A DNA stretch of 64,000 bases, from the NCBI RefSeq assembly GCF_018881855.1, contig NZ_JACVPN010000001.1:434001-498000 (forward strand), written 5' to 3'. The stretch comes from Polynucleobacter sp. MWH-Berg-3C6 (GTDB lineage: Bacteria > Pseudomonadota > Gammaproteobacteria > Burkholderiales > Burkholderiaceae). Under the pieces are notes generated by a model, which ran no database searches, had not been told where the DNA came from, and saw only the letters and a program-made list of their open reading frames with translations. This document shows, one piece after another, positions 1-64,000 of this stretch; the stretch's first letter is position 1; each line of letters begins with the position of its first letter. A program made the translations under genes and the position numbers.

Positions 1-1
1 A

Positions 2-289
2 GGCGTCTTGAATTTCAATGAAGCCTTCTTGCCTCAGCATTTGAAATATCTCATTACTTATTTCAGACGTAAGGCAATGAATTTGCTGATGCCATTCTCT
101 ATTTTGGTTTCAGTAGTTTTCTTAGTGCCCATTTGGTCGCATGCAGCATCTGAGTCATCAGTCTATGAGATGACCTCATCAGCATTGCTTGGTACGCTAT
201 TGGCGCTTGGATTGTTAGAGCATTTATTCTTGATCATGCCATTTCCTAGTGAGTTGTTGTGGAAGTGGGGTTATAAGAACCATCGTTGA
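2..289 (+). CDS. puhE: PuhE-like photosynthetic complex assembly protein, C-terminal part
   Basis: This is the 3' end of a gene that begins before the window: the reading frame is open from the first bases and the TTG at position 8 is probably internal. The visible ~95 residues contain the pattern EAFLPQHLKYLITYFRR, then two hydrophobic segments (about residues 25-45 and 58-80). This matches my memory of the C-terminus of the DUF3623/PuhE family, integral membrane proteins found only in purple-bacterial photosynthesis clusters and linked to reaction-centre/light-harvesting complex assembly. It sits 13 bases before ispH and shares orientation with the following pigment genes, which supports the call. 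The molecular activity of PuhE is not established. Confidence is limited by the missing N-terminal part. Confidence 0.72.
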   Translation, partial: GVLNFNEAFLPQHLKYLITYFRRKAMNLLMPFSILVSVVFLVPIWSHAASESSVYEMTSSALLGTLLALGLLEHLFLIMPFPSELLWKWGYKNHR

Positions 290-302
290 GCAATCAGAAT
301 CT

Positions 303-1244
303 ATGCGTTCGAATAAAACTATCTATCTAGCCCAGCCGCGCGGCTTTTGTGCGGGAGTAGAGAGGGCCATTCTCATCGTTGAGGAGGCGCTGAAGAAATA
401 TGGCGCTCCAATTTATGTCAGACATGAAATTATTCACAATGCTTATGTCGTGAAAGATTTTGAGTCGCGTGGCGTCATCTTCATTAATGAGCTAGATGCG
501 GTGCCTAAGGGCGCAATTCTGATTTTTAGTGCACATGGCGTATCTAAGGCCGTTCGATATGAAGCAGATGAACGCCAATTCCAAGTATTTGATGCCACTT
601 GCCCATTGGTTGCCAAGGTCCATGCAGAAGTCGTCCGTTTAAAAGAACGTGGCTATCAGATCATTATGATTGGACATCGTGGTCACCCAGAAGTTGAGGG
701 CACTATGGGACAGGTTGATTCCTCAATTCATCTGATAGAGCATGTACAAGATGTCGATAAACTTTCTTTTGATGAGAATGAATTAATTGCTTATGTCACT
801 CAAACAACATTATCCGTTGATGAGACACAAGAAATTACTGCTGCCCTGATGAAGAAGTATCCACAGATTCATGCGCCTAAGCGTCAGGATATTTGTTACG
901 CCACTCAGAATCGCCAGGATGCTGTTAAGGCGATGCTTCCCCATGTGGATGTGGTCGTTGTAGTTGGCAGTCAAAATAGCTCCAACTCAAAGCGACTACA
1001 AGAATTAGCAAGTAGCATGAATGTCCCGGCGTATTTGGTTGATGATCCAAAGCAGATTCAGGCTGAGTGGTTTCAATCGATGAATAGCGTTGGGGTCACG
1101 GCGGGCGCATCTGCACCTGAGGCTTTGACAGCCCAAATAATTGAGGCAATCAACGGTCTTTATCGGGGTTCAGTAGTCCCAATGCTAGGGATTGAGGAAA
1201 TCGTGAATTTTTCCCTCCCTAAGGGTTTGCTGGAAGCGGCCTAA
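303..1244 (+). CDS. ispH: 4-hydroxy-3-methylbut-2-enyl diphosphate reductase (IspH/LytB)
   Basis: Last enzyme of the MEP pathway: a cytosolic [4Fe-4S] enzyme that reduces HMBPP to IPP and DMAPP. The 313-residue protein has the three cluster cysteines in their family contexts: C16 (PRGFCAGVERA), C100 (DATCPLV) and C198 (DICYATQNRQ). It also has the substrate-loop motifs AHGVS, GHRGHPEVEGT, TQTTLSVDE and SQNSSNSKRL. The ATG at 303 was chosen because homologues begin a few residues before AQPRGFCAG; the frame is open upstream to 249, but that would overlap puhE. No strong ribosome binding site is visible. Placed inside the photosynthesis cluster with dxs, it likely boosts isoprenoid supply for the bacteriochlorophyll tail and carotenoids. 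A second housekeeping copy elsewhere is probable but not visible here. Confidence 0.95.
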   Translation: MRSNKTIYLAQPRGFCAGVERAILIVEEALKKYGAPIYVRHEIIHNAYVVKDFESRGVIFINELDAVPKGAILIFSAHGVSKAVRYEADERQFQVFDATCPLVAKVHAEVVRLKERGYQIIMIGHRGHPEVEGTMGQVDSSIHLIEHVQDVDKLSFDENELIAYVTQTTLSVDETQEITAALMKKYPQIHAPKRQDICYATQNRQDAVKAMLPHVDVVVVVGSQNSSNSKRLQELASSMNVPAYLVDDPKQIQAEWFQSMNSVGVTAGASAPEALTAQIIEAINGLYRGSVVPMLGIEEIVNFSLPKGLLEAA

Positions 1245-1264
1245 ACCCCCTAAATTCGCCTTTT

Positions 1265-1285
1265 CCCTTGATATATAAGGGTTTT
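1265..1285 (+). terminator. Weak hairpin after ispH
   Basis: A CCCTT arm (1265-1269) and an AAGGG arm (1277-1281) surround an AT-rich loop, followed by four T. The stem is short and the T-run brief, so this is at best a weak intrinsic terminator or pause site separating ispH from the bchG promoter region. Confidence 0.25.
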
Positions 1286-1306
1286 CACTGGTAAAAATCA
1301 GGCTTA

Positions 1307-1332
1307 AAAGTGTCAAATTTAATTGACACTTT
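1307..1332 (+). promoter_or_regulatory. PpsR/CrtJ-type operator upstream of bchG
   Basis: A perfect inverted repeat with 10-base arms (AAAGTGTCAA, TTGACACTTT) and a 6-base spacer. Its core at 1311-1328 is exactly TGT-N12-ACA, the consensus for the PpsR/CrtJ repressor of photosynthesis genes in purple bacteria. The right arm contains TTGACA (1323-1328), a consensus -35 hexamer, so a bound repressor would block RNA polymerase. The best -10 at 17-base spacing is poor (CAAAAT, 1346-1351). Only ~30 bases separate the site from the bchG ATG. A second short palindrome, TGTCAATGACA, lies at 1337-1347. The repressor gene itself is not in this window. Confidence 0.7.
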
Positions 1333-1358
1333 AATATGTCAATGACAAAATCATTTAC

Positions 1359-2243
1359 ATGAATCTGCCAGAGCCACGAGCAATTTTGACGCTTTTAAAG
1401 CCGATCACTTGGTTTCCGCCAATGTGGGCATTTGCCTGCGGATCTATCACTGGTACTGACAAGATTGCTGAAAATTTGCCAATCTTTTTCCTCGGTTTAT
1501 TGCTTACTGGGCCTCTTGTGTGTGCTTCCAGTCAGGCGGTAAATGATTGGTACGACAGACATGTTGATGCTATTAATGAACCTAATCGACCCATTCCGTC
1601 AGGACGTATTCCTGGTCGATGGGGTCTCTATATCGCAATACTGTGGTCACTGATTTCATTGTGGGTCGGAACTTACTTGGGCCCCATTGGATTTCTGGCT
1701 ACCTTGCTCGCTTTAGTGTTGGCCTGGTTCTACAGCATGCCACCGATGCGTTTTAAAAATAACGGTTGGTTTGGCAATCTTGCGTGCGGTGTAAGTTATG
1801 AAGGTTTAGCTTGGATTACTGGAGCAACTTTACTCTCCGGAGGAGTGCTACCAAGCAAGCCATCACTCTTACTTGCTGGTCTATATAGCGCTAGTGCACA
1901 TGGAATCATGACCTTGAATGATTTCAAGGCGATTGAAGGTGATCGACAAATGGGTGTGCGATCCTTGCCCGTGCAACTCGGCGCAATGAAAGCGGCCCAA
2001 GTATCTGCAGCCTTTATGTTGATCCCACAAGTGATCGTATTGGCTTTACTGCTGATGTGGGGTAAGCCTATCTACGCAATGGTGATTGGTGGATTGATAT
2101 TAGGACAAATCGTTTTATTAAGAGACTTCCTCAAAAGACCAGTTGAGAAAGCTCTCTTTTATAGCGGCTTTGGCGTTCCAATCTTGGTCTCCGGAATGAT
2201 GGTGGCCGCATTTGCAGTCAATGGCATGGGGATTGAGTCATGA
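1359..2243 (+). CDS. bchG: Bacteriochlorophyll a synthase (BchG)
   Basis: UbiA-superfamily membrane prenyltransferase that esterifies bacteriochlorophyllide a with geranylgeranyl (or phytyl) diphosphate, the last assembly step of bacteriochlorophyll. The 294-residue product starts with the LLKPITWFPPMWAFACG pattern typical of BchG/ChlG. It has the Asp-rich NDWYDRHVDAINEPNRP motif near residues 63-79 and a second conserved loop, NDFKAIEGDR, near 187-196, with about nine hydrophobic helices. The ATG is supported by family length, but no Shine-Dalgarno sequence precedes it, and the PpsR-like site lies directly upstream, so a very short or absent leader is possible. The gene overlaps bch2 by ATGA, so the two are translationally coupled. 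Confidence 0.96.
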   Translation: MNLPEPRAILTLLKPITWFPPMWAFACGSITGTDKIAENLPIFFLGLLLTGPLVCASSQAVNDWYDRHVDAINEPNRPIPSGRIPGRWGLYIAILWSLISLWVGTYLGPIGFLATLLALVLAWFYSMPPMRFKNNGWFGNLACGVSYEGLAWITGATLLSGGVLPSKPSLLLAGLYSASAHGIMTLNDFKAIEGDRQMGVRSLPVQLGAMKAAQVSAAFMLIPQVIVLALLLMWGKPIYAMVIGGLILGQIVLLRDFLKRPVEKALFYSGFGVPILVSGMMVAAFAVNGMGIES

Positions 2244-3568
2244 GTATTGCTATGACACAGTCACTCTATCAGTCATCAACCTTTGGTTGGCTCAGTATTG
2301 TGCGTCTTGGCTTAGTGCAAGCATGCATTGGCGCCATAGTCGTGATGACGACCTCCACTTTAAATCGTATCATGGTGGTTGAGTTAGCGCTGCCTGCCAG
2401 TCTGCCTGGCTTGTTAGTAGCAATTCATTATTTTGTGCAAGTGATTAGACCGCGGATGGGATTTGAGTCTGATAGCGGAGCCAAAAGAACCCCATGGATT
2501 ATTGGCGGCGTAGGTTTACTAGCTCTGGGTGGATTTGGTGCAGCTATTGCCACATCACTCATGGGTATTCACTTAATCCTTGGTATTGCAGCAGCAATCG
2601 TTGCCTTCTTCTTCATTGGTATCGGCGTGAGTATGAGTGGTACTTCTTTACTAGCGCTGTTGGCAAAGGGTGTTAGCGATGAGAGAAGGGCTGCAGCAGC
2701 AACCACTGTATGGCTCATGATGATTTTTGGCTTTGCTCTTACGAGTGGTATTGCAGGTAAATTTCTTGACCCTTACTCGCCAGAGAAAGTCATTCTCATT
2801 TCAGGAATCATTTCATCAATAGCGTGTTTTATTACAGTAGTAGCACTCTATAAATTAGAGGGGCGCGAGCTACAAAATACCTCAGCAAGTAACGCTCAAA
2901 AGGTGCCTTTCAGAAAGGCGCTAAGCGATATTTTGGCCGATTCCGATACTAAGAAATTCACCATCTTCATTTTCCTATCCATGTTTGCATTTAGTGCACA
3001 GGATTTGATTTTGGAACCTTTTGCTGGAATGATTTTTAACTATTCTTTAGGTGAGACAACTAGCCTATCTGGCATTCAGCACTCAGGAGTGCTCACCGGA
3101 ATGCTATTGGTGGCAGTTTGTGGTTCCAGCAGATTGCGGCCTTACTTTGGGTCCCTGAGATCTTGGATGATCTATGGCTGCCTCGCCTCTGCGCTAGCAA
3201 TGTTTGGCTTAGTGATTGCTGGAATCTTGGAAGGCAATTGGCCATTAAAGCTGAATGTATTTATTTTGGGATTAGCGAACGGCGCTTTCTCTATCGCTGC
3301 CATCGCTTCAATGATGCGTTTAGCAGTTGTGGGTGGAGGCGGAAAAGAGGGCGTCAGGATTGGCCTTTGGGGTGGAGCTCAAGCAATTGCTTTTGGCTTA
3401 GGTGGTCTTCTAGGCGCTGGCGCTAGTGATCTTGCGCGATCTATTTTTACAAGCCCTGCATACGCATACGCATCTGTTTTTTTCATTGAAGCAATTCTGT
3501 TTGTTGCTTCTGCATATATGGCATCTCAAGTTGAGAGCAAAACTGGTAGTTCTAGTGGAGTGAGGTGA
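2240..3568 (+). CDS. bch2: PucC/Bch2-family major facilitator protein
   Basis: A 442-residue integral membrane protein with about 12 hydrophobic segments. The N-terminal STFGWLSIVRLGLVQACIGA and the IRPRMGFESDSG... KRTPWIIGG loop are hallmarks of the PucC/LhaA/Bch2 (BCD) branch of the major facilitator superfamily. Members between bchG and bchP are commonly called bch2 or ORF428. They are thought to handle bacteriochlorophyll delivery or light-harvesting complex assembly, but biochemical proof is limited. The gene starts in the ATGA overlap with bchG; an in-frame ATG four codons later is an alternative. bchP follows after 3 bases, so the three genes form one operon. Confidence 0.88.
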   Translation: MSIAMTQSLYQSSTFGWLSIVRLGLVQACIGAIVVMTTSTLNRIMVVELALPASLPGLLVAIHYFVQVIRPRMGFESDSGAKRTPWIIGGVGLLALGGFGAAIATSLMGIHLILGIAAAIVAFFFIGIGVSMSGTSLLALLAKGVSDERRAAAATTVWLMMIFGFALTSGIAGKFLDPYSPEKVILISGIISSIACFITVVALYKLEGRELQNTSASNAQKVPFRKALSDILADSDTKKFTIFIFLSMFAFSAQDLILEPFAGMIFNYSLGETTSLSGIQHSGVLTGMLLVAVCGSSRLRPYFGSLRSWMIYGCLASALAMFGLVIAGILEGNWPLKLNVFILGLANGAFSIAAIASMMRLAVVGGGGKEGVRIGLWGGAQAIAFGLGGLLGAGASDLARSIFTSPAYAYASVFFIEAILFVASAYMASQVESKTGSSSGVR

Positions 3569-3571
3569 AAC

Positions 3572-4777
3572 ATGACAACTGAATTTATTTATGACGCAGT
3601 AGTTGTTGGTGGTGGTCCTGCTGGGGCTACTGCGGCTCAAACACTTGCGCAAAAAGGAAAGCAGGTCTTGCTGCTGGATAAGCGTGGGCGTATTAAACCG
3701 TGCGGCGGTGCGATTCCTCCGCGTTTAATCAAAGATTTTCAGATTCCAGATGAGTTGCTGGTAGCGAAAGCAAAATCCGCCCGGATGGTATCTCCATTAG
3801 GAAAAACAGTGGATATACCTATTGAGAACGGCTTTGTAGGGATGGTCGATCGATCTCACTTTGATGAGTGGTTAAGACAGCGCGCAGTTACTGCAGGAGC
3901 GACTCGCGAGGATGGTTTATTTGAGAGTCTCACCAGAGAAGGTCCTTATGCCCGCATTTACTATCGCACACGAGGTGCTCGCGATGGCGATCATGGCAGC
4001 TTAAAGAGTGTTTTGGCTAAAGCAGTCATTGGTGCCGATGGCGCTAAATCTCAGGTAGGAAGAAGTGCAGGCGTGCAGGGATGTGCTGAGGCAAATTATG
4101 TGTTCGCCTATCACGAGATTATTAAAACCCCACCTAATGCGCCAAATTCTTTTGATGCAAGTCGCTGCGATGTTTTGTATCAAAAGCCAGTTTCCCCTGA
4201 TTTTTATGGTTGGGTCTTTCCTCATGGCGACACTATCAGCATCGGCACTGGAAGTGCTGATAAAGGCTTTTCTCTGAGAAATGCGGTAGCAAAGTTACGT
4301 GCTGATATTGGCTTAGAAGGCGCTGAATTGATTCGGCATGAAGGGGCACCATTACCAATGAAGCCTTTAAAAAAATGGGATGACGGCCAGCAAGTAGTTT
4401 TAGCAGGTGATGCTGCTGGAGTAGTTGCTCCAGCATCTGGCGAAGGTATTTATTACGCGATGCTTGGTGGTCAACTGGCTGGTGAAGCTGTTGCTGAATT
4501 TGTAGAAAGCAATGATCCAGCAAAACTGAAGTTGGCTCGCAAGCGATTCATGAAAGAGCATCGCATGACCTTTATTGTTTTGGGCATCATGCAATATTTT
4601 TGGTACTCGACCGATAAAAGACGTGAGAGTTTCGTCAAGATGTGTGAGGACAAAGACGTTCAAAAACTCACATTTGAGTCTTATATGAACAAAAAGCTCG
4701 TTCGCAAGAAGCCAATGGCGCATCTCAAAATCTTTATTAAGGATATGGGGCATCTATTGGGCCTAGCTAAAGTATGA
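3572..4777 (+). CDS. bchP: Geranylgeranyl diphosphate/bacteriochlorophyll reductase (BchP)
   Basis: FAD-dependent reductase that saturates three double bonds of the geranylgeranyl tail to make the phytyl group of bacteriochlorophyll a. The 401-residue product opens with a Rossmann dinucleotide motif VVVGGGPAGATAA (residues 9-21). The KPCGGAIPPR motif near residues 47-56 and the second FAD motif VLAGDAAGVVAPASGEGI near 275-292 are typical of ChlP/BchP. A good ribosome site (GAGGTGAAAC before ATG) fixes the start. The stop overlaps the start of tspO by ATGA. Located directly after bchG-bch2, it completes the tail-modifying set. Confidence 0.95.
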   Translation: MTTEFIYDAVVVGGGPAGATAAQTLAQKGKQVLLLDKRGRIKPCGGAIPPRLIKDFQIPDELLVAKAKSARMVSPLGKTVDIPIENGFVGMVDRSHFDEWLRQRAVTAGATREDGLFESLTREGPYARIYYRTRGARDGDHGSLKSVLAKAVIGADGAKSQVGRSAGVQGCAEANYVFAYHEIIKTPPNAPNSFDASRCDVLYQKPVSPDFYGWVFPHGDTISIGTGSADKGFSLRNAVAKLRADIGLEGAELIRHEGAPLPMKPLKKWDDGQQVVLAGDAAGVVAPASGEGIYYAMLGGQLAGEAVAEFVESNDPAKLKLARKRFMKEHRMTFIVLGIMQYFWYSTDKRRESFVKMCEDKDVQKLTFESYMNKKLVRKKPMAHLKIFIKDMGHLLGLAKV

Positions 4778-5259
4778 CGATGTTTTTTCAACAGAAGTAT
4801 CTCTGGCTAATTGCAGCTTGGATGGTGACCACTTCAGTCTTGGGTGGCTTGGCCACGAAGTTGGGGCCATGGTACTTTTCCTTGATTCAGCCACCTTGGA
4901 AACCACCAGATTGGGCATTTGGTATCGTCTGGACCACTATTTTCATTCTCTCTGCATTAGCATGGATGATTGCTTTCAATGGTGGCGCTAGTCAGTCTCA
5001 GAAAAACAAAATCACCATTCTTTTTTGGTTGAATGGCTTTTTCAATGTGCTTTGGAGCGTCCTATATTTCCGGATGCAGCATCCTGATTGGTCATTGATA
5101 GAGGCATTTTTCCTATGGGGATCTGTACTCGCCATTATTTTCGTGATGTGGCCAATTCGTAGACTCGCTGCATACCTGATGTTCCCGTACTTAATTTGGG
5201 TAACGATTGCCATGTGCCTCAATTGGGAAACACTTGTCCTGAACCCTGGGGCCTACTAA
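4774..5259 (+). CDS. tspO: TspO/MBR family tryptophan-rich sensory protein
   Basis: A 161-residue protein with five hydrophobic helices and the family signatures: an early aromatic-rich WYFSLIQPPWKPPDWAFG loop, FWLNGFFNVLWS in the middle and PYLIWVTIAMCLNW near the C-terminus. TspO (CrtK) binds porphyrins in the outer membrane of Rhodobacter. There it affects export or turnover of tetrapyrrole intermediates and tunes pigment gene expression to oxygen. Its place between bchP and hemA, with a 4-base overlap upstream and a 4-base gap downstream, fits a role in tetrapyrrole homeostasis. The role in this organism is inferred from the family. Confidence 0.9.
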   Translation: MTMFFQQKYLWLIAAWMVTTSVLGGLATKLGPWYFSLIQPPWKPPDWAFGIVWTTIFILSALAWMIAFNGGASQSQKNKITILFWLNGFFNVLWSVLYFRMQHPDWSLIEAFFLWGSVLAIIFVMWPIRRLAAYLMFPYLIWVTIAMCLNWETLVLNPGAY

Positions 5260-5263
5260 GCAT

Positions 5264-6574
5264 ATGCCAAGCATGAAATTGCTCAACCTCGGCGTGAATC
5301 ATCATACTGCCCCAATTGATATTCGGGAGAGTGTGGCAGTTGCGCCTGAAGTTTTGCAAGATTCTTTAATTGACTTACGTAAGTACTTGCACAGAGAGAA
5401 TGCAGAGCATCAGCCAGAGGTGGCAATTCTTTCTACCTGTAATCGCATGGAAATCTATTGTGCTGCCAATGATGTTGATTACGAGGATCATCATTTAGAG
5501 AGTCGTGCCTTTGAATGGCTGGCTGCTCAGAACAATGTGCATAAAAATGAGCTGCGTCCTTATATTTACTCCGCCAAGGAGAGTGATGCAGTCAAGCATG
5601 CTTTCAGAGTAGGTAGTGGCTTGGATTCGATGGTCTTAGGTGAAACTCAAATCCTAGGGCAAATGAAAAAAGCGATTGAGAATGCAAACCAAGTCGGGAC
5701 TTTAGGAACCTATTTAAAGCCGCTGTTTGATAAGACATTTTCTGTAGCAAAAGTGGTTCGCGGAAATACGCAAATAGGTTCGAATTCTGTTTCAATGGCA
5801 GGCGCCTCTATCAAGTTAGTGGAGCGTATCTTTGGACCAATTAGTGAATGCAATGTTTTATTCATTGGCGCCGGTGAGATGATCGGCTTGTGCGCAAATC
5901 ATTTTGCAGGTAAAAATCCTAAAAAGATTGCGATCTCCAACCGCACCATTGATCGCGGTAGTGAATTAATTCAGACCTTTGCCAGCCAAAATTTACAGAC
6001 CGAAGTCTTTCCTTTGGCTGAATTGCCTCAACACTTGCATCAATATGATGTGGTGGTCTCCTGTACGGCGAGCTCCTTGCCGATTGTAGGCATGGGAATG
6101 GTCAAAACCGCACTAAAAGCCCGGCAGTCTCGCCCGATAGCCCTGATTGATTTGGCGGTGCCAAGAGATTTTGAGCCTGAAATTAAGAGTTTAAAAAATG
6201 CTTATCTCTACTCCATCGATGATCTCGGTGAAATCGTCAATGCTGGAAAGGCTAACCGACTTGAATCAATCGGTGAGGCAGAAAAGATTATTGAAAAAGG
6301 GGTCATAGAGTTTTATGAAACTCTGGAGAAGAGGGCAGTAGTGCCCATCATTAGGTCAATCCAAGATGTAGGTGAGCAATATCAAAAGATTGAGCTAGAA
6401 AAGGCAAGCAGAAGAATTGCAAATGGCGATGATCCGATGGTGGTTCTCTCCCATATGGCTATAGCGCTTGCTAATAAGTTTATGCATGCCCCAATTCATG
6501 CTTTGAAGCAGTCTTCTGATGAAAATTTAGAAGAATATAAAAAAATTATTTCCAAAATCTACTCATCGAAGTGA
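5264..6574 (+). CDS. hemA: Glutamyl-tRNA reductase (HemA)
   Basis: First committed enzyme of the C5 route to 5-aminolevulinate: NADPH-dependent reduction of glutamyl-tRNA to glutamate-1-semialdehyde. The product has the N-terminal LGVNHHTAP motif, the catalytic cysteine in [10 protein letters not shown], the [17 protein letters not shown] motif, and the NADP-binding [12 protein letters not shown] segment near residue 200. Length (~433-436) is usual. Two starts are possible: ATG 5264, or ATG 5273, which gives the canonical [11 protein letters not shown] beginning; neither has a clear ribosome site. Inclusion in the photosynthesis cluster points to dedicated ALA supply through the tRNA route rather than the Shemin enzyme used by alphaproteobacterial phototrophs. 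Confidence 0.96.
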
Positions 6575-6581
6575 GGTTGCT

Positions 6582-8468
6582 ATGCTAAAAATGACAAACT
6601 TCCTTGAGACCATATCAGCCCCCGATGAATTAAGGGGGTTAGAGGTTTCCAAGCTCCCCCAAATTGCTCAAGAACTGCGTAATTTCATATTAACTTCTGT
6701 TTCGGGCACTGGCGGACATCTCTCATCAAACCTGGGAACAGTGGAATTAGCGTTAGCGCTTCACTACGTATTTGATACGCCTTATGATCGCCTGGTCTGG
6801 GATGTAGGTCATCAAAGTTATGCCCATAAAATATTGACGGGTCGCCGAGAGGCAATGTCGGGACTGCGCCAGTTTGACGGTATTTCAGGTTTTCCTAAGA
6901 GAAGTGAGAGTGAGTACGATGCATTTGGTACGGCTCACTCATCTACTAGTATTTCAGCTGCTTTGGGTATGGCAGTAGCGGCAAAAAATAAAAATGAGCA
7001 GCGCAATGTCGTAGCCATTATTGGTGATGGGGCGATGAGTGCCGGCATGGCATTTGAGGCCATGAATAATGCTGGCGTCAATAAAAAAGTTCCCCTCATT
7101 GTGATCCTTAATGATAACGAGATGTCGATTTCCCCGGCGGTGGGAGCATTGAATCGCTATTTGGTGAAATTAATTTCTGGCTCTATGTACGCTGCTACGA
7201 AGAGAGGGTTAGATAAAGTTCTTTCTGTAGCTCCGCCGATTCGTGAGTTTGCCAAAAGACTTGAGGGCCATACAAAGGGCATGTTGGGGCCAGCAACGAT
7301 TTTTGAAGAGTTTGGGTTTGATTACTACGGTCCTATTGATGGACATAATTTGAATGTTTTGGTATCTACACTAGAAAATATTAAGGTTCTTGCTCAAACA
7401 GAAGGGCCACAGTTTCTTCATGTCATTACCAAAAAGGGCAAGGGCTACACGCTAGCAGAGGCCGATCCTATTGCTTATCATGGCCCAAGCCCATTTGATC
7501 CAATCGTCGGTATACAAGCTAAGCCTGCTAGCAAAAAAACCTACACTCAGGTTTTTGGAGAGTGGCTATGCGATATGGGTGAGGCAGATGAGCGATTAAT
7601 GGCCATTACCCCTGCGATGCGTGAAGGCTCCGGATTGGTGGAATTTGAAAAGCGCTTTCCTGAGCGATATTTTGATGTAGGCATTGCAGAGCAACACGCT
7701 GTGACATTCGCAGCGGGCATTGCTTGTGAAGGATTAAAGCCGGTCGTTGCTATTTACTCGACTTTTTTACAGCGAGGTTACGATCAACTAATCCACGATG
7801 TCACTCTGCAAAACTTACCAGTAGTATTTGCAATTGATCGTGCTGGCATGGTTGGCGCAGACGGCGCAACGCATGCAGGCGCATTTGATGTCGCCTTTTT
7901 GCGTTGCTTGCCTAATTTAGTTCTCATGACACCATCCAATGAGCAAGAGTGCCGAGCAATGCTCACAACCGGCTTTGAGCATGATGGTCCTGCGGCTGTC
8001 CGCTATCCCCGCGGATCTGGCATCGGACTTGAGACTTCTGGCCAAGCATTAGAGTCTTTGCCAATTGGTAAGGGCCTCGTTGTCAGGTCAATATCTGAAC
8101 AACTTCTCCCTCAGAAAAAGATTGCCTTTATTTGCTTTGGGCCGCTGCTTTATAACGCTCTATCAGTTGCAAAAGAGATCAATGCAACCGTTGTTGATAT
8201 GCGTTTCGTGAAGCCTTTGGATGAGGGTTTACTGTGTGATATCGCCCGTACTCACGATGCCTTAGTGTTTGTTGAAGACAGTGCTGTGAAGGGCGGAGCA
8301 GGTAGCGCCTGCCTTGAGGTCCTGGCCGATCAAAATATTCAAATTGAATCTTTACAAATGGGCTTGCCCGATGAGTATGTTGAACATGGCGATGTCAATT
8401 TCTTATTAGATCTCTATGGGCTCTCATCCGAAAAAATGAAGCAAAGAGTTGCAGCTCGATTCCTCTAA
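6582..8468 (+). CDS. dxs: 1-deoxy-D-xylulose-5-phosphate synthase
   Basis: Thiamine-diphosphate enzyme that condenses pyruvate and glyceraldehyde 3-phosphate, the entry and usual flux-controlling step of the MEP isoprenoid pathway. The 628-residue length is typical. Visible features are [16 protein letters not shown], the TPP motif [30 protein letters not shown], the transketolase pyrimidine domain with [14 protein letters not shown], and the C-terminal transketolase domain. A GAGG ribosome site five bases before the ATG at 6582 supports the start. It lies 7 bases after hemA and probably shares its transcript. With ispH it brackets the MEP pathway inside the photosynthesis cluster. Confidence 0.97.
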
Positions 8469-8481
8469 GAGTTAATCGACA

Positions 8482-9699
8482 ATGGAGTCCATTGAGATTG
8501 CCCCATTTCGCGAGTTGTGTACTGACTGCGGAGTATCTAGAACAAAACAACCAAAGCGTTGTGCCACTGCTTGTCAATTTATTCAACCAAATTACCCACA
8601 ATTTGAGATCTCGACACATGGCAGAGTTCGCAATGCTGGAGACTCAGATGAAGTCTTTTTTGGTACTTATCTACAGATGTATAGGGCCCGATTAAATCAA
8701 CCTTTAGAAGGTGCTCAGTGGACTGGAATTATTACTCGATTATGTGAGCTATTGTTAGAGCGGGGCCTTGTGGATGCGGTGATCACGATGGCATCCGATC
8801 CAGAGGATAAATGGCGACCTCAACCAGTGATTATTAATCGCGCTCAGGATATGAAGCTTTGTAGGGGAATGAAAATGGGTTACGCACCCATTGTTCAATA
8901 CCTCGAACAAGCCAAAGAGCTGGGTCACCAAAGGGTTGCGATGGTTGGCATACCGTGCCAGGTTTACGCCGCCAGAGCGCTTGAGAAAGAATTGGGCTTT
9001 GAAAAATTATTCATTATTGGCTCACCTTGCTCGGACAACACAACCACAGAAAATTTTCACCATTTTTTAGGCTTGCTATCTCAGAAGCCAGAAGAAATCA
9101 CTTACTTAGAATTTAGAGCCGATTACCACGTCGAGTTACGTTTTGCAGATGGACGTATTCAGGAGATTCCTTTTTTGAAGCTGCCACTTTCAGATTTGCC
9201 AGGTGATTTTTTCCCGACCACTTGTAAGACCTGTGTTGACTACGTCAATTCGCTTTCGGATATTACGGTTGGGTATATGGCCGGCACAGGAGAGCAGTGG
9301 TTAATTGTACGGAATGCGCGCGGCCAGGAACTTGCCAAGTTATTGGGCCTGGAAATCCATCTTGAAGCTTTGCAGTCAGCCGGAAACCGCTTGGGACCAG
9401 TAAAAGGCTTTATGAAGAATGTCGAGTTGGCTGCTGGAGGCTTACCCCTGCAACGAATGCCTAACTTTATGAGAAGTATTTTTGCCTGGGTGATGCCGAG
9501 ATTTGGACCTCGTGGTCTGGAGTTTGCAAAAGCGAGAGTTGAAATGAAGGCTATTGAGTCCGTCATTCATTTGCGTAATATTGCGCCGCACAAAATTAAG
9601 AATATGGTGCCAAGTCATGTTTGGCAAGTTGTCCGGAAGTACGGATTAGAACCTAGAAACGATGAAATCAAGGACTCTAGGGAAAGCACCTACAGTTAA
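8482..9699 (+). CDS. bciB: Ferredoxin-dependent divinyl (bacterio)chlorophyllide 8-vinyl reductase (BciB)
   Basis: A 405-residue protein of the FrhB/coenzyme F420 hydrogenase beta-subunit superfamily. The N-terminal CTDCGV..., then a Cys-rich CATAC region, the SPCSDNTTTENFHHF motif and the TCKTCVDYVNSLSDITVGYMAG segment match BciB. This is an iron-sulfur flavoprotein that reduces the C8 vinyl group of divinyl chlorophyllide or protochlorophyllide with electrons from ferredoxin. FrhB itself and archaeal homologues share the fold, so the assignment leans partly on the pigment-gene context. The gene follows dxs after 13 bases. It would feed BchG with 8-ethyl pigment. Start ATG 8482 has only a weak ribosome site. 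Confidence 0.87.
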   Translation: MESIEIAPFRELCTDCGVSRTKQPKRCATACQFIQPNYPQFEISTHGRVRNAGDSDEVFFGTYLQMYRARLNQPLEGAQWTGIITRLCELLLERGLVDAVITMASDPEDKWRPQPVIINRAQDMKLCRGMKMGYAPIVQYLEQAKELGHQRVAMVGIPCQVYAARALEKELGFEKLFIIGSPCSDNTTTENFHHFLGLLSQKPEEITYLEFRADYHVELRFADGRIQEIPFLKLPLSDLPGDFFPTTCKTCVDYVNSLSDITVGYMAGTGEQWLIVRNARGQELAKLLGLEIHLEALQSAGNRLGPVKGFMKNVELAAGGLPLQRMPNFMRSIFAWVMPRFGPRGLEFAKARVEMKAIESVIHLRNIAPHKIKNMVPSHVWQVVRKYGLEPRNDEIKDSRESTYS

Positions 9700-9765
9700 G
9701 TGTTTGTGAATTTCTCAGAAAGAATTTATAACGTAAGGATTCTAATTAATAGGCTCTTAGGCAGC

Positions 9766-9799
9766 CACGGTAATTTTCAAAAGTCTTTTTGAGACCGTG
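9766..9799 (+). promoter_or_regulatory. Leader inverted repeat upstream of the AerR-type gene
   Basis: Arms CACGGT (9766-9771) and ACCGTG (9794-9799) are exact reverse complements. Inside them CAAAA and TTTTG can extend the pairing. No T-run follows, so it is not an intrinsic terminator. It lies 10-44 bases before the start codon and could be a transcription-factor site or an mRNA structure near the ribosome site. No TGT-N12-ACA site was found in this gap. Confidence 0.3.
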
Positions 9800-9809
9800 A
9801 CTTGATCTG

Positions 9810-10781
9810 GTGATGTTCATGAATTTATCTAGGCTGGTGAGCATTGCAGGGTTTATAAAGAAATCCAAGCGGGATGACTTTAAGTTGGACCAACAACAGT
9901 CATCAAAGACATCAGATAGGATGTGGGAAGATTGCCTGGTATCTAATGCGCCATCGCAGACAACTTTTAAAAAAGAGCAAGATATCCACCCGCTTGAAAA
10001 AGCTTGTACAGAAAGTGAGTATCTCGAGTCCCTAGTCAAAACGATTGAGGGCAACATACTGCCCCATATCATTGAGCAGCATCTTGAGTCTTCCATTCCT
10101 GAGGATTTGCAAGCAAAGGCAATTGCCGATGAAAAAATTATTGCTGAGTTAACTGCTTTAGTCCTCCAGGAGGATGCGCGTGCCTCCGTTAATTTCGTAA
10201 AAGAGATTCATGCCTCAGGAACAAGCTTAGAAGATATTTATTTGCTCTTGCTAACCCCAGTTGCTCGAAAGCTCGGGGAAATGTGGGAGGAGGATGAATC
10301 CAGTTTTACAGATGTGACCATAGGACTTTGGCGTATTAAGCAGTTGATGTATGACTTAAGTCCGATATTCCAACAGTATGCTGAGCAAAATAAAACGGGC
10401 TCTAGCATTATGTTGGTACCGTTGCCTGGCTCTCAGCACAACTTAGGCCTGTTTATGGTTTCTGAATTCTTTGCCAAAGCTGGATGGCGAATTTGGGGCG
10501 AGTTGGCTGCGACAGAAGAAGAAATTATTCAGATGGCTGCCAATGAATGGTTTGATGTTGTAGGTTTATCAGCCAGCGTTCGGGAGCAATTTCCGCAACT
10601 CAAAGAGTTGATTAAGAGCATCAAAGCTAAATCAAAGAATCCCAATGTAGGTGTCATCATAGGCAGCCCAGTATTTAATCAATTTCCTGAGCTCATCGAT
10701 GATCTCGGCGCAGATATGGTGGGAATGGATGCTGAGGATGCGCTGGAGAAAGCCACTTTTTACGTTGAGCGATTGCGCTAG
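9810..10781 (+). CDS. B12-binding AerR/PpaA-type photosynthesis regulator
   Basis: A protein of about 320 residues. The N-terminal ~95 residues are unrecognised and low in conserved features. Then comes a helical region with the WEEDESSFTDVTIG pattern (about residues 159-172) and a C-terminal cobalamin-binding fold with PLPGSQHNLGLFMVSEFFAKAGW around residues 205-227. H210 (counted from the GTG) is in the position of the B12-coordinating histidine of AerR-like proteins. In Rhodobacter, AerR/PpaA binds adenosyl- or hydroxocobalamin in a light-dependent way and antagonises the PpsR/CrtJ repressor. Placement next to pigment genes and the upstream PpsR-like site agree. The start may be GTG 9810 or ATG 9819; the GGTGAT at 9809-9814 favours 9819. 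It might instead be a generic MerR-less B12 protein, but the context argues otherwise. Confidence 0.78.
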   Translation: MMFMNLSRLVSIAGFIKKSKRDDFKLDQQQSSKTSDRMWEDCLVSNAPSQTTFKKEQDIHPLEKACTESEYLESLVKTIEGNILPHIIEQHLESSIPEDLQAKAIADEKIIAELTALVLQEDARASVNFVKEIHASGTSLEDIYLLLLTPVARKLGEMWEEDESSFTDVTIGLWRIKQLMYDLSPIFQQYAEQNKTGSSIMLVPLPGSQHNLGLFMVSEFFAKAGWRIWGELAATEEEIIQMAANEWFDVVGLSASVREQFPQLKELIKSIKAKSKNPNVGVIIGSPVFNQFPELIDDLGADMVGMDAEDALEKATFYVERLR

Positions 10782-10795
10782 TTCAAAATCTTAAT

Positions 10796-12118
10796 ATGTC
10801 TCGTGCGCATCGAATAGTGATTGTAGGTGGTGGGGCAGGTGGGCTTGAATTAGCCACCAAGTTGGGCGATAGCTATAGTGCCGATAAGATAGCCGTCACC
10901 CTAGTTGATAAAAATAGAACGCATATCTGGAAACCAAAGCTGCATGAAGTAGCAGCGGGATCGATGGATCTTGCCGATCAAGAGCTAGATTACATTGCTC
11001 AAGCCCATTGGCACCATTTCAGGTTTCGATTGGGTGAGCTAGTTGGCATCGATAGGGAAAAGAAAGAAATTCAGGTAGCGCCCTATATAGATGAGTCGGG
11101 TGAGTTGGTTACACCTACCCAAGCCATTCCTTATGACACACTAGTCATTTCAATTGGTAGCCTCACCAATGACTTTGGAACTCGGGGTGTTGAGCAATAT
11201 GCTCAAAGACTAGAGTCCTTGGGCGACGCTAAACGTTTTCATCTTCGCCTAGTGAATGCTTGCCTAAGGGCCCAAGCTCAAACTAGCGCATTAGCCCCGC
11301 ATCAATTAAAGGTTGCGATTATTGGAGCAGGAGCTACTGGCGTTGAGCTTGCGGCCGAGCTGCATCGCACAACGCGCGCCATCATTTCTTTCGGAATGGA
11401 TAGAGTTGATCCTGAAAAAGATCTGAAAGTAGTCCTCATCGAAGCCGCTCCTAAAATCTTGCCAGCCCTTTCAGAGCGGATCTCGCTTGCGGCAGAGAAA
11501 CTATTGACTGATCTTGGCGTGAAGGTAATGACAAATGCCAAGGTGCAACAAGTTCAAGCAGATAAGGTAGTGCTTGCCGATGGTCAGGAGATACCAGCTG
11601 AGCTGATTGTTTGGGCTGCAGGAGTGAAGGCCCCCGATTTTCTAAAAGGTATAGGCGGCTTAGAGACTAATCACGTCAATCAGCTTTTAGTCTTACCAAC
11701 ATTGCAAACTACTTTAGATGAAAATATTTTTGCTATTGGCGACTGTGCTGCATGCCCTTGGCCTGAGGCAAATAATGGCAAGGGAGGTATTGTGCCGCCG
11801 CGGGCCCAAGCAGCCCATCAACAGGCATCGCACCTCTATAAACAAATCAACCGAATTATTCATCATCAACCCCTAAAACCTTATCAGTATCGAGATTTTG
11901 GCTCCTTGGTTTCGCTTGGGGAGTACAGCAGCGTGGGGAGCATGATGGGCGGTCTCATTGGCGGAAGTCTGATGGTTGAGGGATTATTCGCCAAATTGAT
12001 GTATATCAGCCTCTACAAGCTACATCAGTTAGCTTTGCATGGTTGGTTTAAGGTTTTTCTAGACACCCTAAGTCGATTGATTCATCGTAGAACACATTCA
12101 ATTGTAAAATTGCACTAG
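10796..12118 (+). CDS. ndh: Type II NADH:quinone oxidoreductase
   Basis: A 440-residue single-chain flavoprotein that passes electrons from NADH to quinone without proton pumping. The FAD motif IVIVGGGAGGLELATKLG is near residues 7-24, the NAD motif VAIIGAGATGVELAAEL near residues 170-186, and the ATG-like IFAIGDCAACPWP motif near 311-323. The C-terminal ~60 residues carry a glycine-rich stretch and amphipathic helices suited to membrane attachment. It starts 14 bases after the AerR-type gene in the same orientation, so it may share a transcript. That would make it a candidate for redox balancing of the quinone pool under phototrophic conditions, but this is inference; NDH-2 is also common in non-phototrophs. 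Confidence 0.9.
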   Translation: MSRAHRIVIVGGGAGGLELATKLGDSYSADKIAVTLVDKNRTHIWKPKLHEVAAGSMDLADQELDYIAQAHWHHFRFRLGELVGIDREKKEIQVAPYIDESGELVTPTQAIPYDTLVISIGSLTNDFGTRGVEQYAQRLESLGDAKRFHLRLVNACLRAQAQTSALAPHQLKVAIIGAGATGVELAAELHRTTRAIISFGMDRVDPEKDLKVVLIEAAPKILPALSERISLAAEKLLTDLGVKVMTNAKVQQVQADKVVLADGQEIPAELIVWAAGVKAPDFLKGIGGLETNHVNQLLVLPTLQTTLDENIFAIGDCAACPWPEANNGKGGIVPPRAQAAHQQASHLYKQINRIIHHQPLKPYQYRDFGSLVSLGEYSSVGSMMGGLIGGSLMVEGLFAKLMYISLYKLHQLALHGWFKVFLDTLSRLIHRRTHSIVKLH

Positions 12119-12171
12119 TCAGCCTTGTGCACTTTTGTTTTCCCCCATTGAATTTGAGATATCTGTTGTAA

Positions 12172-12969
12172 ATGTTGGAGCTACGCCAAACCGCCCTTGA
12201 AATATTAGTTATCACAGATCCGAAAACGAAGGTTTCTCGGGTTCAGAAACTATTTGATGATTATGATCAACAGCACATTGCTCTGGATGTTTCTGCTGCT
12301 TTAAATTCAAAAGATCTCATGCTTCCTGGGCGCCCGCAAAAGCCGGAGTTAGTTCCTCCATTAACCGTCCCCAAAAGAAAGATGGATACCGTTGAAGGCA
12401 GGCTGTCTTTGCTGCACTCACTGGCCCACATTGAATTTAATGCGATGAATCTTGCGCTGGATGCAATCTGGCGATTTCCTGATATGCCAACGCAATACTA
12501 CGCAGATTGGCTGAAGGTCGCAAAGGAAGAGGCTTACCACTTTAGTTTGATAGAAGATCATTTGCAATCTGTCGGTGTTGCTTACGGTGATTTTCCTGCG
12601 CACAATAGTTTGTGGGAGATGGTTGAGAGGACTGCAGATGCAGTCATTGCCAGAATGGCTTTGGTCCCTAGGACTATGGAGGCCAGAGGCTTGGATGCGG
12701 TGCCTGCTATTCGTGATCGCTTTAAACAAGTTAAGGATGCTCAAGTTGTTGAGATTTTAGAAATTATCCTAAGAGATGAAGTGGGGCATGTGTTGATTGG
12801 CAATCAATGGTTTAATTTCTTATGCGTCAAGGACGGGCTATCGCCAATCAAAGCCTATAAAGATTTAGCTAAAGCCTATCGTGCTCCTGCATTAAGGGGG
12901 CCATTTAATTTAGAGGCTCGCAAGGAAGCAGGATTTACTACTGAAGAATTAAGTCTACTTGGAACATAA
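12172..12969 (+). CDS. DUF455 ferritin-like protein
   Basis: A 265-residue protein of the DUF455 family, a ferritin-like four-helix-bundle group of unknown function. Candidate di-iron ligands appear in the expected Glu/His contexts: LAHIEFNAMN, AKEEAYHFSLIEDH and LRDEVGHVLIGNQW. The conserved RPQKPELVPP segment precedes the bundle. The ATG lies 53 bases after ndh. Related ferritin-like folds include the tRNA hydroxylase MiaE, but no specific reaction can be assigned. The two lipoprotein genes follow after 22 bases. Confidence 0.85.
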   Translation: MLELRQTALEILVITDPKTKVSRVQKLFDDYDQQHIALDVSAALNSKDLMLPGRPQKPELVPPLTVPKRKMDTVEGRLSLLHSLAHIEFNAMNLALDAIWRFPDMPTQYYADWLKVAKEEAYHFSLIEDHLQSVGVAYGDFPAHNSLWEMVERTADAVIARMALVPRTMEARGLDAVPAIRDRFKQVKDAQVVEILEIILRDEVGHVLIGNQWFNFLCVKDGLSPIKAYKDLAKAYRAPALRGPFNLEARKEAGFTTEELSLLGT

Positions 12970-12991
12970 TTAGAAAACGTCTGGAGAATAT

Positions 12992-13693
12992 ATGAATTTA
13001 TCTCGTCGAACATTCATTGCATCGGCCGCATTAGCTCCGGTAGCATGTGGCGTGCCTCTATCCTATGAGAGGGGTCTTCCCGTTGCTTCTCCCAAGCCGA
13101 CTCCGATGATTCGTCCTCCACAAATTGGTCAAGAGTGGACATACATCAAGAAAGATGTTTTTAATGGAAAGACTCTTGGGATTATTACGGAGCGTATTTC
13201 AAAAATTGGCTCGACTATTGTCCTCGATCGCAGTTCTGCAGATGGTGCGATGCTCCCTAGTGAGATTCAAACCTCTTGGGGCATGGTGGCTACTGATACG
13301 CAATGGCCACGCTTGCTGAACTTTAGCCCCTCATTACCGCTATGGCCGCTTGAACTCTCAACTGCTTGGAGCAAGCAATTTACTACCAAGTACAGTATTC
13401 CTGGTTTTTCTGAGTCAAGAATGAATTGGCAGGAGTATATGAGCGTGCAGGGCTGGGAGCAGATTACAGTTCCTGCAGGAGTTTTTATTGCACTCCGTTT
13501 TCAAACTCTGATCAATTTTGAAAATTCGGATCCGAATATCGTTGATTGCATTCGCAAAGAAACAGTTTGGTTTGCTCCTCAAATTGGCCGTTGGGTCGCA
13601 AGAGAGGCATCAGGCTCCTATCAAATAGCAGGTTCAATCGGTGCTGTGTTTCAAGAGGGTAGTTATCAGTGGCAACTAAGCTCTTATAAATAA
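12992..13693 (+). CDS. Tat-type signal, exported protein, paralogue of the next gene
   Basis: I do not recognise the family. The 233-residue product begins with a twin-arginine pattern (SRRTFIASAAL) and a possible but weak lipobox (PVAC, proline at -3), so it is probably exported folded. The rest has recurring blocks shared with the downstream gene: PPQIGQEWTYIKKDVFNGK, MLPSEIQTSWG, LPLWPLELSTAWSKQF, GWEQITVPAGVFIALRFQ and TVWFAPQIGRWVAREASG. The 'GQEWTY...VPAG.F....' pattern resembles beta-strand-rich periplasmic domains of unknown role. The stop codon overlaps the next start (TAATG). Confidence 0.8.
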   Translation: MNLSRRTFIASAALAPVACGVPLSYERGLPVASPKPTPMIRPPQIGQEWTYIKKDVFNGKTLGIITERISKIGSTIVLDRSSADGAMLPSEIQTSWGMVATDTQWPRLLNFSPSLPLWPLELSTAWSKQFTTKYSIPGFSESRMNWQEYMSVQGWEQITVPAGVFIALRFQTLINFENSDPNIVDCIRKETVWFAPQIGRWVAREASGSYQIAGSIGAVFQEGSYQWQLSSYK

Positions 13694-14406
13694 TGAAAAC
13701 AGACCGCTTACGAAAATTTCTAGTTTTGCTCCTGCCAATTATTTTGGCGGGGTGTATATCTGCGCAACCATTTCCTGAGGGCGTGAACGTAGCGCAGCCA
13801 ACATCTCCACCTGTCGTTAGGGCGCCCAAAGTTGGGCAGGAATGGGTATATCAGGTTCGCAATGTATTTAATCAAGCCATTATTGATACCGTAACTGAGA
13901 GAGTTGTCTCGGTTGGTAATGAAGTTCGTATTGCAAGATCGGGAATGAATGCCGGTCAACTACCAGATGAAATCCAATCGCCTTGGGGCGTCATTTTGCA
14001 AGATCCCCATTGGAATCCTCCCCAGACATTTCAAAAAGGAATCCCTCTTTGGCCGGAGCAATTACAAGTAGGTTGGTCTCGGTTCTATAACACCAAGTAT
14101 CAAGTGCTGAATTACCCAAACGCTAATTATTATTGGGGGCTAAGCATGGTGGCGAATAATTGGGAGCAAATCCAAGTTCCAGCAGGAAAGTTTCTGACGA
14201 TTCAATACCATAATGAAATACCTTCTTTTGAAAGTGATGACGTCTTTAGGATGGCAAGTTATCGTCAAGAGGATCTATGGCTTGCCCCCGAAATTGGGCG
14301 CTGGGTCATACGCAGAGGGTATGGACGCTATTTAATGTCTGGTGACTTTTGGACCACTGCTTACTGGGAAGATTATCTCCAATGGGAGCTAATCTCCTGG
14401 AAGTAA
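13693..14406 (+). CDS. Lipoprotein, paralogue of the upstream gene
   Basis: A 237-residue protein with a clear lipoprotein signal (LLLPIILAGC, cysteine at 21), so it is likely anchored in the envelope. The body aligns block by block with the preceding gene: APKVGQEWVYQVRNVFNQ, QLPDEIQSPWG, GIPLWPEQLQVGWSRF, NWEQIQVPAGKFLTIQYH and DLWLAPEIGRWVIRRGYG. The pair is a tandem duplication. One copy appears to use Tat, the other Sec/lipoprotein export. Function unknown. The start lies within the upstream stop codon, so translation is coupled. Confidence 0.82.
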   Translation: MKTDRLRKFLVLLLPIILAGCISAQPFPEGVNVAQPTSPPVVRAPKVGQEWVYQVRNVFNQAIIDTVTERVVSVGNEVRIARSGMNAGQLPDEIQSPWGVILQDPHWNPPQTFQKGIPLWPEQLQVGWSRFYNTKYQVLNYPNANYYWGLSMVANNWEQIQVPAGKFLTIQYHNEIPSFESDDVFRMASYRQEDLWLAPEIGRWVIRRGYGRYLMSGDFWTTAYWEDYLQWELISWK

Positions 14407-14430
14407 CAATGCGCTTAAAATAGAGGCATT

Positions 14431-15084
14431 GTGTATACCGTTAAAGAACTCTTTCCTACGCTTCAGGGCGAAGGCACCCACACTGGACGAGCTGCCGTTT
14501 TTTGCCGTTTTGCTGGATGCAATTTATGGAGTGGTCGCGAGGAGGATCGGGCGACTGCCATCTGTAAATTTTGCGACACCGACTTTATAGGTAGCGATGG
14601 TGATGGCGGTGGAAAGTTTGAATCTGCTATTGATCTCGCAAATGCAATTGAGTCTGCGTGGAAAAGTACTTCAGCAGGACCTCAGCAGCGCTATGTCGTA
14701 TTTACAGGCGGAGAGCCACTTTTGCAGTTAGATGACGAGCTCATTGCAGAGCTGCATGAAAAAGGCTTTGAAATTGCAATTGAAACAAACGGCACCATCA
14801 AGGTTCCCAAAGGGGTTGATTGGGTTTGTGTCAGCCCCAAAGCAGGTTCTGACTTAATTGTTCTTCAGGCGAATGAGCTTAAGTTAGTAATTCCCCAAGA
14901 AGGACAAGACTCATTGGAGAAGTTATTGGCTCGTTTTGAGAAGATGGACTATCGCAATCGCTTCTTACAGCCCATGGATGGGCCAAACCTCAAAATGAAT
15001 ACTGAATTAGCCATTAGCCTCTGTCAAAAACGTCCGCTTTGGAGATTAAGCCTCCAATCCCATAAACTCATCGGTATTCGCTAA
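14431..15084 (+). CDS. queE: 7-carboxy-7-deazaguanine synthase (QueE)
   Basis: Radical-SAM enzyme of the queuosine/preQ0 pathway that contracts 6-carboxy-tetrahydropterin to 7-carboxy-7-deazaguanine. The 217-residue product has FPTLQGEGTHTGRAAVF at the N-terminus. Its cluster cysteines follow the wide-spaced pattern seen in proteobacterial QueE: C30, then ICKFCDTDF. FTGGEPLLQ near residues 92-100 follows. The start is GTG, supported by AGAGG six bases upstream. queD follows after 48 bases. Confidence 0.94.
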   Translation: MYTVKELFPTLQGEGTHTGRAAVFCRFAGCNLWSGREEDRATAICKFCDTDFIGSDGDGGGKFESAIDLANAIESAWKSTSAGPQQRYVVFTGGEPLLQLDDELIAELHEKGFEIAIETNGTIKVPKGVDWVCVSPKAGSDLIVLQANELKLVIPQEGQDSLEKLLARFEKMDYRNRFLQPMDGPNLKMNTELAISLCQKRPLWRLSLQSHKLIGIR

Positions 15085-15132
15085 AGTATTCGATAATCTA
15101 GCTAAGTCCAGTAACGTATTGATTAGACCTGA

Positions 15133-15597
15133 ATGACAAGTAAACAACCTGCAATTTCCATTACCCGGCGTCTTGAATTTGACTCAGGACATCGCATTCC
15201 CAATCATGATGGGCAATGTAGGCATTTGCATGGGCATCGTTATGCGATTGAAGTCACTCTAACCGGGGAAGTTGCAGACCATCCTGGCAAAGCTGATGAT
15301 GGTATGGTCCTCGATTTTGGGGATATCAAGCGCCTCACCAATCAATACGTTGTTGACCTTTGGGACCATGCATTTTTGGTGGCCAAAGAGGATGAAGGTT
15401 TGGTTGCATTTTTGTCAACATTACCCAATCACAAGACCGTAGTGATGGAGCATGTTCCTACTGTTGAAAATTTAGCCAATGCCGCCTTTGGTATTTTGCA
15501 GCCAGTTTTTAGTAAGGCTTTTGGTGGGCGCCTTGAGCTTTCTGCTCTCCGTTTATACGAGACCCCCAATTGTTGGGCTGATGTACATCACCCTTAA
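15133..15597 (+). CDS. queD: 6-carboxy-5,6,7,8-tetrahydropterin synthase (QueD)
   Basis: A 154-residue protein of the 6-pyruvoyl-tetrahydropterin synthase/QueD family. It converts dihydroneopterin triphosphate to 6-carboxytetrahydropterin, the substrate of QueE. Zinc ligands are visible in FDSGHRI and CRHLHGHRY. The VLDFGDIK motif and the C-terminal LYETPNCWADV segment are conserved. The stop is followed immediately by the tadA start codon, so queE-queD-tadA-ldcA form a tight tRNA-modification-centred operon. Confidence 0.94.
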   Translation: MTSKQPAISITRRLEFDSGHRIPNHDGQCRHLHGHRYAIEVTLTGEVADHPGKADDGMVLDFGDIKRLTNQYVVDLWDHAFLVAKEDEGLVAFLSTLPNHKTVVMEHVPTVENLANAAFGILQPVFSKAFGGRLELSALRLYETPNCWADVHHP

Positions 15598-16056
15598 ATG
15601 AAACAAGCAGAGCTTGATCGCCAATTTATGGAGCAGGCTCTAGAGCAGGCTCAGTTAGCTGCCATTGCTGGTGAAGTTCCTGTGGGTGCTGTCATCGTGC
15701 GTAATGGAGTAGTGCTTTCTAAAGCATTTAATAAGCCCATCACCAATCATGATCCTAGCGCCCATGCTGAAATGTTAGCGCTTCGACAAGCGGCTTTATC
15801 TGAAGAAAATTACCGCTTACCGGGGACCACTCTTTATGTCACCTTGGAGCCTTGCACAATGTGCGCTGGTGCCATGCTGCATGCTAGAGTAGACCGTATT
15901 GTGTATGGGGCTGCGGATCCAAAAACAGGTGCCGCTGGTAGTGTTTTAGATGTATTCTCATCCAAACAAATCAATCATCAGACTGCTATTGAGGGTGGGG
16001 TGATGGGTGAGGAGTGCGGTCAATTATTACGTGATTTCTTTAAGGAGCGACGTTGA
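15598..16056 (+). CDS. tadA: tRNA-specific adenosine-34 deaminase (TadA)
   Basis: Zinc-dependent deaminase that converts A34 to inosine in tRNA-Arg(ACG). The 152-residue product has the catalytic HAEMLAL motif (zinc histidine and proton-shuttle glutamate) near residues 57-63. The second zinc motif PCTMCAGAM is near residues 87-95. Start follows the queD stop with no gap, and the stop overlaps the TTG start of the next gene. Confidence 0.95.
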   Translation: MKQAELDRQFMEQALEQAQLAAIAGEVPVGAVIVRNGVVLSKAFNKPITNHDPSAHAEMLALRQAALSEENYRLPGTTLYVTLEPCTMCAGAMLHARVDRIVYGAADPKTGAAGSVLDVFSSKQINHQTAIEGGVMGEECGQLLRDFFKERR

Positions 16057-16997
16057 AAGCTATTCACTTGATTGCTCCTTCTGGAGCAAGTCTCGATGAT
16101 AAAAGTCCTTTAGCTGGGATCGACTGGCTAAAGCGTCAAGGTATCGCTATTGAGAATGCAGAATGTGTGAAGCGTGTACATGAGCGTTTTGCAGGAAGCG
16201 ACGAGGTGCGCTTAAGTGATTTGAATAATCTCGTGACTCTAGATCCTCAGACTCTAGTAATGGCGATGCGTGGTGGTTATGGTATTCATCGCTTGCTTCC
16301 CAGGATTGATTGGGCTGGTATTTCTAAAGCAATTGCCAGCGGATTGCAAATTTGCGGGCACAGTGATTTCACAGCATTTCAACTGGGTTTGTTGGCTAAA
16401 ACCGGCGCTATCACTTTATCCGGACCAATGCTAAATTTTGATTTTGGCAAGATTGATGAGGCTGGCAAGGCAATTGAGCCTGATGGCTTTATGTGGCAAC
16501 ACTTTCAATCTTCCATTCAAGAGCGAAAACTCGATTGCAGCGTATCTGTATCACAATCATTTCTGGCGAACTCCGGTAGCAGCAAAATTACAGGGATGTT
16601 ATGGGGTGGCAACCTGACGGTCTTAGCTGGTCTCGTGGGAACTCCCTATTTACCATCTCAGCAGCAAACCCAGAATGGCATTTTATTTTTAGAGGATGTG
16701 AATGAGCATCCTTATCGTATAGAGCGCATGCTGATGCAGTTACTGGATGCCAACATACTCAGTAACCAATCAGCCATCCTTCTAGGGGGCTTCTCTGCTT
16801 ATCGTTTATACGATAACGACAAAGAGTATTCATTAGAGAGTGCAATTGAGGCAATCCGTAAGCGTTTGCCGGAGAGTATTCCAATGCTGACGGATCTACC
16901 ATTTGGTCATCAAGCCAACAAGCTCACATTACCTATGGGTGCTCAAGCAACCCTTGATTACAGTCCTAGCGGATTTACCATTAAAGCAACCTGGTAA
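16053..16997 (+). CDS. ldcA: Muramoyltetrapeptide (LD-) carboxypeptidase
   Basis: Serine peptidase of family S66 that removes the terminal D-alanine from murein tetrapeptides during cytoplasmic recycling. The 314-residue protein has the conserved AMRGGYGIHRLLPRIDW segment near residues 72-88 and ICGHSDFTAFQLGL, which contains the nucleophile region. Later come the FLEDVNEHPYRIERML block carrying the catalytic glutamate and a C-terminal LPFGHQ with the histidine. The start is TTG: AAGGAG lies five bases upstream and the codon overlaps the tadA stop (TTGA). Confidence 0.9.
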   Translation: MKAIHLIAPSGASLDDKSPLAGIDWLKRQGIAIENAECVKRVHERFAGSDEVRLSDLNNLVTLDPQTLVMAMRGGYGIHRLLPRIDWAGISKAIASGLQICGHSDFTAFQLGLLAKTGAITLSGPMLNFDFGKIDEAGKAIEPDGFMWQHFQSSIQERKLDCSVSVSQSFLANSGSSKITGMLWGGNLTVLAGLVGTPYLPSQQQTQNGILFLEDVNEHPYRIERMLMQLLDANILSNQSAILLGGFSAYRLYDNDKEYSLESAIEAIRKRLPESIPMLTDLPFGHQANKLTLPMGAQATLDYSPSGFTIKATW

Positions 16998-17633
16998 ATG
17001 TGCTTAAGATCGCTTCTTTCGAGAATTATTCTAAGCGCTATTGCGCTGACTTTTATGGGGGCTGTAATGGCAATCGAAGAGCCTAAATATTCTGTTTTAG
17101 AAAAAACACCTCCATTTGAACTGAGGTCATATGCGCCAATGATATTGGCTGAAGCGCAAACAGAAGGCAGCTTAGACGAGGCCTCAAGTCAGGGCTTTCG
17201 ACTGATTGCTGGCTATATCTTTGGGCAGAATCAGGTCAGTGAAAAAATTGCGATGACCGTACCAGTGGCGGTTGAAGAGCAAGCGCCTAAGAGTGCAAAG
17301 ATTGCCATGACAGCCCCGGTGAATATTGAATCAAATGCTGGCAAATGGACCGTTTCATTTGTAATGCCATCTGAATACACCATGGAAAGCCTGCCAAAGC
17401 CTCTGAATCCGAGAGTTCAGTTGCGTCAGATCCCAGCTGTAAAGCGTGCAGTGATTATGTTTACTGGCTTTAATAGTGAGAATAAGGTCGCTGAAAAAAC
17501 ATTAGAGCTAGAAGAGTGGATGCGGAGTAAAAATCTTCAAGCAGTTGGCGTTCCGAGATTTGCTCGTTATAACCCACCCTGGTCGATACCTTTTATGCGT
17601 CGCAATGAAATCATGATTGATATTCGCGACTAG
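16998..17633 (+). CDS. SOUL-family haem-binding protein, exported
   Basis: A 211-residue protein whose first ~25 residues form a Sec-type signal (SRIILSAIALTFMGAVMA). The mature part is a SOUL/HBP domain: EEPKYSVLEKTPPFELRSYAP, SEKIAMTVPV, KIAMTAPV and FVMPSEYTMESLPKP are family hallmarks. SOUL proteins bind tetrapyrroles, so it may scavenge haem or porphyrin in the periplasm; the actual ligand is unknown. The start codon directly follows the ldcA stop. The gene converges with rlmJ across a 21-base gap. Confidence 0.88.
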   Translation: MCLRSLLSRIILSAIALTFMGAVMAIEEPKYSVLEKTPPFELRSYAPMILAEAQTEGSLDEASSQGFRLIAGYIFGQNQVSEKIAMTVPVAVEEQAPKSAKIAMTAPVNIESNAGKWTVSFVMPSEYTMESLPKPLNPRVQLRQIPAVKRAVIMFTGFNSENKVAEKTLELEEWMRSKNLQAVGVPRFARYNPPWSIPFMRRNEIMIDIRD

Positions 17634-17654
17634 CAACTTCTTGTAGTGAATTCT

Positions 17655-18524
17655 CTAAGCTTCGAAGCTTTTCAGTAAAAATTGAGCGCCACCATCTACC
17701 CCTAATGCTTTAGTCAGAATGGGGAGAGCCTCTGATAAATGTTTTTCTAGGGTCCAGGGTGGATTGATGATGAACATGCCGCTTGCCTGAAGACGTCGCT
17801 CACCAGGTGCATTCTCAACCCTCAACTCCGTATGAAGCCATGAGCGTTTATGGCTCGCAGCAATTTTTTTCATGCGATCTGGGAGTGCTGCCGATTCTCT
17901 CCTAGAGAGAATGGGATACCAAATTGCATAACAGCCAGTAGCAAAGCGTTGCAGAGCTTCTTCCATCGCCGCTTCAAGATAACGGTAGTCTTGTTTGTCT
18001 TCGTAAGAAGGATCAATCAGAACTAGCCCACGCCTGCTGGGCGGCGGAAGCAAACCTTTGAGTCTGCTAAAGCTGTCTGCGGCATAAACATCGATTTGCT
18101 TAGCTTGCTCTAGCTCGCCAATATTGTGCCGAAGAATGTCAATTTCTTTGGGGTGAAGTTCAAATAACTTGAGCCGGTCTTGTGACCGAAGTAGGCGAGC
18201 TAAGATAAAAGGAGAGCCTGGATAGGTAGCAAGTTCGCCATCCACATTTTCTGCATAAAAAAACTCCAAATACTTGCGAATACTCTCTACAGCTGGATTG
18301 CCTGCTTCAATAAATTTGAGTAGTCGAAATATTCCACCCTCAGCCTCATTACTCACAGCAGCAAAGCCATCTTTTAAGCTGTAGATTCCGGCACCAGCAT
18401 GGGTATCAACAATCGTTAGGGCACCAGGTTTTTCCTGAAGATATTCAACCAAATGAATCAGTGTGAGGTGCTTCAGAATATCGGCGTGACTGCCGGCGTG
18501 GAACGCATGTCGGTAGCTAAACAT
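17655..18524 (-). CDS. rlmJ: 23S rRNA (adenine-2030-N6)-methyltransferase (RlmJ)
   Basis: SAM-dependent methyltransferase acting on A2030 of 23S rRNA. The 289-residue protein starts with SYRHAFHAGSHADILKHLTL, the diagnostic RlmJ N-terminus, followed by the SAM site VDTHAGAGIYSL. The catalytic motif IV reads DPSYE rather than the usual DPPYE; this variant may be normal for the lineage, but I cannot verify that. The gene lies 6 bases after the PAP2 gene on the same strand and appears to be the last gene of that operon. Confidence 0.93.
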   Translation of the reverse strand: MFSYRHAFHAGSHADILKHLTLIHLVEYLQEKPGALTIVDTHAGAGIYSLKDGFAAVSNEAEGGIFRLLKFIEAGNPAVESIRKYLEFFYAENVDGELATYPGSPFILARLLRSQDRLKLFELHPKEIDILRHNIGELEQAKQIDVYAADSFSRLKGLLPPPSRRGLVLIDPSYEDKQDYRYLEAAMEEALQRFATGCYAIWYPILSRRESAALPDRMKKIAASHKRSWLHTELRVENAPGERRLQASGMFIINPPWTLEKHLSEALPILTKALGVDGGAQFLLKSFEA

Positions 18525-18530
18525 AGTGAA

Positions 18531-19322
18531 TCACTCTGAGCGAGTGGGCGATTTATTAAACTGAGCTTTAATAAATAAAACCAAGGTTATGAGCAAAATG
18601 ACCACGGAGGCATATTGCAGCGGCTGGTTGAGCTGATGATCCATGATTTGCGTGAGATGGGCATAGATGGCAGCAATGCCGCCAATCGCCACAATGCGTA
18701 AGCAGATGCCTTGAGGAGAGAGGTATTTTTCAGGGACGCGGCTGGCCAATAAAGCCCCGAGCATCCCGCACCACATCCCAAATCCTGCGCCACCCAATAC
18801 ATCCGTTACCCAGTGAGCCCCAACGGCGCTACGAGATAAACCAACAAGAGCTGCAATAAAAAAGAGGAGCAATGCCGGTTTGCGTTTGTCTTTATCGCAA
18901 GAAAAATATAGTGCAGTGGCCGTAGCAAAAGCAGTGATAGTGTGGCCAGAGGGGAATGCATTATGAAGCAGTGGCTCCCCAAGGCGGTAAAAGCTACCCT
19001 CCGTTAAAACTCCAGCAGGTCTTGGGAGGGCAAAATAATTTTTTAGCAGTGGACTGGTAAGGGCGCTGAGAACGCCGGCAAAAACTGCTGCACTCAATGC
19101 ACGAGGTGCCAGCAAAAGGAGCGGAAATGCAATCGCAAATACCCCCCATCCATTACCCAAGAATGTCAGCCATGCCCAAAGTGTATCTGGCAGCGATCTT
19201 GCTAACTGATTCAGAAATAGAAAGCTACTGTTTTGGAGTTCACCAAAATAGATTGCAAATGCGAGTGCTAGCGGGGCTAATGGAATGAACCAAGCTAATG
19301 CTGGAATTGCCTTTTTACCCAT
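18531..19322 (-). CDS. PAP2-family membrane phosphatase
   Basis: A 263-residue integral membrane protein with about seven hydrophobic segments and the three PAP2 motifs: KNYFALPRP, PSGH and SRSAVGAHWVTDV. PAP2 enzymes of this type dephosphorylate undecaprenyl diphosphate or lipid A/phospholipid substrates on the periplasmic side. Its position in an operon with a GT39 transferase, a GT9 transferase and a flippase-like protein suggests a role in polyprenyl phosphate recycling or lipid A modification, but the substrate cannot be told from sequence. Gaps are 5 bases to the GT9 gene and 6 bases to rlmJ. Confidence 0.88.
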   Translation of the reverse strand: MGKKAIPALAWFIPLAPLALAFAIYFGELQNSSFLFLNQLARSLPDTLWAWLTFLGNGWGVFAIAFPLLLLAPRALSAAVFAGVLSALTSPLLKNYFALPRPAGVLTEGSFYRLGEPLLHNAFPSGHTITAFATATALYFSCDKDKRKPALLLFFIAALVGLSRSAVGAHWVTDVLGGAGFGMWCGMLGALLASRVPEKYLSPQGICLRIVAIGGIAAIYAHLTQIMDHQLNQPLQYASVVILLITLVLFIKAQFNKSPTRSE

Positions 19323-19327
19323 CCTGC

Positions 19328-20587
19328 TTAGCGACCCTTAGCCTGATCTGCATCTTGTAATTGAATGGCAACTTTTTCTAAAACTTGAGCAACGGTAATC
19401 GCTTGCATGCAGACATTATCGTGACAGGGTGTTTTGCGATGATTTGCAGCACTGACGCATGGAGAGCATGCTAAGTTGGCTGTGATTGCAATAGAATTTC
19501 CTATGGAGCCATATAGAGCTGGGGTTTCCGGTCCAAAGAGAACAACTGTTCTTAATGGCGTCACTGCTGAGAAGTGGCCTGGGCCAGAGTCATTCGTCAC
19601 CATAACATCTGAAAGGGTATAAAGCGGCGGCAACTCTGCAAAACTCACTTGACCAGCAAAGTTGAGGGCATTTTTGACATTAGCGACTGTGCGAACTTTT
19701 TCAACATAAGCAAATTCAGCAGGAGATCCTGTGATCAAAATGAGATCACTCGGATATTGTTGATGAACTCCTTGAATCAATTCTGAAAAGCGCTGTTGTG
19801 CCCAACGGCGTTGTGGTAATAAATCACTAGCATTGGGATTAATCAGAATTAAGCGATTCTTGCCAGGAATATATTCAACCCCAGCTTCATTAGCTAATTT
19901 TTCAATTCGCTCTCGAACATTCTCAAGGACTGTTGGGTTGATCACGGCTTGCTCTAAGCGCACTTCAGAATCTGGGATCTGAATTTTGCTAAATGGCACT
20001 TCAATGTGTTTCGCAAAAGCAGCATGAATTAAAGAAAGAAAGTTCTTAGTAATGTGAATATGTGGGTTGTAGTGCACCTTACGGGTAAGCATAAAGCCGC
20101 GCCACAAGCCTTCACCATGAAAGATGTGATAACCCACGCGACGTCTGGCGCCACATAAGCCAGTTAGTAGGGCAGTAAAACGTGAAAATAGTTCTAAATC
20201 AATCACAGTATCAATGCGATGACGTCGGGCGATGATTAAAAAACGTAAGGTGTCTTTAATCAAGCCACCCAAGCTAGAGGAATCAATCGTAAAAATATTT
20301 TCTGGTTTGACAGTATTGAGTAGAGTTAGGCTGGCGCGATTACTCTTAAAAATGAGAAAGAAAAGTTCAGCGCCACGGGCCTGCGCATTACGCATAGCCG
20401 GGTCAACTAAAATTGCACTGCCCATTTCTGAGAGTTCAATAAAAAGTAATTTCTTGGGAGTCTCCGGCTCGCTACCAAAGATATTCTTTACTCCATCCAT
20501 GACAGCGACTAGAGGACTAGCGATTGCGCAGAGCGGCACACCGACCCAATGATCGATTGCACGCATGGTGTTGACGCTAATAGTCAT
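19328..20587 (-). CDS. Glycosyltransferase family 9 (heptosyltransferase-like)
   Basis: A 419-residue protein with the GT-B fold of the ADP-heptose:LPS heptosyltransferase family. The N-terminal LLFIELSEMGSAILVDPAM replaces the usual '..GD.v...P' loop. The C-terminal nucleotide-binding part contains INPNASDLLPQRRW, ILITGSPAEFAYV and VTNDSGPGHFSAVTPLRTVVLFGPETP, all typical of GT9. Additional cysteines near the C-terminus (ACSPCV, CHDNVCM) are also seen in some family members. It probably adds a heptose or similar sugar to LPS core. An internal ATG seven codons later is an alternative start. Confidence 0.86.
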   Translation of the reverse strand: MTISVNTMRAIDHWVGVPLCAIASPLVAVMDGVKNIFGSEPETPKKLLFIELSEMGSAILVDPAMRNAQARGAELFFLIFKSNRASLTLLNTVKPENIFTIDSSSLGGLIKDTLRFLIIARRHRIDTVIDLELFSRFTALLTGLCGARRRVGYHIFHGEGLWRGFMLTRKVHYNPHIHITKNFLSLIHAAFAKHIEVPFSKIQIPDSEVRLEQAVINPTVLENVRERIEKLANEAGVEYIPGKNRLILINPNASDLLPQRRWAQQRFSELIQGVHQQYPSDLILITGSPAEFAYVEKVRTVANVKNALNFAGQVSFAELPPLYTLSDVMVTNDSGPGHFSAVTPLRTVVLFGPETPALYGSIGNSIAITANLACSPCVSAANHRKTPCHDNVCMQAITVAQVLEKVAIQLQDADQAKGR

Positions 20588-20605
20588 AGTTTTGCTCTAA
20601 AGAAA

Positions 20606-21649
20606 TTATTTTCGTTTTAGTAAAAAGTATGCGCCAGGTAGCACTGATAAAACAGTAATTGCACCATAGCTAATAGACGCCAACACTGTTAATGAGGGGC
20701 TAACACCCCATAGTGCTAATACAGAGGAAAGAGTCGCTTCCCGCAAGCCCCATCCTGAAATGCTAATGGGCAACATGAGTAGCAGGCTCAATGCCGGTAG
20801 GCCAATCATCAAACCCTCAATTGGCGCATCAACTCCATAGGCCTTCATGCAGAACAATAGCGTCAGAATGGTCAGGCAGTGAATTCCAACAGCTAAAAAG
20901 GCCTGTGCAATATTGGTTGGCCAAGAAAATGCCAGTCGAATGCCCGGCATTGCATTACTCATTTGCAGACGGTCTAACATTGTTTGTAATAGCTGTCTGG
21001 TTTTGGACCATGCCAGGATGAAGGCGATCAGGACTCCTGCCAAAAGCATGATGCCTAAGACGGCATAGCCTAAATCTTGACCCCAGGCAGCAAGAGTTGC
21101 GCCGCCTATGATTAAACCAATACCACCTAATAAATTATTTCCAGCTAGACCCAAAAGGCGATCAACTAAAGTCATTGCAAAGCTTAGGCGGAGTTTAGGG
21201 GTTGCATGCCCCAGATCAACTGCATGATGAAGCTCTTCGTCCAACTCTTTGCGGTCACTGAAGTTTCCTGAGCTTGTAAGATGGGTTGCTGTGATGGCGC
21301 GATAGCTATCACCGCCCAATGTACTTGGTAGGCCTTGGTTAATTAATCCACCTGCAAAATACAGGCCGATATAGGAATGAATACGACGTGGAAATCCGAC
21401 TGCCTGCATAAATAATCCCCAGCGGTAACCACCACAAACAAAGGCGGTCATCATGCTAGCCAGAGCAGCTAAAAACCAAATTGGCTCCATTTTGATTTCT
21501 GAATCTAAAAGAGCATGCCAATCAATTCCGCTAGTTGCCTTCCAAAGAAGTGCAATTGAAAGCAAAATCCGGATCGTCGGCCATGCGCGCTTAAGAACTG
21601 ATTTCCACCCGGAAGGGGTTTTAGGGGTGGATTGCGGTATTGAACTCAT
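20606..21649 (-). CDS. UPF0104/lysylphosphatidylglycerol synthase TM-region family protein
   Basis: A 347-residue polytopic membrane protein with eight or so hydrophobic helices. It has the FAGGLINQGLPSTLGGDSYRAI block (about residues 95-116 from the chosen start) typical of the UPF0104/LPG-synthase transmembrane family. The frame is open to 21727, but the ATG at 21649 avoids overlap with the GT39 gene and gives the usual N-terminus. Members of this family include flippase-like proteins and proteins of unknown role in lipid or glycan handling. Its neighbours suggest transport or modification of a lipid-linked sugar. Confidence 0.82.
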   Translation of the reverse strand: MSSIPQSTPKTPSGWKSVLKRAWPTIRILLSIALLWKATSGIDWHALLDSEIKMEPIWFLAALASMMTAFVCGGYRWGLFMQAVGFPRRIHSYIGLYFAGGLINQGLPSTLGGDSYRAITATHLTSSGNFSDRKELDEELHHAVDLGHATPKLRLSFAMTLVDRLLGLAGNNLLGGIGLIIGGATLAAWGQDLGYAVLGIMLLAGVLIAFILAWSKTRQLLQTMLDRLQMSNAMPGIRLAFSWPTNIAQAFLAVGIHCLTILTLLFCMKAYGVDAPIEGLMIGLPALSLLLMLPISISGWGLREATLSSVLALWGVSPSLTVLASISYGAITVLSVLPGAYFLLKRK

Positions 21650-21699
21650 AGGCGTAAGGATAATGCCTTGGGCGCCTAAGGTCCTGAATTTGAGGGGAA

Positions 21700-23196
21700 T
21701 TACTCTGTTGTGGACGGCCCTTGCCAATTACTGCACAGGCTAAAGTCAAATTTGGACAATACCTGGCCAAAGCGCTGGATTTCTAGGCTATCTAGAGGCT
21801 CGCAGCGTTCAAAGCCTGCTTTCTGAGCAATGGGGGGCGAAAACGCCATGCCAGACCAATTGATTAGCAGGATATTTGCTCCCGAAGGAAGTTGTCCAAA
21901 CCAGAGATCAAATTGGTCTTTTCTTTGATCAAGCACAAATACCGGGATCGGTTTTGCGTACCAGGCAGCGCGGCTGCCCAATGTCCAGTTTTGTACGGCA
22001 ATGCCATCTGCTTTAGTAGCTTGAGTTAATTCAGCTGCTTTTTGCCCCGCGCTTTTCCAACCATAAAGATCGGCAATTGGATTGGATTTCATGGATGCTG
22101 AGCTAATACCGCCAGATAAGACAAATGCAAAGCCGATTAGGCAAAGCGTAATTTGCAATATCAATAAAAGACGTATGACGGTGCGATGTTGAATGGACCA
22201 CGCCTTTGCTAAACCAATGCCGGCAAATGGCGCCAAACAAAACCATGCAGGAGTTGTCCAGTGGGGTAGTCCACCACCACCAGAAAGACTTGCAAAAATA
22301 ATAAAAGGAATAAAGAAGAATCCAAGCAAAGACAGTAAAGAAAGCTTGGTTGTATGCATACAGTCTTTGAGAAAGACGTAGCTACCCACGATAAGTAGTG
22401 GGCCAAACGCAATAATCTGGATGCCAAGGAATGCACCTAATCTGCGCCACAACCATTCACCACCGCTACCATGAGCGATCTGGTATTTGAATGAAACCCA
22501 GTCATTGACCCAATTCCAATACAGGACAGGACCAATGAAGAGTAGGGCTAGAAGGGCGGCTAGCCAAAACCCTATTTTTCCAATCCAAGGCTTTCGACGA
22601 GCGCTAACAAATACCAGTAGAAGAGCAAAGGCGGTAAAGATGGCGGTGTATTTGCTTAGACCAGCTAATCCAAGTAATGCGCCGGTCAAGAGCCAATCGC
22701 CAATCGTGAAGTGATCTTGAATTAACCAACGCAGTGCCATCAACATCAGACCAAGACTTAAGGGTGCCAACAAAGTATCTGGTAACAAACCAATTGCCAG
22801 AACATGAGGCATTGGCGCAGCAATAATAGTTAGAACAGCCATCAGACCACAAGTGTTGGCAGAAGGCAGTGCGCTGGTGAGATAGCCCGAGTTTCTACCT
22901 TGGATGAAGTGGTGAATTTCTAATGTGACTTGGTAAACCAAAAAACAGGCGAGTGCCCAGAGAAATTCAGGCGCTAAGCGAATTAAGCCCTCCGATGAGG
23001 TAAGGGCAACCAGTGGCCACTGGATCCAGCCTACCAATGGCGGGTGATCAAAATAGCTCCAAGCTAAATGCTGAGCATATAAGGCGTAGTGCGCTTCATC
23101 AACTGAGAATTCAATTGAGAAACCCAGGGCAAAATGCACTAGCGCTGCTAGGCAAATGCAGATTGCGGCCCAGCTTGAAGGTGATTGATGACGCAT
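21700..23196 (-). CDS. Glycosyltransferase family 39 (ArnT/PMT-like)
   Basis: A 498-residue GT-C membrane glycosyltransferase with about eleven hydrophobic segments. The first periplasmic loop contains the catalytic acidic motif SVDEAHYALYAQHLAWSYFDHPP, close to ArnT and the PMT_2 family, which use polyprenyl-phosphate sugar donors. It is the first gene of the minus-strand envelope operon and is divergent from the DUF3047 lipoprotein gene. The acceptor (lipid A, glycan or protein) cannot be told from sequence. Confidence 0.87.
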   Translation of the reverse strand: MRHQSPSSWAAICICLAALVHFALGFSIEFSVDEAHYALYAQHLAWSYFDHPPLVGWIQWPLVALTSSEGLIRLAPEFLWALACFLVYQVTLEIHHFIQGRNSGYLTSALPSANTCGLMAVLTIIAAPMPHVLAIGLLPDTLLAPLSLGLMLMALRWLIQDHFTIGDWLLTGALLGLAGLSKYTAIFTAFALLLVFVSARRKPWIGKIGFWLAALLALLFIGPVLYWNWVNDWVSFKYQIAHGSGGEWLWRRLGAFLGIQIIAFGPLLIVGSYVFLKDCMHTTKLSLLSLLGFFFIPFIIFASLSGGGGLPHWTTPAWFCLAPFAGIGLAKAWSIQHRTVIRLLLILQITLCLIGFAFVLSGGISSASMKSNPIADLYGWKSAGQKAAELTQATKADGIAVQNWTLGSRAAWYAKPIPVFVLDQRKDQFDLWFGQLPSGANILLINWSGMAFSPPIAQKAGFERCEPLDSLEIQRFGQVLSKFDFSLCSNWQGPSTTE

Positions 23197-23244
23197 AAAC
23201 CGATTTTAGACTTACTCAGGGAATTCTTTGGGACAATTAACAAT

Positions 23245-24042
23245 ATGATCAAACGTGTTTTATCTCTCTTGATGCTCTCTGTGCTGCTAGCTTTGGCTGG
23301 CTGTGCCGGTTTTGGCGGCGGGTCAGTTCAAGATGAGTCTGGGCAGGCTTTTGATTCTAATAAGCTTACAGCGCAGGATGAGTTGCCTAAATTTTCTGCT
23401 GAGACTGCTCGTGCTGGCATCCCAAATGGCTGGAATTTTTATCGTATAGCACCCCATAAAAAGAATACCGTTTACCGCCTCGAGAATTATCAAGGTAGGA
23501 CTGTTCTAAGCGCTAATTCGAAAACATCTGCATCAGGTTTGGCGGTAAAGCTGCGTCCAAGGCAAGCAAATAATTTATGGCTACAGTGGGAGTGGAAAGC
23601 ATTGAGCGCTATTCCCGAAGCAGACAATTCAGAGCGTTACCATGATGATGCACCTCTCAGAATTCTGGTGGCGTTTGATGGCAATAAATCCAAGTTGCCT
23701 TTAAAAGAAAAAATGAACTTTGAAATGGCCAACCTCATTAGCGGTCAAGAGATGCCTTATGCAACGCTAATGTATATCTGGTCTGGTAAATCTCCGGTAG
23801 ATACCATTATTACCAATGCGCACACCTCGCGCATCAAGATGATTGTGGTCGACTCTGGTTGGGAAAATTTAGGCAGCTGGCACAAACATCAGCGTGATCT
23901 TGCTGCTGATTACAAACTAGCTTATGGCGAAGCTCCGGGCGAGATTATTGGAATCGCCTTGTTGACTGATACCGATAATACGAAATCAGAAGCGCGCGCT
24001 ATTTACGGCGATATTGAACTCATTCGCAAAAATTCTAAATAA
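23245..24042 (+). CDS. DUF3047 lipoprotein
   Basis: A 265-residue protein with a clear lipoprotein signal (LMLSVLLALAGC, cysteine about residue 20). The ATG at 23245 was chosen because it places that signal at the N-terminus; the open frame extends to 23185 and would overlap the divergent gene. The mature part carries the DUF3047 pattern: WKALSAIPEAD...DDAPLRILVAFDG, MYIWSGKSPVDTIITNAHTSRIKMIVV and IALLTDTDNTKSEARAIYGDI. The family is predicted to be an envelope beta-sandwich of unknown role. It converges tightly with copA (7-base gap). Confidence 0.88.
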   Translation: MIKRVLSLLMLSVLLALAGCAGFGGGSVQDESGQAFDSNKLTAQDELPKFSAETARAGIPNGWNFYRIAPHKKNTVYRLENYQGRTVLSANSKTSASGLAVKLRPRQANNLWLQWEWKALSAIPEADNSERYHDDAPLRILVAFDGNKSKLPLKEKMNFEMANLISGQEMPYATLMYIWSGKSPVDTIITNAHTSRIKMIVVDSGWENLGSWHKHQRDLAADYKLAYGEAPGEIIGIALLTDTDNTKSEARAIYGDIELIRKNSK

Positions 24043-24049
24043 AGATTTC

Positions 24050-26323
24050 TTAGGGGTGAGCGGGGCGCCAGCGTTTTAGTAGCAATGCATTGCTGAGTAC
24101 GCAAAAGCTGGAAAGTGCCATGGCGCTTCCTGCCAGCATTGGCGATAGATAGCCTAGAGCAGCAAGGGGAATTCCAGTGGAGTTGAATATGAAAGCCCAA
24201 AATAAGTTTTGCTGAATTTTTTTCCAAGTGCGTTTGGAGATATCAATAGCATCAGCAACTAAGCTAGGGTCTCCACGCATCAAAGTAATTCCTGCGGCCT
24301 GCATGGCAACATCTGTGCCAGTAGACATCGCCATGCCAACATCTGCTGTAGCAAGAGCAGGTGCATCATTTACACCATCACCCACCATTGCAACCCAATG
24401 TTGTTGACCATTCTTTCCAGATGCTTGTAATTGACGAATAATGTCTGCTTTGTGATTTGGCATGACCTGCGCAAAGACTTCATCAATACCGATGAGGTGA
24501 CCCACTCGATTTGCTGCTGCAGTATTGTCTCCAGAGAGCATGACGGTACGAATGTGTAGTTTATGTAAGGTAGCAATGGACTCGCTGGCATTACTTTTAA
24601 GCTCATCGCCAAAAGCGATAATCGCAATTGGTGTTGATGTGGATTCATTCATTAATACAGAGACAGTCTGCCCCGCCTCAAAGCAAGCTTGAGCTTTTTG
24701 GATAATGCTCGCCTGATTGGGATTTGCCTCTAGTGACGCAATGCTTTGTAAGTAGAGGTTTTGACCAGCCCATGGTCCAGTACCAGGTTTGCCGCTAATG
24801 CCTATGCCTGGTAGTGCTTTGCTTTCTGAAGGTGGGATGGGGCTCACTCCTTTTTGCTTGGCTGCATCTAGCAAGGCTTTAGCCAAAGGGTGTTCACTGC
24901 CTAATTGCAAACCTGCAGCGCTAGCTAAGATGGTGTCATCATCAATCGAGCTGGTAAATGAGATTAAATTGAGAAGTCTGGGTTTGCCAATCGTCAGTGT
25001 TCCTGTTTTATCAAAGGCAATAATGTTCAAGCGATGCGCAAGTTCAAGTACTTGGGGATCTTTAATCAAAATACCAAAGCGTGCCGCAACGCCAGTTCCC
25101 GCCATAATTGCCGCAGGTGTTGCTAAACCAAGAGCGCATGGGCAAGCAATCACCAGCACAGACACTGCTCTTAAGATTGCGATTGATGCAGAATCCAAAT
25201 AAAACCAATTGACTAATCCTGTGATGATGGCAATCACAATGACACTCGGCACAAAAATTGCGCTGACTTGGTCAACTAATTTTTGAATTGGTGCTTTCTG
25301 AGTTTGCGCATCCTCTACTAAAGAGATAATTTTAGAGAGGACGCTTTCAACGCCGACAGCTTTGGCTTCAATGACTAGGACGCCTTCACCATTAAGGGAT
25401 CCGCCGATGACTTTGAGGCCAATGGATTTTTTGACGGGAGCACTTTCACCAGTCAGCAGTGATTCATCTACATGGCTACTACCAAGCAGAATTAGACCAT
25501 CCACTGGAATCCGTTCGCCTGGTAATACCAACACACGATCTTGAGGAAAGGCCTGCTCTAGTGGTAGGTCGCGATATTGATCTAGTGGGGCACCCTCTGC
25601 GACTTCGATGTTAGGGTTGAGAACTTTGGCATGCTCTGGCCATAGCTTTTGAAGCGCTCGAATGGCTTCACTGGTTTGTTGTTTGGCGCGAGCCTCTAGC
25701 CACTTGCCCAAAAGGACCATACAAATGATGACTGCTGATCCCTCAAAATACAGTTCATGTGCTGCATGGGTTGAAGCTAGCATTTGATAAATACTTAAAC
25801 CATAGGCAGCACTAGTTCCCAGTGCAACTAGTAGATCCATATTGCCAGCGCCAGACATGAGGGACTTAAAACCGGCTCTATAAAAGCGCCACCCTAAAAA
25901 GAACTGCACTGGACTTGCTAATAGTAATTGCCATTTTGGTGAGAGCGCCCAATGAATCCCGAACGGCATGAGAAGCATTGGTAAAAATAATGGGGCCGAA
26001 AGAGCAAAACCTAGTAACACCCTTCCCAGGCCATCACTGCCCCAAAAAGATTGCGAGGGCTTGCCTGCAGCAATTGCGTGAGAGCTGCTTAGTTGGGCCT
26101 CATAACCAGTTTTTTGTACTGCCGCAATGACTTCTTCAATTTTTGTCGGCGATGATGCATTCAGACGAATTCTGGCCTGTTCAGTCGCTAGATTGACACT
26201 TGCAGCTTCAACCCCGGGGATCTTATCTAGCGCTTTTTCAACCCTACCCACACAGGATGCGCAGGTCATTCCGCCTATATCTAGAGTAAATAACTCAGAA
26301 TTGATCTCTTTTTGGGTGTTCAT
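24050..26323 (-). CDS. copA: Copper-exporting P1B-type ATPase
   Basis: A 757-residue heavy-metal ATPase. One N-terminal HMA domain has GMTCASC (C21/C24). Eight membrane helices follow, with the CPC ion motif in VIACPCALGLATPAA. The phosphorylation site is in FDKTGTLTIG. The HP motif lies in SEHPLAKALL, and the hinge sequence MVGDGVNDAPALATADVGMAM is complete. It exports Cu(I) from the cytoplasm using ATP. A CopZ-type chaperone gene is divergent 50 bases away, which supports copper rather than zinc as substrate. I could not identify a clear CueR box in the intergenic gap. Confidence 0.94.
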   Translation of the reverse strand: MNTQKEINSELFTLDIGGMTCASCVGRVEKALDKIPGVEAASVNLATEQARIRLNASSPTKIEEVIAAVQKTGYEAQLSSSHAIAAGKPSQSFWGSDGLGRVLLGFALSAPLFLPMLLMPFGIHWALSPKWQLLLASPVQFFLGWRFYRAGFKSLMSGAGNMDLLVALGTSAAYGLSIYQMLASTHAAHELYFEGSAVIICMVLLGKWLEARAKQQTSEAIRALQKLWPEHAKVLNPNIEVAEGAPLDQYRDLPLEQAFPQDRVLVLPGERIPVDGLILLGSSHVDESLLTGESAPVKKSIGLKVIGGSLNGEGVLVIEAKAVGVESVLSKIISLVEDAQTQKAPIQKLVDQVSAIFVPSVIVIAIITGLVNWFYLDSASIAILRAVSVLVIACPCALGLATPAAIMAGTGVAARFGILIKDPQVLELAHRLNIIAFDKTGTLTIGKPRLLNLISFTSSIDDDTILASAAGLQLGSEHPLAKALLDAAKQKGVSPIPPSESKALPGIGISGKPGTGPWAGQNLYLQSIASLEANPNQASIIQKAQACFEAGQTVSVLMNESTSTPIAIIAFGDELKSNASESIATLHKLHIRTVMLSGDNTAAANRVGHLIGIDEVFAQVMPNHKADIIRQLQASGKNGQQHWVAMVGDGVNDAPALATADVGMAMSTGTDVAMQAAGITLMRGDPSLVADAIDISKRTWKKIQQNLFWAFIFNSTGIPLAALGYLSPMLAGSAMALSSFCVLSNALLLKRWRPAHP

Positions 26324-26373
26324 ATAGAAGATAATCTACTCCATACGACCCTATTCACTAATAAGAGGCTTAT

Positions 26374-26568
26374 ATGTTGAGTTTAAAAGTATCTGGAATG
26401 ACTTGTGGGGGCTGTATTAATGCTGTTACTCGGGCGATTCAAGCCCAGGACCCAGGCGCCAAGGTTCAAGCAGATCTAGCTACTCAGACCGTCTCCCTTG
26501 ATACCACTCTATCCCAGGCCCAGGCCAGCCAGCTTATAACAGATGCCGGCTTTCCCGTTACTAATTAA
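26374..26568 (+). CDS. copZ: CopZ-like copper chaperone
   Basis: A 64-residue single HMA domain (SLKVSGMTCGGCINAVTRAI) with the GMTCxxC copper site at C11/C14. AAGAGG lies five bases before the ATG. Such proteins deliver Cu(I) to CopA. Divergence from copA across a 50-base gap suggests shared control. The CGGC variant of the motif (instead of CASC or CAHC) is acceptable for the family. Confidence 0.88.
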   Translation: MLSLKVSGMTCGGCINAVTRAIQAQDPGAKVQADLATQTVSLDTTLSQAQASQLITDAGFPVTN

Positions 26569-26635
26569 GCTTTTGTTTAGAATGTCAGCAAACCTAACAA
26601 AACCCGTATTTTTTGTTCCCAAAGGATCGTGATTT

Positions 26636-27283
26636 ATGTTCTTCAGTAAGTTAATGCCTCACGATGGTAATTTCTTCGAGCTGTTCAATCAGCACGCTAA
26701 CAGTATTGTTGAAGCGTCAGAATCTTTTTTAAAGTTTGTTGAACACTATAACGATGAAGCCCTTCGTGCAAAGTACACGCAAGAGGTGGATAAGGCAGAG
26801 CATGCCTGTGATGATGTAGTGAAAGAAGTACATCGCCGCCTACATAAAACATTCATCACCCCGATTGATCGTGATCAAATTTTTTCACTGATCAATACGA
26901 TGGATGATGTGGCTGACTTATTGCAGAATGGTACAGAAGCAATGCATTTGTACGATGTCAAGCAAACGACTCCTGAAATGCTGCAGATGGCTGAGTTATG
27001 TAACTAGTGCTGCCTTAGCGTCAGAAATGCAGTTGCTGCCTTAAAGGATATTTCTGATCCAGAGGTTGCTAAGGCAGCCCTTAAGACTTGTGATGAAATT
27101 GACCATCTTGAATCTGGCGCTGATCGCTTGCTATCAACTGCTATTACAAGATTATTCCGCGAAGATATTGAAGTGCGCGAACTCATTAAGTGCCAGCGTA
27201 TTTACGAATTGCTCGAGGAAGTTACTGATAAATGTGAAGATGTTGCCAATTTGGTTGAAGGCATCGTTCTTGAAAACTCTTAA
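26636..27283 (+). pseudogene. DUF47 (PhoU-like) phosphate transport partner, interrupted by an in-frame TAG
   Basis: The family protein is a ~215-residue PhoU-like helical partner of Pit transporters. Here the frame opens at ATG 26636 with AAGGA nine bases upstream and reads 123 residues (FFSKLMPHDGNFFELFNQHA..., TPIDRDQIFSLINTMDDVADLLQNG). It then meets TAG at 27005-27007. The same frame continues without shift for 91 more codons (VRNAVAALKDISDPEVAKAA..., RLFREDIEVRELIKCQRIYELLEEVTDKCEDVANLVEGIVL) to TAA at 27281. Both halves are clearly conserved coding sequence and total 215 sense codons plus the TAG. One substitution would restore the gene. It may be a recent nonsense mutation, a base-call error or a readthrough site. 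pit follows after 11 bases. Confidence 0.88.
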
Positions 27284-27294
27284 GGCGAATTAAA

Positions 27295-28305
27295 TTGCCA
27301 GCGACAGAAGTAGCTTTTTGGGTAGTAGCGCTATTAGTCATATTAGCGCTTGGTTTCGACTTCATGAATGGGTTTCATGATGCAGCGAACTCTATTGCAA
27401 CAGTTGTCTCTACTGGTGTTCTCAAGCCACAGCAGGCGGTAGTATTTGCAGCTTTCTTTAACTTCTTAGCAATATTTATTTTCCATCTGAGCGTTGCGGC
27501 GACAGTAGGTAAGGGCATTGTTCATCCTGCAGCAGTTGATTTGCATGTGATCTTTGGCGCTCTAGTTGGCGCCATTATCTGGAATGTCATCACTTGGTAT
27601 TACGGTATTCCATCAAGTTCCTCGCATGCTTTGATAGGAGGCTTAGTCGGCGCTGCCTTGCCTAAAGCGGGTACAGATGGCCTGGTTTGGTCGGGCATTA
27701 TTAAAACCGTTTCCTTTATTTTTATTTCTCCGTTTGTTGGATTCTTGCTTGGCTCCTTAATGATGTTGTTGGTAGCCTGGGTTTGCAAAAATGCTAACCT
27801 GGCAAAAACAGATCGCTGGTTCCGTCGTTTGCAATTGGTTTCAGCTAGTGCATACAGCTTGGGTCATGGCGGTAATGATGCTCAAAAAACGATTGGCATT
27901 ATTTGGCTACTGTTGATCATCACTGGTTATGCAGAGGCGAGCGCAAAAATGCCACCAACTTGGACTATTATTTCCTGCTACATTGCAATCGCTGTAGGCA
28001 CCATGTTTGGTGGCTGGCGAATTGTGAAAACCATGGGTCAGAAGTTAACTAAACTCAAACCAGTGGGCGGTTTTTGTGCTGAAACCGGTGGAGCTATTAC
28101 TTTGTTTGCTGCTACTGCAATTGGTATCCCAGTATCTACTACCCATACAATCACTGGGGCTATTGTTGGTGTGGGTTCGACCCAAAGAGCTAGTGCAGTT
28201 CGTTGGGGTGTGGCAGGAAACATTATTTGGGCTTGGATTTTTACGATTCCGGCAACGGCTTTGATGTCGATGATTGTTTATTACCTTAGCCTGCTCATCT
28301 TCTAA
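27295..28305 (+). CDS. pit: Inorganic phosphate transporter (Pit family)
   Basis: A 336-residue membrane protein with about ten hydrophobic helices. It carries both copies of the PiT signature: GFDFMNGFHDAANSIATVVST near residues 19-39 and SAYSLGHGGNDAQKTIG near residues 186-202. It imports metal-phosphate using the proton gradient. The start is TTG, 11 bases after the DUF47 gene, with AAGGCG upstream; no closer in-frame ATG precedes the first helix. DUF47-pit is a standard two-gene unit in which DUF47 is thought to modulate transport. Confidence 0.92.
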   Translation: MPATEVAFWVVALLVILALGFDFMNGFHDAANSIATVVSTGVLKPQQAVVFAAFFNFLAIFIFHLSVAATVGKGIVHPAAVDLHVIFGALVGAIIWNVITWYYGIPSSSSHALIGGLVGAALPKAGTDGLVWSGIIKTVSFIFISPFVGFLLGSLMMLLVAWVCKNANLAKTDRWFRRLQLVSASAYSLGHGGNDAQKTIGIIWLLLIITGYAEASAKMPPTWTIISCYIAIAVGTMFGGWRIVKTMGQKLTKLKPVGGFCAETGGAITLFAATAIGIPVSTTHTITGAIVGVGSTQRASAVRWGVAGNIIWAWIFTIPATALMSMIVYYLSLLIF

Positions 28306-28396
28306 ATTCAAAAGCGAGAGCGATTAGCCTCCTTTTAAGCAATTTTTCGCTGGTGCGGTTAATCTAGCTGCTATTCAATAGAAATTAACAAAAGTA

Positions 28397-28418
28397 ATTC
28401 TGAGGGTTTATTCAGAAT
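28397..28418 (+). promoter_or_regulatory. Inverted repeat in the apbC leader
   Basis: Arms ATTCTGA and TCAGAAT are exact reverse complements around an 8-base loop, ending 21 bases before the GTG start of apbC. No T-run follows. It could be an operator for the formate dehydrogenase locus or a leader structure. Recognition by any particular regulator is unknown. Confidence 0.25.
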
Positions 28419-28439
28419 GACTGGGTATAGGAGAAAGTA

Positions 28440-29528
28440 GTGTCAGTTACTGTAGAAGCTGTTCAAGGGGCTCTTAAGAATTTGCTGGACCCCAATACTA
28501 AGATTGACTTTGTAACAGCTAAAAATCTCAAGAATTTGCGTGTTGAAGATGGCGATGTCTCATTCGATATCGTTTTGGGTTACCCCGCTAAAAGTCAGTT
28601 TGACTTGATTCGTAAATCTGTCATTAATGCTGTGCGAGAATTGCCTGGCGTTAAAAATGTCAGTGTAAATGTCAGTAGCCAAATTGTTGCGCATGCGGTG
28701 CAGCGCGGAGTGAAGTTATTGCCTGGCGTTAAAAATATTATTGCTGTTGCTAGTGGTAAGGGCGGGGTAGGTAAATCGACTACTGCTGTGAACTTGGCTT
28801 TGGCGCTCGCCGCAGAAGGAGCACAAGTCGGAATATTAGATGCCGATATTTATGGACCAAGTCAGCCAATGATGCTCGGCATTACGGGCCGACCAGAATC
28901 TATTGAAGAAAACACAATTGAGCCAATGGAAGGCCATGGTTTACAAGCCAGCTCCATTGGTTTCTTGATTGAAGAAGATGCACCTATGGTGTGGCGCGGC
29001 CCCATGGTGACCTCCGCTCTAGAGCAGCTTCTTCGTCAAACTCGCTGGCGTGATTTGGATTACTTAATTGTGGATATGCCCCCAGGCACTGGTGATATTC
29101 AGTTGACCCTCTCGCAAAAAGTGCCTGTTACTGGTTCTGTGATTGTGACCACCCCTCAGGATATTGCACTGTTGGATGCTCGCAAAGGATTAAAGATGTT
29201 TGAGAAGGTGGGCGTACCCATCATCGGCATTATTGAAAATATGAGTACTTATGTGTGTACAAAGTGTGGGCATGAGGAGCATATTTTTGGCGCGGGCGGT
29301 GGTGAAAAAATGTGTAAAGAATATGGCGTCGATTTCTTGGGCGCGTTACCACTGAATCTATCCATTCGTGAGCAGGCTGATGCTGGACGTCCAACCGTAG
29401 TTGCCGATCCTGATAGCGCTATTAGTGCAATCTATAAGAACATCGCTCGACAAGTTGCCATTCGTGTTGCCACTCTGTCAAAAGATATGAGTAGTAAATT
29501 TCCAAGCATTGTTGTTCAAAACACTTAA
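28440..29528 (+). CDS. apbC: Iron-sulfur cluster carrier ApbC/Mrp
   Basis: P-loop ATPase that carries and transfers [4Fe-4S] clusters. The 362-residue protein has an N-terminal MIP18/DUF59 domain (residues 1-~90). The Mrp domain follows, with the deviant Walker A GKGGVGKSTTAVNLA, ILDADIYGPSQPMMLG and the CxxC cluster-binding pair in CTKCGHEEH. GTG start, with AGGAGA upstream. It begins the + strand run that leads into the formate dehydrogenase accessory genes after a 14-base gap. Cluster delivery to that Fe-S-rich enzyme is a plausible reason for co-location. Confidence 0.93.
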   Translation: MSVTVEAVQGALKNLLDPNTKIDFVTAKNLKNLRVEDGDVSFDIVLGYPAKSQFDLIRKSVINAVRELPGVKNVSVNVSSQIVAHAVQRGVKLLPGVKNIIAVASGKGGVGKSTTAVNLALALAAEGAQVGILDADIYGPSQPMMLGITGRPESIEENTIEPMEGHGLQASSIGFLIEEDAPMVWRGPMVTSALEQLLRQTRWRDLDYLIVDMPPGTGDIQLTLSQKVPVTGSVIVTTPQDIALLDARKGLKMFEKVGVPIIGIIENMSTYVCTKCGHEEHIFGAGGGEKMCKEYGVDFLGALPLNLSIREQADAGRPTVVADPDSAISAIYKNIARQVAIRVATLSKDMSSKFPSIVVQNT

Positions 29529-29542
29529 GGCCCTGAGTATTT

Positions 29543-30082
29543 ATGCGCTTTGCAGTAGTGATGCGTAAACAAAATCTGGACAACCCATGGGTCTCATTTC
29601 GATGGGTGCCTCGGGAGGTCTTGCCTGATTTTGGGCAATTCAATCCTCAAAATCTAGAAAGTAATTCGATTTCAGGTCAGTTTCTCGGGCGGGATGAGGA
29701 TGGAGAATCTTGGTTGTTTACCGGATTTGAATTGCATCTTTTCCCTGATGAAACTGAAGGTTACTACCTCAATGTTTCGGCGACTACACCAGCATGGTTT
29801 GTAATGTGGAGATTAGAAGAAGATATTGAACGTTATATTGACGAGCAATCTCTCCCCCTCGCTAGAGTTGAATCAAACATGGCAGTCCCGCATCGCATTT
29901 GCGTAAGTTATAACGAGGCTGCCCGATTGCTTGATGGTGGAGAATCGGTTGATACCGTTCCGATGACTGATGAACATGCCTCTTGGTTGCAAGAATACGT
30001 AAACGAAAACTATCGGCCTGAACCTAAAAAACGACATAAGCCAGCTTCATTCAAAGGCGCCCAGCGTCCAGCGGAGGAATGA
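29543..30082 (+). CDS. DUF3305 formate dehydrogenase-associated protein
   Basis: A 179-residue soluble protein of the DUF3305 family, which is found almost only beside respiratory formate dehydrogenase genes. Conserved features include the N-terminal FAVVMRKQNLDNPWVSFRWVP and PAWFVMWRLEE. The C-terminal tail is basic and proline-rich (YRPEPKKRHKPASFKGAQRP). The molecular role is unknown; an assembly or maturation role is inferred from linkage. Its stop overlaps the start of the DUF3306 gene. Confidence 0.88.
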   Translation: MRFAVVMRKQNLDNPWVSFRWVPREVLPDFGQFNPQNLESNSISGQFLGRDEDGESWLFTGFELHLFPDETEGYYLNVSATTPAWFVMWRLEEDIERYIDEQSLPLARVESNMAVPHRICVSYNEAARLLDGGESVDTVPMTDEHASWLQEYVNENYRPEPKKRHKPASFKGAQRPAEE

Positions 30083-30630
30083 TGGCTGATAGTTTCTTAA
30101 GTCGCTGGTCTAAGCGCAAAGCTGGAAAGTTGGATGATCCGGTAGAGCAGCCCAAAGAAGTTGCTAAGAGCCCAGCGCCTATTTCTCCTGAGGAGCAAGC
30201 TCCGCCACCGGTAACCTTAGAAGATGTGGAGAAGATCGATCGTTTCGATCCTGATTTTTCTGCATTTATGAAGCCAGATTTAGATCCCGCTGTGCAGCAG
30301 GCCGCACTCAAAAAGATGTTCACCGATCCACATTTCAATGTGATGGATGGTCTAGACATCTATATAGATGACTACTCAAAGCCTGATCCTTTACCTCCAG
30401 GCATGCTTGAGAGAATGGTGCAAAGCGATATGCTCAAGCTTTTCAGTAAGTCTGAGTCTCCGGCTGATGGGGAAAAGCAGGCAGAAGAGCAAACGGCGTC
30501 CTCTGAGTCAAATGAGAAGCTTTTGGAAGTTCCGGGCCAAACTGATTTAACATCCACAGATTCAACGGCGCAGATAAAATCTGCTCACTTGGACGAAGTG
30601 CCCATAGAGCCTGCCCAGAAAAAAACTTAA
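30079..30630 (+). CDS. DUF3306 formate dehydrogenase-associated protein
   Basis: A 183-residue protein of the DUF3306 family. It starts FLSRWSKRKAG, contains a long acidic and proline-rich linker, and has the conserved centre LKKMFTDPHFNVMDGLDIYIDDYSKPDPLP. The C-terminal third is low-complexity and Ser/Glu-rich. No catalytic motif is seen. The family accompanies DUF3305 and formate dehydrogenase. Start overlaps the DUF3305 stop; two tandem ATG codons at 30079 and 30082 are both possible. Confidence 0.86.
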   Translation: MMADSFLSRWSKRKAGKLDDPVEQPKEVAKSPAPISPEEQAPPPVTLEDVEKIDRFDPDFSAFMKPDLDPAVQQAALKKMFTDPHFNVMDGLDIYIDDYSKPDPLPPGMLERMVQSDMLKLFSKSESPADGEKQAEEQTASSESNEKLLEVPGQTDLTSTDSTAQIKSAHLDEVPIEPAQKKT

Positions 30631-30641
30631 GAAGATAGTGC

Positions 30642-32732
30642 ATGAGTCAAAAATTAGTATGTAACTGCAATGGCACCATGCCTTTGGATGCAAAGGCGCT
30701 TGGCGTTCCAGTGCATCAGTCTCTATGCAGACAAGAGGTCGGCTCTTTTTTAAAGGCGCTCGATGGATCGGATTCTTTGGTTATTGCTTGCACCCAAGAG
30801 GGCGCGCTATTTAATGAATTAGCGGAGCAGTCAGAAAAAGCTTTAGTGGCCCCACTGCGTTTTGTCAATATTCGTGAGGTTGCTGGTTGGACTCAAGAGG
30901 CCAAACTATCCGGGCCGAAGATTGCCGCATTACTTGCTTTGGCGGATATGCCGGAAGCTGAGCCTGTTCCAGTTGTCAATTATGAAAGCCAAGGCCGACT
31001 CTTAATTGTTGGCGCAGGGTCTTTAGCACTGCATTGGGCAGAAAAGCTCGGCGCTTCATTAGATGTTTCTGTTTTGTGTACCGAGCCCGGTGATTTGCCT
31101 TTGGTACGCAACTATCCGATATATACAGGCAAAGTTACTAAGCTAGATGGTTACCTCGGTAATTTTTCCGTTGATTGGGATCTAGAAAATCCAATTGATC
31201 CAGAGATGTGTACTCGTTGTGGCGCTTGCGTTGAAGCTTGCCCAGAGAATGCGATTGACCTCTCGTTTCAGATTGATTTGAATAAATGTAAGTCACATCG
31301 TGCCTGTGTGACTGCGTGTGCAAGTATTGGCGCAATCTCCTTTGATCGCAAGGAGCGTGCGCGTAATGCAGAATTCGATCTAATTTTGGATTTACGTGTT
31401 GATCCTAAAATGCGCATGAGCCAAACGCCACAGGGATATTTCGCTCCGGGTAAGGATCCGCTAGATCAAGCATTGGTAGTCAATCAATTGTTAGAGATGG
31501 TGGGTGAGTTTGAGAAGCCAAAATATTTTGTCTACAACGAAAAAATTTGCGCCCATGGCCGCAACGGTAAAGTAGGTTGTAGTGCTTGTATTGATGTCTG
31601 CTCGACTGGTGCGATCAGCTCTTTATTTAAGAATGGCCAAGGCAGTGTTGAGGTAAATCCTAATCTTTGCATGGGTTGTGGAGCATGTTCTACGGCTTGC
31701 CCATCAGGTGCAATGCGCTACAACTATCCTAGCGTGCCTCATCAAGGTAAAGAGTTAAAAAAAATCGCTACCGTATTTACTGCAGAAGCTAAAAAGCTGA
31801 ATCAAGCTGCTGCGCCAAGTCTGCTTTTGCATACCTTAAAGGCCGGCACCCAAATGATTGATGGCTTGGGCCGTGTTGCACATGTAATGCCTAAACAATT
31901 TGAGGCTTTGCCGTCATTTGTGATTCCCTATGGCATAGAGCATATCGCCTCTACTGGTTTGGATCTATGGCTGGGTGCGCTCAGCTATGGTTTTGCTGAG
32001 GTAACCTTGCTTTTAAGTGGCGATGAAGATCCCGCCTATCGCGCAACGCTTGAAGAGCAGGCTCATCTTGCTAATGCGATATTGAAGGCTTATGGCTTTG
32101 ATGAGCGCATTCATTTAATCATGGCTCAATCAGCTGATGATTTACAAACAGTTTCTAAAGCAATGGGTGCTATGCGTCAGCGTGGCTCCTTGAGTGCAAT
32201 TTGCACCCCTGCAAGTTTTGGCTTATCCAATCAAAAGCGTGAAACGATTGAGGCAGTGCTTGAGCATTTGCAAAAACAAGCCAAGACTCCATTGCCAGAG
32301 GCGGGCGTTGCTCTACCCAGTTCATCTTTATTGGGCGGCCTCAATATCAACAAGGATGCCTGCACTTTATGTATGTCTTGCGTCAGCAGCTGTCCTGAGG
32401 GTGCGCTACTGGATAATCCAGATGAGCCAATCCTTTCATTCATCGAAAAGCAGTGCGTGCAATGCGGCATCTGTGCTCAGACATGCCCAGAGCAAGCTTT
32501 GACATTGAACCCCCGTTTGCAAACAGTAGAGCAGCGCAAACAAAGAATAACGCTAAACGAGACTCAAGCCTTTCATTGCATTAGCTGCGGCAAGCCCTTT
32601 GGAACCCTGAAGATGGTTGATCTGATGTTGACTAAGTTGGGTGCCCATGGCGCATTTGCGGGTGCGGCAATGGATAGACTCAAGATGTGTGGTGATTGTC
32701 GAGTGGTAGATATGGTGAAGAAAGAAACATGA
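30642..32732 (+). CDS. Multi-[4Fe-4S] protein of the formate dehydrogenase locus
   Basis: A 696-residue cytoplasmic iron-sulfur protein. It carries several ferredoxin-type CxxCxxCxxxCP cassettes: CTRCGACVEACPENA near residues 187-201, the CKSHRACVTACA variant just after it, CSACIDVC, CMGCGACSTACPSGA, CTLCMSCVSSCPEGA and CVQCGICAQTCPEQA. A final pair, CISCGK and CGDCR, resembles a zinc or rubredoxin-like site. A nucleotide-binding-like LLIVGAGSLALHWAEKLGA segment lies near residues 120-138. Family members sit next to formate dehydrogenase genes; roles in electron transfer or cofactor sulfuration are inferred. AAGAAGA lies before the ATG. Confidence 0.87.
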   Translation: MSQKLVCNCNGTMPLDAKALGVPVHQSLCRQEVGSFLKALDGSDSLVIACTQEGALFNELAEQSEKALVAPLRFVNIREVAGWTQEAKLSGPKIAALLALADMPEAEPVPVVNYESQGRLLIVGAGSLALHWAEKLGASLDVSVLCTEPGDLPLVRNYPIYTGKVTKLDGYLGNFSVDWDLENPIDPEMCTRCGACVEACPENAIDLSFQIDLNKCKSHRACVTACASIGAISFDRKERARNAEFDLILDLRVDPKMRMSQTPQGYFAPGKDPLDQALVVNQLLEMVGEFEKPKYFVYNEKICAHGRNGKVGCSACIDVCSTGAISSLFKNGQGSVEVNPNLCMGCGACSTACPSGAMRYNYPSVPHQGKELKKIATVFTAEAKKLNQAAAPSLLLHTLKAGTQMIDGLGRVAHVMPKQFEALPSFVIPYGIEHIASTGLDLWLGALSYGFAEVTLLLSGDEDPAYRATLEEQAHLANAILKAYGFDERIHLIMAQSADDLQTVSKAMGAMRQRGSLSAICTPASFGLSNQKRETIEAVLEHLQKQAKTPLPEAGVALPSSSLLGGLNINKDACTLCMSCVSSCPEGALLDNPDEPILSFIEKQCVQCGICAQTCPEQALTLNPRLQTVEQRKQRITLNETQAFHCISCGKPFGTLKMVDLMLTKLGAHGAFAGAAMDRLKMCGDCRVVDMVKKET

Positions 32733-33376
32733 GCGAAATCTCAAAAGAAGCAAAAGATCAGTCCTCAACAGAGGTGGGAGATGTTGGTTTACCAGAGGAT
32801 TTGGCTAGAGCTGACCTCTATGGCTTAATCGCCAGATTTTTTCAATCACCTCCAGATCAAGAACTTCTGGATCAAATTGCTGCAACCGCCAATCAACAGG
32901 ATGCTGCTGATGAGGCACCTTTAGCAAAAGTCTGGATGGATGTGGTTGAAGTAGCAAAAAACAATCCAGCAAAGGCTTGGCATGATGAGTTTGATTTGAA
33001 TTTCATCAGCGTTGGTAAGCCCAATGTGGTTCTAAATGGCTCCTATTACATGGCGGGGCACTTGAATGAGAAGCCGCTCGTCAATATTCGTAGGGCGCTT
33101 GAGGAATTTGGTCTTGAGGCTGCCGAGGAGGTGACTGAGACTGAAGACCATATCTCAGCTCTGTGTGAAGTGATGCGCTACTTGATTGCTGGTGATGATG
33201 TCGAGATATCAAACCTTACAAATCAAAGGGTTTTTTTCAATGACCACATTCGCCCTTGGTATGACGATTTTTGTAATGCTATCGAGGGTATTCCCGATAT
33301 GCATCTCTATCATCCAATCGCCGCGCTGACTAGAGAATTCCTGGCAATCGAGGGGCAGAGCTTCGACATGATTTGA
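32729..33376 (+). CDS. TorD/NarJ-family chaperone for formate dehydrogenase
   Basis: A 215-residue helical protein of the TorD/DmsD/NarJ family, redox-enzyme maturation chaperones that bind Tat signals and help molybdenum cofactor insertion. Recognisable parts are ARADLYGLIARFFQSPPD, a YMAGHLNEKPLVNIRRALEEFGL block, and TEDHISALCEVMRYLIA followed by HIRPWYDDFCNAI. The ATG at 32729 overlaps the upstream stop (ATGA); the frame extends 33 bases further but without a ribosome site. The likely client is the alpha subunit encoded ~400 bases downstream. Confidence 0.9.
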   Translation: MSEISKEAKDQSSTEVGDVGLPEDLARADLYGLIARFFQSPPDQELLDQIAATANQQDAADEAPLAKVWMDVVEVAKNNPAKAWHDEFDLNFISVGKPNVVLNGSYYMAGHLNEKPLVNIRRALEEFGLEAAEEVTETEDHISALCEVMRYLIAGDDVEISNLTNQRVFFNDHIRPWYDDFCNAIEGIPDMHLYHPIAALTREFLAIEGQSFDMI

Positions 33377-33407
33377 TGTTGTGTCATTTTGCGGGAAAAC
33401 CCTTAGA

Positions 33408-33440
33408 TGCATTTAGATATACATATATGCTAAAAATGCA
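33408..33440 (+). promoter_or_regulatory. Inverted repeat in the fdh structural-gene leader
   Basis: Exact 7-base arms TGCATTT (33408-33414) and AAATGCA (33434-33440) enclose an AT-rich centre. They lie in the 115-base gap between the chaperone gene and the small Tat-signal gene. The location fits an operator or promoter for the structural fdh genes. No known consensus was recognised. Confidence 0.28.
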
Positions 33441-33491
33441 AATACGAATTACACTTGCTGCAGATCAAGAATAATTAAATAGGAGCATGCC

Positions 33492-33713
33492 ATGAGCACG
33501 AAATCCAAAGTTGCTTCAAGCGAAGAAAACAAGCCTTCACGCCGTAAGTTCTTTATTGGTGCGGGCGCTACTGTAGGGGCTGTTGCAGTCGCCTCACAAA
33601 CCTCCATAGGCAAAGCCGTCATCCAAGAAATTGGTAGCACCGTAAAAGGCAAGGGCGAAGGTCAAACGATTACCGCCCATATGCGTAAGTATTACGAAAG
33701 CACCATGCTGTAA
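33492..33713 (+). CDS. Small formate dehydrogenase-region Tat-signal protein
   Basis: A 73-residue protein with a twin-arginine signal (PSRRKFFIGAGATVGAVAVA, RR at residues 17-18). The short tail ends TAHMRKYYESTML. It matches the small 'formate dehydrogenase region Tat target' family found just upstream of fdhA in many proteobacteria. It is thought to be an accessory subunit or a targeting partner, but the function is not settled. TAGGAG precedes the ATG by seven bases. Confidence 0.85.
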   Translation: MSTKSKVASSEENKPSRRKFFIGAGATVGAVAVASQTSIGKAVIQEIGSTVKGKGEGQTITAHMRKYYESTML

Positions 33714-33782
33714 ATAGTCGCATTACTAGACATTGTTTTAACTGTTACTAAATAAATAAAAAAACTTTTTCAGGGACAACAT

Positions 33783-36761
33783 ATGAGTCTGACTCGTAAA
33801 TCAAACACCCCACAAAGCAGTCGCTCCACATCACATTTGATTGGTAGCTTGTCGCGCGGTCTAAAAGCCGCAGTACCTACCATGGATCGCCGAACATTCT
33901 TGAAGCGTTCAGGTGTTGGCGTTGGTGCTGGTATCGCTGCAAGCCAGTTGACGATGGTGCAAAAGGTTTCTGCTGAGCAAAGCAAGGCGATGCTCGACGG
34001 CAAAGGCAAGATCGAAGTTAAAAGAACGATTTGCACCCACTGCTCAGTAGGCTGCGCTACCGATGCGACTGTTGAGAATGGTGTTTGGGTTCGTCAAGAC
34101 TCTGTATTCGACTCACCAATTAACATGGGCGCCTACTGTGCTAAGGGAGCCTCATTGCGTGAGCACGGCCATGGTGACTATCGCCTGCGCTACCCAATGA
34201 AGTTGGTGGATGGAAAGTATCAGCGTATTTCTTGGGATCAGGCCCTTACTGAAATTACTGCCCAAATGAAGAGCATTCGTGAGAAATATTCTCCAGATGC
34301 AATGTTCTTTATCGGTTCATCAAAACATAACAACGAACAGGCCTACTTACTCCGTAAGTGGGTCTCTTTCTTTGGTACAAACAATACAGACCATCAAGCT
34401 CGTATTTGTCACTCTACAACAGTTGCCGGTGTTGCAAACACCTGGGGCTATGGTGCGATGACCAATAGCTACAACGACATGATGAACTCTAAAGCTGCTA
34501 TGTACATTGGTTCAAATGCTGCTGAAGCTCACCCAGTTTCGATGTTGAGCTTGTTGCATGCGAAAGAAAATGGTTGCAAGGTGATTGTGGTTGATCCACG
34601 TTACACACGTACTGCGGCTAAGTCTGATCAGTACGTACGTATTCGTTCTGGTTCTGATATTCCATTCTTATTCGGCGTGCTGTATCACATCTTTAAAAAC
34701 GGTTGGGAAGATAAGAAGTACATCAATGACCGTGTTTACGGAATGGATGAGATCCGCAAAGAAGTGATGGAGAAGTGGACTCCTGCAAACGTTGAAGAGG
34801 CTTGCGGTGTTCCAGAGGCGCAGGTTTATCAAGTTGCTAAAACTATGGCAACGAATCGTCCTAGCACCGTGGTTTGGTGTATGGGCCAAACTCAGCACAC
34901 TATTGGTAATGCCATGGTTCGTGCCTCCTGTATTTTGCAGTTAGCCCTTGGTAACGTTGGTAAATCTGGCGGCGGCACAAATATTTTCCGTGGTCACGAT
35001 AACGTTCAGGGTGCAACTGACGTAGGTCCTAATCCAGATTCATTGCCTGGTTACTATGGCTTGGCTGCTGGTTCATGGAAACACTTCGCAACAGTGTGGG
35101 GTGTTGACTATGAGTGGATTAAGGGTCGCTATGCACCTGACATGATGGAGAAGTCAGGAACTACTGTTTCTCGTTGGGTTGATGCCGTTCTTGAGAAGAA
35201 CGACTTGATTGATCAACAAACTAACGTTAAAGGTTTGTTCTTCTGGGGTCATGCGCCTAACTCACAAACTCGTGGCTTAGATATGAAGCGCGCGATGGAT
35301 AAGTTAGACCTCTTGGTTGTGGTTGATCCGTATCCAAGCGCTACTGCAGCAATGGCAGCAATGCCACCTGCTGAGGGCGATACGATTAATAAGAATCGCA
35401 GTGTGTACTTGTTGCCAGCCGCAACTCAATTTGAGACTTGTGGAACTGCTACTGCATCGAATCGTTCATTACAGTGGCGTGAGAAAGTAATTGATCCGCT
35501 CTTTGAATCTATGCCTGACCATGTGATCATGCAGGCCTTTGCTGATCGCCTAGGTTTCGGTGAGGAGTTGTCAAAGAATTTCAAGATGCTCAACTCTAAA
35601 TTTGCTGGTAAGCAATGGAAAGAGCCGGAGATTGAATCCATCTTGCGCGAGATTAATCGTTCCGTATGGACCATTGGTTACACCGGACAAACTCCAGAGC
35701 GCCTCAAAGCGCACATGAGAATGGTGGCAACTTTTGATCCGAAGACTTTGAAATCACGCGGTGGCGTTGATCCAGTAACTGGCTATGACACAACTGGTGA
35801 TTACTATGGTCTGCCTTGGCCATGCTACGGTACAGCCGCAATTAAGCACCCAGGCTCACCAAATCTCTATGACACCAGTAAGAGTGTGATGGAGGGTGGT
35901 GGTAACTTCCGCGCAAACTTTGGTGTTGAGCGCGAAGGTAAGACCTTATTGGCAGAGGATGGTTCCTGCTCTAAAGGTTCTGCAATTACAACCGGTTACC
36001 CAGAGTTTGATCACGTGTTTGTGAAGAAGCTGGGTTGGTGGGATCAGTTAACTGAAGATGAGAAGAAGCTCGCTGAAGGCAAGAACTGGAAGACTGACTT
36101 GTCTGGCGGTATTCAGCGCGTTGTAATGAAGAATGGCTGCCATCCGTTTGGTAATGCGAAAGCGCGTGCGGTGGTCTGGAACTTCCCTGATCCAGTACCT
36201 ATTCACCGTGAGGCGCTTTACAGTACTAATGCTCCAATGATGCGTAAGTACCCAACCTCTGCGGATAAGAAGAATTTCTGGCGCTTGCCAACTCTCTACA
36301 AGACAGTTCAAGACCAAAACTTGAATCAGAAGTTGTATGAGAAGTTCCCAATTATTCTGACTTCAGGTCGTTTGGTCGAATATGAGGGTGGAGGAGACGA
36401 GACTCGTTCTAACCCATGGTTGGCTGAGTTGCAACAAGAAAACTTCGTAGAGATTAATCCTAAGGCAGCAGCTGATCGCGGCATTAAGAACTGGGATTAT
36501 GTTTGGGTTAAATCTCCTACGGGCGCCAAAATTAAGGTGCGTGCATTAGTTACTGAGCGTGTTGACCAGGGTACTGCGTTTATTCCGTTCCACTTTGCAG
36601 GATGGTGGCAAGGTAATGACTTGCGTAAGTACTATCCAGAAGGTGCGGCCCCAGTTGTTCTGGGTGAGGCGGTTAATACTGCAACGACTTATGGTTATGA
36701 CCAGGTGACGATGATGCAAGAGACTAAAACCACTATGTGTCAAATCGAGAAATTTGCCTAA
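33783..36761 (+). CDS. fdhA: Formate dehydrogenase alpha subunit (Mo/W-bisMGD)
   Basis: A 992-residue catalytic subunit that oxidises formate to CO2. A Tat motif MDRRTFLKRS is set back behind ~33 residues, so the enzyme is exported folded to the periplasm. Then come the [4Fe-4S] site CTHCSVGC, ...GAYCAKGASL, and the bis-MGD domains of the DMSO reductase family. The metal ligand is cysteine C209 (TGT at 34407) in ARICHSTTV, where E. coli FdnG has selenocysteine; no TGA is involved. The C-terminal molybdopterin-binding domain ends with HFAGWWQGNDLRKYYPEG. AGGGA lies before the ATG. Electrons pass to the beta and gamma subunits encoded downstream. Confidence 0.95.
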   Translation: MSLTRKSNTPQSSRSTSHLIGSLSRGLKAAVPTMDRRTFLKRSGVGVGAGIAASQLTMVQKVSAEQSKAMLDGKGKIEVKRTICTHCSVGCATDATVENGVWVRQDSVFDSPINMGAYCAKGASLREHGHGDYRLRYPMKLVDGKYQRISWDQALTEITAQMKSIREKYSPDAMFFIGSSKHNNEQAYLLRKWVSFFGTNNTDHQARICHSTTVAGVANTWGYGAMTNSYNDMMNSKAAMYIGSNAAEAHPVSMLSLLHAKENGCKVIVVDPRYTRTAAKSDQYVRIRSGSDIPFLFGVLYHIFKNGWEDKKYINDRVYGMDEIRKEVMEKWTPANVEEACGVPEAQVYQVAKTMATNRPSTVVWCMGQTQHTIGNAMVRASCILQLALGNVGKSGGGTNIFRGHDNVQGATDVGPNPDSLPGYYGLAAGSWKHFATVWGVDYEWIKGRYAPDMMEKSGTTVSRWVDAVLEKNDLIDQQTNVKGLFFWGHAPNSQTRGLDMKRAMDKLDLLVVVDPYPSATAAMAAMPPAEGDTINKNRSVYLLPAATQFETCGTATASNRSLQWREKVIDPLFESMPDHVIMQAFADRLGFGEELSKNFKMLNSKFAGKQWKEPEIESILREINRSVWTIGYTGQTPERLKAHMRMVATFDPKTLKSRGGVDPVTGYDTTGDYYGLPWPCYGTAAIKHPGSPNLYDTSKSVMEGGGNFRANFGVEREGKTLLAEDGSCSKGSAITTGYPEFDHVFVKKLGWWDQLTEDEKKLAEGKNWKTDLSGGIQRVVMKNGCHPFGNAKARAVVWNFPDPVPIHREALYSTNAPMMRKYPTSADKKNFWRLPTLYKTVQDQNLNQKLYEKFPIILTSGRLVEYEGGGDETRSNPWLAELQQENFVEINPKAAADRGIKNWDYVWVKSPTGAKIKVRALVTERVDQGTAFIPFHFAGWWQGNDLRKYYPEGAAPVVLGEAVNTATTYGYDQVTMMQETKTTMCQIEKFA

Positions 36762-36788
36762 GTTAAAAAATAAAGTCAGGAGAACACA

Positions 36789-37445
36789 ATGGCAAGAATG
36801 AAATTTATCTGCGACACAGAGCGATGCATCGAATGCAACGGCTGTGTGACTGCTTGTAAAAATGATAACGAAGTACCTTGGGGCGTGAATCGCCGCCGTG
36901 TTGTTACGGTTAACGACGGCATCATCGGTCAAGAAAAATCGATCTCAGTAGCTTGTATGCACTGTACAGATGCTCCTTGTATGGCTGTCTGCCCAGTAGA
37001 TTGCTTCTACCGCACTGATGAAGGCGTTGTCCTTCATGACAAGGATATTTGTATTGGTTGCGGCTACTGCTCGTTTGCCTGCCCATTTGGTGCGCCACAG
37101 TTCCTGAGTAAGGGTGCCTTTGGTTCACGCAGCAAGATGGATAAGTGCACATTCTGTAGTGGTGGTCCAGAAGAGAATGGCAGTGTTGCTGAGTTTGAGA
37201 AATATGGCCGTAATCGCCTTGCTGAAGGTAAATTGCCTCTCTGTGCTGAGATGTGCTCTACCAAGGCTTTGATTGGTGGTGACAGCGACATTATTTCCGG
37301 TATTTTCAATAACCGGGTTGCAACACGCGAGAAGAATGGCAAGTATGCAGGCTCTAAAGCGTTTGGTTGGACTACTGCGTATGGCGGACCAGATACTCCG
37401 GCGCCAACACCAACACCTGCTGCAAAAATTCCAGGAGCTAAATAA
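36789..37445 (+). CDS. fdhB: Formate dehydrogenase beta (iron-sulfur) subunit
   Basis: A 218-residue ferredoxin-like subunit that transfers electrons from the alpha subunit to the membrane cytochrome. The four [4Fe-4S] cysteine groups are visible: CIECNGCVTACK, CMHCTDAPCMAVCP, CIGCGYCSFACPFG, and CTFC with a later CAEMC. The C-terminal helix that anchors FdnH in E. coli is absent; instead the tail is Pro/Ala/Thr-rich. The stop overlaps the next start (TAATG). Confidence 0.95.
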   Translation: MARMKFICDTERCIECNGCVTACKNDNEVPWGVNRRRVVTVNDGIIGQEKSISVACMHCTDAPCMAVCPVDCFYRTDEGVVLHDKDICIGCGYCSFACPFGAPQFLSKGAFGSRSKMDKCTFCSGGPEENGSVAEFEKYGRNRLAEGKLPLCAEMCSTKALIGGDSDIISGIFNNRVATREKNGKYAGSKAFGWTTAYGGPDTPAPTPTPAAKIPGAK

Positions 37446-37681
37446 TGAAATTCAATTTCAAAACTCTCGGCTTATGTTTTGCAGCAGCAACTCTGTTGGC
37501 GGCTTGTTCTGAGCCACCAGAGATTGCAGCCAAAGCGGCAAAGCGTCCTGATGTAGCGCCTTACATGGGTGCTGATAATGGCTTCATGACTAAAAACTGG
37601 ACACCAAAGAATCAAGCCAGTTGGACTGAATCTGTTGATAAGCGCACTCAGGGTCAAAACGAATACAGTCGCGTTAAGTGA
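37445..37681 (+). CDS. Small lipoprotein of the formate dehydrogenase operon
   Basis: A 78-residue protein with a lipoprotein signal (AAATLLAAC, cysteine near residue 21). The polar mature part ends WTPKNQASWTESVDKRTQGQNEYSRVK. I do not recognise a named family. It sits between the beta and gamma subunit genes and starts within the beta stop codon, so it is almost certainly co-translated with the complex and may be an extra structural or assembly component of the periplasmic enzyme. Function unknown. Confidence 0.78.
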   Translation: MKFNFKTLGLCFAAATLLAACSEPPEIAAKAAKRPDVAPYMGADNGFMTKNWTPKNQASWTESVDKRTQGQNEYSRVK

Positions 37682-37728
37682 TCAACTAAACAACAATAAA
37701 TAAAACGAAAACGTTTAAGGACATGTGT

Positions 37729-38784
37729 ATGAAACGATCATTTTCTAAAGTTCTACGCACTTTGATAGTGACGGCTGGCTTGTCGCTGACTCTGGCTAGT
37801 GGAATTAGTTATGCAGAGCGCGCAGCAATGGCGCCTTTGCCTTCTCCTAGTGGAGTTGATATTCCTCCTAAATCAGTACCAGCCAATCCCAATAGCCTAG
37901 CAAATGGGACTCAAGCTCAGGCGCAGCCAGCTAATCCGTCTATCTTTACTACTGCTAATAGCGATCCATACAACTATGTCAGCATTCCTGACAAAGAGGC
38001 TAGCGTTCTGATTCAGCGTTCTGGTGAACAGTGGCGCGTGATTCGTAATGGCGTAATTACTGTTTACGGTGGTTGGTTGTTAGCAATTGCATTCTTTGGT
38101 ATCGCTGCGATGTACATGGTTAAAGGTTCAATCAAGTTGCATGAACCGATGTCGGGCGTAAAAATTAAGCGCTTCAGCGCCTTTGATCGCTTTGTTCACT
38201 GGACTATGGCAGCAAGTTTCTTAGGTTTGGCATTTACTGGCCTCATGATTCTGTATGGTAAATATTTTGCAATGCCGATTATGGGTGGAATGGCGTATGG
38301 CTCGTTCTTAGATGTTTGTAAAAATATCCATAACTTCACAGGCCCGCTATTTACGATCTGTATCGTCGTTTTCTTCTTGCTATTTGCGCACAAGAATTTG
38401 CCTGGCAAGGGCGACCTGGATTGGTTTTTATCCTTCGGTGGAATTTTCAGTGGTAAGCATGTGCCAGCCGGCTTCTTTAATGGCGGCGAAAAAGTTTGGT
38501 TCTGGTTTGGTATGACTTTCTTAGGGCTGGTAGTTTCTGCATCAGGTTTTGTGCTCGATATGATCGTGCCATTCATGACGATTGAATACACACGCGGGAC
38601 TATGCAGATTGCTAACATCATTCATAGCAGTGCTGCAATCTTGATGTCAGCTATGGCTATGGGACACATCTACATCGGTACTATTGGTATGCAAGGATCC
38701 ATTGATGGTATGAAGACTGGTTATGTTGATGCTACTTGGGCTAAAGAGCACCATGAGCTCTGGTATGACAAATTGAATAAATAA
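37729..38784 (+). CDS. fdhC: Formate dehydrogenase gamma subunit (cytochrome b556)
   Basis: A 351-residue integral membrane dihaem cytochrome that takes electrons from the beta subunit to quinone. An N-terminal signal (~28 residues) and a Pro/Ala-rich periplasmic stretch precede four or five helices. Candidate haem histidines are in RFVHWTMAAS, NIHNFTGP, NIIHSSAAI and MGHIYIG. The ATG at 37729 is chosen over 37723 because AAGG lies eight bases upstream of it. The fused N-terminal domain resembles the FdoI/FdhC forms of Burkholderiales. Confidence 0.92.
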   Translation: MKRSFSKVLRTLIVTAGLSLTLASGISYAERAAMAPLPSPSGVDIPPKSVPANPNSLANGTQAQAQPANPSIFTTANSDPYNYVSIPDKEASVLIQRSGEQWRVIRNGVITVYGGWLLAIAFFGIAAMYMVKGSIKLHEPMSGVKIKRFSAFDRFVHWTMAASFLGLAFTGLMILYGKYFAMPIMGGMAYGSFLDVCKNIHNFTGPLFTICIVVFFLLFAHKNLPGKGDLDWFLSFGGIFSGKHVPAGFFNGGEKVWFWFGMTFLGLVVSASGFVLDMIVPFMTIEYTRGTMQIANIIHSSAAILMSAMAMGHIYIGTIGMQGSIDGMKTGYVDATWAKEHHELWYDKLNK

Positions 38785-38794
38785 GGACAAGGCC

Positions 38795-39064
38795 ATGAAA
38801 AAAATCATCGCTTTTACATTCTGTGCATTTACTGCGGCATCAGTTATGGCTGCATTGCCTCCTTTAACTCCAGAAGCGCAAGAGGCTGCAACATTAGCTA
38901 AAGCAAAAGCCGCTTACGGCGATAGGATGGGAGCATTTCAGCTCTGCCAAGCGCAAAATCGAGTGGCTGATCGCTTTAGAGTGTCTGGTACAGCAGCGCC
39001 TGCCGCTTGTACAGCGCCGCCACCATTTGTTGCTCCTGTAGCGGCAGCACCAGCGGCAAAGTAA
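38795..39064 (+). CDS. Small exported protein at the end of the fdh operon
   Basis: An 89-residue protein with a Sec signal (IIAFTFCAFTAASVMA). It has a short Ala-rich helix (EAQEAATLAKAKAAYGDRMGAFQLCQAQNRVAD) with a cysteine, a second cysteine later, and a Pro/Ala-rich tail. The two cysteines could form a disulfide. I do not recognise a family. Ten bases separate it from fdhC, so it belongs to the same transcript. Function unknown; an accessory role in the periplasmic complex is inferred only from position. Confidence 0.75.
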   Translation: MKKIIAFTFCAFTAASVMAALPPLTPEAQEAATLAKAKAAYGDRMGAFQLCQAQNRVADRFRVSGTAAPAACTAPPPFVAPVAAAPAAK

Positions 39065-39772
39065 TTAGTCCGCTAGGAGCTCTTGATGTAGGTAGCGTTT
39101 AGCTGCCTGTGTTTGGGGATTTAAAAAGAAGGGGCCTACAGGTCCCTTTTCTTTTATCTCGCCATGATCAATAAAGATGATGTATTGAGCAAGTCTTTGC
39201 ACTTGAGCGAGTTGATGTGAAGAAAAAATCACGTCGCTATCTTGCGCATCAAACCCACGAATCATTTCTTCAACCTGCTCGGTTGTGTTGGGATCTAAAT
39301 TAGCAGTGGGTTCATCTAGCAACACTAAGTTGGGCTTTTGTAAAATTGCTCGACCTAGACATAGCTTCTGCCTCTCGCCAGCAGAGAGTTTGTGGGCAGG
39401 TGTAGAGGCTAGACCTTTCAGTCCGACTCGCTCCAGCACTTGTTCAATTTCTACAGCGCTAATAGCAGAGTCTGTATCCATGACCATGCTCAAATTGGCT
39501 CTCGTAGAGGCCTTAATCATCGGAGTGTGATGGAGGACTAATGCAGTCTTATTGGAAAAGGAGTAGCTCACTGTTCCGGTATCCGGCTTGATCAATCCAT
39601 CTAAGAGCTTTAATAAAGTAGTCTTGCCTGCACCATTCGGGCCAATGCACGCAGTGATGCGGTCAGCTGGAATGATGGTATGAGGAATATTCAGAATAGT
39701 TCTGCCATTACTCACGACCGTAATACCTTTGAGTTCAATGTACCTCTCAAATTGCTCAGTCATATTATCCAT
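39065..39772 (-). CDS. tupC: Tungstate-type ABC transporter ATP-binding protein
   Basis: A 235-residue ABC ATPase with Walker A GPNGAGKTTLLKLL, a Q-loop HHTPMIKAST, the signature KLSAGERQKLCLGRAI, Walker B LVLLDEPTANLDP and the switch histidine in SSHQLAQVQRLA. GGAG lies seven bases before ATG 39772, which overlaps the tupB stop region; the frame extends further but into tupB. Pairing with a TupB-like permease and the nearby molybdo/tungsto-enzyme supports tungstate or molybdate as substrate. The gene converges with the fdh operon with no gap. Confidence 0.83.
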   Translation of the reverse strand: MDNMTEQFERYIELKGITVVSNGRTILNIPHTIIPADRITACIGPNGAGKTTLLKLLDGLIKPDTGTVSYSFSNKTALVLHHTPMIKASTRANLSMVMDTDSAISAVEIEQVLERVGLKGLASTPAHKLSAGERQKLCLGRAILQKPNLVLLDEPTANLDPNTTEQVEEMIRGFDAQDSDVIFSSHQLAQVQRLAQYIIFIDHGEIKEKGPVGPFFLNPQTQAAKRYLHQELLAD

Positions 39773-40460
39773 AGCGACGCTCCGCAATTTGACGCACTGC
39801 AAACGTAAACAGATTTGCCAATAGAACAATTCCCAATAAAACAATGCCCAGTGCTAGCGCTAGAGGGAGGTCGCCTTTGCTGGTCTCTAGGGCGATCGCA
39901 GTAGTCATCGTTCTGGTCGAATGATCAATATTGCCGCCGACAATCATGACGGCACCGACCTCAGAAATTGCTCTGGCAAGACCGGCTAGGATGGCAATCG
40001 TGAGAGAGAAGCGGCAGTCCCAAATGAGCCATTTGAATCGTGAAAGTGATGGCAATCTGAGGCTTAAGAAGGAGTCACGATGAATTCTCCAGGAGTCCTC
40101 CAGAATTTGACGGCTTAGGGCTGCAATTAAAGGGGTTGTCAGCAGAATTTGGGCAAGGATCATCCCCTTAGTAGTAAATAGCCAGCCCCAGCCTCCTAGG
40201 GGCCCTGAGCGAGATAGCATGAGATATACAAGCACCCCAACAATGACTGTAGGGACCCCCATCAGGGTATTTAAGACAACAATGATCCACTTCTTGCCCT
40301 TAAATTCTTCTGTAGCGAGAAGCGCTCCAATAGGCAGGCCTATGAGCGTCCCAAAGAATAGGGCGGTTAAGCTTACCTGTAGGGAAACCAGGACGATTCC
40401 TAAAACCCCCCGATCCAGGTGGGCAAGCAGGGTAATCGCATCTTGAAAAGAGGTCAACAT
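39765..40460 (-). CDS. tupB: Tungstate-type ABC transporter permease
   Basis: A 231-residue permease with five to six hydrophobic helices. It has the TupB/ModB-type cytoplasmic loop GLARAISEVGAVMIVGGNIDHSTRTMTTAIALETSKGD. The ATG at 40460 gives the family start; the open frame continues ~90 bases upstream without support. It overlaps tupC by 8 bases. No TupA-like binding-protein gene is present on either side, so the periplasmic component must be elsewhere. Zn-type (ZnuB) or ModB assignments are possible but fit less well. Confidence 0.83.
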   Translation of the reverse strand: MLTSFQDAITLLAHLDRGVLGIVLVSLQVSLTALFFGTLIGLPIGALLATEEFKGKKWIIVVLNTLMGVPTVIVGVLVYLMLSRSGPLGGWGWLFTTKGMILAQILLTTPLIAALSRQILEDSWRIHRDSFLSLRLPSLSRFKWLIWDCRFSLTIAILAGLARAISEVGAVMIVGGNIDHSTRTMTTAIALETSKGDLPLALALGIVLLGIVLLANLFTFAVRQIAERRYG

Positions 40461-40527
40461 GGGCTTGATTCTATCAAGGCAATGGCAAAATGAGCTTAAT
40501 GAAATCCATACCCCTATTTTCCGACTG

Positions 40528-40728
40528 ATGGCCGAAGTAGTTTGCCTCTGCAACGAGATCCTTGACGAGGATCTACGCGAGTACTTAGATACTCATCCAA
40601 TCGACTCAATAGAGGAGTTGCGGGAGCAGGCATCCATTTGTAACAAATGCATGCAATGCCAGGAATTGGTAGAGGGTGAGATCTATTTAGCCCGGGTAAG
40701 ACGTCAGCGTGCAGCAGGACAGTTTTAA
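40528..40728 (+). CDS. Bfd-like [2Fe-2S] protein
   Basis: A 66-residue protein resembling bacterioferritin-associated ferredoxin. Cysteines C6, C8, C38 and C41 have the CxC...CxxC spacing of the Fer2_BFD domain (VCLCNEILDEDL..., ICNKCMQC), with a fifth cysteine C44. The ATG at 40528 matches family length; the frame is open to 40459, which would overlap tupB. Bfd proteins reduce bacterioferritin or act as small redox modules in other complexes. Placement after tupB/fdh may be incidental. The stop overlaps the next start. Confidence 0.78.
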   Translation: MAEVVCLCNEILDEDLREYLDTHPIDSIEELREQASICNKCMQCQELVEGEIYLARVRRQRAAGQF

Positions 40729-41480
40729 TGACTCAAAATAGAGGTGCTCGTTTCACGGTCATCAGCATGAACATGCACAAAGGCGTTTCTCCTTTACATC
40801 GACATTCCACTATTCATCAGTTGCGCCAAAGGATGCGAAGCCATCATCCAGATTTATTGTTTCTTCAAGAGCTACAACAAGAGCATCGAGGCAGAGTTAG
40901 GCGGTTTGGGCAATGGCCACTAACGGAGTTAACCCACTTTCTGTCAGAAGATTTTTGGCATGATTGGCATTATGGAAAAAATATGGAATATCCAGATGGT
41001 CATCACGGTAATGCCATTCTGTCTAAGCATTCACTGCAGAAAGGTCTGAATTACGACATCTCCGCCTATCGTTTTGAAAGACGAGGCTTATTGCATAGCG
41101 TAACTCAATTAGAAGGAGTGAATCAGCCAATTCACTGCTTCTGTGTGCACTTAGCGCTCTTTGAGCGGGGTAGAGAGCGCCAGTTAGAACAAATTATGAG
41201 ATACATCGCTGAATTAGCGCAGAATGGTCCGACGATTGTGGCTGGTGACTTTAATGACTGGCGTAATCGAGTGGGCGCAACTATGAGAGAGGCTGGCTTT
41301 GAAGAGGTATTTGAGACCCTTACTGGCTCGCCCGCGAAAACCTTCCCGAGCATCAGACCTTTATTAGCCATGGATCGAATCTATGTACGCGGGATGAAGA
41401 TTCATTCTGCAGAAATTTTGCACGATTGGATGAAGCTATCTGATCATTTAGGTATAGCAGCAGAACTGGAAATCAGATGA
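40728..41480 (+). CDS. Endonuclease/exonuclease/phosphatase family protein
   Basis: A 250-residue EEP-fold metal-dependent hydrolase. Conserved parts are ISMNMHKGVSPLHRH, LLFLQELQQE, GHHGNAILSKH, CVHLALFERGRERQLEQI, IVAGDFNDWRN, and the terminal SDHLGIAAEL with the catalytic His-Asp pair. Members near cardiolipin synthase genes are often annotated as phospholipid or nucleic-acid hydrolases; the substrate is unknown. The gene overlaps cls by ATGA, suggesting a joint role in membrane lipid metabolism. Confidence 0.85.
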   Translation: MTQNRGARFTVISMNMHKGVSPLHRHSTIHQLRQRMRSHHPDLLFLQELQQEHRGRVRRFGQWPLTELTHFLSEDFWHDWHYGKNMEYPDGHHGNAILSKHSLQKGLNYDISAYRFERRGLLHSVTQLEGVNQPIHCFCVHLALFERGRERQLEQIMRYIAELAQNGPTIVAGDFNDWRNRVGATMREAGFEEVFETLTGSPAKTFPSIRPLLAMDRIYVRGMKIHSAEILHDWMKLSDHLGIAAELEIR

Positions 41481-42955
41481 ACGACCTACTCAGTATTTTC
41501 TTGAAGCATATTTTTGAACTCAATATCAATTGGCTCTTGTTTCTCCATTTCATATTAGTTACATACTTTATCGGTGTCATCATTTCCGTTAGAAGGCCGG
41601 TAGGAGTAGCGTTTGCCTGGATTTTTATTGTGATGACTTTCCCGGTTTTGGGAATTGGTTTGTACGTTCTCATTGGTGAACGCCCAGTTGGGCGTAAGTT
41701 GACGAGAAAAATTACCCGTATGAATCGCGAGTATGCACACATTACCGAGAAGGTATGCCAAGACTATGCGGAAGATAGAGAGCAGATACCTTTGGAGGGT
41801 AGGGCCTTAAGTCTTTTGGCAGAAGCCAAGAATGGATCGCCCGTGGTGGCCGGCAATAAGGTTGAGCTTCATACCGATTCCCTAGAGATTTTGCAGTGCT
41901 TTATTAATGAAATCAATCAGGCCAAGAAAAGCTTAAATCTGGAGTTTTATATTTGGGCTTTAGGTGGATCTGCGGACGCAGTGGGCGAGGCGATGATAGC
42001 GGCTGCCAAAAGAGGCGTAGCATGCCGCGTGCTTCTTGACTCATTGGGTAGTAAAGATTGGTTTAAATCCAAATGGCCGGGACGTTTTCGTAATGCTGGC
42101 ATTCAAGTGACAGAGGCTTTGCCAATTCAGATTGGAAGATTCCAGTTTCGCCGAGCCGATTTACGCTTGCATCGAAAAATATTTGTAGTTGATGGTTCCA
42201 TTGTCTGGACAGGCAGTATGAATCTGGTGGATCCACGTACTTTTAAGCAGGACTCAGGAGTAGGTGAGTGGGTTGATGCCATGGTACGTGTTGAGGGGCC
42301 GGTTGCTGCGCAGTTTGAGCTGACCTTTGCTTTTGATTGGAGTGTCGATAACCCTAGCATCACTCACTTTCATGAGTGTGTTCCGGCTAGCTCGCCCCAT
42401 GAGGGCAATGTTATTGCCCAGAAACTAGCGTCCGGACCTGTTTATCGAGATGACATTCTCTATCAAGTGCTGCTCTCCGCAATACTTGATGCTCGAGAAG
42501 AGCTCACTATTACGACCCCTTACTTTGGGCCGGATGATGGCTTGCTACAAGCGCTCATGGCAGCAGCTAGAAGAGGTGTGAATGTCACTTTAATTATTCC
42601 AAAGTTAAATGACTCAACATTGGTTGCCTGGAGTAGTAAAAGTTACTACGGAGATTTATTGCGATCAGGCGTGAAGATTGCCGAGTTTCATGGCGGATTA
42701 CTTCATACCAAGAGCCTCTTAATTGATAAAAGAACTGCCATCTTCGGATCAGTTAATTTTGATCAAAGAAGTTTGCGTTTGAACTTCGAGATTAGCCTCA
42801 TTGTGTATAACGAGGATTTCTGCGTCAAACTCCAAAAGCTGATTAACTCTTATTTAGAGAAATCAGATTACGTGGAGCTAGCTAAATGGTTAAAGAGGCC
42901 GCGTTGGCATCATTACCTTGAAAATGCTGCCCATCTCACATCGCCGTTACTTTAA
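41477..42955 (+). CDS. cls: Cardiolipin synthase
   Basis: A 492-residue phospholipase D superfamily enzyme that makes cardiolipin from phosphatidylglycerol. Two N-terminal hydrophobic helices (residues ~12-65) anchor it. The two HKD motifs are visible as HRKIFVVDGSIVWTGSMN and HTKSLLIDKRTAIFGSVNFDQRS. Length matches ClsA-type enzymes. The start codon overlaps the upstream stop (ATGA). The end overlaps that of the convergent CoA-transferase gene by a few bases. Confidence 0.94.
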   Translation: MNDLLSIFLKHIFELNINWLLFLHFILVTYFIGVIISVRRPVGVAFAWIFIVMTFPVLGIGLYVLIGERPVGRKLTRKITRMNREYAHITEKVCQDYAEDREQIPLEGRALSLLAEAKNGSPVVAGNKVELHTDSLEILQCFINEINQAKKSLNLEFYIWALGGSADAVGEAMIAAAKRGVACRVLLDSLGSKDWFKSKWPGRFRNAGIQVTEALPIQIGRFQFRRADLRLHRKIFVVDGSIVWTGSMNLVDPRTFKQDSGVGEWVDAMVRVEGPVAAQFELTFAFDWSVDNPSITHFHECVPASSPHEGNVIAQKLASGPVYRDDILYQVLLSAILDAREELTITTPYFGPDDGLLQALMAAARRGVNVTLIIPKLNDSTLVAWSSKSYYGDLLRSGVKIAEFHGGLLHTKSLLIDKRTAIFGSVNFDQRSLRLNFEISLIVYNEDFCVKLQKLINSYLEKSDYVELAKWLKRPRWHHYLENAAHLTSPLL

Positions 42956-44136
42956 ATTGCGCCGCTGGTGCGCATGCTGGCGATATCAGATTCTGTTAGG
43001 CCTAACTCTTTTAGGATAGAGTCGGTGTGTTCACCTACCGCTGGAATAGGGTCCATACGGTAGTCGTAACTATCATTTAGTCCTGGTGGCAATAGCGCTG
43101 TAATAGGGCCATTGGGCGTGCCCACTTCTGTAAATCGCTTACGAGCCTTCAGCTGCTCATGCTTCCAAAGGCCTTCCATGTCATTCAGATGGGCGTTAGC
43201 AATCTGCGCTTTTTCTAGTCTCGCGATAAGCTGCTCTGAACCCAGCTTACTAAAGCAAGTATTAATAATCTCGAGTAATTCAGCGCGCTTATCGTTGCGC
43301 TTGAAATTGCGATCAAAGCGTTCATCTTTGGCTAGCGCTGGATTTTCTAATACTATTTCGCAAAATCGCACCCATTCGCGTTCATTCTGTAGACCTAGCA
43401 TGACGGTCTTACCGTCACCAGCTTTGAAGGGGCCATAGGGATAAATGGTTGCATGAGATGCGCCATTTCTTGCTGGTGGATTTGCGCCTTTGTACGCGTA
43501 GTACATCGGAAAGCTCATCCATTCACCTAGCGCCTCTAACATCGAGATATCGATAACGGTGCCTTTACCAGTCTTTCCTCTTTGCAATAAGGCTGCCAAG
43601 ATGTTGGTATAGGCATACATGCCTGCTGCAATATCAGCTATCGAGTTTCCAGCCTTGCTAGGGGTTTCAGGTGTTCCTGTAATTGACAGAAAGCCTGCCT
43701 CACTTTGGATCAAGAGATCGTAGGCTTTTTTATCCCGATAGGGGCCATCGTTGCCATAACCTGAAATAGCACACAAGATCAGCCCGGGATTTTCTTTTTG
43801 CAAAGCCTCAGCAGTAAGACCCATGCGAGCGGCCGCGCCAGGGGCAAGGTTTTGGATAAAGACATCAGCGGTCTTGAGTAGACGCTTGAGTACTGCTAAA
43901 GCTGAATCTTGCTTGAGGTCGAGCGTCAGGCTTTCTTTGGATCGATTAACCCATACAAAGTGAGATGCAAGTCCATCGACTTGAGTATCGTAGCCTCTTG
44001 CAAAGTCGCCCTCTCCGGGGCGCTCAATCTTGATGATGCGCGCACCTAAGTCTGCTAGCTGGCGAGTGCAGAAGGGGGCAGCTATAACATGCTCTAGTGC
44101 AACAACAGTGATTCCATCCAGCGGGCGAATACTCAT
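42952..44136 (-). CDS. Class III (CaiB/BaiF) CoA-transferase
   Basis: A 394-residue family III CoA-transferase. The N-terminal VVALEHVIAAPFCTRQLADLGA matches the CoA-binding region. ISGYGNDGPYRDKKAYDLLIQ follows, and the catalytic aspartate is D168 in SIADIAAGMYAY. These enzymes move CoA between organic acids by way of an aspartyl-CoA thioester. It lies 9 bases downstream of the acyl-CoA dehydrogenase gene, so the two likely act in sequence. Sequence alone does not give the acid; formate/oxalate, succinate, mesaconate and glutarate are known family substrates. Confidence 0.88.
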   Translation of the reverse strand: MSIRPLDGITVVALEHVIAAPFCTRQLADLGARIIKIERPGEGDFARGYDTQVDGLASHFVWVNRSKESLTLDLKQDSALAVLKRLLKTADVFIQNLAPGAAARMGLTAEALQKENPGLILCAISGYGNDGPYRDKKAYDLLIQSEAGFLSITGTPETPSKAGNSIADIAAGMYAYTNILAALLQRGKTGKGTVIDISMLEALGEWMSFPMYYAYKGANPPARNGASHATIYPYGPFKAGDGKTVMLGLQNEREWVRFCEIVLENPALAKDERFDRNFKRNDKRAELLEIINTCFSKLGSEQLIARLEKAQIANAHLNDMEGLWKHEQLKARKRFTEVGTPNGPITALLPPGLNDSYDYRMDPIPAVGEHTDSILKELGLTESDIASMRTSGAI

Positions 44137-44145
44137 AATGGTCTA

Positions 44146-45315
44146 TTAGAAGGATCTTGGTAGGCCAAGAACATGCTCGGCTATGTAGGAGTAGATCAAG
44201 TTGGTGGAGATTGGAGCTACTTGATAGAGACGGGTTTCTCTGAATTTACGTTCCACGTCGTACTCATTGGCAAAGCCAAAGCCACCATGGGTTTGCAAAC
44301 ACACATTAGCCGCTTCCCAAGATGCTTTAGCAGCCAAGTACTTCGCCATGTTTGCTTCGGGTCCACAAGGCTCGTGGTTATCAAATAACTCGCAGGCTCT
44401 AAAGCGCATGAGATTAGCTGCCTCAGTTTCAATATAGCTATCTGCAATCGGAAACTGAATGCCTTGGTTTTTTCCAATCGGGCGATCAAACACAACGCGA
44501 TCATTAGCGTAACGCCGTGCACGATCAATAAACCAGTAAGCATCACCAATACACTCAGCTGCAATTAATACGCGTTCAGCATTAAGACCATCCAGAATGT
44601 ATTTAAATCCCTGACCTTCAGTACCAATGAGGTTTTCTGCAGGTATCTCCAGGTTATCAAAGAACACTTCATTGGTTTCATGATTCACCATATTGGCGAT
44701 AGGCCTTACTTCCATGCCCTTACCAATGGCATCCGCAAGATTGACGATGAAGATGGACATACCTTCAGACTTGCGCTGTACTTCACTCAGTGGAGTGGTG
44801 CGAGCAAGCAAAATCATGAGATCAGAATGCTGAATGCGAGAAATCCAAACTTTCTGACCATTCACAATATAGTTGTCACCTTTTTTGACGGCAGTCGTTT
44901 TGAGTTTGGTAGTGTCAGTACCAGTAGTGGGCTCGGTAACGGCCATACTTTGTAGGCGCAATTCACCGCTGGCGATTTTTGGCAGGTACATTTTTTTCTG
45001 CACATCAGATCCATGGCGCAGCAAAGTACCCATGTTGTACATTTGCCCATGACAAGAGCCAGAGTTGCCGCCTGAGAAATTAATCTCTTCCATGATGACT
45101 GAGGCTTCAGCTAAACCTAATCCGGAGCCGCCATACTCTTCTGGAATTAATGCGGCCAGCCAGCCTGCTTCAGTCATCGCTTTTACAAAGGCTTCTGGGT
45201 AGCCTCGTTCGTGATCTACTTTTTGCCAGTAGGCAGAGTCGAATTTCCCGCAGAGGTCTCTTAAGGCCTCGCGCATGTCCTGATATTGATCTGGCTTGGG
45301 AATAGGGTGATTCAT
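44146..45315 (-). CDS. Acyl-CoA dehydrogenase
   Basis: A 389-residue flavoprotein dehydrogenase with the three-domain acyl-CoA dehydrogenase layout. SMAVTEPTTGTDTTKLKTTA is the FAD/substrate-contact region, VNGQKVWISRIQHSDLMILLARTT follows, and the C-terminus has LQTHGGFGFANEYDVERKFRETRLYQVAPISTNLI. The substrate is not determined. It shares a strand and short gap with a CoA-transferase gene; another CoA-transferase gene is divergent upstream. Together they suggest activation and oxidation of an organic acid. Confidence 0.9.
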   Translation of the reverse strand: MNHPIPKPDQYQDMREALRDLCGKFDSAYWQKVDHERGYPEAFVKAMTEAGWLAALIPEEYGGSGLGLAEASVIMEEINFSGGNSGSCHGQMYNMGTLLRHGSDVQKKMYLPKIASGELRLQSMAVTEPTTGTDTTKLKTTAVKKGDNYIVNGQKVWISRIQHSDLMILLARTTPLSEVQRKSEGMSIFIVNLADAIGKGMEVRPIANMVNHETNEVFFDNLEIPAENLIGTEGQGFKYILDGLNAERVLIAAECIGDAYWFIDRARRYANDRVVFDRPIGKNQGIQFPIADSYIETEAANLMRFRACELFDNHEPCGPEANMAKYLAAKASWEAANVCLQTHGGFGFANEYDVERKFRETRLYQVAPISTNLIYSYIAEHVLGLPRSF

Positions 45316-45467
45316 GAAGGGCTCGTTTTATGGTTTATTTTGTAATTTAGGCACTAGTTTAAGCAAGATTTGAAAATCCTGGAGAATGATCAAAATCAGG
45401 CGAAAATAGCCTTATTCTGAATTGAATATTTTGAATAAATAGATAAATACGGGACGTGAACTTTTAA

Positions 45468-46673
45468 ATGCAAACGAATCGCCAACAAATCCTTGCTAGG
45501 GTCAAAGTTTTAGAGTTAGGTCAGCTTATTGCTGGACCCTTTGCCTCAAAGACACTTGCTGATTTTGGAGCCGAGGTCATTAAGGTGGAGTCACCCGGCG
45601 TTGGCGATCCTTTGCGCAAGTGGCGCATGCTTCATGAGGGGACATCCGTTTGGTGGCAGGCGCAATCGCGCAACAAACAATCTATCTGCTTAGATCTCCG
45701 TGTAAAAGAAGGCCAGGCAATCGCCAGAAAGTTAGCGCTTGAAGCAGATATCGTGATTGAAAATTTTCGACCAGGTACGCTAGAGAAGTGGGGCTTGGGC
45801 TGGGAGGAGTTGCACAAAGCAAATCCAAAATTAATCATGTTGCGTATCTCTGGTTACGGTCAGGATGGGCCTAGACGTGATGAGCCAGGTTTTGCGGCAA
45901 TTGGAGAGGCGATGGCTGGTTTGCGTTACATCACTGGCCACCCAAATGAGGTGCCAGTAAGGGCGGGTGTATCTCTTGGCGATACGATCGCAGGTTTGCA
46001 TGGCGCTCTCGGGGTATTGCTCGCTTTGTATGAACGGGATGCCCGTGGTGGTGGGGGTCAAATGATTGATGTTGCCTTATATGAGGCAGTTTTTAATTTG
46101 ACTGAAAGCTTGCTGCCAGAGTACTCCGCTTTTGGTGCCATACGTCAGCCTGCGGGCGGTGCTTTGCCAGGGATTGCTCCTTCTAATGCATATCGATGCG
46201 CTGATGGCCAATATGTATTGATTGCTGGCAATGGAGACTCTATATATAAGCGTTTGATGACCCTAATTGGTAGATCGGATTTGGGTGAGGATCCTACATT
46301 GGCCTTTAATGATGGTCGGGCCAAAAGGGTGACTGAAATTGATGCGGCGATTAATGCCTGGACTCAAACCTTAACTCTGGATGAAGTGCTTAAAGGTCTG
46401 CTTTCAGCAGAAGTACCTTCTGGCAAGATTTATACCGCAAAAGATATCGCTGAAGATTCTCACTACCAAGCCAGGGGTGTGATTGAGACAGTGCAGGCTG
46501 CTAATGGCTTAGAAGTACAGGTTCCTGGAATTATTCCAAAGCTTTCTCAAAATCCTGGATCAATTCGTTATCGCGCTCCTACATTAGGAGAGCATACTGA
46601 TGAAGTGCTTAAATCCGCTGGTCTCACTGAAGAACAAATTACTACTCTGAAAAAATCTGGAGTCCTCGCTTAA
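45468..46673 (+). CDS. Class III (CaiB/BaiF) CoA-transferase
   Basis: A 401-residue family III CoA-transferase with VLELGQLIAGPFASKTLADFGA at the N-terminus. ISGYGQDGPRRDEPGFAAIGEAMAG follows, then the catalytic aspartate D172 in SLGDTIAGLHG and the C-terminal LGEHTDEVLKSAGLTEEQI. It is distinct from the copy at 42952-44136 and diverges from the acyl-CoA dehydrogenase. Substrate unknown. The stop codon overlaps the start of the YqaA gene. Confidence 0.88.
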   Translation: MQTNRQQILARVKVLELGQLIAGPFASKTLADFGAEVIKVESPGVGDPLRKWRMLHEGTSVWWQAQSRNKQSICLDLRVKEGQAIARKLALEADIVIENFRPGTLEKWGLGWEELHKANPKLIMLRISGYGQDGPRRDEPGFAAIGEAMAGLRYITGHPNEVPVRAGVSLGDTIAGLHGALGVLLALYERDARGGGGQMIDVALYEAVFNLTESLLPEYSAFGAIRQPAGGALPGIAPSNAYRCADGQYVLIAGNGDSIYKRLMTLIGRSDLGEDPTLAFNDGRAKRVTEIDAAINAWTQTLTLDEVLKGLLSAEVPSGKIYTAKDIAEDSHYQARGVIETVQAANGLEVQVPGIIPKLSQNPGSIRYRAPTLGEHTDEVLKSAGLTEEQITTLKKSGVLA

Positions 46674-47176
46674 TGGATCAAGCACTCCAGCATTTTTTCG
46701 GATGGTTTGGTTTGCCATCCGTTGGATTGCCTGCTGTGTTTATCAGTGCATTTGTTTCAGCAACATTGCTCCCTGTAGGTTCTGAGCCTATTCTTTTTGG
46801 ATACACCACCCTTAATCCAGATTTGTACTGGGTTGCAATCTTTGTTGCAACTATCGGCAATACGCTCGGTGGAATGTTTGATTGGTGGCTGGGTTATGTC
46901 GCAAACAAAGGAATTAAATCGGATGTAGCAAAGACCGATGGGCATCTACGAGAATGGCTAATAGAGTGGGGCCCCAAGATGCTTTTACTTTCTTGGCTGC
47001 CAGGTTTTGGTGATCCGCTTTGTATTGCCGCTGGTTGGCTTCGCTTGGCTTGGTTTCCGTGCTTGATCTACATGTTCATCGGTAAGCTACTCCGTTACCT
47101 GACCATGACCTGGTTGCTCACCTTGGTCCCAGATAGTTTTTGGCATCAATTGGGACATTGGTTACATCTAATCTAA
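46673..47176 (+). CDS. YqaA-family membrane protein
   Basis: A 167-residue membrane protein with about four or five hydrophobic segments, related to the YqaA branch of the SNARE-associated (DedA-like) family. It has ATLLPVGSEPILFGY, IGNTLGGMFDWWLGYVANKG and WLPGFGDPLCIAAGWLRL. The family is tied to lipid scrambling or membrane homeostasis by analogy with DedA, but YqaA itself is uncharacterised. It is translationally coupled to the upstream CoA-transferase (TAATG). Confidence 0.85.
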   Translation: MDQALQHFFGWFGLPSVGLPAVFISAFVSATLLPVGSEPILFGYTTLNPDLYWVAIFVATIGNTLGGMFDWWLGYVANKGIKSDVAKTDGHLREWLIEWGPKMLLLSWLPGFGDPLCIAAGWLRLAWFPCLIYMFIGKLLRYLTMTWLLTLVPDSFWHQLGHWLHLI

Positions 47177-47229
47177 ATTTATTCGTTGTATCCTACGTTT
47201 TTATTATTTCACTAATTGAGAATATTGAT

Positions 47230-48006
47230 ATGTCTTCTTTAAAAGGTAAAACAGCCCTGGTAACAGGCTCTACTAGTGGTATTGGTTTGGGAATGGCAAT
47301 TGCTCTGGCTAAGCAGGGCGCTAACATCATGGTGAATGGCTTTGGCGAGAAAGATGAGGCGATCGCCAAAATCAAAGCATGCGGAGTAGAGGTGGATTAT
47401 CACGGTGCTGATATGAGCAAGCCTGCCGAGATTGAAGATTTGATTAAGCAAACTGAAAAACGTTTTGGCTCGCTAGATATCTTGGTGAATAACGCTGGCA
47501 TTCAATACACATCTACTATTGAAGAGTTTCCAACAGACAAGTGGGATGCCATTATTGCGATTAACCTGAGCTCTGCATTTCATACAACCCATCATGCATT
47601 ACCGGGTATGAAAAAACGGAACTGGGGCCGTATCATTAATATTGCCTCTGTACATGGTTTAGTAGCTTCTACACAAAAATCTGCCTATGTTGCAGCTAAG
47701 CATGGAATTATTGGTTTGACTAAAGTCACCGCCCTTGAGAATGCGCGAACTGGCATTACTTGTAATGCAATCTGCCCTGGCTGGGTATTGACCCCCTTGG
47801 TTCAAAAGCAGGTAGACGCAAGAGCTGAACGAGAAGGCATCTCAAATGATGCAGCAAAGACCGCTTTAGTATCCGAGAAACAACCTTCTGGAGAATTTGT
47901 GACGCCAGAGCAATTAGCTGCTTTGGCAGTATTCCTCTGTGGTCCAGATGCATCTGAAGTACGTGGAGTAGCTTGGAATATGGATGGTGGCTGGGCTGCT
48001 CAATAA
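47230..48006 (+). CDS. bdhA: 3-hydroxybutyrate dehydrogenase
   Basis: A 258-residue short-chain dehydrogenase. The cofactor motif TGSTSGIGLGMAIALAKQGA is near residues 11-30, NNAGIQ near 90, and the catalytic Ser/Tyr/Lys set lies in NIASVHGLVASTQKSAYVAAKHG. The C-terminal CPGWVLTPLVQKQVDARAE block is characteristic of D-3-hydroxybutyrate dehydrogenases. It interconverts 3-hydroxybutyrate and acetoacetate with NAD. The ATG at 47230 gives the family start; the longer frame overlaps yqaA. An intrinsic terminator follows. Confidence 0.9.
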   Translation: MSSLKGKTALVTGSTSGIGLGMAIALAKQGANIMVNGFGEKDEAIAKIKACGVEVDYHGADMSKPAEIEDLIKQTEKRFGSLDILVNNAGIQYTSTIEEFPTDKWDAIIAINLSSAFHTTHHALPGMKKRNWGRIINIASVHGLVASTQKSAYVAAKHGIIGLTKVTALENARTGITCNAICPGWVLTPLVQKQVDARAEREGISNDAAKTALVSEKQPSGEFVTPEQLAALAVFLCGPDASEVRGVAWNMDGGWAAQ

Positions 48007-48030
48007 GCAGAGAAAGATGCCTCATCGATA

Positions 48031-48067
48031 AATGCCAGCACGTAATCTTGCTGGCATTTTTATTTTT
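48031..48067 (+). terminator. Intrinsic terminator after bdhA
   Basis: A perfect 10-base stem (AATGCCAGCA paired with TGCTGGCATT, loop 48041-48048) is followed by a T-rich tract. It separates bdhA from the convergent HMG-CoA lyase gene, which ends 6 bases further on. Confidence 0.9.
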
Positions 48068-48072
48068 AGGCT

Positions 48073-49017
48073 TCAGCTTTGGCAGGGCGCCTCATAGACA
48101 CGATCTACTTTACCTGCCATTAATAATTGGCTTGGTAATGTACGGCCGAATAATGATTGCAAATCTTTTGAGCACGTTAGCAATGCATCGATCTGCATAT
48201 TGGTTTTAAAGCCCATAAGATCAAGCATATGCACTAACTCTTCAGTGCAGATGTTGCCGGTGGCGCCTGGTGCATAAGGGCAGCCCCCTAAGCCGCCTAG
48301 TGAAGAGTCAAAGCGATCAATGCCGCTATTGACTGCAGCTAGGGCATTGGCAAGCCCCATCCCACGCGTATTGTGGAAATGTAACGTCCATTGCAACTTG
48401 GGATATTTGGCTTGAACTGCTTCGCAAACAGCTTGTACCTGTGCCGGATTGGCCATGCCGGTTGTGTCGCAGACGGTAATGCCACGAACACCAGCCGCAG
48501 CAAAACGATCCACCCAATGCATTAATTCTGATAAAGAAGTGATGCCTGACATAGGGCAACCAAAACTAGTAGACAGAGAAATGTTTACAGCGGTATTGTT
48601 TGTATGAGCCAGATCAATTACAGCAGTTAATCCTTTGAATGAGTCTTCGCGACTCATTTTGAGGTTGGATTGGTTATGCGCCTCGCTCACTGACATCACT
48701 AAGTTGAATTCATCTACGCCAACGCTTAATGCCCGCTCGGCACCCTTGAGGTTTGGAATGAGAACGGTGTATTCAACTCCGGGGACTCGATCAATACCGC
48801 GCATTACAGCTTCAGCATCAGCAAGCATGGGAATGGCTTTAGGGCTGGTGAAAGAGGTCACTTCAATCTTGGCATATCCAGCTCGACTTAAGCGATTGAC
48901 CAGAGCAATTTTTTCCTCAGTAGGCACAAACTGACTTTCTGCCTGAAATCCATCCCGAGTGACGACCTCTTGGATGTAGATGCGTTTTGAGTTTTGAGGG
49001 GATGGGGTGCTTGTCAT
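48073..49017 (-). CDS. Hydroxymethylglutaryl-CoA lyase
   Basis: A 314-residue TIM-barrel aldolase of the HMGL family that cleaves HMG-CoA to acetyl-CoA and acetoacetate, typically in leucine breakdown. Visible motifs are EVVTRDGFQAE at the N-terminus, CDTTGMANPAQV, LHFHNTRGMGLANALAAVNSG with metal-binding histidines, and the GGLGGCPYAPGATGN loop with the catalytic cysteine. Acetoacetate produced here could be used by the convergent 3-hydroxybutyrate dehydrogenase. Citramalyl-CoA or related lyases of the same superfamily are less likely given the GGCPYAPGA motif. Confidence 0.92.
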   Translation of the reverse strand: MTSTPSPQNSKRIYIQEVVTRDGFQAESQFVPTEEKIALVNRLSRAGYAKIEVTSFTSPKAIPMLADAEAVMRGIDRVPGVEYTVLIPNLKGAERALSVGVDEFNLVMSVSEAHNQSNLKMSREDSFKGLTAVIDLAHTNNTAVNISLSTSFGCPMSGITSLSELMHWVDRFAAAGVRGITVCDTTGMANPAQVQAVCEAVQAKYPKLQWTLHFHNTRGMGLANALAAVNSGIDRFDSSLGGLGGCPYAPGATGNICTEELVHMLDLMGFKTNMQIDALLTCSKDLQSLFGRTLPSQLLMAGKVDRVYEAPCQS

Positions 49018-49090
49018 ATTGAAGTGCAGATTTGATGCCTCAAATGGGCTAGGCCTCTATTTTAAGTATGATTTCTGAAATTTTGCAGGA

Positions 49091-49120
49091 TTGAACATAA
49101 TCGCCAGAATCGTTTATAGT
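49091..49120 (+). promoter_or_regulatory. Candidate sigma-70 promoter for the PuuD-like gene
   Basis: TTGAAC (49091-49096) and TATAGT (49115-49120) are separated by 18 bases. The -10 matches consensus at five of six positions. The gene start at 49153 with AGGAGA upstream is at a suitable distance. Prediction only. Confidence 0.4.
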
Positions 49121-49152
49121 TAGACCCATTATTACTCATAGGAGATCCTTTC

Positions 49153-49746
49153 ATGGCATCAATCTTGACCTCTTTGGGACGTACTGTTTTAGCTGGTTTC
49201 GTACTTCTCGTTCTCATCATCCTTGCTTTGGGTGGCAACTTTAGTTCTACCGAATTGCCATTCATTTTCCGTTGGTTGCATGTCATGTTTGGTGTGATGT
49301 GGATTGGTTTGCTCTGGTACTTTAACTTCGTGCAAATTCCTTCTATGCCAAAAATTCCTGACGAGCAAAAGCCAGCAATTGGTAAAGTGATTGCTCCAAC
49401 AGCATTGTTTTGGTTCCGTTGGGCAGCGCTTCTTACTGTTCTCACAGGTGTAATCGTGGCAATCGTCAATGGCTATGCACATCAGGCCTTCACATTGCAG
49501 GCTCCATTCCGCGCAATTGGTTTGGGCATGTGGATTGCATTGGTAATGGCATTCAACGTTTGGTTCATTATTTGGCCAAATCAGAAGCGCGCTCTTGGCA
49601 TCGTTGCTGTTGAACCTGATGTGAAAGCAAAATCTGCACGCGTTGCAATGTTGACTTCCCGTTTGAATACATTGCTCTCAGTGCCAATGTTGTTCTTGAT
49701 GGTTGCTCAGTCACACAATACAACTTGGTTTGTGATCGTTTCTTAA
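49153..49746 (+). CDS. PuuD-like (urate hydroxylase family) membrane protein
   Basis: A 197-residue membrane protein with four or five helices and conserved WLHVMFGVMWIGLLWYFNFVQIPSMPKIP. It resembles the N-terminal membrane domain of PuuD, the urate hydroxylase, but lacks the cytochrome c domain of the full enzyme. The family annotation 'urate hydroxylase PuuD' is applied to many such short proteins; an actual urate function is unproven, and no purine genes are nearby. Good ribosome site (AGGAGA). A strong terminator follows. Confidence 0.72.
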   Translation: MASILTSLGRTVLAGFVLLVLIILALGGNFSSTELPFIFRWLHVMFGVMWIGLLWYFNFVQIPSMPKIPDEQKPAIGKVIAPTALFWFRWAALLTVLTGVIVAIVNGYAHQAFTLQAPFRAIGLGMWIALVMAFNVWFIIWPNQKRALGIVAVEPDVKAKSARVAMLTSRLNTLLSVPMLFLMVAQSHNTTWFVIVS

Positions 49747-49773
49747 TCACCTAATCACCCTGTTGTAATAGAT

Positions 49774-49799
49774 AAAAGGCCCGCATTGCGGGCCTTTTT
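49774..49799 (+). terminator. Intrinsic terminator, probably bidirectional
   Basis: An 11-base stem (AAAAGGCCCGC paired with GCGGGCCTTTT, 3-base loop) is flanked by A-run and T-run. It serves the PuuD-like gene and can also serve the convergent reductase gene that ends at 49830. Confidence 0.92.
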
Positions 49800-49829
49800 A
49801 TTTCTTCAACTTCAGACGGGTTAGTCAAA

Positions 49830-50996
49830 CTACTGGAGTATTGGCGGCAACTCTTTTGTTAGGCTTCCGCGTTGCGAGGTGGCTGTACCCATTAAGGCAA
49901 ATCCGAGTAGCTTGCCATCGGCAGCTTCGAAGCGGGCTTCGATACCGCCTTCTATTGCGGTAGTTTTCCATTGACCTTGCGCATCTTTAGCTGGTGGTGA
50001 GACTATGGTTGGAAGGGCAGGAGTTTTTACCATGACGGGCATTGCTGGGTAGCTAAGTGTCGTCACTTGTCCAAGCAGCGTTGGTGCCAATGCTCTAGCA
50101 GCCTGCATGATGGGCATGACATAAGGGAGAACTAGGCCTTCAACCTCCGCACAATCACCCAGTGAGTAGATATTTTTGTGGCTAGTCTCTAACTCGCGAT
50201 TTACCTGAACACCTAGTCCAGTCTTAATGCCTGCTGCTTTAGCTAAGTCGACTCTTGGTTTTAGGCCAACCGCAGACAGCACTACGTCACACGAGATAGA
50301 TTCACCATTAGCTAGGCTAATTTCTATCGTATTGCCATTGCGATTAATGGCTTTGGCAGTTGTAGAAAAGTGCCAGCGAACTCCTAAATCACTCAATTTT
50401 TTTTGTAAATCTTTTGCTGCGGCTTCAGGTAATAAGCGGCCTAGCACTTGTGGCGCTAAATCAATCACATCAACTTCATAGCCACCCAATACTAGGTCAT
50501 TCGCAAATTCGCAACCGATTAAGCCAGCCCCAAGAATTGCTACTTTCTTTTTATTTGCAATAGCGCTTCTGAATTTAGCGTAATCCTCTAAGTCATTAAC
50601 AGTGAGGACTTCATTGGCGGCGCTACCTTCAAACGGTATCCGAATTTGATCGGCACCTAAGGCTAGCACTAGCTTTGTATAAGAGAGGGCGCCTTTACTC
50701 GTTTGTATTGTTTGGGTAGCTGCATCAATTACAGAGACATCAGTATCGGCAAGAATATTAATTTCTAATTGCGTTCCCATTCCTTCGGCCGGCGTAGAGA
50801 TGAGTTGAGCAGCCTCTTTATTGCTGGCAAGGGCAGTGGAAAGCATTGGCTTAGAGTAAAAATAACCAGGCTCTCTGGTTATTAAGGTAATGGCTGCTGT
50901 TTTGTCTAGTTTGCGAATTTCACGTATCAGGGTGTATCCAGCCAAGCCACTGCCAATAATGACAATGCCGGAGGATTGAGATGTATTTTGAGTCAA
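49830..50996 (-). CDS. NAD(P)H-dependent rubredoxin reductase-like flavoprotein
   Basis: A 388-residue pyridine-nucleotide disulfide oxidoreductase-type FAD protein. The FAD motif IVIIGSGLAGYTLIREI is near residues 11-27, the NAD motif VAILGAGLIGCEFANDL near residues 146-162, and NIYSLGDCAEVEG near 272. It matches rubredoxin-NAD+ reductases. The rubredoxin gene lies just upstream on the same strand (53-base gap), which supports the partner assignment. Electron acceptors beyond rubredoxin are unknown; alkane hydroxylase is not present here. Confidence 0.86.
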   Translation of the reverse strand: MTQNTSQSSGIVIIGSGLAGYTLIREIRKLDKTAAITLITREPGYFYSKPMLSTALASNKEAAQLISTPAEGMGTQLEINILADTDVSVIDAATQTIQTSKGALSYTKLVLALGADQIRIPFEGSAANEVLTVNDLEDYAKFRSAIANKKKVAILGAGLIGCEFANDLVLGGYEVDVIDLAPQVLGRLLPEAAAKDLQKKLSDLGVRWHFSTTAKAINRNGNTIEISLANGESISCDVVLSAVGLKPRVDLAKAAGIKTGLGVQVNRELETSHKNIYSLGDCAEVEGLVLPYVMPIMQAARALAPTLLGQVTTLSYPAMPVMVKTPALPTIVSPPAKDAQGQWKTTAIEGGIEARFEAADGKLLGFALMGTATSQRGSLTKELPPILQ

Positions 50997-51049
50997 ATGC
51001 GAGCTCCAGATGGGTGAAGTATCAATAGGAAGTACTTTGGTGCAAGTGC

Positions 51050-51217
51050 TTAGCCGACCTGAACCATTTCAAAGTCAGACTTTGATACGCCACAATCTGG
51101 GCATTCCCAGCTATCAGGGACGTCAGCCCAAGCGGTCCCAGGCGCAATACCTTCGCTTGGTAAGCCTTGAGCCTCATCATAGATAAAGCCGCACACGATA
51201 CATTGCCAAGTTTTCAT
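51050..51217 (-). CDS. Rubredoxin
   Basis: A 55-residue Fe(Cys)4 electron carrier with both knuckles: CIVCG near residues 5-9 and CPDCGV near residues 38-43, plus the family [25 protein letters not shown] segment. The ATG at 51217 was chosen because AAGGAAA lies just upstream and the protein then has normal length; the longer frame to 51301 has no support. It probably works with the reductase encoded downstream. Confidence 0.93.
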
Positions 51218-51358
51218 ATTGATTTCCTTAATATCAGACCTCAATTTTAAATTTAATCTGAGTTTTTTTCTTGAGACGGGTGATTTGGCTAAATTCGGCA
51301 AAAGTCACCAATTCTTGTTACAGTGGTCGATCTCATACTTACTCACAAAAGGCTTCAG

Positions 51359-52459
51359 ATGTCAGGTAAAGAAATCATGTTCACCCCGGTTGCTCTCGGT
51401 TCAATTCAGCTCAAAAACCGTCTCGTAATGGCGCCATTGACCAGAATGCGTGCAGTAGCTGGTGATGTGCCAAATCCTTTGGCAAAGACCTATTACGCCC
51501 AGCGTGCCAGCGCTGGCCTCATTATTACCGAGGCAACGCAGATTTCTCCGCTGGGCATGGGGTATCCAGCAACGCCTGGTATTTATTCTTCGGCGCAAAC
51601 TGCTGCCTGGAAAGAGATTGTTGAGGCAGTTCACGCAAAGGGTGGATCAATTGTTGCTCAGCTATGGCACGTAGGTCGCATTTCTCATTCTTCTTTACAC
51701 CCAGAGCAAGGTATTCCGGAAGCGCCTTCTGCGATTGCTCCCGTAGGACAAACTTATGGTGCCGATTGGAAGCTACATAACTATGAGACTCCTAAGGCAA
51801 TGAGTCTTGATGACATTGCCCGCTTACTAAAAGAGTTTGAGGCTGCCGCACAAAATGCTAAAGCGGCTGGTTTTGATGGCATTGAAATTCACTCTGCCAA
51901 CGGCTATTTATTGGATCAGTTCTTGCAAGACAAGACTAACCAGCGGACCGATCAATATGGTGGCTCAGTAGAAAATCGACTGCGCCTCTTGGGTGAGGTG
52001 ATCGAGACTGTCAGCAAAGTGTTCTCGAGTGACCGCGTCGGCGTTCGTCTTTCTCCGTACGGTACCTTTAATGATATTGCCGATAGTGATCCGATTGCTC
52101 TGTTTACTGCAGCAATCAAAAAATTAAATGCTTATAAATTGGCTTATGTACATATGATTGAGCCAAGGGCAACTAGTGCTGGTGGCGGTGATCAAGTTAA
52201 TGAGGAGGCGCCAATAACATCAGAGCTCTTCCGCGCAGCGTATGAGGGTAAATTTATTACTGCAGGTGGCTATGATCAGGCTCTAGGTGAAAAAGCGCTT
52301 GAGGAGGGCTTGGCTAATGCAGTTGCCTATGGCCGTATTTATATTGCTAATCCAGATTTAGCAGAGCGCTTCAAATTGAATGCTCCTCTGAATCCCTATA
52401 ACCGCGCTACATTCTATGGCGGTGCAGAGGCTGGATACACCGATTACCCAACTCTGTAA
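51359..52459 (+). CDS. Old Yellow Enzyme family NADH:flavin oxidoreductase
   Basis: A 366-residue FMN TIM-barrel ene-reductase. Motifs: NRLVMAPLTRMRA, QLWHVGRISH with the catalytic histidine region, and HSANGYLLDQFLQDKTNQRTDQYGGSVENR. It is of the NemA type that reduces activated alkenes, nitro esters or quinone-like electrophiles. AAAAGG lies six bases before ATG 51359, preferred to 51323; ATG 51377 is also possible. The gene diverges from rubredoxin. Confidence 0.91.
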   Translation: MSGKEIMFTPVALGSIQLKNRLVMAPLTRMRAVAGDVPNPLAKTYYAQRASAGLIITEATQISPLGMGYPATPGIYSSAQTAAWKEIVEAVHAKGGSIVAQLWHVGRISHSSLHPEQGIPEAPSAIAPVGQTYGADWKLHNYETPKAMSLDDIARLLKEFEAAAQNAKAAGFDGIEIHSANGYLLDQFLQDKTNQRTDQYGGSVENRLRLLGEVIETVSKVFSSDRVGVRLSPYGTFNDIADSDPIALFTAAIKKLNAYKLAYVHMIEPRATSAGGGDQVNEEAPITSELFRAAYEGKFITAGGYDQALGEKALEEGLANAVAYGRIYIANPDLAERFKLNAPLNPYNRATFYGGAEAGYTDYPTL

Positions 52460-52480
52460 GTTAATTCAGCTTGATTCAAT

Positions 52481-52513
52481 AAACTCCGTCCTGAGAGGCG
52501 GGGTTTATTTTTT
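52481..52513 (+). terminator. Intrinsic terminator after the Old Yellow Enzyme gene
   Basis: A ten-pair stem with two G-U pairs (AAACTCCGTC and GGCGGGGTTT) is followed by an A-interrupted T-run. It overlaps the 3' end of the minus-strand small gene at 52505. Confidence 0.75.
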
Positions 52514-52681
52514 GTCTTCAGGATCCTTTAGAAGATCGTAATGATTTGCAACCAGTAATAAAGCAATAGAAGCGCAGCCCATAGCGAAGAACTGCCATTG
52601 ATGAAGCATTGCCGTACCTATAACGGTCATCAAGATTGTCCAGCCGACGGCCATCTTCGCTTTCTTAGACAAAGGCTTCAT
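52505..52681 (-). CDS. Small two-helix membrane protein (58 residues)
   Basis: I read this short frame directly. ATG at 52681 is preceded by AGGAG about ten bases away, and the frame runs to TAA at 52505. The product begins MKPLSKKAKMAVGWTILM and has two hydrophobic stretches (about residues 11-25 and 30-46). It ends with a charged tail HYDLLKDPEDKK. It follows the cytochrome b561 gene after 13 bases on the same strand, so it is probably its operon partner. No family is recognised. The good ribosome site, clean frame and membrane-protein composition support a real gene. Confidence 0.68.
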   Translation of the reverse strand: MKPLSKKAKMAVGWTILMTVIGTAMLHQWQFFAMGCASIALLLVANHYDLLKDPEDKK

Positions 52682-52694
52682 CTCTTACTAACTC

Positions 52695-53237
52695 CTAAGC
52701 TTGCGCTTTAACTTTATTGAGCATACGACAAAGTGTATCGTCTTTTACGACGTAATGTTGCCATAAAGCTGCCAATGCATGAGCGCCGATCAGGAAGTAC
52801 AGGGTATTTCCTAAAAACTCATGAATCCCTTCAACGAGTTTTTTCATTTCTGGATTAGGGGTAACTAGTTGAGGCCAGACCAATCCAAAGAAATTGATTT
52901 CTTTGCCGCCATACTGAAAATAGAGAATGCCAAAGATCGGGGAGATTAATAGTAGGGCATACATGAGCCAATGCATTGCCTGAGCTAATGTGATGAACAC
53001 CCGTTTTGGATTTGTGGGCTTAGGAACACCATAGGTGAGGCGGAATATTAGGCGCAGAGCCATAGCTAGAAAAATGAGCTGTCCGAAGACGCCATGAATA
53101 CTTTTACAAAGATCACGCGCCTCGCTTCCCTTGGGGAATTGCCCCTTTAACTCTATGGTAATCAATGCTGCAATGATCAGTAGAAACACAAACCAGTGAA
53201 GAAAGATGGAAACGGGGTGATAGCGGGCTTTTGACAT
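52695..53237 (-). CDS. Cytochrome b561
   Basis: A 180-residue membrane cytochrome of the prokaryotic b561 family with four helices. Candidate haem histidines are in SIFLHWFVF, KSIHGVFGQL, QAMHWLMYAL and the ...GAHALAALWQHY helix. The YHPVSIFLHW opening is standard. Such proteins pass electrons between quinol and periplasmic acceptors such as superoxide. A Fur-box-like sequence lies 35 bases upstream of the start, suggesting iron control. Confidence 0.9.
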   Translation of the reverse strand: MSKARYHPVSIFLHWFVFLLIIAALITIELKGQFPKGSEARDLCKSIHGVFGQLIFLAMALRLIFRLTYGVPKPTNPKRVFITLAQAMHWLMYALLLISPIFGILYFQYGGKEINFFGLVWPQLVTPNPEMKKLVEGIHEFLGNTLYFLIGAHALAALWQHYVVKDDTLCRMLNKVKAQA

Positions 53238-53271
53238 ATTGAGTTATTAAAAATGTAGATTCTCCATAAAT

Positions 53272-53290
53272 GATAATGAATCTCATTAAC
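53272..53290 (-). promoter_or_regulatory. Fur-box-like site upstream of cytochrome b561
   Basis: The 19-base sequence GATAATGAATCTCATTAAC matches the classical Fur consensus GATAATGATAATCATTATC at 15 of 19 positions, with a perfect left half. It ends 35 bases from the cytochrome b561 start codon, a position that overlaps a promoter. It is likely an iron-dependent operator for the b561/small-protein pair. Confidence 0.6.
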
Positions 53291-53308
53291 AATAACAACC
53301 CCATGGTT

Positions 53309-53330
53309 AAACCCCCTTATTTTGGGGTTT
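53309..53330 (-). terminator. Hairpin in the gap before cytochrome b561
   Basis: Arms AAACCCC and GGGGTTT lie between the 62-residue protein gene and cytochrome b561, all on the opposite strand. No convincing T-run follows on the minus strand, so terminator function is uncertain. Confidence 0.25.
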
Positions 53331-53346
53331 TAGGGGGTGGGCCCGG

Positions 53347-53535
53347 TTAATTCAGCCTTACTTTAGCGCTCAGTTCGTTAACGGCGCCCCGTTTATCGAC
53401 TTGGGAGAGTCTGAGGGCTTCTGTTTCAAAGTCGAGCTGACCGGGATGAAATTCATCATCATTTTGTAGGTCAATCACATAAGTCCAGACAAGCTCGCGA
53501 CCGCGGTTCTTAAAGACATCAACTACACGTTTCAT
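53347..53535 (-). CDS. Small hypothetical protein
   Basis: A 62-residue soluble protein: MKRVVDVFKNRGRELVWTYVIDLQN..., then an acidic middle and ...NELSAKVRLN. AAGGCGG lies five bases before the ATG, which argues for translation. It lies downstream of the DUF4239 gene on the same strand (27-base gap). No family recognised. The composition suggests a small mixed alpha/beta fold. Confidence 0.65.
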   Translation of the reverse strand: MKRVVDVFKNRGRELVWTYVIDLQNDDEFHPGQLDFETEALRLSQVDKRGAVNELSAKVRLN

Positions 53536-53562
53536 ATGTACCGCCTTTGTGGTGATGCTTAA

Positions 53563-54360
53563 TTACTGCTTAGGGGAGGAGATTTCAGTCTTTGTTTGAG
53601 TGTTTAGTGCGTTCTTCAGTGTAATCAAGTTTCGCGGTTCAATCCGAATGACACCACCTCTGGGGCTGTCAATATCTGCAATCAAGAAAAAAGAGATGGC
53701 GATCACAAAAGGAAAAATCATAAATAGGGCAATGTTCTTCTGGAAGTTCCTCGCTCCAAATCCAACTAGCAAGTTTGCACAAATAGCGATGGCTGCCATG
53801 AGGAGCCATGCAGTGCTAGGAATACGATTCCACCATGCAGCTTGCACATAGCCTTGTGAGTTGAGAACATCGTTCATACCCGAGACCGCCAGTGCAATAG
53901 TAGGGCTCTGGTTAATGCGTGCAACAGGTAAAACCTCATTCCATAAGGCATTTTGCAGTTGGTCAGTTTTAAGGCGAATCTCTTTAATAGTTTCGCGATC
54001 TTGTTTCGAATAAAACAGAATCCGCTGATCTAGATATTGTTTGAGTAAATCTTTGGTTGCTTCATTTGCCTTTGGGGGCAGTAGGTCTGCCCGCAAATAT
54101 TCAGTGCCAATGGCATTTGCCTCTCCTTCTTCCAGGGTTTCTCGTAGATCATGGCGGTCAATTGCCATGGAGAAGGTGAAGCCAATAAGCAGTGCTAATA
54201 AAGTTAATGTGGCTGTTTGGATAATTCCCAGATCTTCAGAAGTTTCGGTATCTTTAGTGCGATAGCGACCCAGGACTGCATTACCAAACCAAACGCAAAA
54301 TGCAAATACTAGGAATGAAATTCCGAAAACAAGTAGAGGGTAGTTGAGTATGGAGTTAAT
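53563..54360 (-). CDS. DUF4239-like membrane protein with probable ATT start
   Basis: A membrane protein of about 265 residues resembling DUF4239. From the first in-frame ATG (54168) it would lack its N-terminal helix. The same frame continues upstream with the clearly coding INSILNYPLLVFGISFLVF helix and a linker to a second helix (LTLLALLIGFTFSMAIDRHD). This extension stops exactly at the TAA of lldD. The first codon after that stop is ATT, with AGGA nine bases upstream inside lldD. No ATG, GTG or TTG occurs in the extension. So the gene probably starts at ATT; an undetected base error is the alternative. Two more helices lie near the C-terminus. Confidence 0.72.
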   Translation of the reverse strand: MNSILNYPLLVFGISFLVFAFCVWFGNAVLGRYRTKDTETSEDLGIIQTATLTLLALLIGFTFSMAIDRHDLRETLEEGEANAIGTEYLRADLLPPKANEATKDLLKQYLDQRILFYSKQDRETIKEIRLKTDQLQNALWNEVLPVARINQSPTIALAVSGMNDVLNSQGYVQAAWWNRIPSTAWLLMAAIAICANLLVGFGARNFQKNIALFMIFPFVIAISFFLIADIDSPRGGVIRIEPRNLITLKNALNTQTKTEISSPKQ

Positions 54361-55506
54361 TTAAAAAGTTCCTGGATACAAAATATCTTTAGTGACATTC
54401 TGAATATCACGATGGCCAGTAAATGCCATAGTGATATCCAATTCATTCTTGATAATTTCTAGGCACTTGGTAACGCCGGCTTCACCCATGGCGCCTAAGC
54501 CATATAAAAATGGGCGACCAATCATAGTGCCACGAGCACCTAAGGCCCATGCCTTCAGAACATCTTGGCCAGATCGAATGCCGCCATCCATCCATACTTC
54601 AATATCTTTGCCAACAGCTTCCACTATTCCTGGCAGGGCCTGAATGCTAGAGACGGCACCATCTAATTGTCTGCCGCCGTGATTAGAAACAACCAAGGCA
54701 TCAGCACCAGAGTTTGCAGCCATGCGCGCATCGTCCTCATCCAAGATTCCTTTGATGATTAGTTTTCCACCCCACAGTTTTTTAATCCATTCCACATCAT
54801 TCCAACTTAAGCCCGGATCAAATTGTTCTGCAGTCCAAGAGGAGAGGGAGGACATGTTTCCTACACCAGTTGCGTGCCCCACAATATTGCGGAAGGTTCT
54901 GCGTGGTGTCGTAGCCATTCCAAGACACCAACGTGGCTTAGTAGCCATATTGATCATGTTGGCAATCGTCAGCTTGGGGGGAGCGGAGAGCCCATTCTTT
55001 AAATCTTTATGACGCTGCCCCAAAATTTGAAGGTCAAGCGTCAGAACTAAGGCTGAGCACTTGGCAGCTTTTGCGCGCTCAATTAAGCGCTCAATAAATC
55101 CACGATCTTTCATCACGTAGAGCTGAAACCAAAATGGTTTAGTAGTGCGTTCTGCCACATCTTCGATAGAGCAGATACTCATGGTAGATAAACAAAAAGG
55201 CACTCCAAATTTTTCTGCAGCTCTAGCAGCCAAAATTTCACCATCAGCATGTTGCATTCCGGTAAGTCCGGTTGGTGCAAGTGCTACAGGCATAGCCACT
55301 TCTTGACCGACCATGGTTGTTTTGGTTGTGCGGTTTGTCATATCAACGGCAACGCGCTGACGTAACTTTATTTTCTGAAAATCAGATTCATTGGCGCGAT
55401 AGGTAGACTCAGTCCAGGAACCTGAATCTGCGTAGTCATAGAACATCTTGGGGGTGCGTTTTTTGTGGAGTATCCGCAGGTCTTCGATATTGGTAATGAT
55501 TGCCAC
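54361..55506 (-). CDS. lldD: FMN-dependent alpha-hydroxy-acid dehydrogenase (LldD-like)
   Basis: A 381-residue FMN TIM-barrel enzyme that oxidises L-lactate or a related 2-hydroxy acid. Conserved parts are FYDYADSGSWTESTYRANESDF, ALAPTGLTGMQHADGE, FWFQLYVMKDRG, and the active-site VVSNHGGRQLDGA with the catalytic histidine. The stop TAA is directly followed by the likely ATT start of the DUF4239 gene. Substrate could be lactate, glycolate or mandelate; L-lactate is the most likely by resemblance. Confidence 0.88.
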   Translation of the reverse strand: MAIITNIEDLRILHKKRTPKMFYDYADSGSWTESTYRANESDFQKIKLRQRVAVDMTNRTTKTTMVGQEVAMPVALAPTGLTGMQHADGEILAARAAEKFGVPFCLSTMSICSIEDVAERTTKPFWFQLYVMKDRGFIERLIERAKAAKCSALVLTLDLQILGQRHKDLKNGLSAPPKLTIANMINMATKPRWCLGMATTPRRTFRNIVGHATGVGNMSSLSSWTAEQFDPGLSWNDVEWIKKLWGGKLIIKGILDEDDARMAANSGADALVVSNHGGRQLDGAVSSIQALPGIVEAVGKDIEVWMDGGIRSGQDVLKAWALGARGTMIGRPFLYGLGAMGEAGVTKCLEIIKNELDITMAFTGHRDIQNVTKDILYPGTF

Positions 55507-55639
55507 AATGTATCCTTCTGTTGAATGCCTTTTATATGGGACATTTATCTAATTAAGCTCTATCTTAGCAATACCAAGGATTTGTTTCTACAATGCTAGG
55601 GTATCCCTCCATTGAGACCCTAAATCCACTACCTTCTTG

Positions 55640-56551
55640 ATGCCTCAACTTAATCTCGCAACCATCTCTTATTTACTGATTGCCACTGCTTTATGGGCTG
55701 GTAATGCGATTGCTGGACGAGTTTTGGTGGCTAGTGCAGCTGTTTCGCCAATTACGCTCAGTTTGGTGCGTTGGGGATTAGCGGCATTACTACTGCTGCC
55801 ACTGGGCTGGAGAGTGTTTGCACCTAGTAGCGCTTTATGGCAAAACAAAAAGCGCTTTGTCTTGCTGGGCTTATTTGGTGTTGGAAGCTACAACGTACTT
55901 TTATACCTCGCACTAGAAACTTCAACAGCCATCAATGTCACCTTGATTGGTGCCAGTATGCCTATCTGGATGTTGTTGATTGGTGCCTTGTTTTATCAAA
56001 CCAAACCTGGCTTATTGCAGTTAGTTGGTGCAGTTGTCTCGCTACTTGGCGTTGCGATTGTATTAACGAGAGGTGATTTGTCGACTTTGCTTTCAATGCA
56101 AATGGTGCTCGGTGACTTATTAATTATGTTGGCTACGATTACCTGGGCTTTTTACAGCTGGATGTTAAGTCGACCTGGTGCAAGTAATGAGCGCCAATGG
56201 CCTTGGGCTCAATTTTTAATGGCGCAGGTTTTTGTGGGCTTGTTATGGACGGGATTCTTTGATGTTTTTGAGATTGCCGCTGGTCAGGCGTATTTAGAGC
56301 TCAATCCCTTGACTGCATCGCTGATTCTATTTGTCGCCATTGGCCCTTCGCTGATTGCTTATCGTTGCTGGGGATTGGGTGTGAATGGGGCAGGGCCCAC
56401 CGTTGCCGCCTTCTTTGCTAACTTCATTCCTTTGTTTACAGCAATTTTGTCTGCAGCCATGCTAGGTGAGCCACCCAAGCTTTTTCATGGCCTGGCATTT
56501 GCCTTGATCGTGATTGGGATTGTCATTTCTTCGAGAAAAAAGCACCAGTAA
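55640..56551 (+). CDS. EamA-family (DMT) transporter
   Basis: A 303-residue membrane protein with ten hydrophobic helices arranged as two EamA repeats (ATALWAGNAIAGRVL at the first; IGPSLIAYRCWGLGVNGAGPTVAAFFANFIP in the second). Members export metabolites such as amino acids or act as permeases; the substrate is unknown. The ATG at 55640 directly follows an in-frame TTG. It is divergent from lldD. Confidence 0.86.
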   Translation: MPQLNLATISYLLIATALWAGNAIAGRVLVASAAVSPITLSLVRWGLAALLLLPLGWRVFAPSSALWQNKKRFVLLGLFGVGSYNVLLYLALETSTAINVTLIGASMPIWMLLIGALFYQTKPGLLQLVGAVVSLLGVAIVLTRGDLSTLLSMQMVLGDLLIMLATITWAFYSWMLSRPGASNERQWPWAQFLMAQVFVGLLWTGFFDVFEIAAGQAYLELNPLTASLILFVAIGPSLIAYRCWGLGVNGAGPTVAAFFANFIPLFTAILSAAMLGEPPKLFHGLAFALIVIGIVISSRKKHQ

Positions 56552-56564
56552 AAAGCAGCAAACG

Positions 56565-56598
56565 CTCAAAAAGGGCCTCCCCAAAGCGGTTTTTTGAG
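56565..56598 (+). terminator. Possible terminator after the EamA gene
   Basis: Arms CTCAAAAA and TTTTTGAG enclose an 18-base GC-rich loop, with the T-run inside the right arm. It is a loose match to an intrinsic terminator. Confidence 0.35.
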
Positions 56599-56665
56599 GA
56601 TCACCCAAAAAGGCGCCTAAATCAGTATCATTTAGGGCTAATCACCAAATTCCTAGGAAATTACT

Positions 56666-57814
56666 ATGCCAGGTTTACTCCCCAACGTTGATCCAGACGG
56701 TTTATTAGAGTTCTCGGTCGTTTATACCGACCGCTCGTTAAATCACATGTCTGAAGAGTTCAAGCGTGTGATGGTTGATATTTCAGGCGTGCTTAAAGAT
56801 GCTTATAACGCTAGCTCAGCAGTAATCGTTCCTGGTAGCGGTACATTCGGTATGGAGGCTGTAGCCCGTCAATTCGCTAACAATCAAAAGTGTTTGGTTT
56901 TGCGCAATGGTTGGTTTAGCTACCGCTGGACACAAATTTTTGACCTAGCCAATATTACAAATGACGTTACTGTTATCAAGGGTCGTCAGTTGGAAGCATC
57001 TACGCAGGGCGTATTTGCGCCGGCACCGATTGAAGAGGTTGTAGCTTTCATTAAGAAAGAAAAGCCAGCAGTAGTTTTTGCACCGCACGTAGAAACTTCC
57101 GCAGGCATCATCCTGCCAGATGATTATCTCAAAGCAGTTGGTGAAGCTGTTCGCTCTGTAAATGGTTTATTTGTTTTAGATTGCATCGCTTCAGGTGCAA
57201 TGTGGGTAGATATGAAGGCCTGCAATGTGGACGTGGTGATCACCGCCCCACAAAAAGGTTGGAGCAGCTCCCCATGCTGCGCATTGATCGCACTTGGCGA
57301 TAGAGCACGCGAGCGTATTGATGCTACCCAAAGCACTAGCTTCTCGATGGATCTCAAAAAGTGGTTGCAGATCATGGAGGCTTACGAAAAAGGTGGCCAC
57401 GTGTATCACACGACCATGCCTACCGATGCGCTCAAGATTTTGCGTAATGTCATGAAAGAAACCCAAGCGCTTGGCTTTGCGGCATTGAAAGCAAAACAAG
57501 TGGAGTTGGGCACCAAGGTTCGCGACTTATTGGTATCTAAGGGCTACCACTCAGTATCCGCTAAAGGCTTTCAGGCGCCGGGCGTTGTAGTGAGCTACAC
57601 CAGGGACCCTGATATTCAATCTGGAAAGAAATTCATTGCGCTTGGCTTACAAACTGCTGCTGGCGTTCCTCTGCAGTGCGATGAAAGACCAGACTTCCGT
57701 ACATTCCGTATCGGCTTATTTGGCTTGGAGAAGTTAGCTCACGTAGATCGTACGCTTGGCCATCTCTCAGGAGCTTTGGAAAAGATTACCGAGGCAGAAG
57801 CTCAGCCTGCGTAA
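56666..57814 (+). CDS. Class V aminotransferase (alanine/serine-glyoxylate type)
   Basis: A 382-residue PLP enzyme of fold type I, class V. VPGSGTFGMEAVARQF is the cofactor phosphate region, APHVETSAGIILPDDYLKAV follows, then the DCIASGAMWVDM metal-like segment. The Schiff-base lysine is in ITAPQKGWSSSPCCALI. It likely transfers an amino group from serine or alanine to glyoxylate or pyruvate. AGGAAA lies before the ATG. A strong terminator follows. Confidence 0.88.
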   Translation: MPGLLPNVDPDGLLEFSVVYTDRSLNHMSEEFKRVMVDISGVLKDAYNASSAVIVPGSGTFGMEAVARQFANNQKCLVLRNGWFSYRWTQIFDLANITNDVTVIKGRQLEASTQGVFAPAPIEEVVAFIKKEKPAVVFAPHVETSAGIILPDDYLKAVGEAVRSVNGLFVLDCIASGAMWVDMKACNVDVVITAPQKGWSSSPCCALIALGDRARERIDATQSTSFSMDLKKWLQIMEAYEKGGHVYHTTMPTDALKILRNVMKETQALGFAALKAKQVELGTKVRDLLVSKGYHSVSAKGFQAPGVVVSYTRDPDIQSGKKFIALGLQTAAGVPLQCDERPDFRTFRIGLFGLEKLAHVDRTLGHLSGALEKITEAEAQPA

Positions 57815-57832
57815 CGGTTTCCCGCATCAAGT

Positions 57833-57860
57833 AAAGGCCATCTCATGATGGCCTTTTTCT
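57833..57860 (+). terminator. Intrinsic terminator after the aminotransferase
   Basis: A perfect ten-base stem (AAAGGCCATC and GATGGCCTTT, 4-base loop) is followed by a T-rich tract, ending 3 bases before the convergent gene. Confidence 0.92.
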
Positions 57861-57862
57861 TT

Positions 57863-58492
57863 TTACCTTGCCAGCGGATTGGGAGTGGCTTCGCCAATCT
57901 TATAAAGCGTGTTCTTGTCAATATGGTGAAACAGTTTTTCTTGATCTTTGATTTTTAAGACGGTGTCTTGCTCATAAGACCAAGTACCATCTGCATTGAT
58001 GCTGACTTGAATATGAAACTCTACTGTTTTAAAGGCGTAATCTAAAAATGGGCTAGAAGAAATTCCTGCGCATGGATCACCTTCTTTGGCATGTAATTCA
58101 AATTGCCTATCAGTAGACTCCGCCTTGCCGCAAGCCATGGTAGTCATGCCCCGAGGAATTGTGAGCGTATGAATGATGCTGCCGGTTGCCGGCTCCCAGA
58201 GCCAATACCCAACCTGGTCATGGTAGGTTTTGACTTGCTCTGGCTTTGTGATGTGTGCGTGGTATCGCAAGCCATAAAATAATTGTGGGCCATTGGTTTG
58301 GGGGTCAATTGGCTGTAGCTCAATGTGCTCAACGTAAGCCTGCTGCTTCGGGCCATCCGCTTTGGGTTTGAGGTCTACTCCTCGAATGCCTTCCCAAATC
58401 CCAGCCATGCCAGTAAAGGGTCCTAGGTTTTCTAGGGTATTAATGGAGTATCCCTGTGGCTCGGTAAAGATATCCTTCGGAAAATCATCCAT
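57863..58492 (-). CDS. Nitrobindin/FABP-like (DUF1794) protein
   Basis: A 209-residue protein with the beta-barrel DUF1794/nitrobindin pattern: LGPFTGMAGIWEGIRGVDLKP at the N-terminus resembles the haem-site GxWxGxG motif with changes. FYGLRYHAHI, GYWLWEPATGSIIHTLTIPRG and a C-terminal EKLFHHIDKNTLYKIGE follow. Nitrobindins bind haem and detoxify peroxynitrite; the altered motif makes haem binding uncertain. AAGGG lies six bases before ATG 58492, preferred to the TTG at 58507. Confidence 0.8.
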   Translation of the reverse strand: MDDFPKDIFTEPQGYSINTLENLGPFTGMAGIWEGIRGVDLKPKADGPKQQAYVEHIELQPIDPQTNGPQLFYGLRYHAHITKPEQVKTYHDQVGYWLWEPATGSIIHTLTIPRGMTTMACGKAESTDRQFELHAKEGDPCAGISSSPFLDYAFKTVEFHIQVSINADGTWSYEQDTVLKIKDQEKLFHHIDKNTLYKIGEATPNPLAR

Positions 58493-58573
58493 TACAGACC
58501 CTTTCAAAATGAAGCATTTACAGCAGATTTTTGAGTATTATCAAATTATCCACAAACCATCTTGGAGAATTGC

Positions 58574-58837
58574 ATGATTTCTCGTATTGTCCGCCTTAGT
58601 CTGATCACTCTCATTTCTGCAGCGATTGGTATTTCTCCAATTTCAGTGATGGCTGCTGATCCAGCCCCTGGAGCGACGCCAGCTGCTGCACCCGCAGCTA
58701 CTCCAACTGAGGCGCCAGCTGATCAAGCTACTGAGAAAAAAGCCAAGAAAAAAACTAAGAAAGAAAAGAAGGCTGAGAAAAAATCGAAGAAGAAGTCTAA
58801 GAAAAAATCAAAGCCCGCTTCAGACACCGCTGCTTAG
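58574..58837 (+). CDS. Exported lysine-rich small protein
   Basis: An 87-residue protein with a Sec signal (LITLISAAIGISPISVMAA). It has a Pro/Ala-rich linker and a C-terminal run of Lys-rich low-complexity sequence (about 24 lysines). GGAG lies six bases before ATG 58574, preferred to TTG 58562. It would be a small periplasmic or cell-surface polycation that could bind DNA, LPS or polyanions. No family is recognised. Repetitive AAG/AAA codons make it prone to length change. Confidence 0.72.
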   Translation: MISRIVRLSLITLISAAIGISPISVMAADPAPGATPAAAPAATPTEAPADQATEKKAKKKTKKEKKAEKKSKKKSKKKSKPASDTAA

Positions 58838-58855
58838 TAATACTTCACCTCTCAA

Positions 58856-59833
58856 TCAGTTGAGGGGCTCTGTACTATCAAGGTCATCGAGTTCATTGGG
58901 GCTCGATGACTTTTTTCTTGGACTGTCTTTGCGAACCAGTAACCACATAGCAGCCATAACCAAGCTCATTCCACTGATTTGAATCCAGGTGATGGGCTCT
59001 GACAAAATAAAGTAACCCAGAAAGATCGTTGAGACTGGTCCCAAAATTCCGGCTTGCGCTACCAGTGGGGAGCCAATACGATTAATGGCGATCATGACAA
59101 GCAACATCGGGATCACGGTGCAAAAGCCGGCATTTAAGAGGCTTAACCAATAAATGGTCTTGGCTTGTTCGAAGATGGCGCTTGGGTTATAAAACGATGA
59201 CTGTATTAAGCTCAAGACAGCAGAAGCAGTGCTTGCATAGACTACTAGTCGCACGCTACCAATGCGCTGAACCATTTCACCCGAGCCAATCATATAGATT
59301 GCATAGGAGCAGGCACTTCCAAATACTAAGATCATTCCGAGCCATGCGCTGATACCGGTAGAGCTAGCATCCTGAATAAATACAATGAACACTCCAAGGT
59401 AACCCACTGCTAGTGCATACCATTGCAAACGGGATATCGTTTTATGCAAGACAAAATACGATATGAGAAGGACGATGGTTGGCGTGAGGTACAGCACAAT
59501 TCTCTCAAGGCCAACAGAGATATATTGCAGCCCGAGAAAGTCTAAATAACTCGATAGAAAGTAACCCAAGAAGCCTAAGAAAAATACCTTGAATCGATCG
59601 AGCCATGTCAGGGGGCTCATTACTTTTCTACGAGATTCCCACCAATAAATGGCCCAGAACATGGGGAGCGCCATCAGCATTCTTAAAGCTAAAAGTGTTT
59701 CTGAGTTGGCGCCATAGCCAAAGGCTAGCTTGATGAGAATGGCTTTGCCAGAGAAGAGCATTGAGCCGACTCCGGCCATCAAGATGCCATAAAGGTAGCG
59801 GCGATGGTGATGTGCTTCGCTGACTGATTGCAT
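58856..59833 (-). CDS. EamA-family (DMT) transporter
   Basis: A 325-residue protein with ten hydrophobic helices in two EamA repeats (GSMLFSGKAILIKLAFGYGA; NRIGSPLVAQAGILGPVSTIFLGYFIL). It is not closely similar to the copy at 55640. Substrate unknown. The charged C-terminal tail (RKDSPRKKSSSPNELDDLDS) is unusual for the family. It lies 6 bases after the nnrD gene on the same strand. Confidence 0.86.
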   Translation of the reverse strand: MQSVSEAHHHRRYLYGILMAGVGSMLFSGKAILIKLAFGYGANSETLLALRMLMALPMFWAIYWWESRRKVMSPLTWLDRFKVFFLGFLGYFLSSYLDFLGLQYISVGLERIVLYLTPTIVLLISYFVLHKTISRLQWYALAVGYLGVFIVFIQDASSTGISAWLGMILVFGSACSYAIYMIGSGEMVQRIGSVRLVVYASTASAVLSLIQSSFYNPSAIFEQAKTIYWLSLLNAGFCTVIPMLLVMIAINRIGSPLVAQAGILGPVSTIFLGYFILSEPITWIQISGMSLVMAAMWLLVRKDSPRKKSSSPNELDDLDSTEPLN

Positions 59834-59839
59834 ACGACT

Positions 59840-60724
59840 TTATAGTAGCTTATTTAATAAGCTTCTCATCTCCAGGATGGTTTCTGAGGGGGTTAAACCA
59901 ATAGGGCCGATTCCTTTGGCCACTAGACTGTCAGCTGCTGCTGCATGTAGTTGTACGGCAATACCCGTGGATTCCCATAAATTGAGTTGGTGGCGAGCTC
60001 CCTGGGCCGCGATCGCAGTAATGCTCCCCGTAAGAACATCCCCCATACCTCCGGTGCCCATTCCTGGATTACCTTCTTGGCACTGCAGAGCAGGGTGTTT
60101 GGGTGAGGCTATTAAAGTGTTGTGACCCTTGAGGACAACAATGGATTGCGTCAGTGCAATTAACTTCTCTAAAGAAGCTAAACGATCCGATTGAATATTC
60201 TCGGTAGTGATACCAAGTAGTTTGGCTGCTTCACCTGGATGTGGTGTTAGCACAGTCTGGCCGGGAAATTGTTGATTACGTTTTTGTAATGCCAGCAATA
60301 GATCATTTGATTCTGCAATGAGATTGAGTGCGTCTGCATCAATGATTAAAGGGATGCTTGGATGTTGAAGTGCCCCAATGAGTAATGTCGAGGCCAGAGC
60401 AGACTTGCCAAGTCCTGGGCCAATCGCAATGACATCGGGTTTAGTGGTTTTTAAGACATCATCAACCTGTGTGCTCGCTAATCGAATCATCAGTTCAGGA
60501 GACTCGGGGCATGCATTTGCAGACGCAGGGTCTAGCATCTCTAAAACAGTCCAGCCAGCACCTAGGTGTAGGCAGGCATTACCAGCAAGCAAGAGGGCGC
60601 CTGCCATACCTGGCGCGCCGCCTATTAAAAGAGCTTTACCCGCATTACCTTTATGTTCGCTGGCAACGCGTTTTAGGCGCTTGGCTAATTCAAAAGTACT
60701 CAGTTTTGATGGCAATGAGGTCAT
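59840..60724 (-). CDS. nnrD: ADP-dependent NAD(P)H-hydrate dehydratase (NnrD)
   Basis: A 294-residue ribokinase-fold enzyme that repairs hydrated NAD(P)H. Recognisable parts: KGNAGKALLIGGAPGMAGALLLAGNACLHLGAGW, DVIAIGPGLGKS, DADALNLIA, LTPHPGEAAKLLG, and the nucleotide site EGNPGMGTGGMGDVLTG. It is the dehydratase part only; in E. coli the epimerase domain (NnrE) is fused, while here the epimerase is separate or missing nearby. Confidence 0.93.
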   Translation of the reverse strand: MTSLPSKLSTFELAKRLKRVASEHKGNAGKALLIGGAPGMAGALLLAGNACLHLGAGWTVLEMLDPASANACPESPELMIRLASTQVDDVLKTTKPDVIAIGPGLGKSALASTLLIGALQHPSIPLIIDADALNLIAESNDLLLALQKRNQQFPGQTVLTPHPGEAAKLLGITTENIQSDRLASLEKLIALTQSIVVLKGHNTLIASPKHPALQCQEGNPGMGTGGMGDVLTGSITAIAAQGARHQLNLWESTGIAVQLHAAAADSLVAKGIGPIGLTPSETILEMRSLLNKLL

Positions 60725-60786
60725 ATTAGTAGTATCACCCTGATTGGGGCGTTTGAGATCATTGTAAGAGAGAGTATGCTGAAAAT

Positions 60787-62202
60787 ATGAAGATCCAATT
60801 TCTTGGTGCTGCTGGTGAGGTTACTGGTTCACGTCATTCCATAGAGCTCTTGCTTGCCGGAAGACAGAGGCGTTTTATGGTTGACTATGGAATGTTTCAG
60901 GGTGGTCGGGAAGCTACGAATAAAAATATAGAGCCCTTACCATTCCTGGCCAAAGATCTTGATTTTATAGTGTTGACACATGCGCACATTGATCACAGTG
61001 GTTTGTTGCCACGTTTGTGTGCTCAGGGATTTACTGGTCCTATTTATTGCACTACTGCCACTTTTGAGTTGCTGAAAATTCTGCTGCCTGATAGCGCGTA
61101 TTTACAGCGTGCTGATGTTGATAGAGCAGAGCGCAAACAGAAGGCCGGAAAGTGGCATGGAGAAATGCCTGTTGCCCTGTATTCACGTGAAGAGGTGGAT
61201 CTTGCTTTATCGCAATTTGAGGTTCTGGAATATGGACAAGTAGTTGAGCCAGCATCGGGTATTCAGCTGGAGTTTCGCAATGCTGGACATATCTTAGGTT
61301 CAGCAATAGCCATTATTGATATCGCTGAAGATAATGCCCAGAAAAAGCGCTGTGTTTTCTCGGGCGATATTGGGATGAAAGGCAAAGTCCTGATGCCTGA
61401 CCCGGATTCAATTGCAAATGCTGATGTACTGGTTGTTGAATCAACTTATGGGGATCGCCAGCATCGCAGCTTGCAAGATACTGAGGATGAGTTAGTTGAA
61501 GTGATTTCCTCAACGATGACAGCACATGGCAATGTTGTAATGCCTGCTTTTGCGGTTGGTCGTACCCAAGAAATTTTATTTCTCTTGATTGATTTAGTGA
61601 GAAGGGGGCGCTTGCCTCATTTAAGTATTTGGGTAGATTCACCTATGGCAACTGCTGCTACCCATCTGACGCAGCACTTCTTTTCACAGCTAGATAGCCA
61701 GTCTCAGGCAACATTTGAGTGGTTCAAGGCTAATTCAGAATCTGTTGATTTACGCTTCATTGCCGATGTTGAGGAATCTAAAGCACTCAATAAAATCAGA
61801 GGTGGTGCCATCATCATCTCGGCAAGTGGCATGTGTGATGCAGGAAGAATTGTTCATCATTTAGCGAGCAATCTACCGCGCGAGCAAAATGCCATCATCA
61901 TCACGGGATTTCAAGCCTATGGAAGTTTGGGTAGACGCCTAGTAGATAAAGCCAAGAAGGTCCGCTTATTTGGTGAAGAGGTACTTGTTAAAGCATCCAT
62001 CCATACCATCGGAGGATTATCGGCTCACGCAGATCAGGCAGGTTTGCTTGATTGGCTAAAGGGATTTGAGGTTCCACCCAAATCGGTCTTTGTAGTCCAT
62101 GGGGAGCCCGAGTCTTCTTCGGTATTTGCTGAATGTATCCGGGATGAATTGGGATGGAAAAACGTCATCATCCCAGAACGCTTACATACTTACTCTTGCT
62201 AG
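60787..62202 (+). CDS. Beta-CASP metallo-beta-lactamase-fold RNase
   Basis: A 471-residue nuclease of the CPSF/RNase J-like family. The metallo-beta-lactamase motif HAHIDHSGLLPRLCAQGFTGPIYCT holds the zinc ligands; AGHILGSA and FSGDIG follow. The beta-CASP part has ESTYGDRQHR, FAVGRTQEIL, SASGMCDAGRI and the C-terminal HIDD-like HTIGGLSAHADQAG...VVHGEPESS. It probably cleaves RNA; the physiological substrate is unknown. Confidence 0.9.
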   Translation: MKIQFLGAAGEVTGSRHSIELLLAGRQRRFMVDYGMFQGGREATNKNIEPLPFLAKDLDFIVLTHAHIDHSGLLPRLCAQGFTGPIYCTTATFELLKILLPDSAYLQRADVDRAERKQKAGKWHGEMPVALYSREEVDLALSQFEVLEYGQVVEPASGIQLEFRNAGHILGSAIAIIDIAEDNAQKKRCVFSGDIGMKGKVLMPDPDSIANADVLVVESTYGDRQHRSLQDTEDELVEVISSTMTAHGNVVMPAFAVGRTQEILFLLIDLVRRGRLPHLSIWVDSPMATAATHLTQHFFSQLDSQSQATFEWFKANSESVDLRFIADVEESKALNKIRGGAIIISASGMCDAGRIVHHLASNLPREQNAIIITGFQAYGSLGRRLVDKAKKVRLFGEEVLVKASIHTIGGLSAHADQAGLLDWLKGFEVPPKSVFVVHGEPESSSVFAECIRDELGWKNVIIPERLHTYSC

Positions 62203-62273
62203 ATGCTGATGGAGTTCTCGCCTCTCAGTTTTAGGATGATGGCATAAGTCACTTACATCGTTCTAAATGGCGT

Positions 62274-62299
62274 AAAAAAACCGCGGCGGACCGCGGTTT
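62274..62299 (-). terminator. Intrinsic terminator for the small minus-strand gene
   Basis: A nine-base stem (AAACCGCGG and CCGCGGTTT, 4-base loop), read on the minus strand, is followed by seven T. It lies 20 bases after the stop of the gene at 62320. Confidence 0.9.
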
Positions 62300-62319
62300 G
62301 ATTTAGCTAAAGAAAAAAA

Positions 62320-62523
62320 TTACTTCTTGGCGTCTGCTGCTGGTGCTGCAGGAGCTTCTGCAGGGGCTGCTGGAGCAGCCGCTTTCTTAGCATCTTCCAT
62401 GTGAGCTGCTTCTGCACCATGCTTTTCGCCGCCCATATCAATGTCGCCGTCGCCTTTGATGAGTAAATAGGCGGTGGCACTAATTAATACCAGTACCATG
62501 ATGATGATTGCACGGTTGCTCAT
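62320..62523 (-). CDS. Small membrane-anchored Ala/Pro-rich protein
   Basis: A 67-residue protein: one N-terminal hydrophobic helix (AIIIMVLVLISATAYLLI) then a short His/Glu/Lys-rich region and an Ala/Pro-rich tail. AAGGA lies before the ATG and a strong terminator follows, so it is a self-contained expressed gene. Function unknown; the family looks like those small Pro/Ala tails in Burkholderiales. Confidence 0.75.
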   Translation of the reverse strand: MSNRAIIIMVLVLISATAYLLIKGDGDIDMGGEKHGAEAAHMEDAKKAAAPAAPAEAPAAPAADAKK

Positions 62524-62720
62524 TGCTTTTCCTTCGGTTTGGTTGAAATTAGGCCAATATTAACCCTTGTTGGAGCCTGGGTAAATCCCAACTTCCCCTA
62601 AGGGCCGGTTCATGGGGCTTATTTAGGTATTAATACTAAGTTTTAGACCGGGTGATTAGGTCTTATTTCCTTAAATGTAAGGGGTAAGATGGGCATGACA
62701 CTGATACCTAAGGCAAGCAT

Positions 62721-63578
62721 ATGAGTCCAAAGCTCCCCGTTAATAACGCGCAGACCATTACCGATTTTTTAAGTCTTGAGCCACATCAAATTTCTGAAGA
62801 AAGTTCAGAAGAGTCATACAAGTTTGCATTTGATGATGAGGCCTTTTTAGCGCGTAAAGAAACCATTGGAATTCGTTTCGAATTAGAGTTATTGAAGCCA
62901 GAAATTCTGCTCAATGAGCATGGGATTGATCACACCATCACAGTCTTTGGTTCAACCCGTTTTGTTAGTCATGAGAAAGCCTTAGAAATGGAGAGGAACG
63001 CTCAGACTGCGGACGAGAAAACTAAAGCAAATAAAGCATTGCTTCATTCTCATTACTATGAATCTGCTCGTGAGTTCGGCTCCATTGTTGCCCACTACAA
63101 CGGTACTCAGACAGAGGCTTCTAATAAACTGCATATCTGTACTGGCGGTGGCCCTGGAATTATGGAAGCTGCTAATCGTGGTGCATTTGAAGCGGGCGAT
63201 AAAACCATTGGCTTCAACATTAGCTTGCCACGAGAGCAGCATCCTAACCCGTACATTAGTCCGGGCTTAAGTTTTCGCTTCCACTATTTTGCTTTGCGTA
63301 AGATGCACTTCATGCTGCGGGCAAGAGCAATCGTTGCATTTCCAGGGGGTTTCGGTTCCTTTGATGAGCTCTTTGAGGTACTTACTTTGATGCAGACTAA
63401 AAAAGTAACCCGCTTTCCAGTGATTCTCATGGGTAAGGAGTTCTGGACTCAGATGGTCCACTTTCAGGAGATGATTGAGTTCGGCGTGATTGATGAGGAT
63501 GATATGAAGGTGATCCGCTTTGCTGAGACGGCAGGGGAGGCCTGGGCGATTATCAAAAATCATTATCAATTAACTTGA
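62721..63578 (+). CDS. LOG-family (TIGR00730) Rossmann protein
   Basis: A 285-residue protein of the lysine-decarboxylase-like LOG family. The nucleotide-binding TVFGSTRF, the CTGGGPGIMEAANRGAFEAG signature and PGGFGSFDELFEVLTLMQTKK are present. Family members hydrolyse cytokinin-ribotide or AMP-type nucleotides to release a base; in this long N-terminally extended form the substrate is unproven. AAGG lies seven bases before the ATG. Confidence 0.88.
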   Translation: MSPKLPVNNAQTITDFLSLEPHQISEESSEESYKFAFDDEAFLARKETIGIRFELELLKPEILLNEHGIDHTITVFGSTRFVSHEKALEMERNAQTADEKTKANKALLHSHYYESAREFGSIVAHYNGTQTEASNKLHICTGGGPGIMEAANRGAFEAGDKTIGFNISLPREQHPNPYISPGLSFRFHYFALRKMHFMLRARAIVAFPGGFGSFDELFEVLTLMQTKKVTRFPVILMGKEFWTQMVHFQEMIEFGVIDEDDMKVIRFAETAGEAWAIIKNHYQLT

Positions 63579-63630
63579 TGGACGTTCATCGGTCAAAGAG
63601 TTCGCCTGTAAAATACGCTAAAGCCTAATC

Positions 63631-64000
63631 ATGACCCCACAAGACGCCAGCATCGCTACCTCTCTTGATCTCCCCAGCTACTTCCTGGGTGCCATCATGC
63701 TATTGCTGGTGATGATTTTCCACGGCCTTGTGCTGCTGCAAATTGCCAAACGATATGAGGTCAAATCCTTTTTATATTTAGCTGAAAAGAAATATTCAGA
63801 GGTTGGCCTATGTTTTTACATTAGTATTTTTTGCTTATTCTTAACGCATATTGCTGAAATTATTATTTGGGGTATTGCACTATATGCTTTCAAGCTAGTT
63901 CCAGCCTTGGGCCAAAGTATTTTGTTTAGCGGCAGTACTTATACCGCCATGGGATTCATGGAGGATATCCTGCCCGAGGGCTGGAAAATGTTGGCTGTCA
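63631..64000 (+). CDS. Ion-channel-like membrane protein, 3' end cut by window
   Basis: The frame from ATG 63631 is open to the last base (123 codons visible). Three hydrophobic stretches are visible: LGAIMLLLVMIFHGLVLL, LCFYISIFCLFLTHIAEIIIWGI and the pore-like FSGSTYTAMGFMEDILPEGWKML. The last resembles the P-loop of two-helix potassium-channel-like proteins, though the usual selectivity filter GYG/GFG is replaced by MGFM. It is probably an ion-channel family protein continuing past the window. No strong ribosome site seen. Confidence 0.68.
   Translation, partial: MTPQDASIATSLDLPSYFLGAIMLLLVMIFHGLVLLQIAKRYEVKSFLYLAEKKYSEVGLCFYISIFCLFLTHIAEIIIWGIALYAFKLVPALGQSILFSGSTYTAMGFMEDILPEGWKMLAV

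Follow-up and report, generated by a model that had tools for sequence, protein, structure and literature searches.

The window, a stretch of 64,000 nucleotides from the draft genome of Polynucleobacter sp. MWH-Berg-3C6 (1.99 Mb in 28 contigs), carries on its forward strand a reading frame of the DUF47/PhoU_div family (26636-27283, 215 codons) that consists of 123 residues, an in-frame TAG and 91 further residues followed by TAA (Table 1). An earlier note, made from the sequence alone, had described an otherwise intact phosphate-transport gene split by this TAG, with conserved family sequence in both halves and a normal total length, and this description was borne out. Residues 1-123 match PF01865 at 8.5e-15 (55.1 bits, profile positions 10-120), and the part behind the stop does so at 7.5e-07 (29.1 bits, profile positions 144-214), both above the curated cut-off of 24.4 bits. 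A whole-genome search tolerating stops joined the two into one match (85.3 bits, profile positions 11-214, "1 TAG"), and the whole-genome profile search identified no other DUF47 match. The 215 codons equal the length of the gene in intact relatives, and neither a frameshift nor a second stop was found in the frame.

Table 1. Coordinates in the window of the interrupted DUF47 gene, pit and the flanking genes.
Feature	Position	Strand	Description
DUF47 gene, part 1	26636..27007	+	123 codons and TAG; encodes helices 1-3 and the beginning of helix 4
In-frame TAG, codon 124	27005..27007	+	glutamine codon (CAG/CAA) in intact relatives of the genus
DUF47 gene, part 2	27008..27283	+	91 codons and TAA; frame unchanged, sequence still conserved
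pit	27295..28305	+	PF01384, 336 aa; TTG start 11 nt past the DUF47 TAA; intact
Upstream neighbour	26374..26568	+	64-aa heavy-metal-associated protein; flank for finding genomes without the DUF47-pit pair
Downstream neighbour	28440..29528	+	ATPase; the other flank

The upstream neighbour presumably encodes a CopP-like protein and the downstream one what we take to be an Mrp/ApbC-like ATPase. For comparison with other genomes, 95 candidate loci were reduced to 71 in which both DUF47 and pit are nearly complete, and these to 45 distinct rows besides the window. The TAA, the 11-nucleotide spacer and the TTG start are found in the same arrangement in 64 of the 71 loci, and among the 46 rows no amino-acid change in Pit is private to the window. 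The PstS and PhoU genes are open in the window's genome as well, which suggests that another route of phosphate uptake may be available.

The closest relatives of the first half belong to Polynucleobacter species or to beta-proteobacterial and Burkholderiaceae MAGs (87-95% identity). DUF47 is present in 76 of 186 Polynucleobacter genomes, the copy in one of them (G203) being incomplete, and only the window copy has an internal stop. In the 74 DUF47 loci aligned at 70% identity or more, some species having been fetched twice, codon 124 is CAG in 39 cases and CAA in 34, while one locus has no letters at this position. Thus the stop is absent from every relative examined, and a glutamine codon stands in its place in 73 of the 74 loci; more distant Burkholderiales loci have lysine or arginine codons there. 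An order-wide search, with matches in 138 of 399 genomes, yielded no other internal stop among the matches listed. The earlier note had named homologs that are naturally two separate proteins as counter-evidence; none was seen among the 76 copies of the genus, and the listed matches of the order, in which some kinds of split would be missed, show no other internal stop. All these comparisons are with other species, the window's own species being represented by one strain: the nearest genome of the genus shows 84% identity across the 927-base query, and for DUF47 and pit together the nearest row (L003) differs by 245 bases.

The position of the stop in the protein was analyzed with an AlphaFold2 model of the intact relative from G153, a sister species, built with 35 homologs (pLDDT 92, pTM 0.88). 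The model has six helices (residues 13-36, 41-69, 79-106, 113-138, 142-175 and 180-214) forming two three-helix bundles, and residue 124 falls early in helix 4, near the boundary of the bundles. Four aspartates (D90, D94, D198 and D202) show no variation among 36 intact sequences, and all four are still encoded in the window frame; the second acidic motif (D198/D202) lies after the stop. Such motifs, one in each half of DUF47/PhoU_div proteins, are worded as E/DxxxD (PMC5686610). Judged by the model, a truncated product would retain helices 1-3 plus a stub of the fourth, while lacking most of helix 4 as well as helices 5 and 6.

The earlier note had also proposed that loss of DUF47 would leave pit without its usual partner, and for the genus this holds. 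PF01384 matches were found in 82 of the 186 genomes, including 75 of the 76 with DUF47, the exception being G203 with its incomplete DUF47; in G056 the match is a short piece under the cut-off. Seven genomes have PF01384 matches without DUF47. Four of them (G019, G178, G195 and G197) contain only a long Pit encoded by open frames of 545-555 codons, which we treated as a different type, and two (G124 and G129) contain only fragments. The seventh, G006, was rejected as a case of Pit without DUF47, since its contig breaks off in the final codons of the DUF47 gene. Apart from G006, no complete short Pit without DUF47 was found among the 186 genomes. The G129 fragment is only 34% identical and was not counted as a remnant. 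In G124 a Pit remnant of residues 201-336, 93% identical, lies directly behind the copP-like gene (L213, G124:C1:833800-836400, about 781-1188, minus strand); here a deletion took out DUF47 together with the first part of pit. The two genes that flank the pair adjoin each other in G168. With DUF47 and half of pit deleted in G124, and with the flanks adjoining in G168, the pair can be lost in this genus and the loss is tolerated. No paper on the DUF47-pit pair in Polynucleobacter was found by title or by the beginning of the abstract, which is no proof of absence.

The second half of the DUF47 gene is still well conserved. Five of its 91 residues (127, 129, 130, 135 and 186) differ from the majority of the 45 relatives, and only the one at position 127 is not seen in any of the other 45 rows. 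Downstream of the stop, comparison of the window with its 15 nearest rows gives a pairwise pN/pS ratio of 0.062, and comparison of these rows with one another gives 0.028; the corresponding values are 0.054 and 0.048 before the stop, and 0.045 and 0.048 for pit. The window ranks first of the 46 rows in the share of non-synonymous change located after the stop and seventh of 46 when this share is taken relative to synonymous change. The ratios were picked after inspection of the data, and neither they nor the ranks count as proof of relaxed constraint. As the second half is still conserved and no second lesion is present, the lesion would be either young or, in the case of a base error, absent from the organism altogether.

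Among the three causes proposed in the earlier note, a nonsense change is best supported, a base-call error comes second, and amber readthrough found no support. The simplest account, which we regard as likely, is a recent nonsense pseudogene with a single-base change that is real in the organism. The change would have occurred on the species' own branch, turning a glutamine codon of DUF47 into TAG. Translation most likely terminates there, and the resulting product of 123 residues would comprise the first three-helix bundle and the stub of helix 4 but not the second bundle with its DKCED motif. The gene would then be a very young pseudogene, because such a product is probably non-functional. 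The intact pit downstream would be left without an accessory partner, and polarity may lower the expression of pit. The near absence of decay in the second half has to be set against this account, since it fits a very young lesion and equally a base error or undetected readthrough.

The main rival is a base-call or assembly error, in which case the cell would have a sense codon at this position and make a normal DUF47 protein. It is consistent with a difference of one base in a draft of 28 contigs and with a second half that is, save for a weak excess of changes, about as conserved as a working gene. To see how often such stops occur, we compared 464 kb of the window's genome (the window and 400 kb more, together about 23% of the total) with 480 kb from G153, using non-overlapping ORFs of at least 100 residues with 65% identity and 70% coverage and ignoring the first 40 and the last 15 residues. 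This filter was passed by 296 of the 432 ORFs of G153 and, in the reverse direction, by 298 of the 407 ORFs of the window's genome; the others lay outside the test. The DUF47 gene has the single internal stop among the 296 orthologous genes, and the one split match looks like a match to a paralog and not like a broken gene. The reverse comparison gave no internal stops and three split matches. The stop is thus the only one in 296 compared genes and in 76 copies of the genus, which goes beyond chance. With this single internal stop among 296 genes in the forward direction and none among 298 in reverse, the assembly seems otherwise clean, with few errors. The absence of internal stops from the tested part of the other 295 genes argues against a base error, and genuine nonsense changes are common in individual strains. 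We consider a base error rather improbable on this evidence, though worth keeping in mind.

A first, unfiltered comparison of the window with G153 had given 18 window ORFs with stops, six of which, including DUF47, were inspected. Two of the inspected ORFs (38548-38889 and 32234-32554) were discarded, as the matched frame looks antisense or like a spurious ORF, and in three further ORFs the stop lies within the first 20 residues, before the likely true start. The other twelve ORFs (47-69% identical, up to six stops each) were judged to be ghost ORFs without individual inspection.

Three further observations came from these comparisons. A 945-residue gene of the window's genome (L246, G000:C1 about 378498-381335) is 98% identical to its G153 counterpart (L208, G153:C1 about 562977-565800) over residues 114-941, while the earlier part is 62% identical and in a different frame, which may reflect recent recombination or a frameshift in G153. 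The G153 relative (L262, G153:C1 about 428564-429621) of a 479-residue gene of the window's genome (L241, G000:C1 about 276491-277930) is 95-99% identical and interrupted by about 1.06 kb, perhaps an insertion. At 12992-14403 of the window, two adjoining genes resemble diverged tandem copies, each G153 partner also matching the other copy at 37-43% identity.

Leaky or programmed readthrough of the TAG, yielding some full-length protein, would be consistent with the unchanged frame and the conserved second half, but the decoding machinery of the genome is the standard one. The earlier note had suggested looking for an amber suppressor tRNA: the genome search gave 39 tRNA matches, the anticodons of all 39 were read, and none is CTA. 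The gene for release factor RF1 is present and open (359 aa), and a second, weaker release-factor match, its open frame 361 long, probably represents RF2. In 237 compared gene pairs TAG terminates 35 genes of the window's genome, the relative ending in TAG in 21 of these cases and in TAA in 14. TAG is thus an ordinary stop here. Recoding is unlikely, because the 39 tRNAs include no amber reader, RF1 is intact and TAG ends these 35 genes normally; together with the lack of a further internal stop in the 296 genes, the same observations led us to reject a suppressor tRNA and loss of RF1.

A further point in favor of a leaky stop is a predicted hairpin just 3' of the TAG (arms 27006-27019 and 27068-27081, -30.4 kcal/mol). 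It folds better than 198 of 200 shuffled sequences, two folding as well (z -2.5), and its energy is the lowest of the 46 rows, the next being -29.8. Under a stricter control, in which codons were redrawn with the residues unchanged, 38 of 500 sequences fold as well or better, so that the hairpin is not significant, and windows from codons 61-73 likewise rank first among the rows. At codons 127-130 the window departs from its nearest relative in five bases, and four of these fit the hairpin, a pattern resembling template switching. Template switching was rejected as the origin of the TAG, whose T is not templated by the other arm. Also, the hairpin seems nearer to the stop than known readthrough stimulators, and it is treated as chance. 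A scan for promoters and terminators was uninformative. With no examined relative carrying the stop, we regard readthrough as very unlikely. Still more doubtful is a specific version of it, which has the hairpin as its only support: the UAG, placed at the base of a strong hairpin, would be a leaky stop from which a short PhoU-like protein of one bundle and small amounts of the full-length accessory protein arise, tuning Pit activity in this species.

That the gene now works as two pieces, through an internal restart of the second half or through survival of the first half as a small PhoU-like protein, is hardly credible: the stop does lie near the predicted bundle boundary, but the other 75 copies of the genus have no internal stop, and restart looks poor because part 2 contains no in-frame ATG and the first of its four in-frame GTG/TTG codons (leaving 51, 36, 24 and 10 residues), the TTG at 27128, leaves 51 residues, with no Shine-Dalgarno sequence visible in the preceding 20 nt.

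In summary, the stop has probably inactivated an accessory of a phosphate transporter in this freshwater bacterium; it resembles a commonplace gene loss of recent date, or else a sequencing error, and not a special mode of decoding. We infer that the base is real in the organism and that function is lost, with a possible effect on pit. Beyond annotation the finding is of little importance: the gene should be labeled a probable pseudogene, and not two proteins, and a working DUF47-Pit pair should not be assumed for this strain. If the base is real, the strain would be a natural case of a short Pit lacking a complete accessory protein, whereas elsewhere in the genus, in the genomes searched, the two co-occur or are both absent; such a strain could help to test whether Pit needs DUF47.

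The fold of the intact G153 relative is that of solved PhoU-like proteins: over the whole chain its model matches 3l39 (BT4638, Bacteroides) with TMq 0.89 and the chains of 2olt/2iiu (SO_3770, Shewanella) with 0.78-0.83, and 3l39 is matched by sequence too (8.6e-21). This likeness concerns the intact relative and not the cut product of the window. The window gene further resembles the DUF47/PhoU_div accessory proteins of Pit, PhoU2/PitR and OrfA (the OrfA of Sinorhizobium meliloti is, we assume, a DUF47 protein), in the family match of both halves, the length, the order of DUF47 and pit and, going by the intact relative, the six-helix fold; it differs in the TAG, which would remove the second helix bundle. 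The phoU2 (pitR) gene of S. aureus, listed as encoding a DUF47 protein, sits in the pit operon and was needed for a phenotype caused by a pitA mutation (PMC7326077), which supports a functional link of DUF47 with Pit. Other sources mention an orfA-pit operon in Sinorhizobium meliloti (PMC3131613) and DUF47 mutations in selection experiments with Stenotrophomonas and Staphylococcus (PMC11047544, PMC8788329). Although hardly any decay has so far accumulated after its stop, the window gene is otherwise like ordinary bacterial nonsense pseudogenes: it has a single lineage-specific stop in a conserved gene, in a genome without recoding machinery, and belongs to a pair that is missing from many members of the genus.
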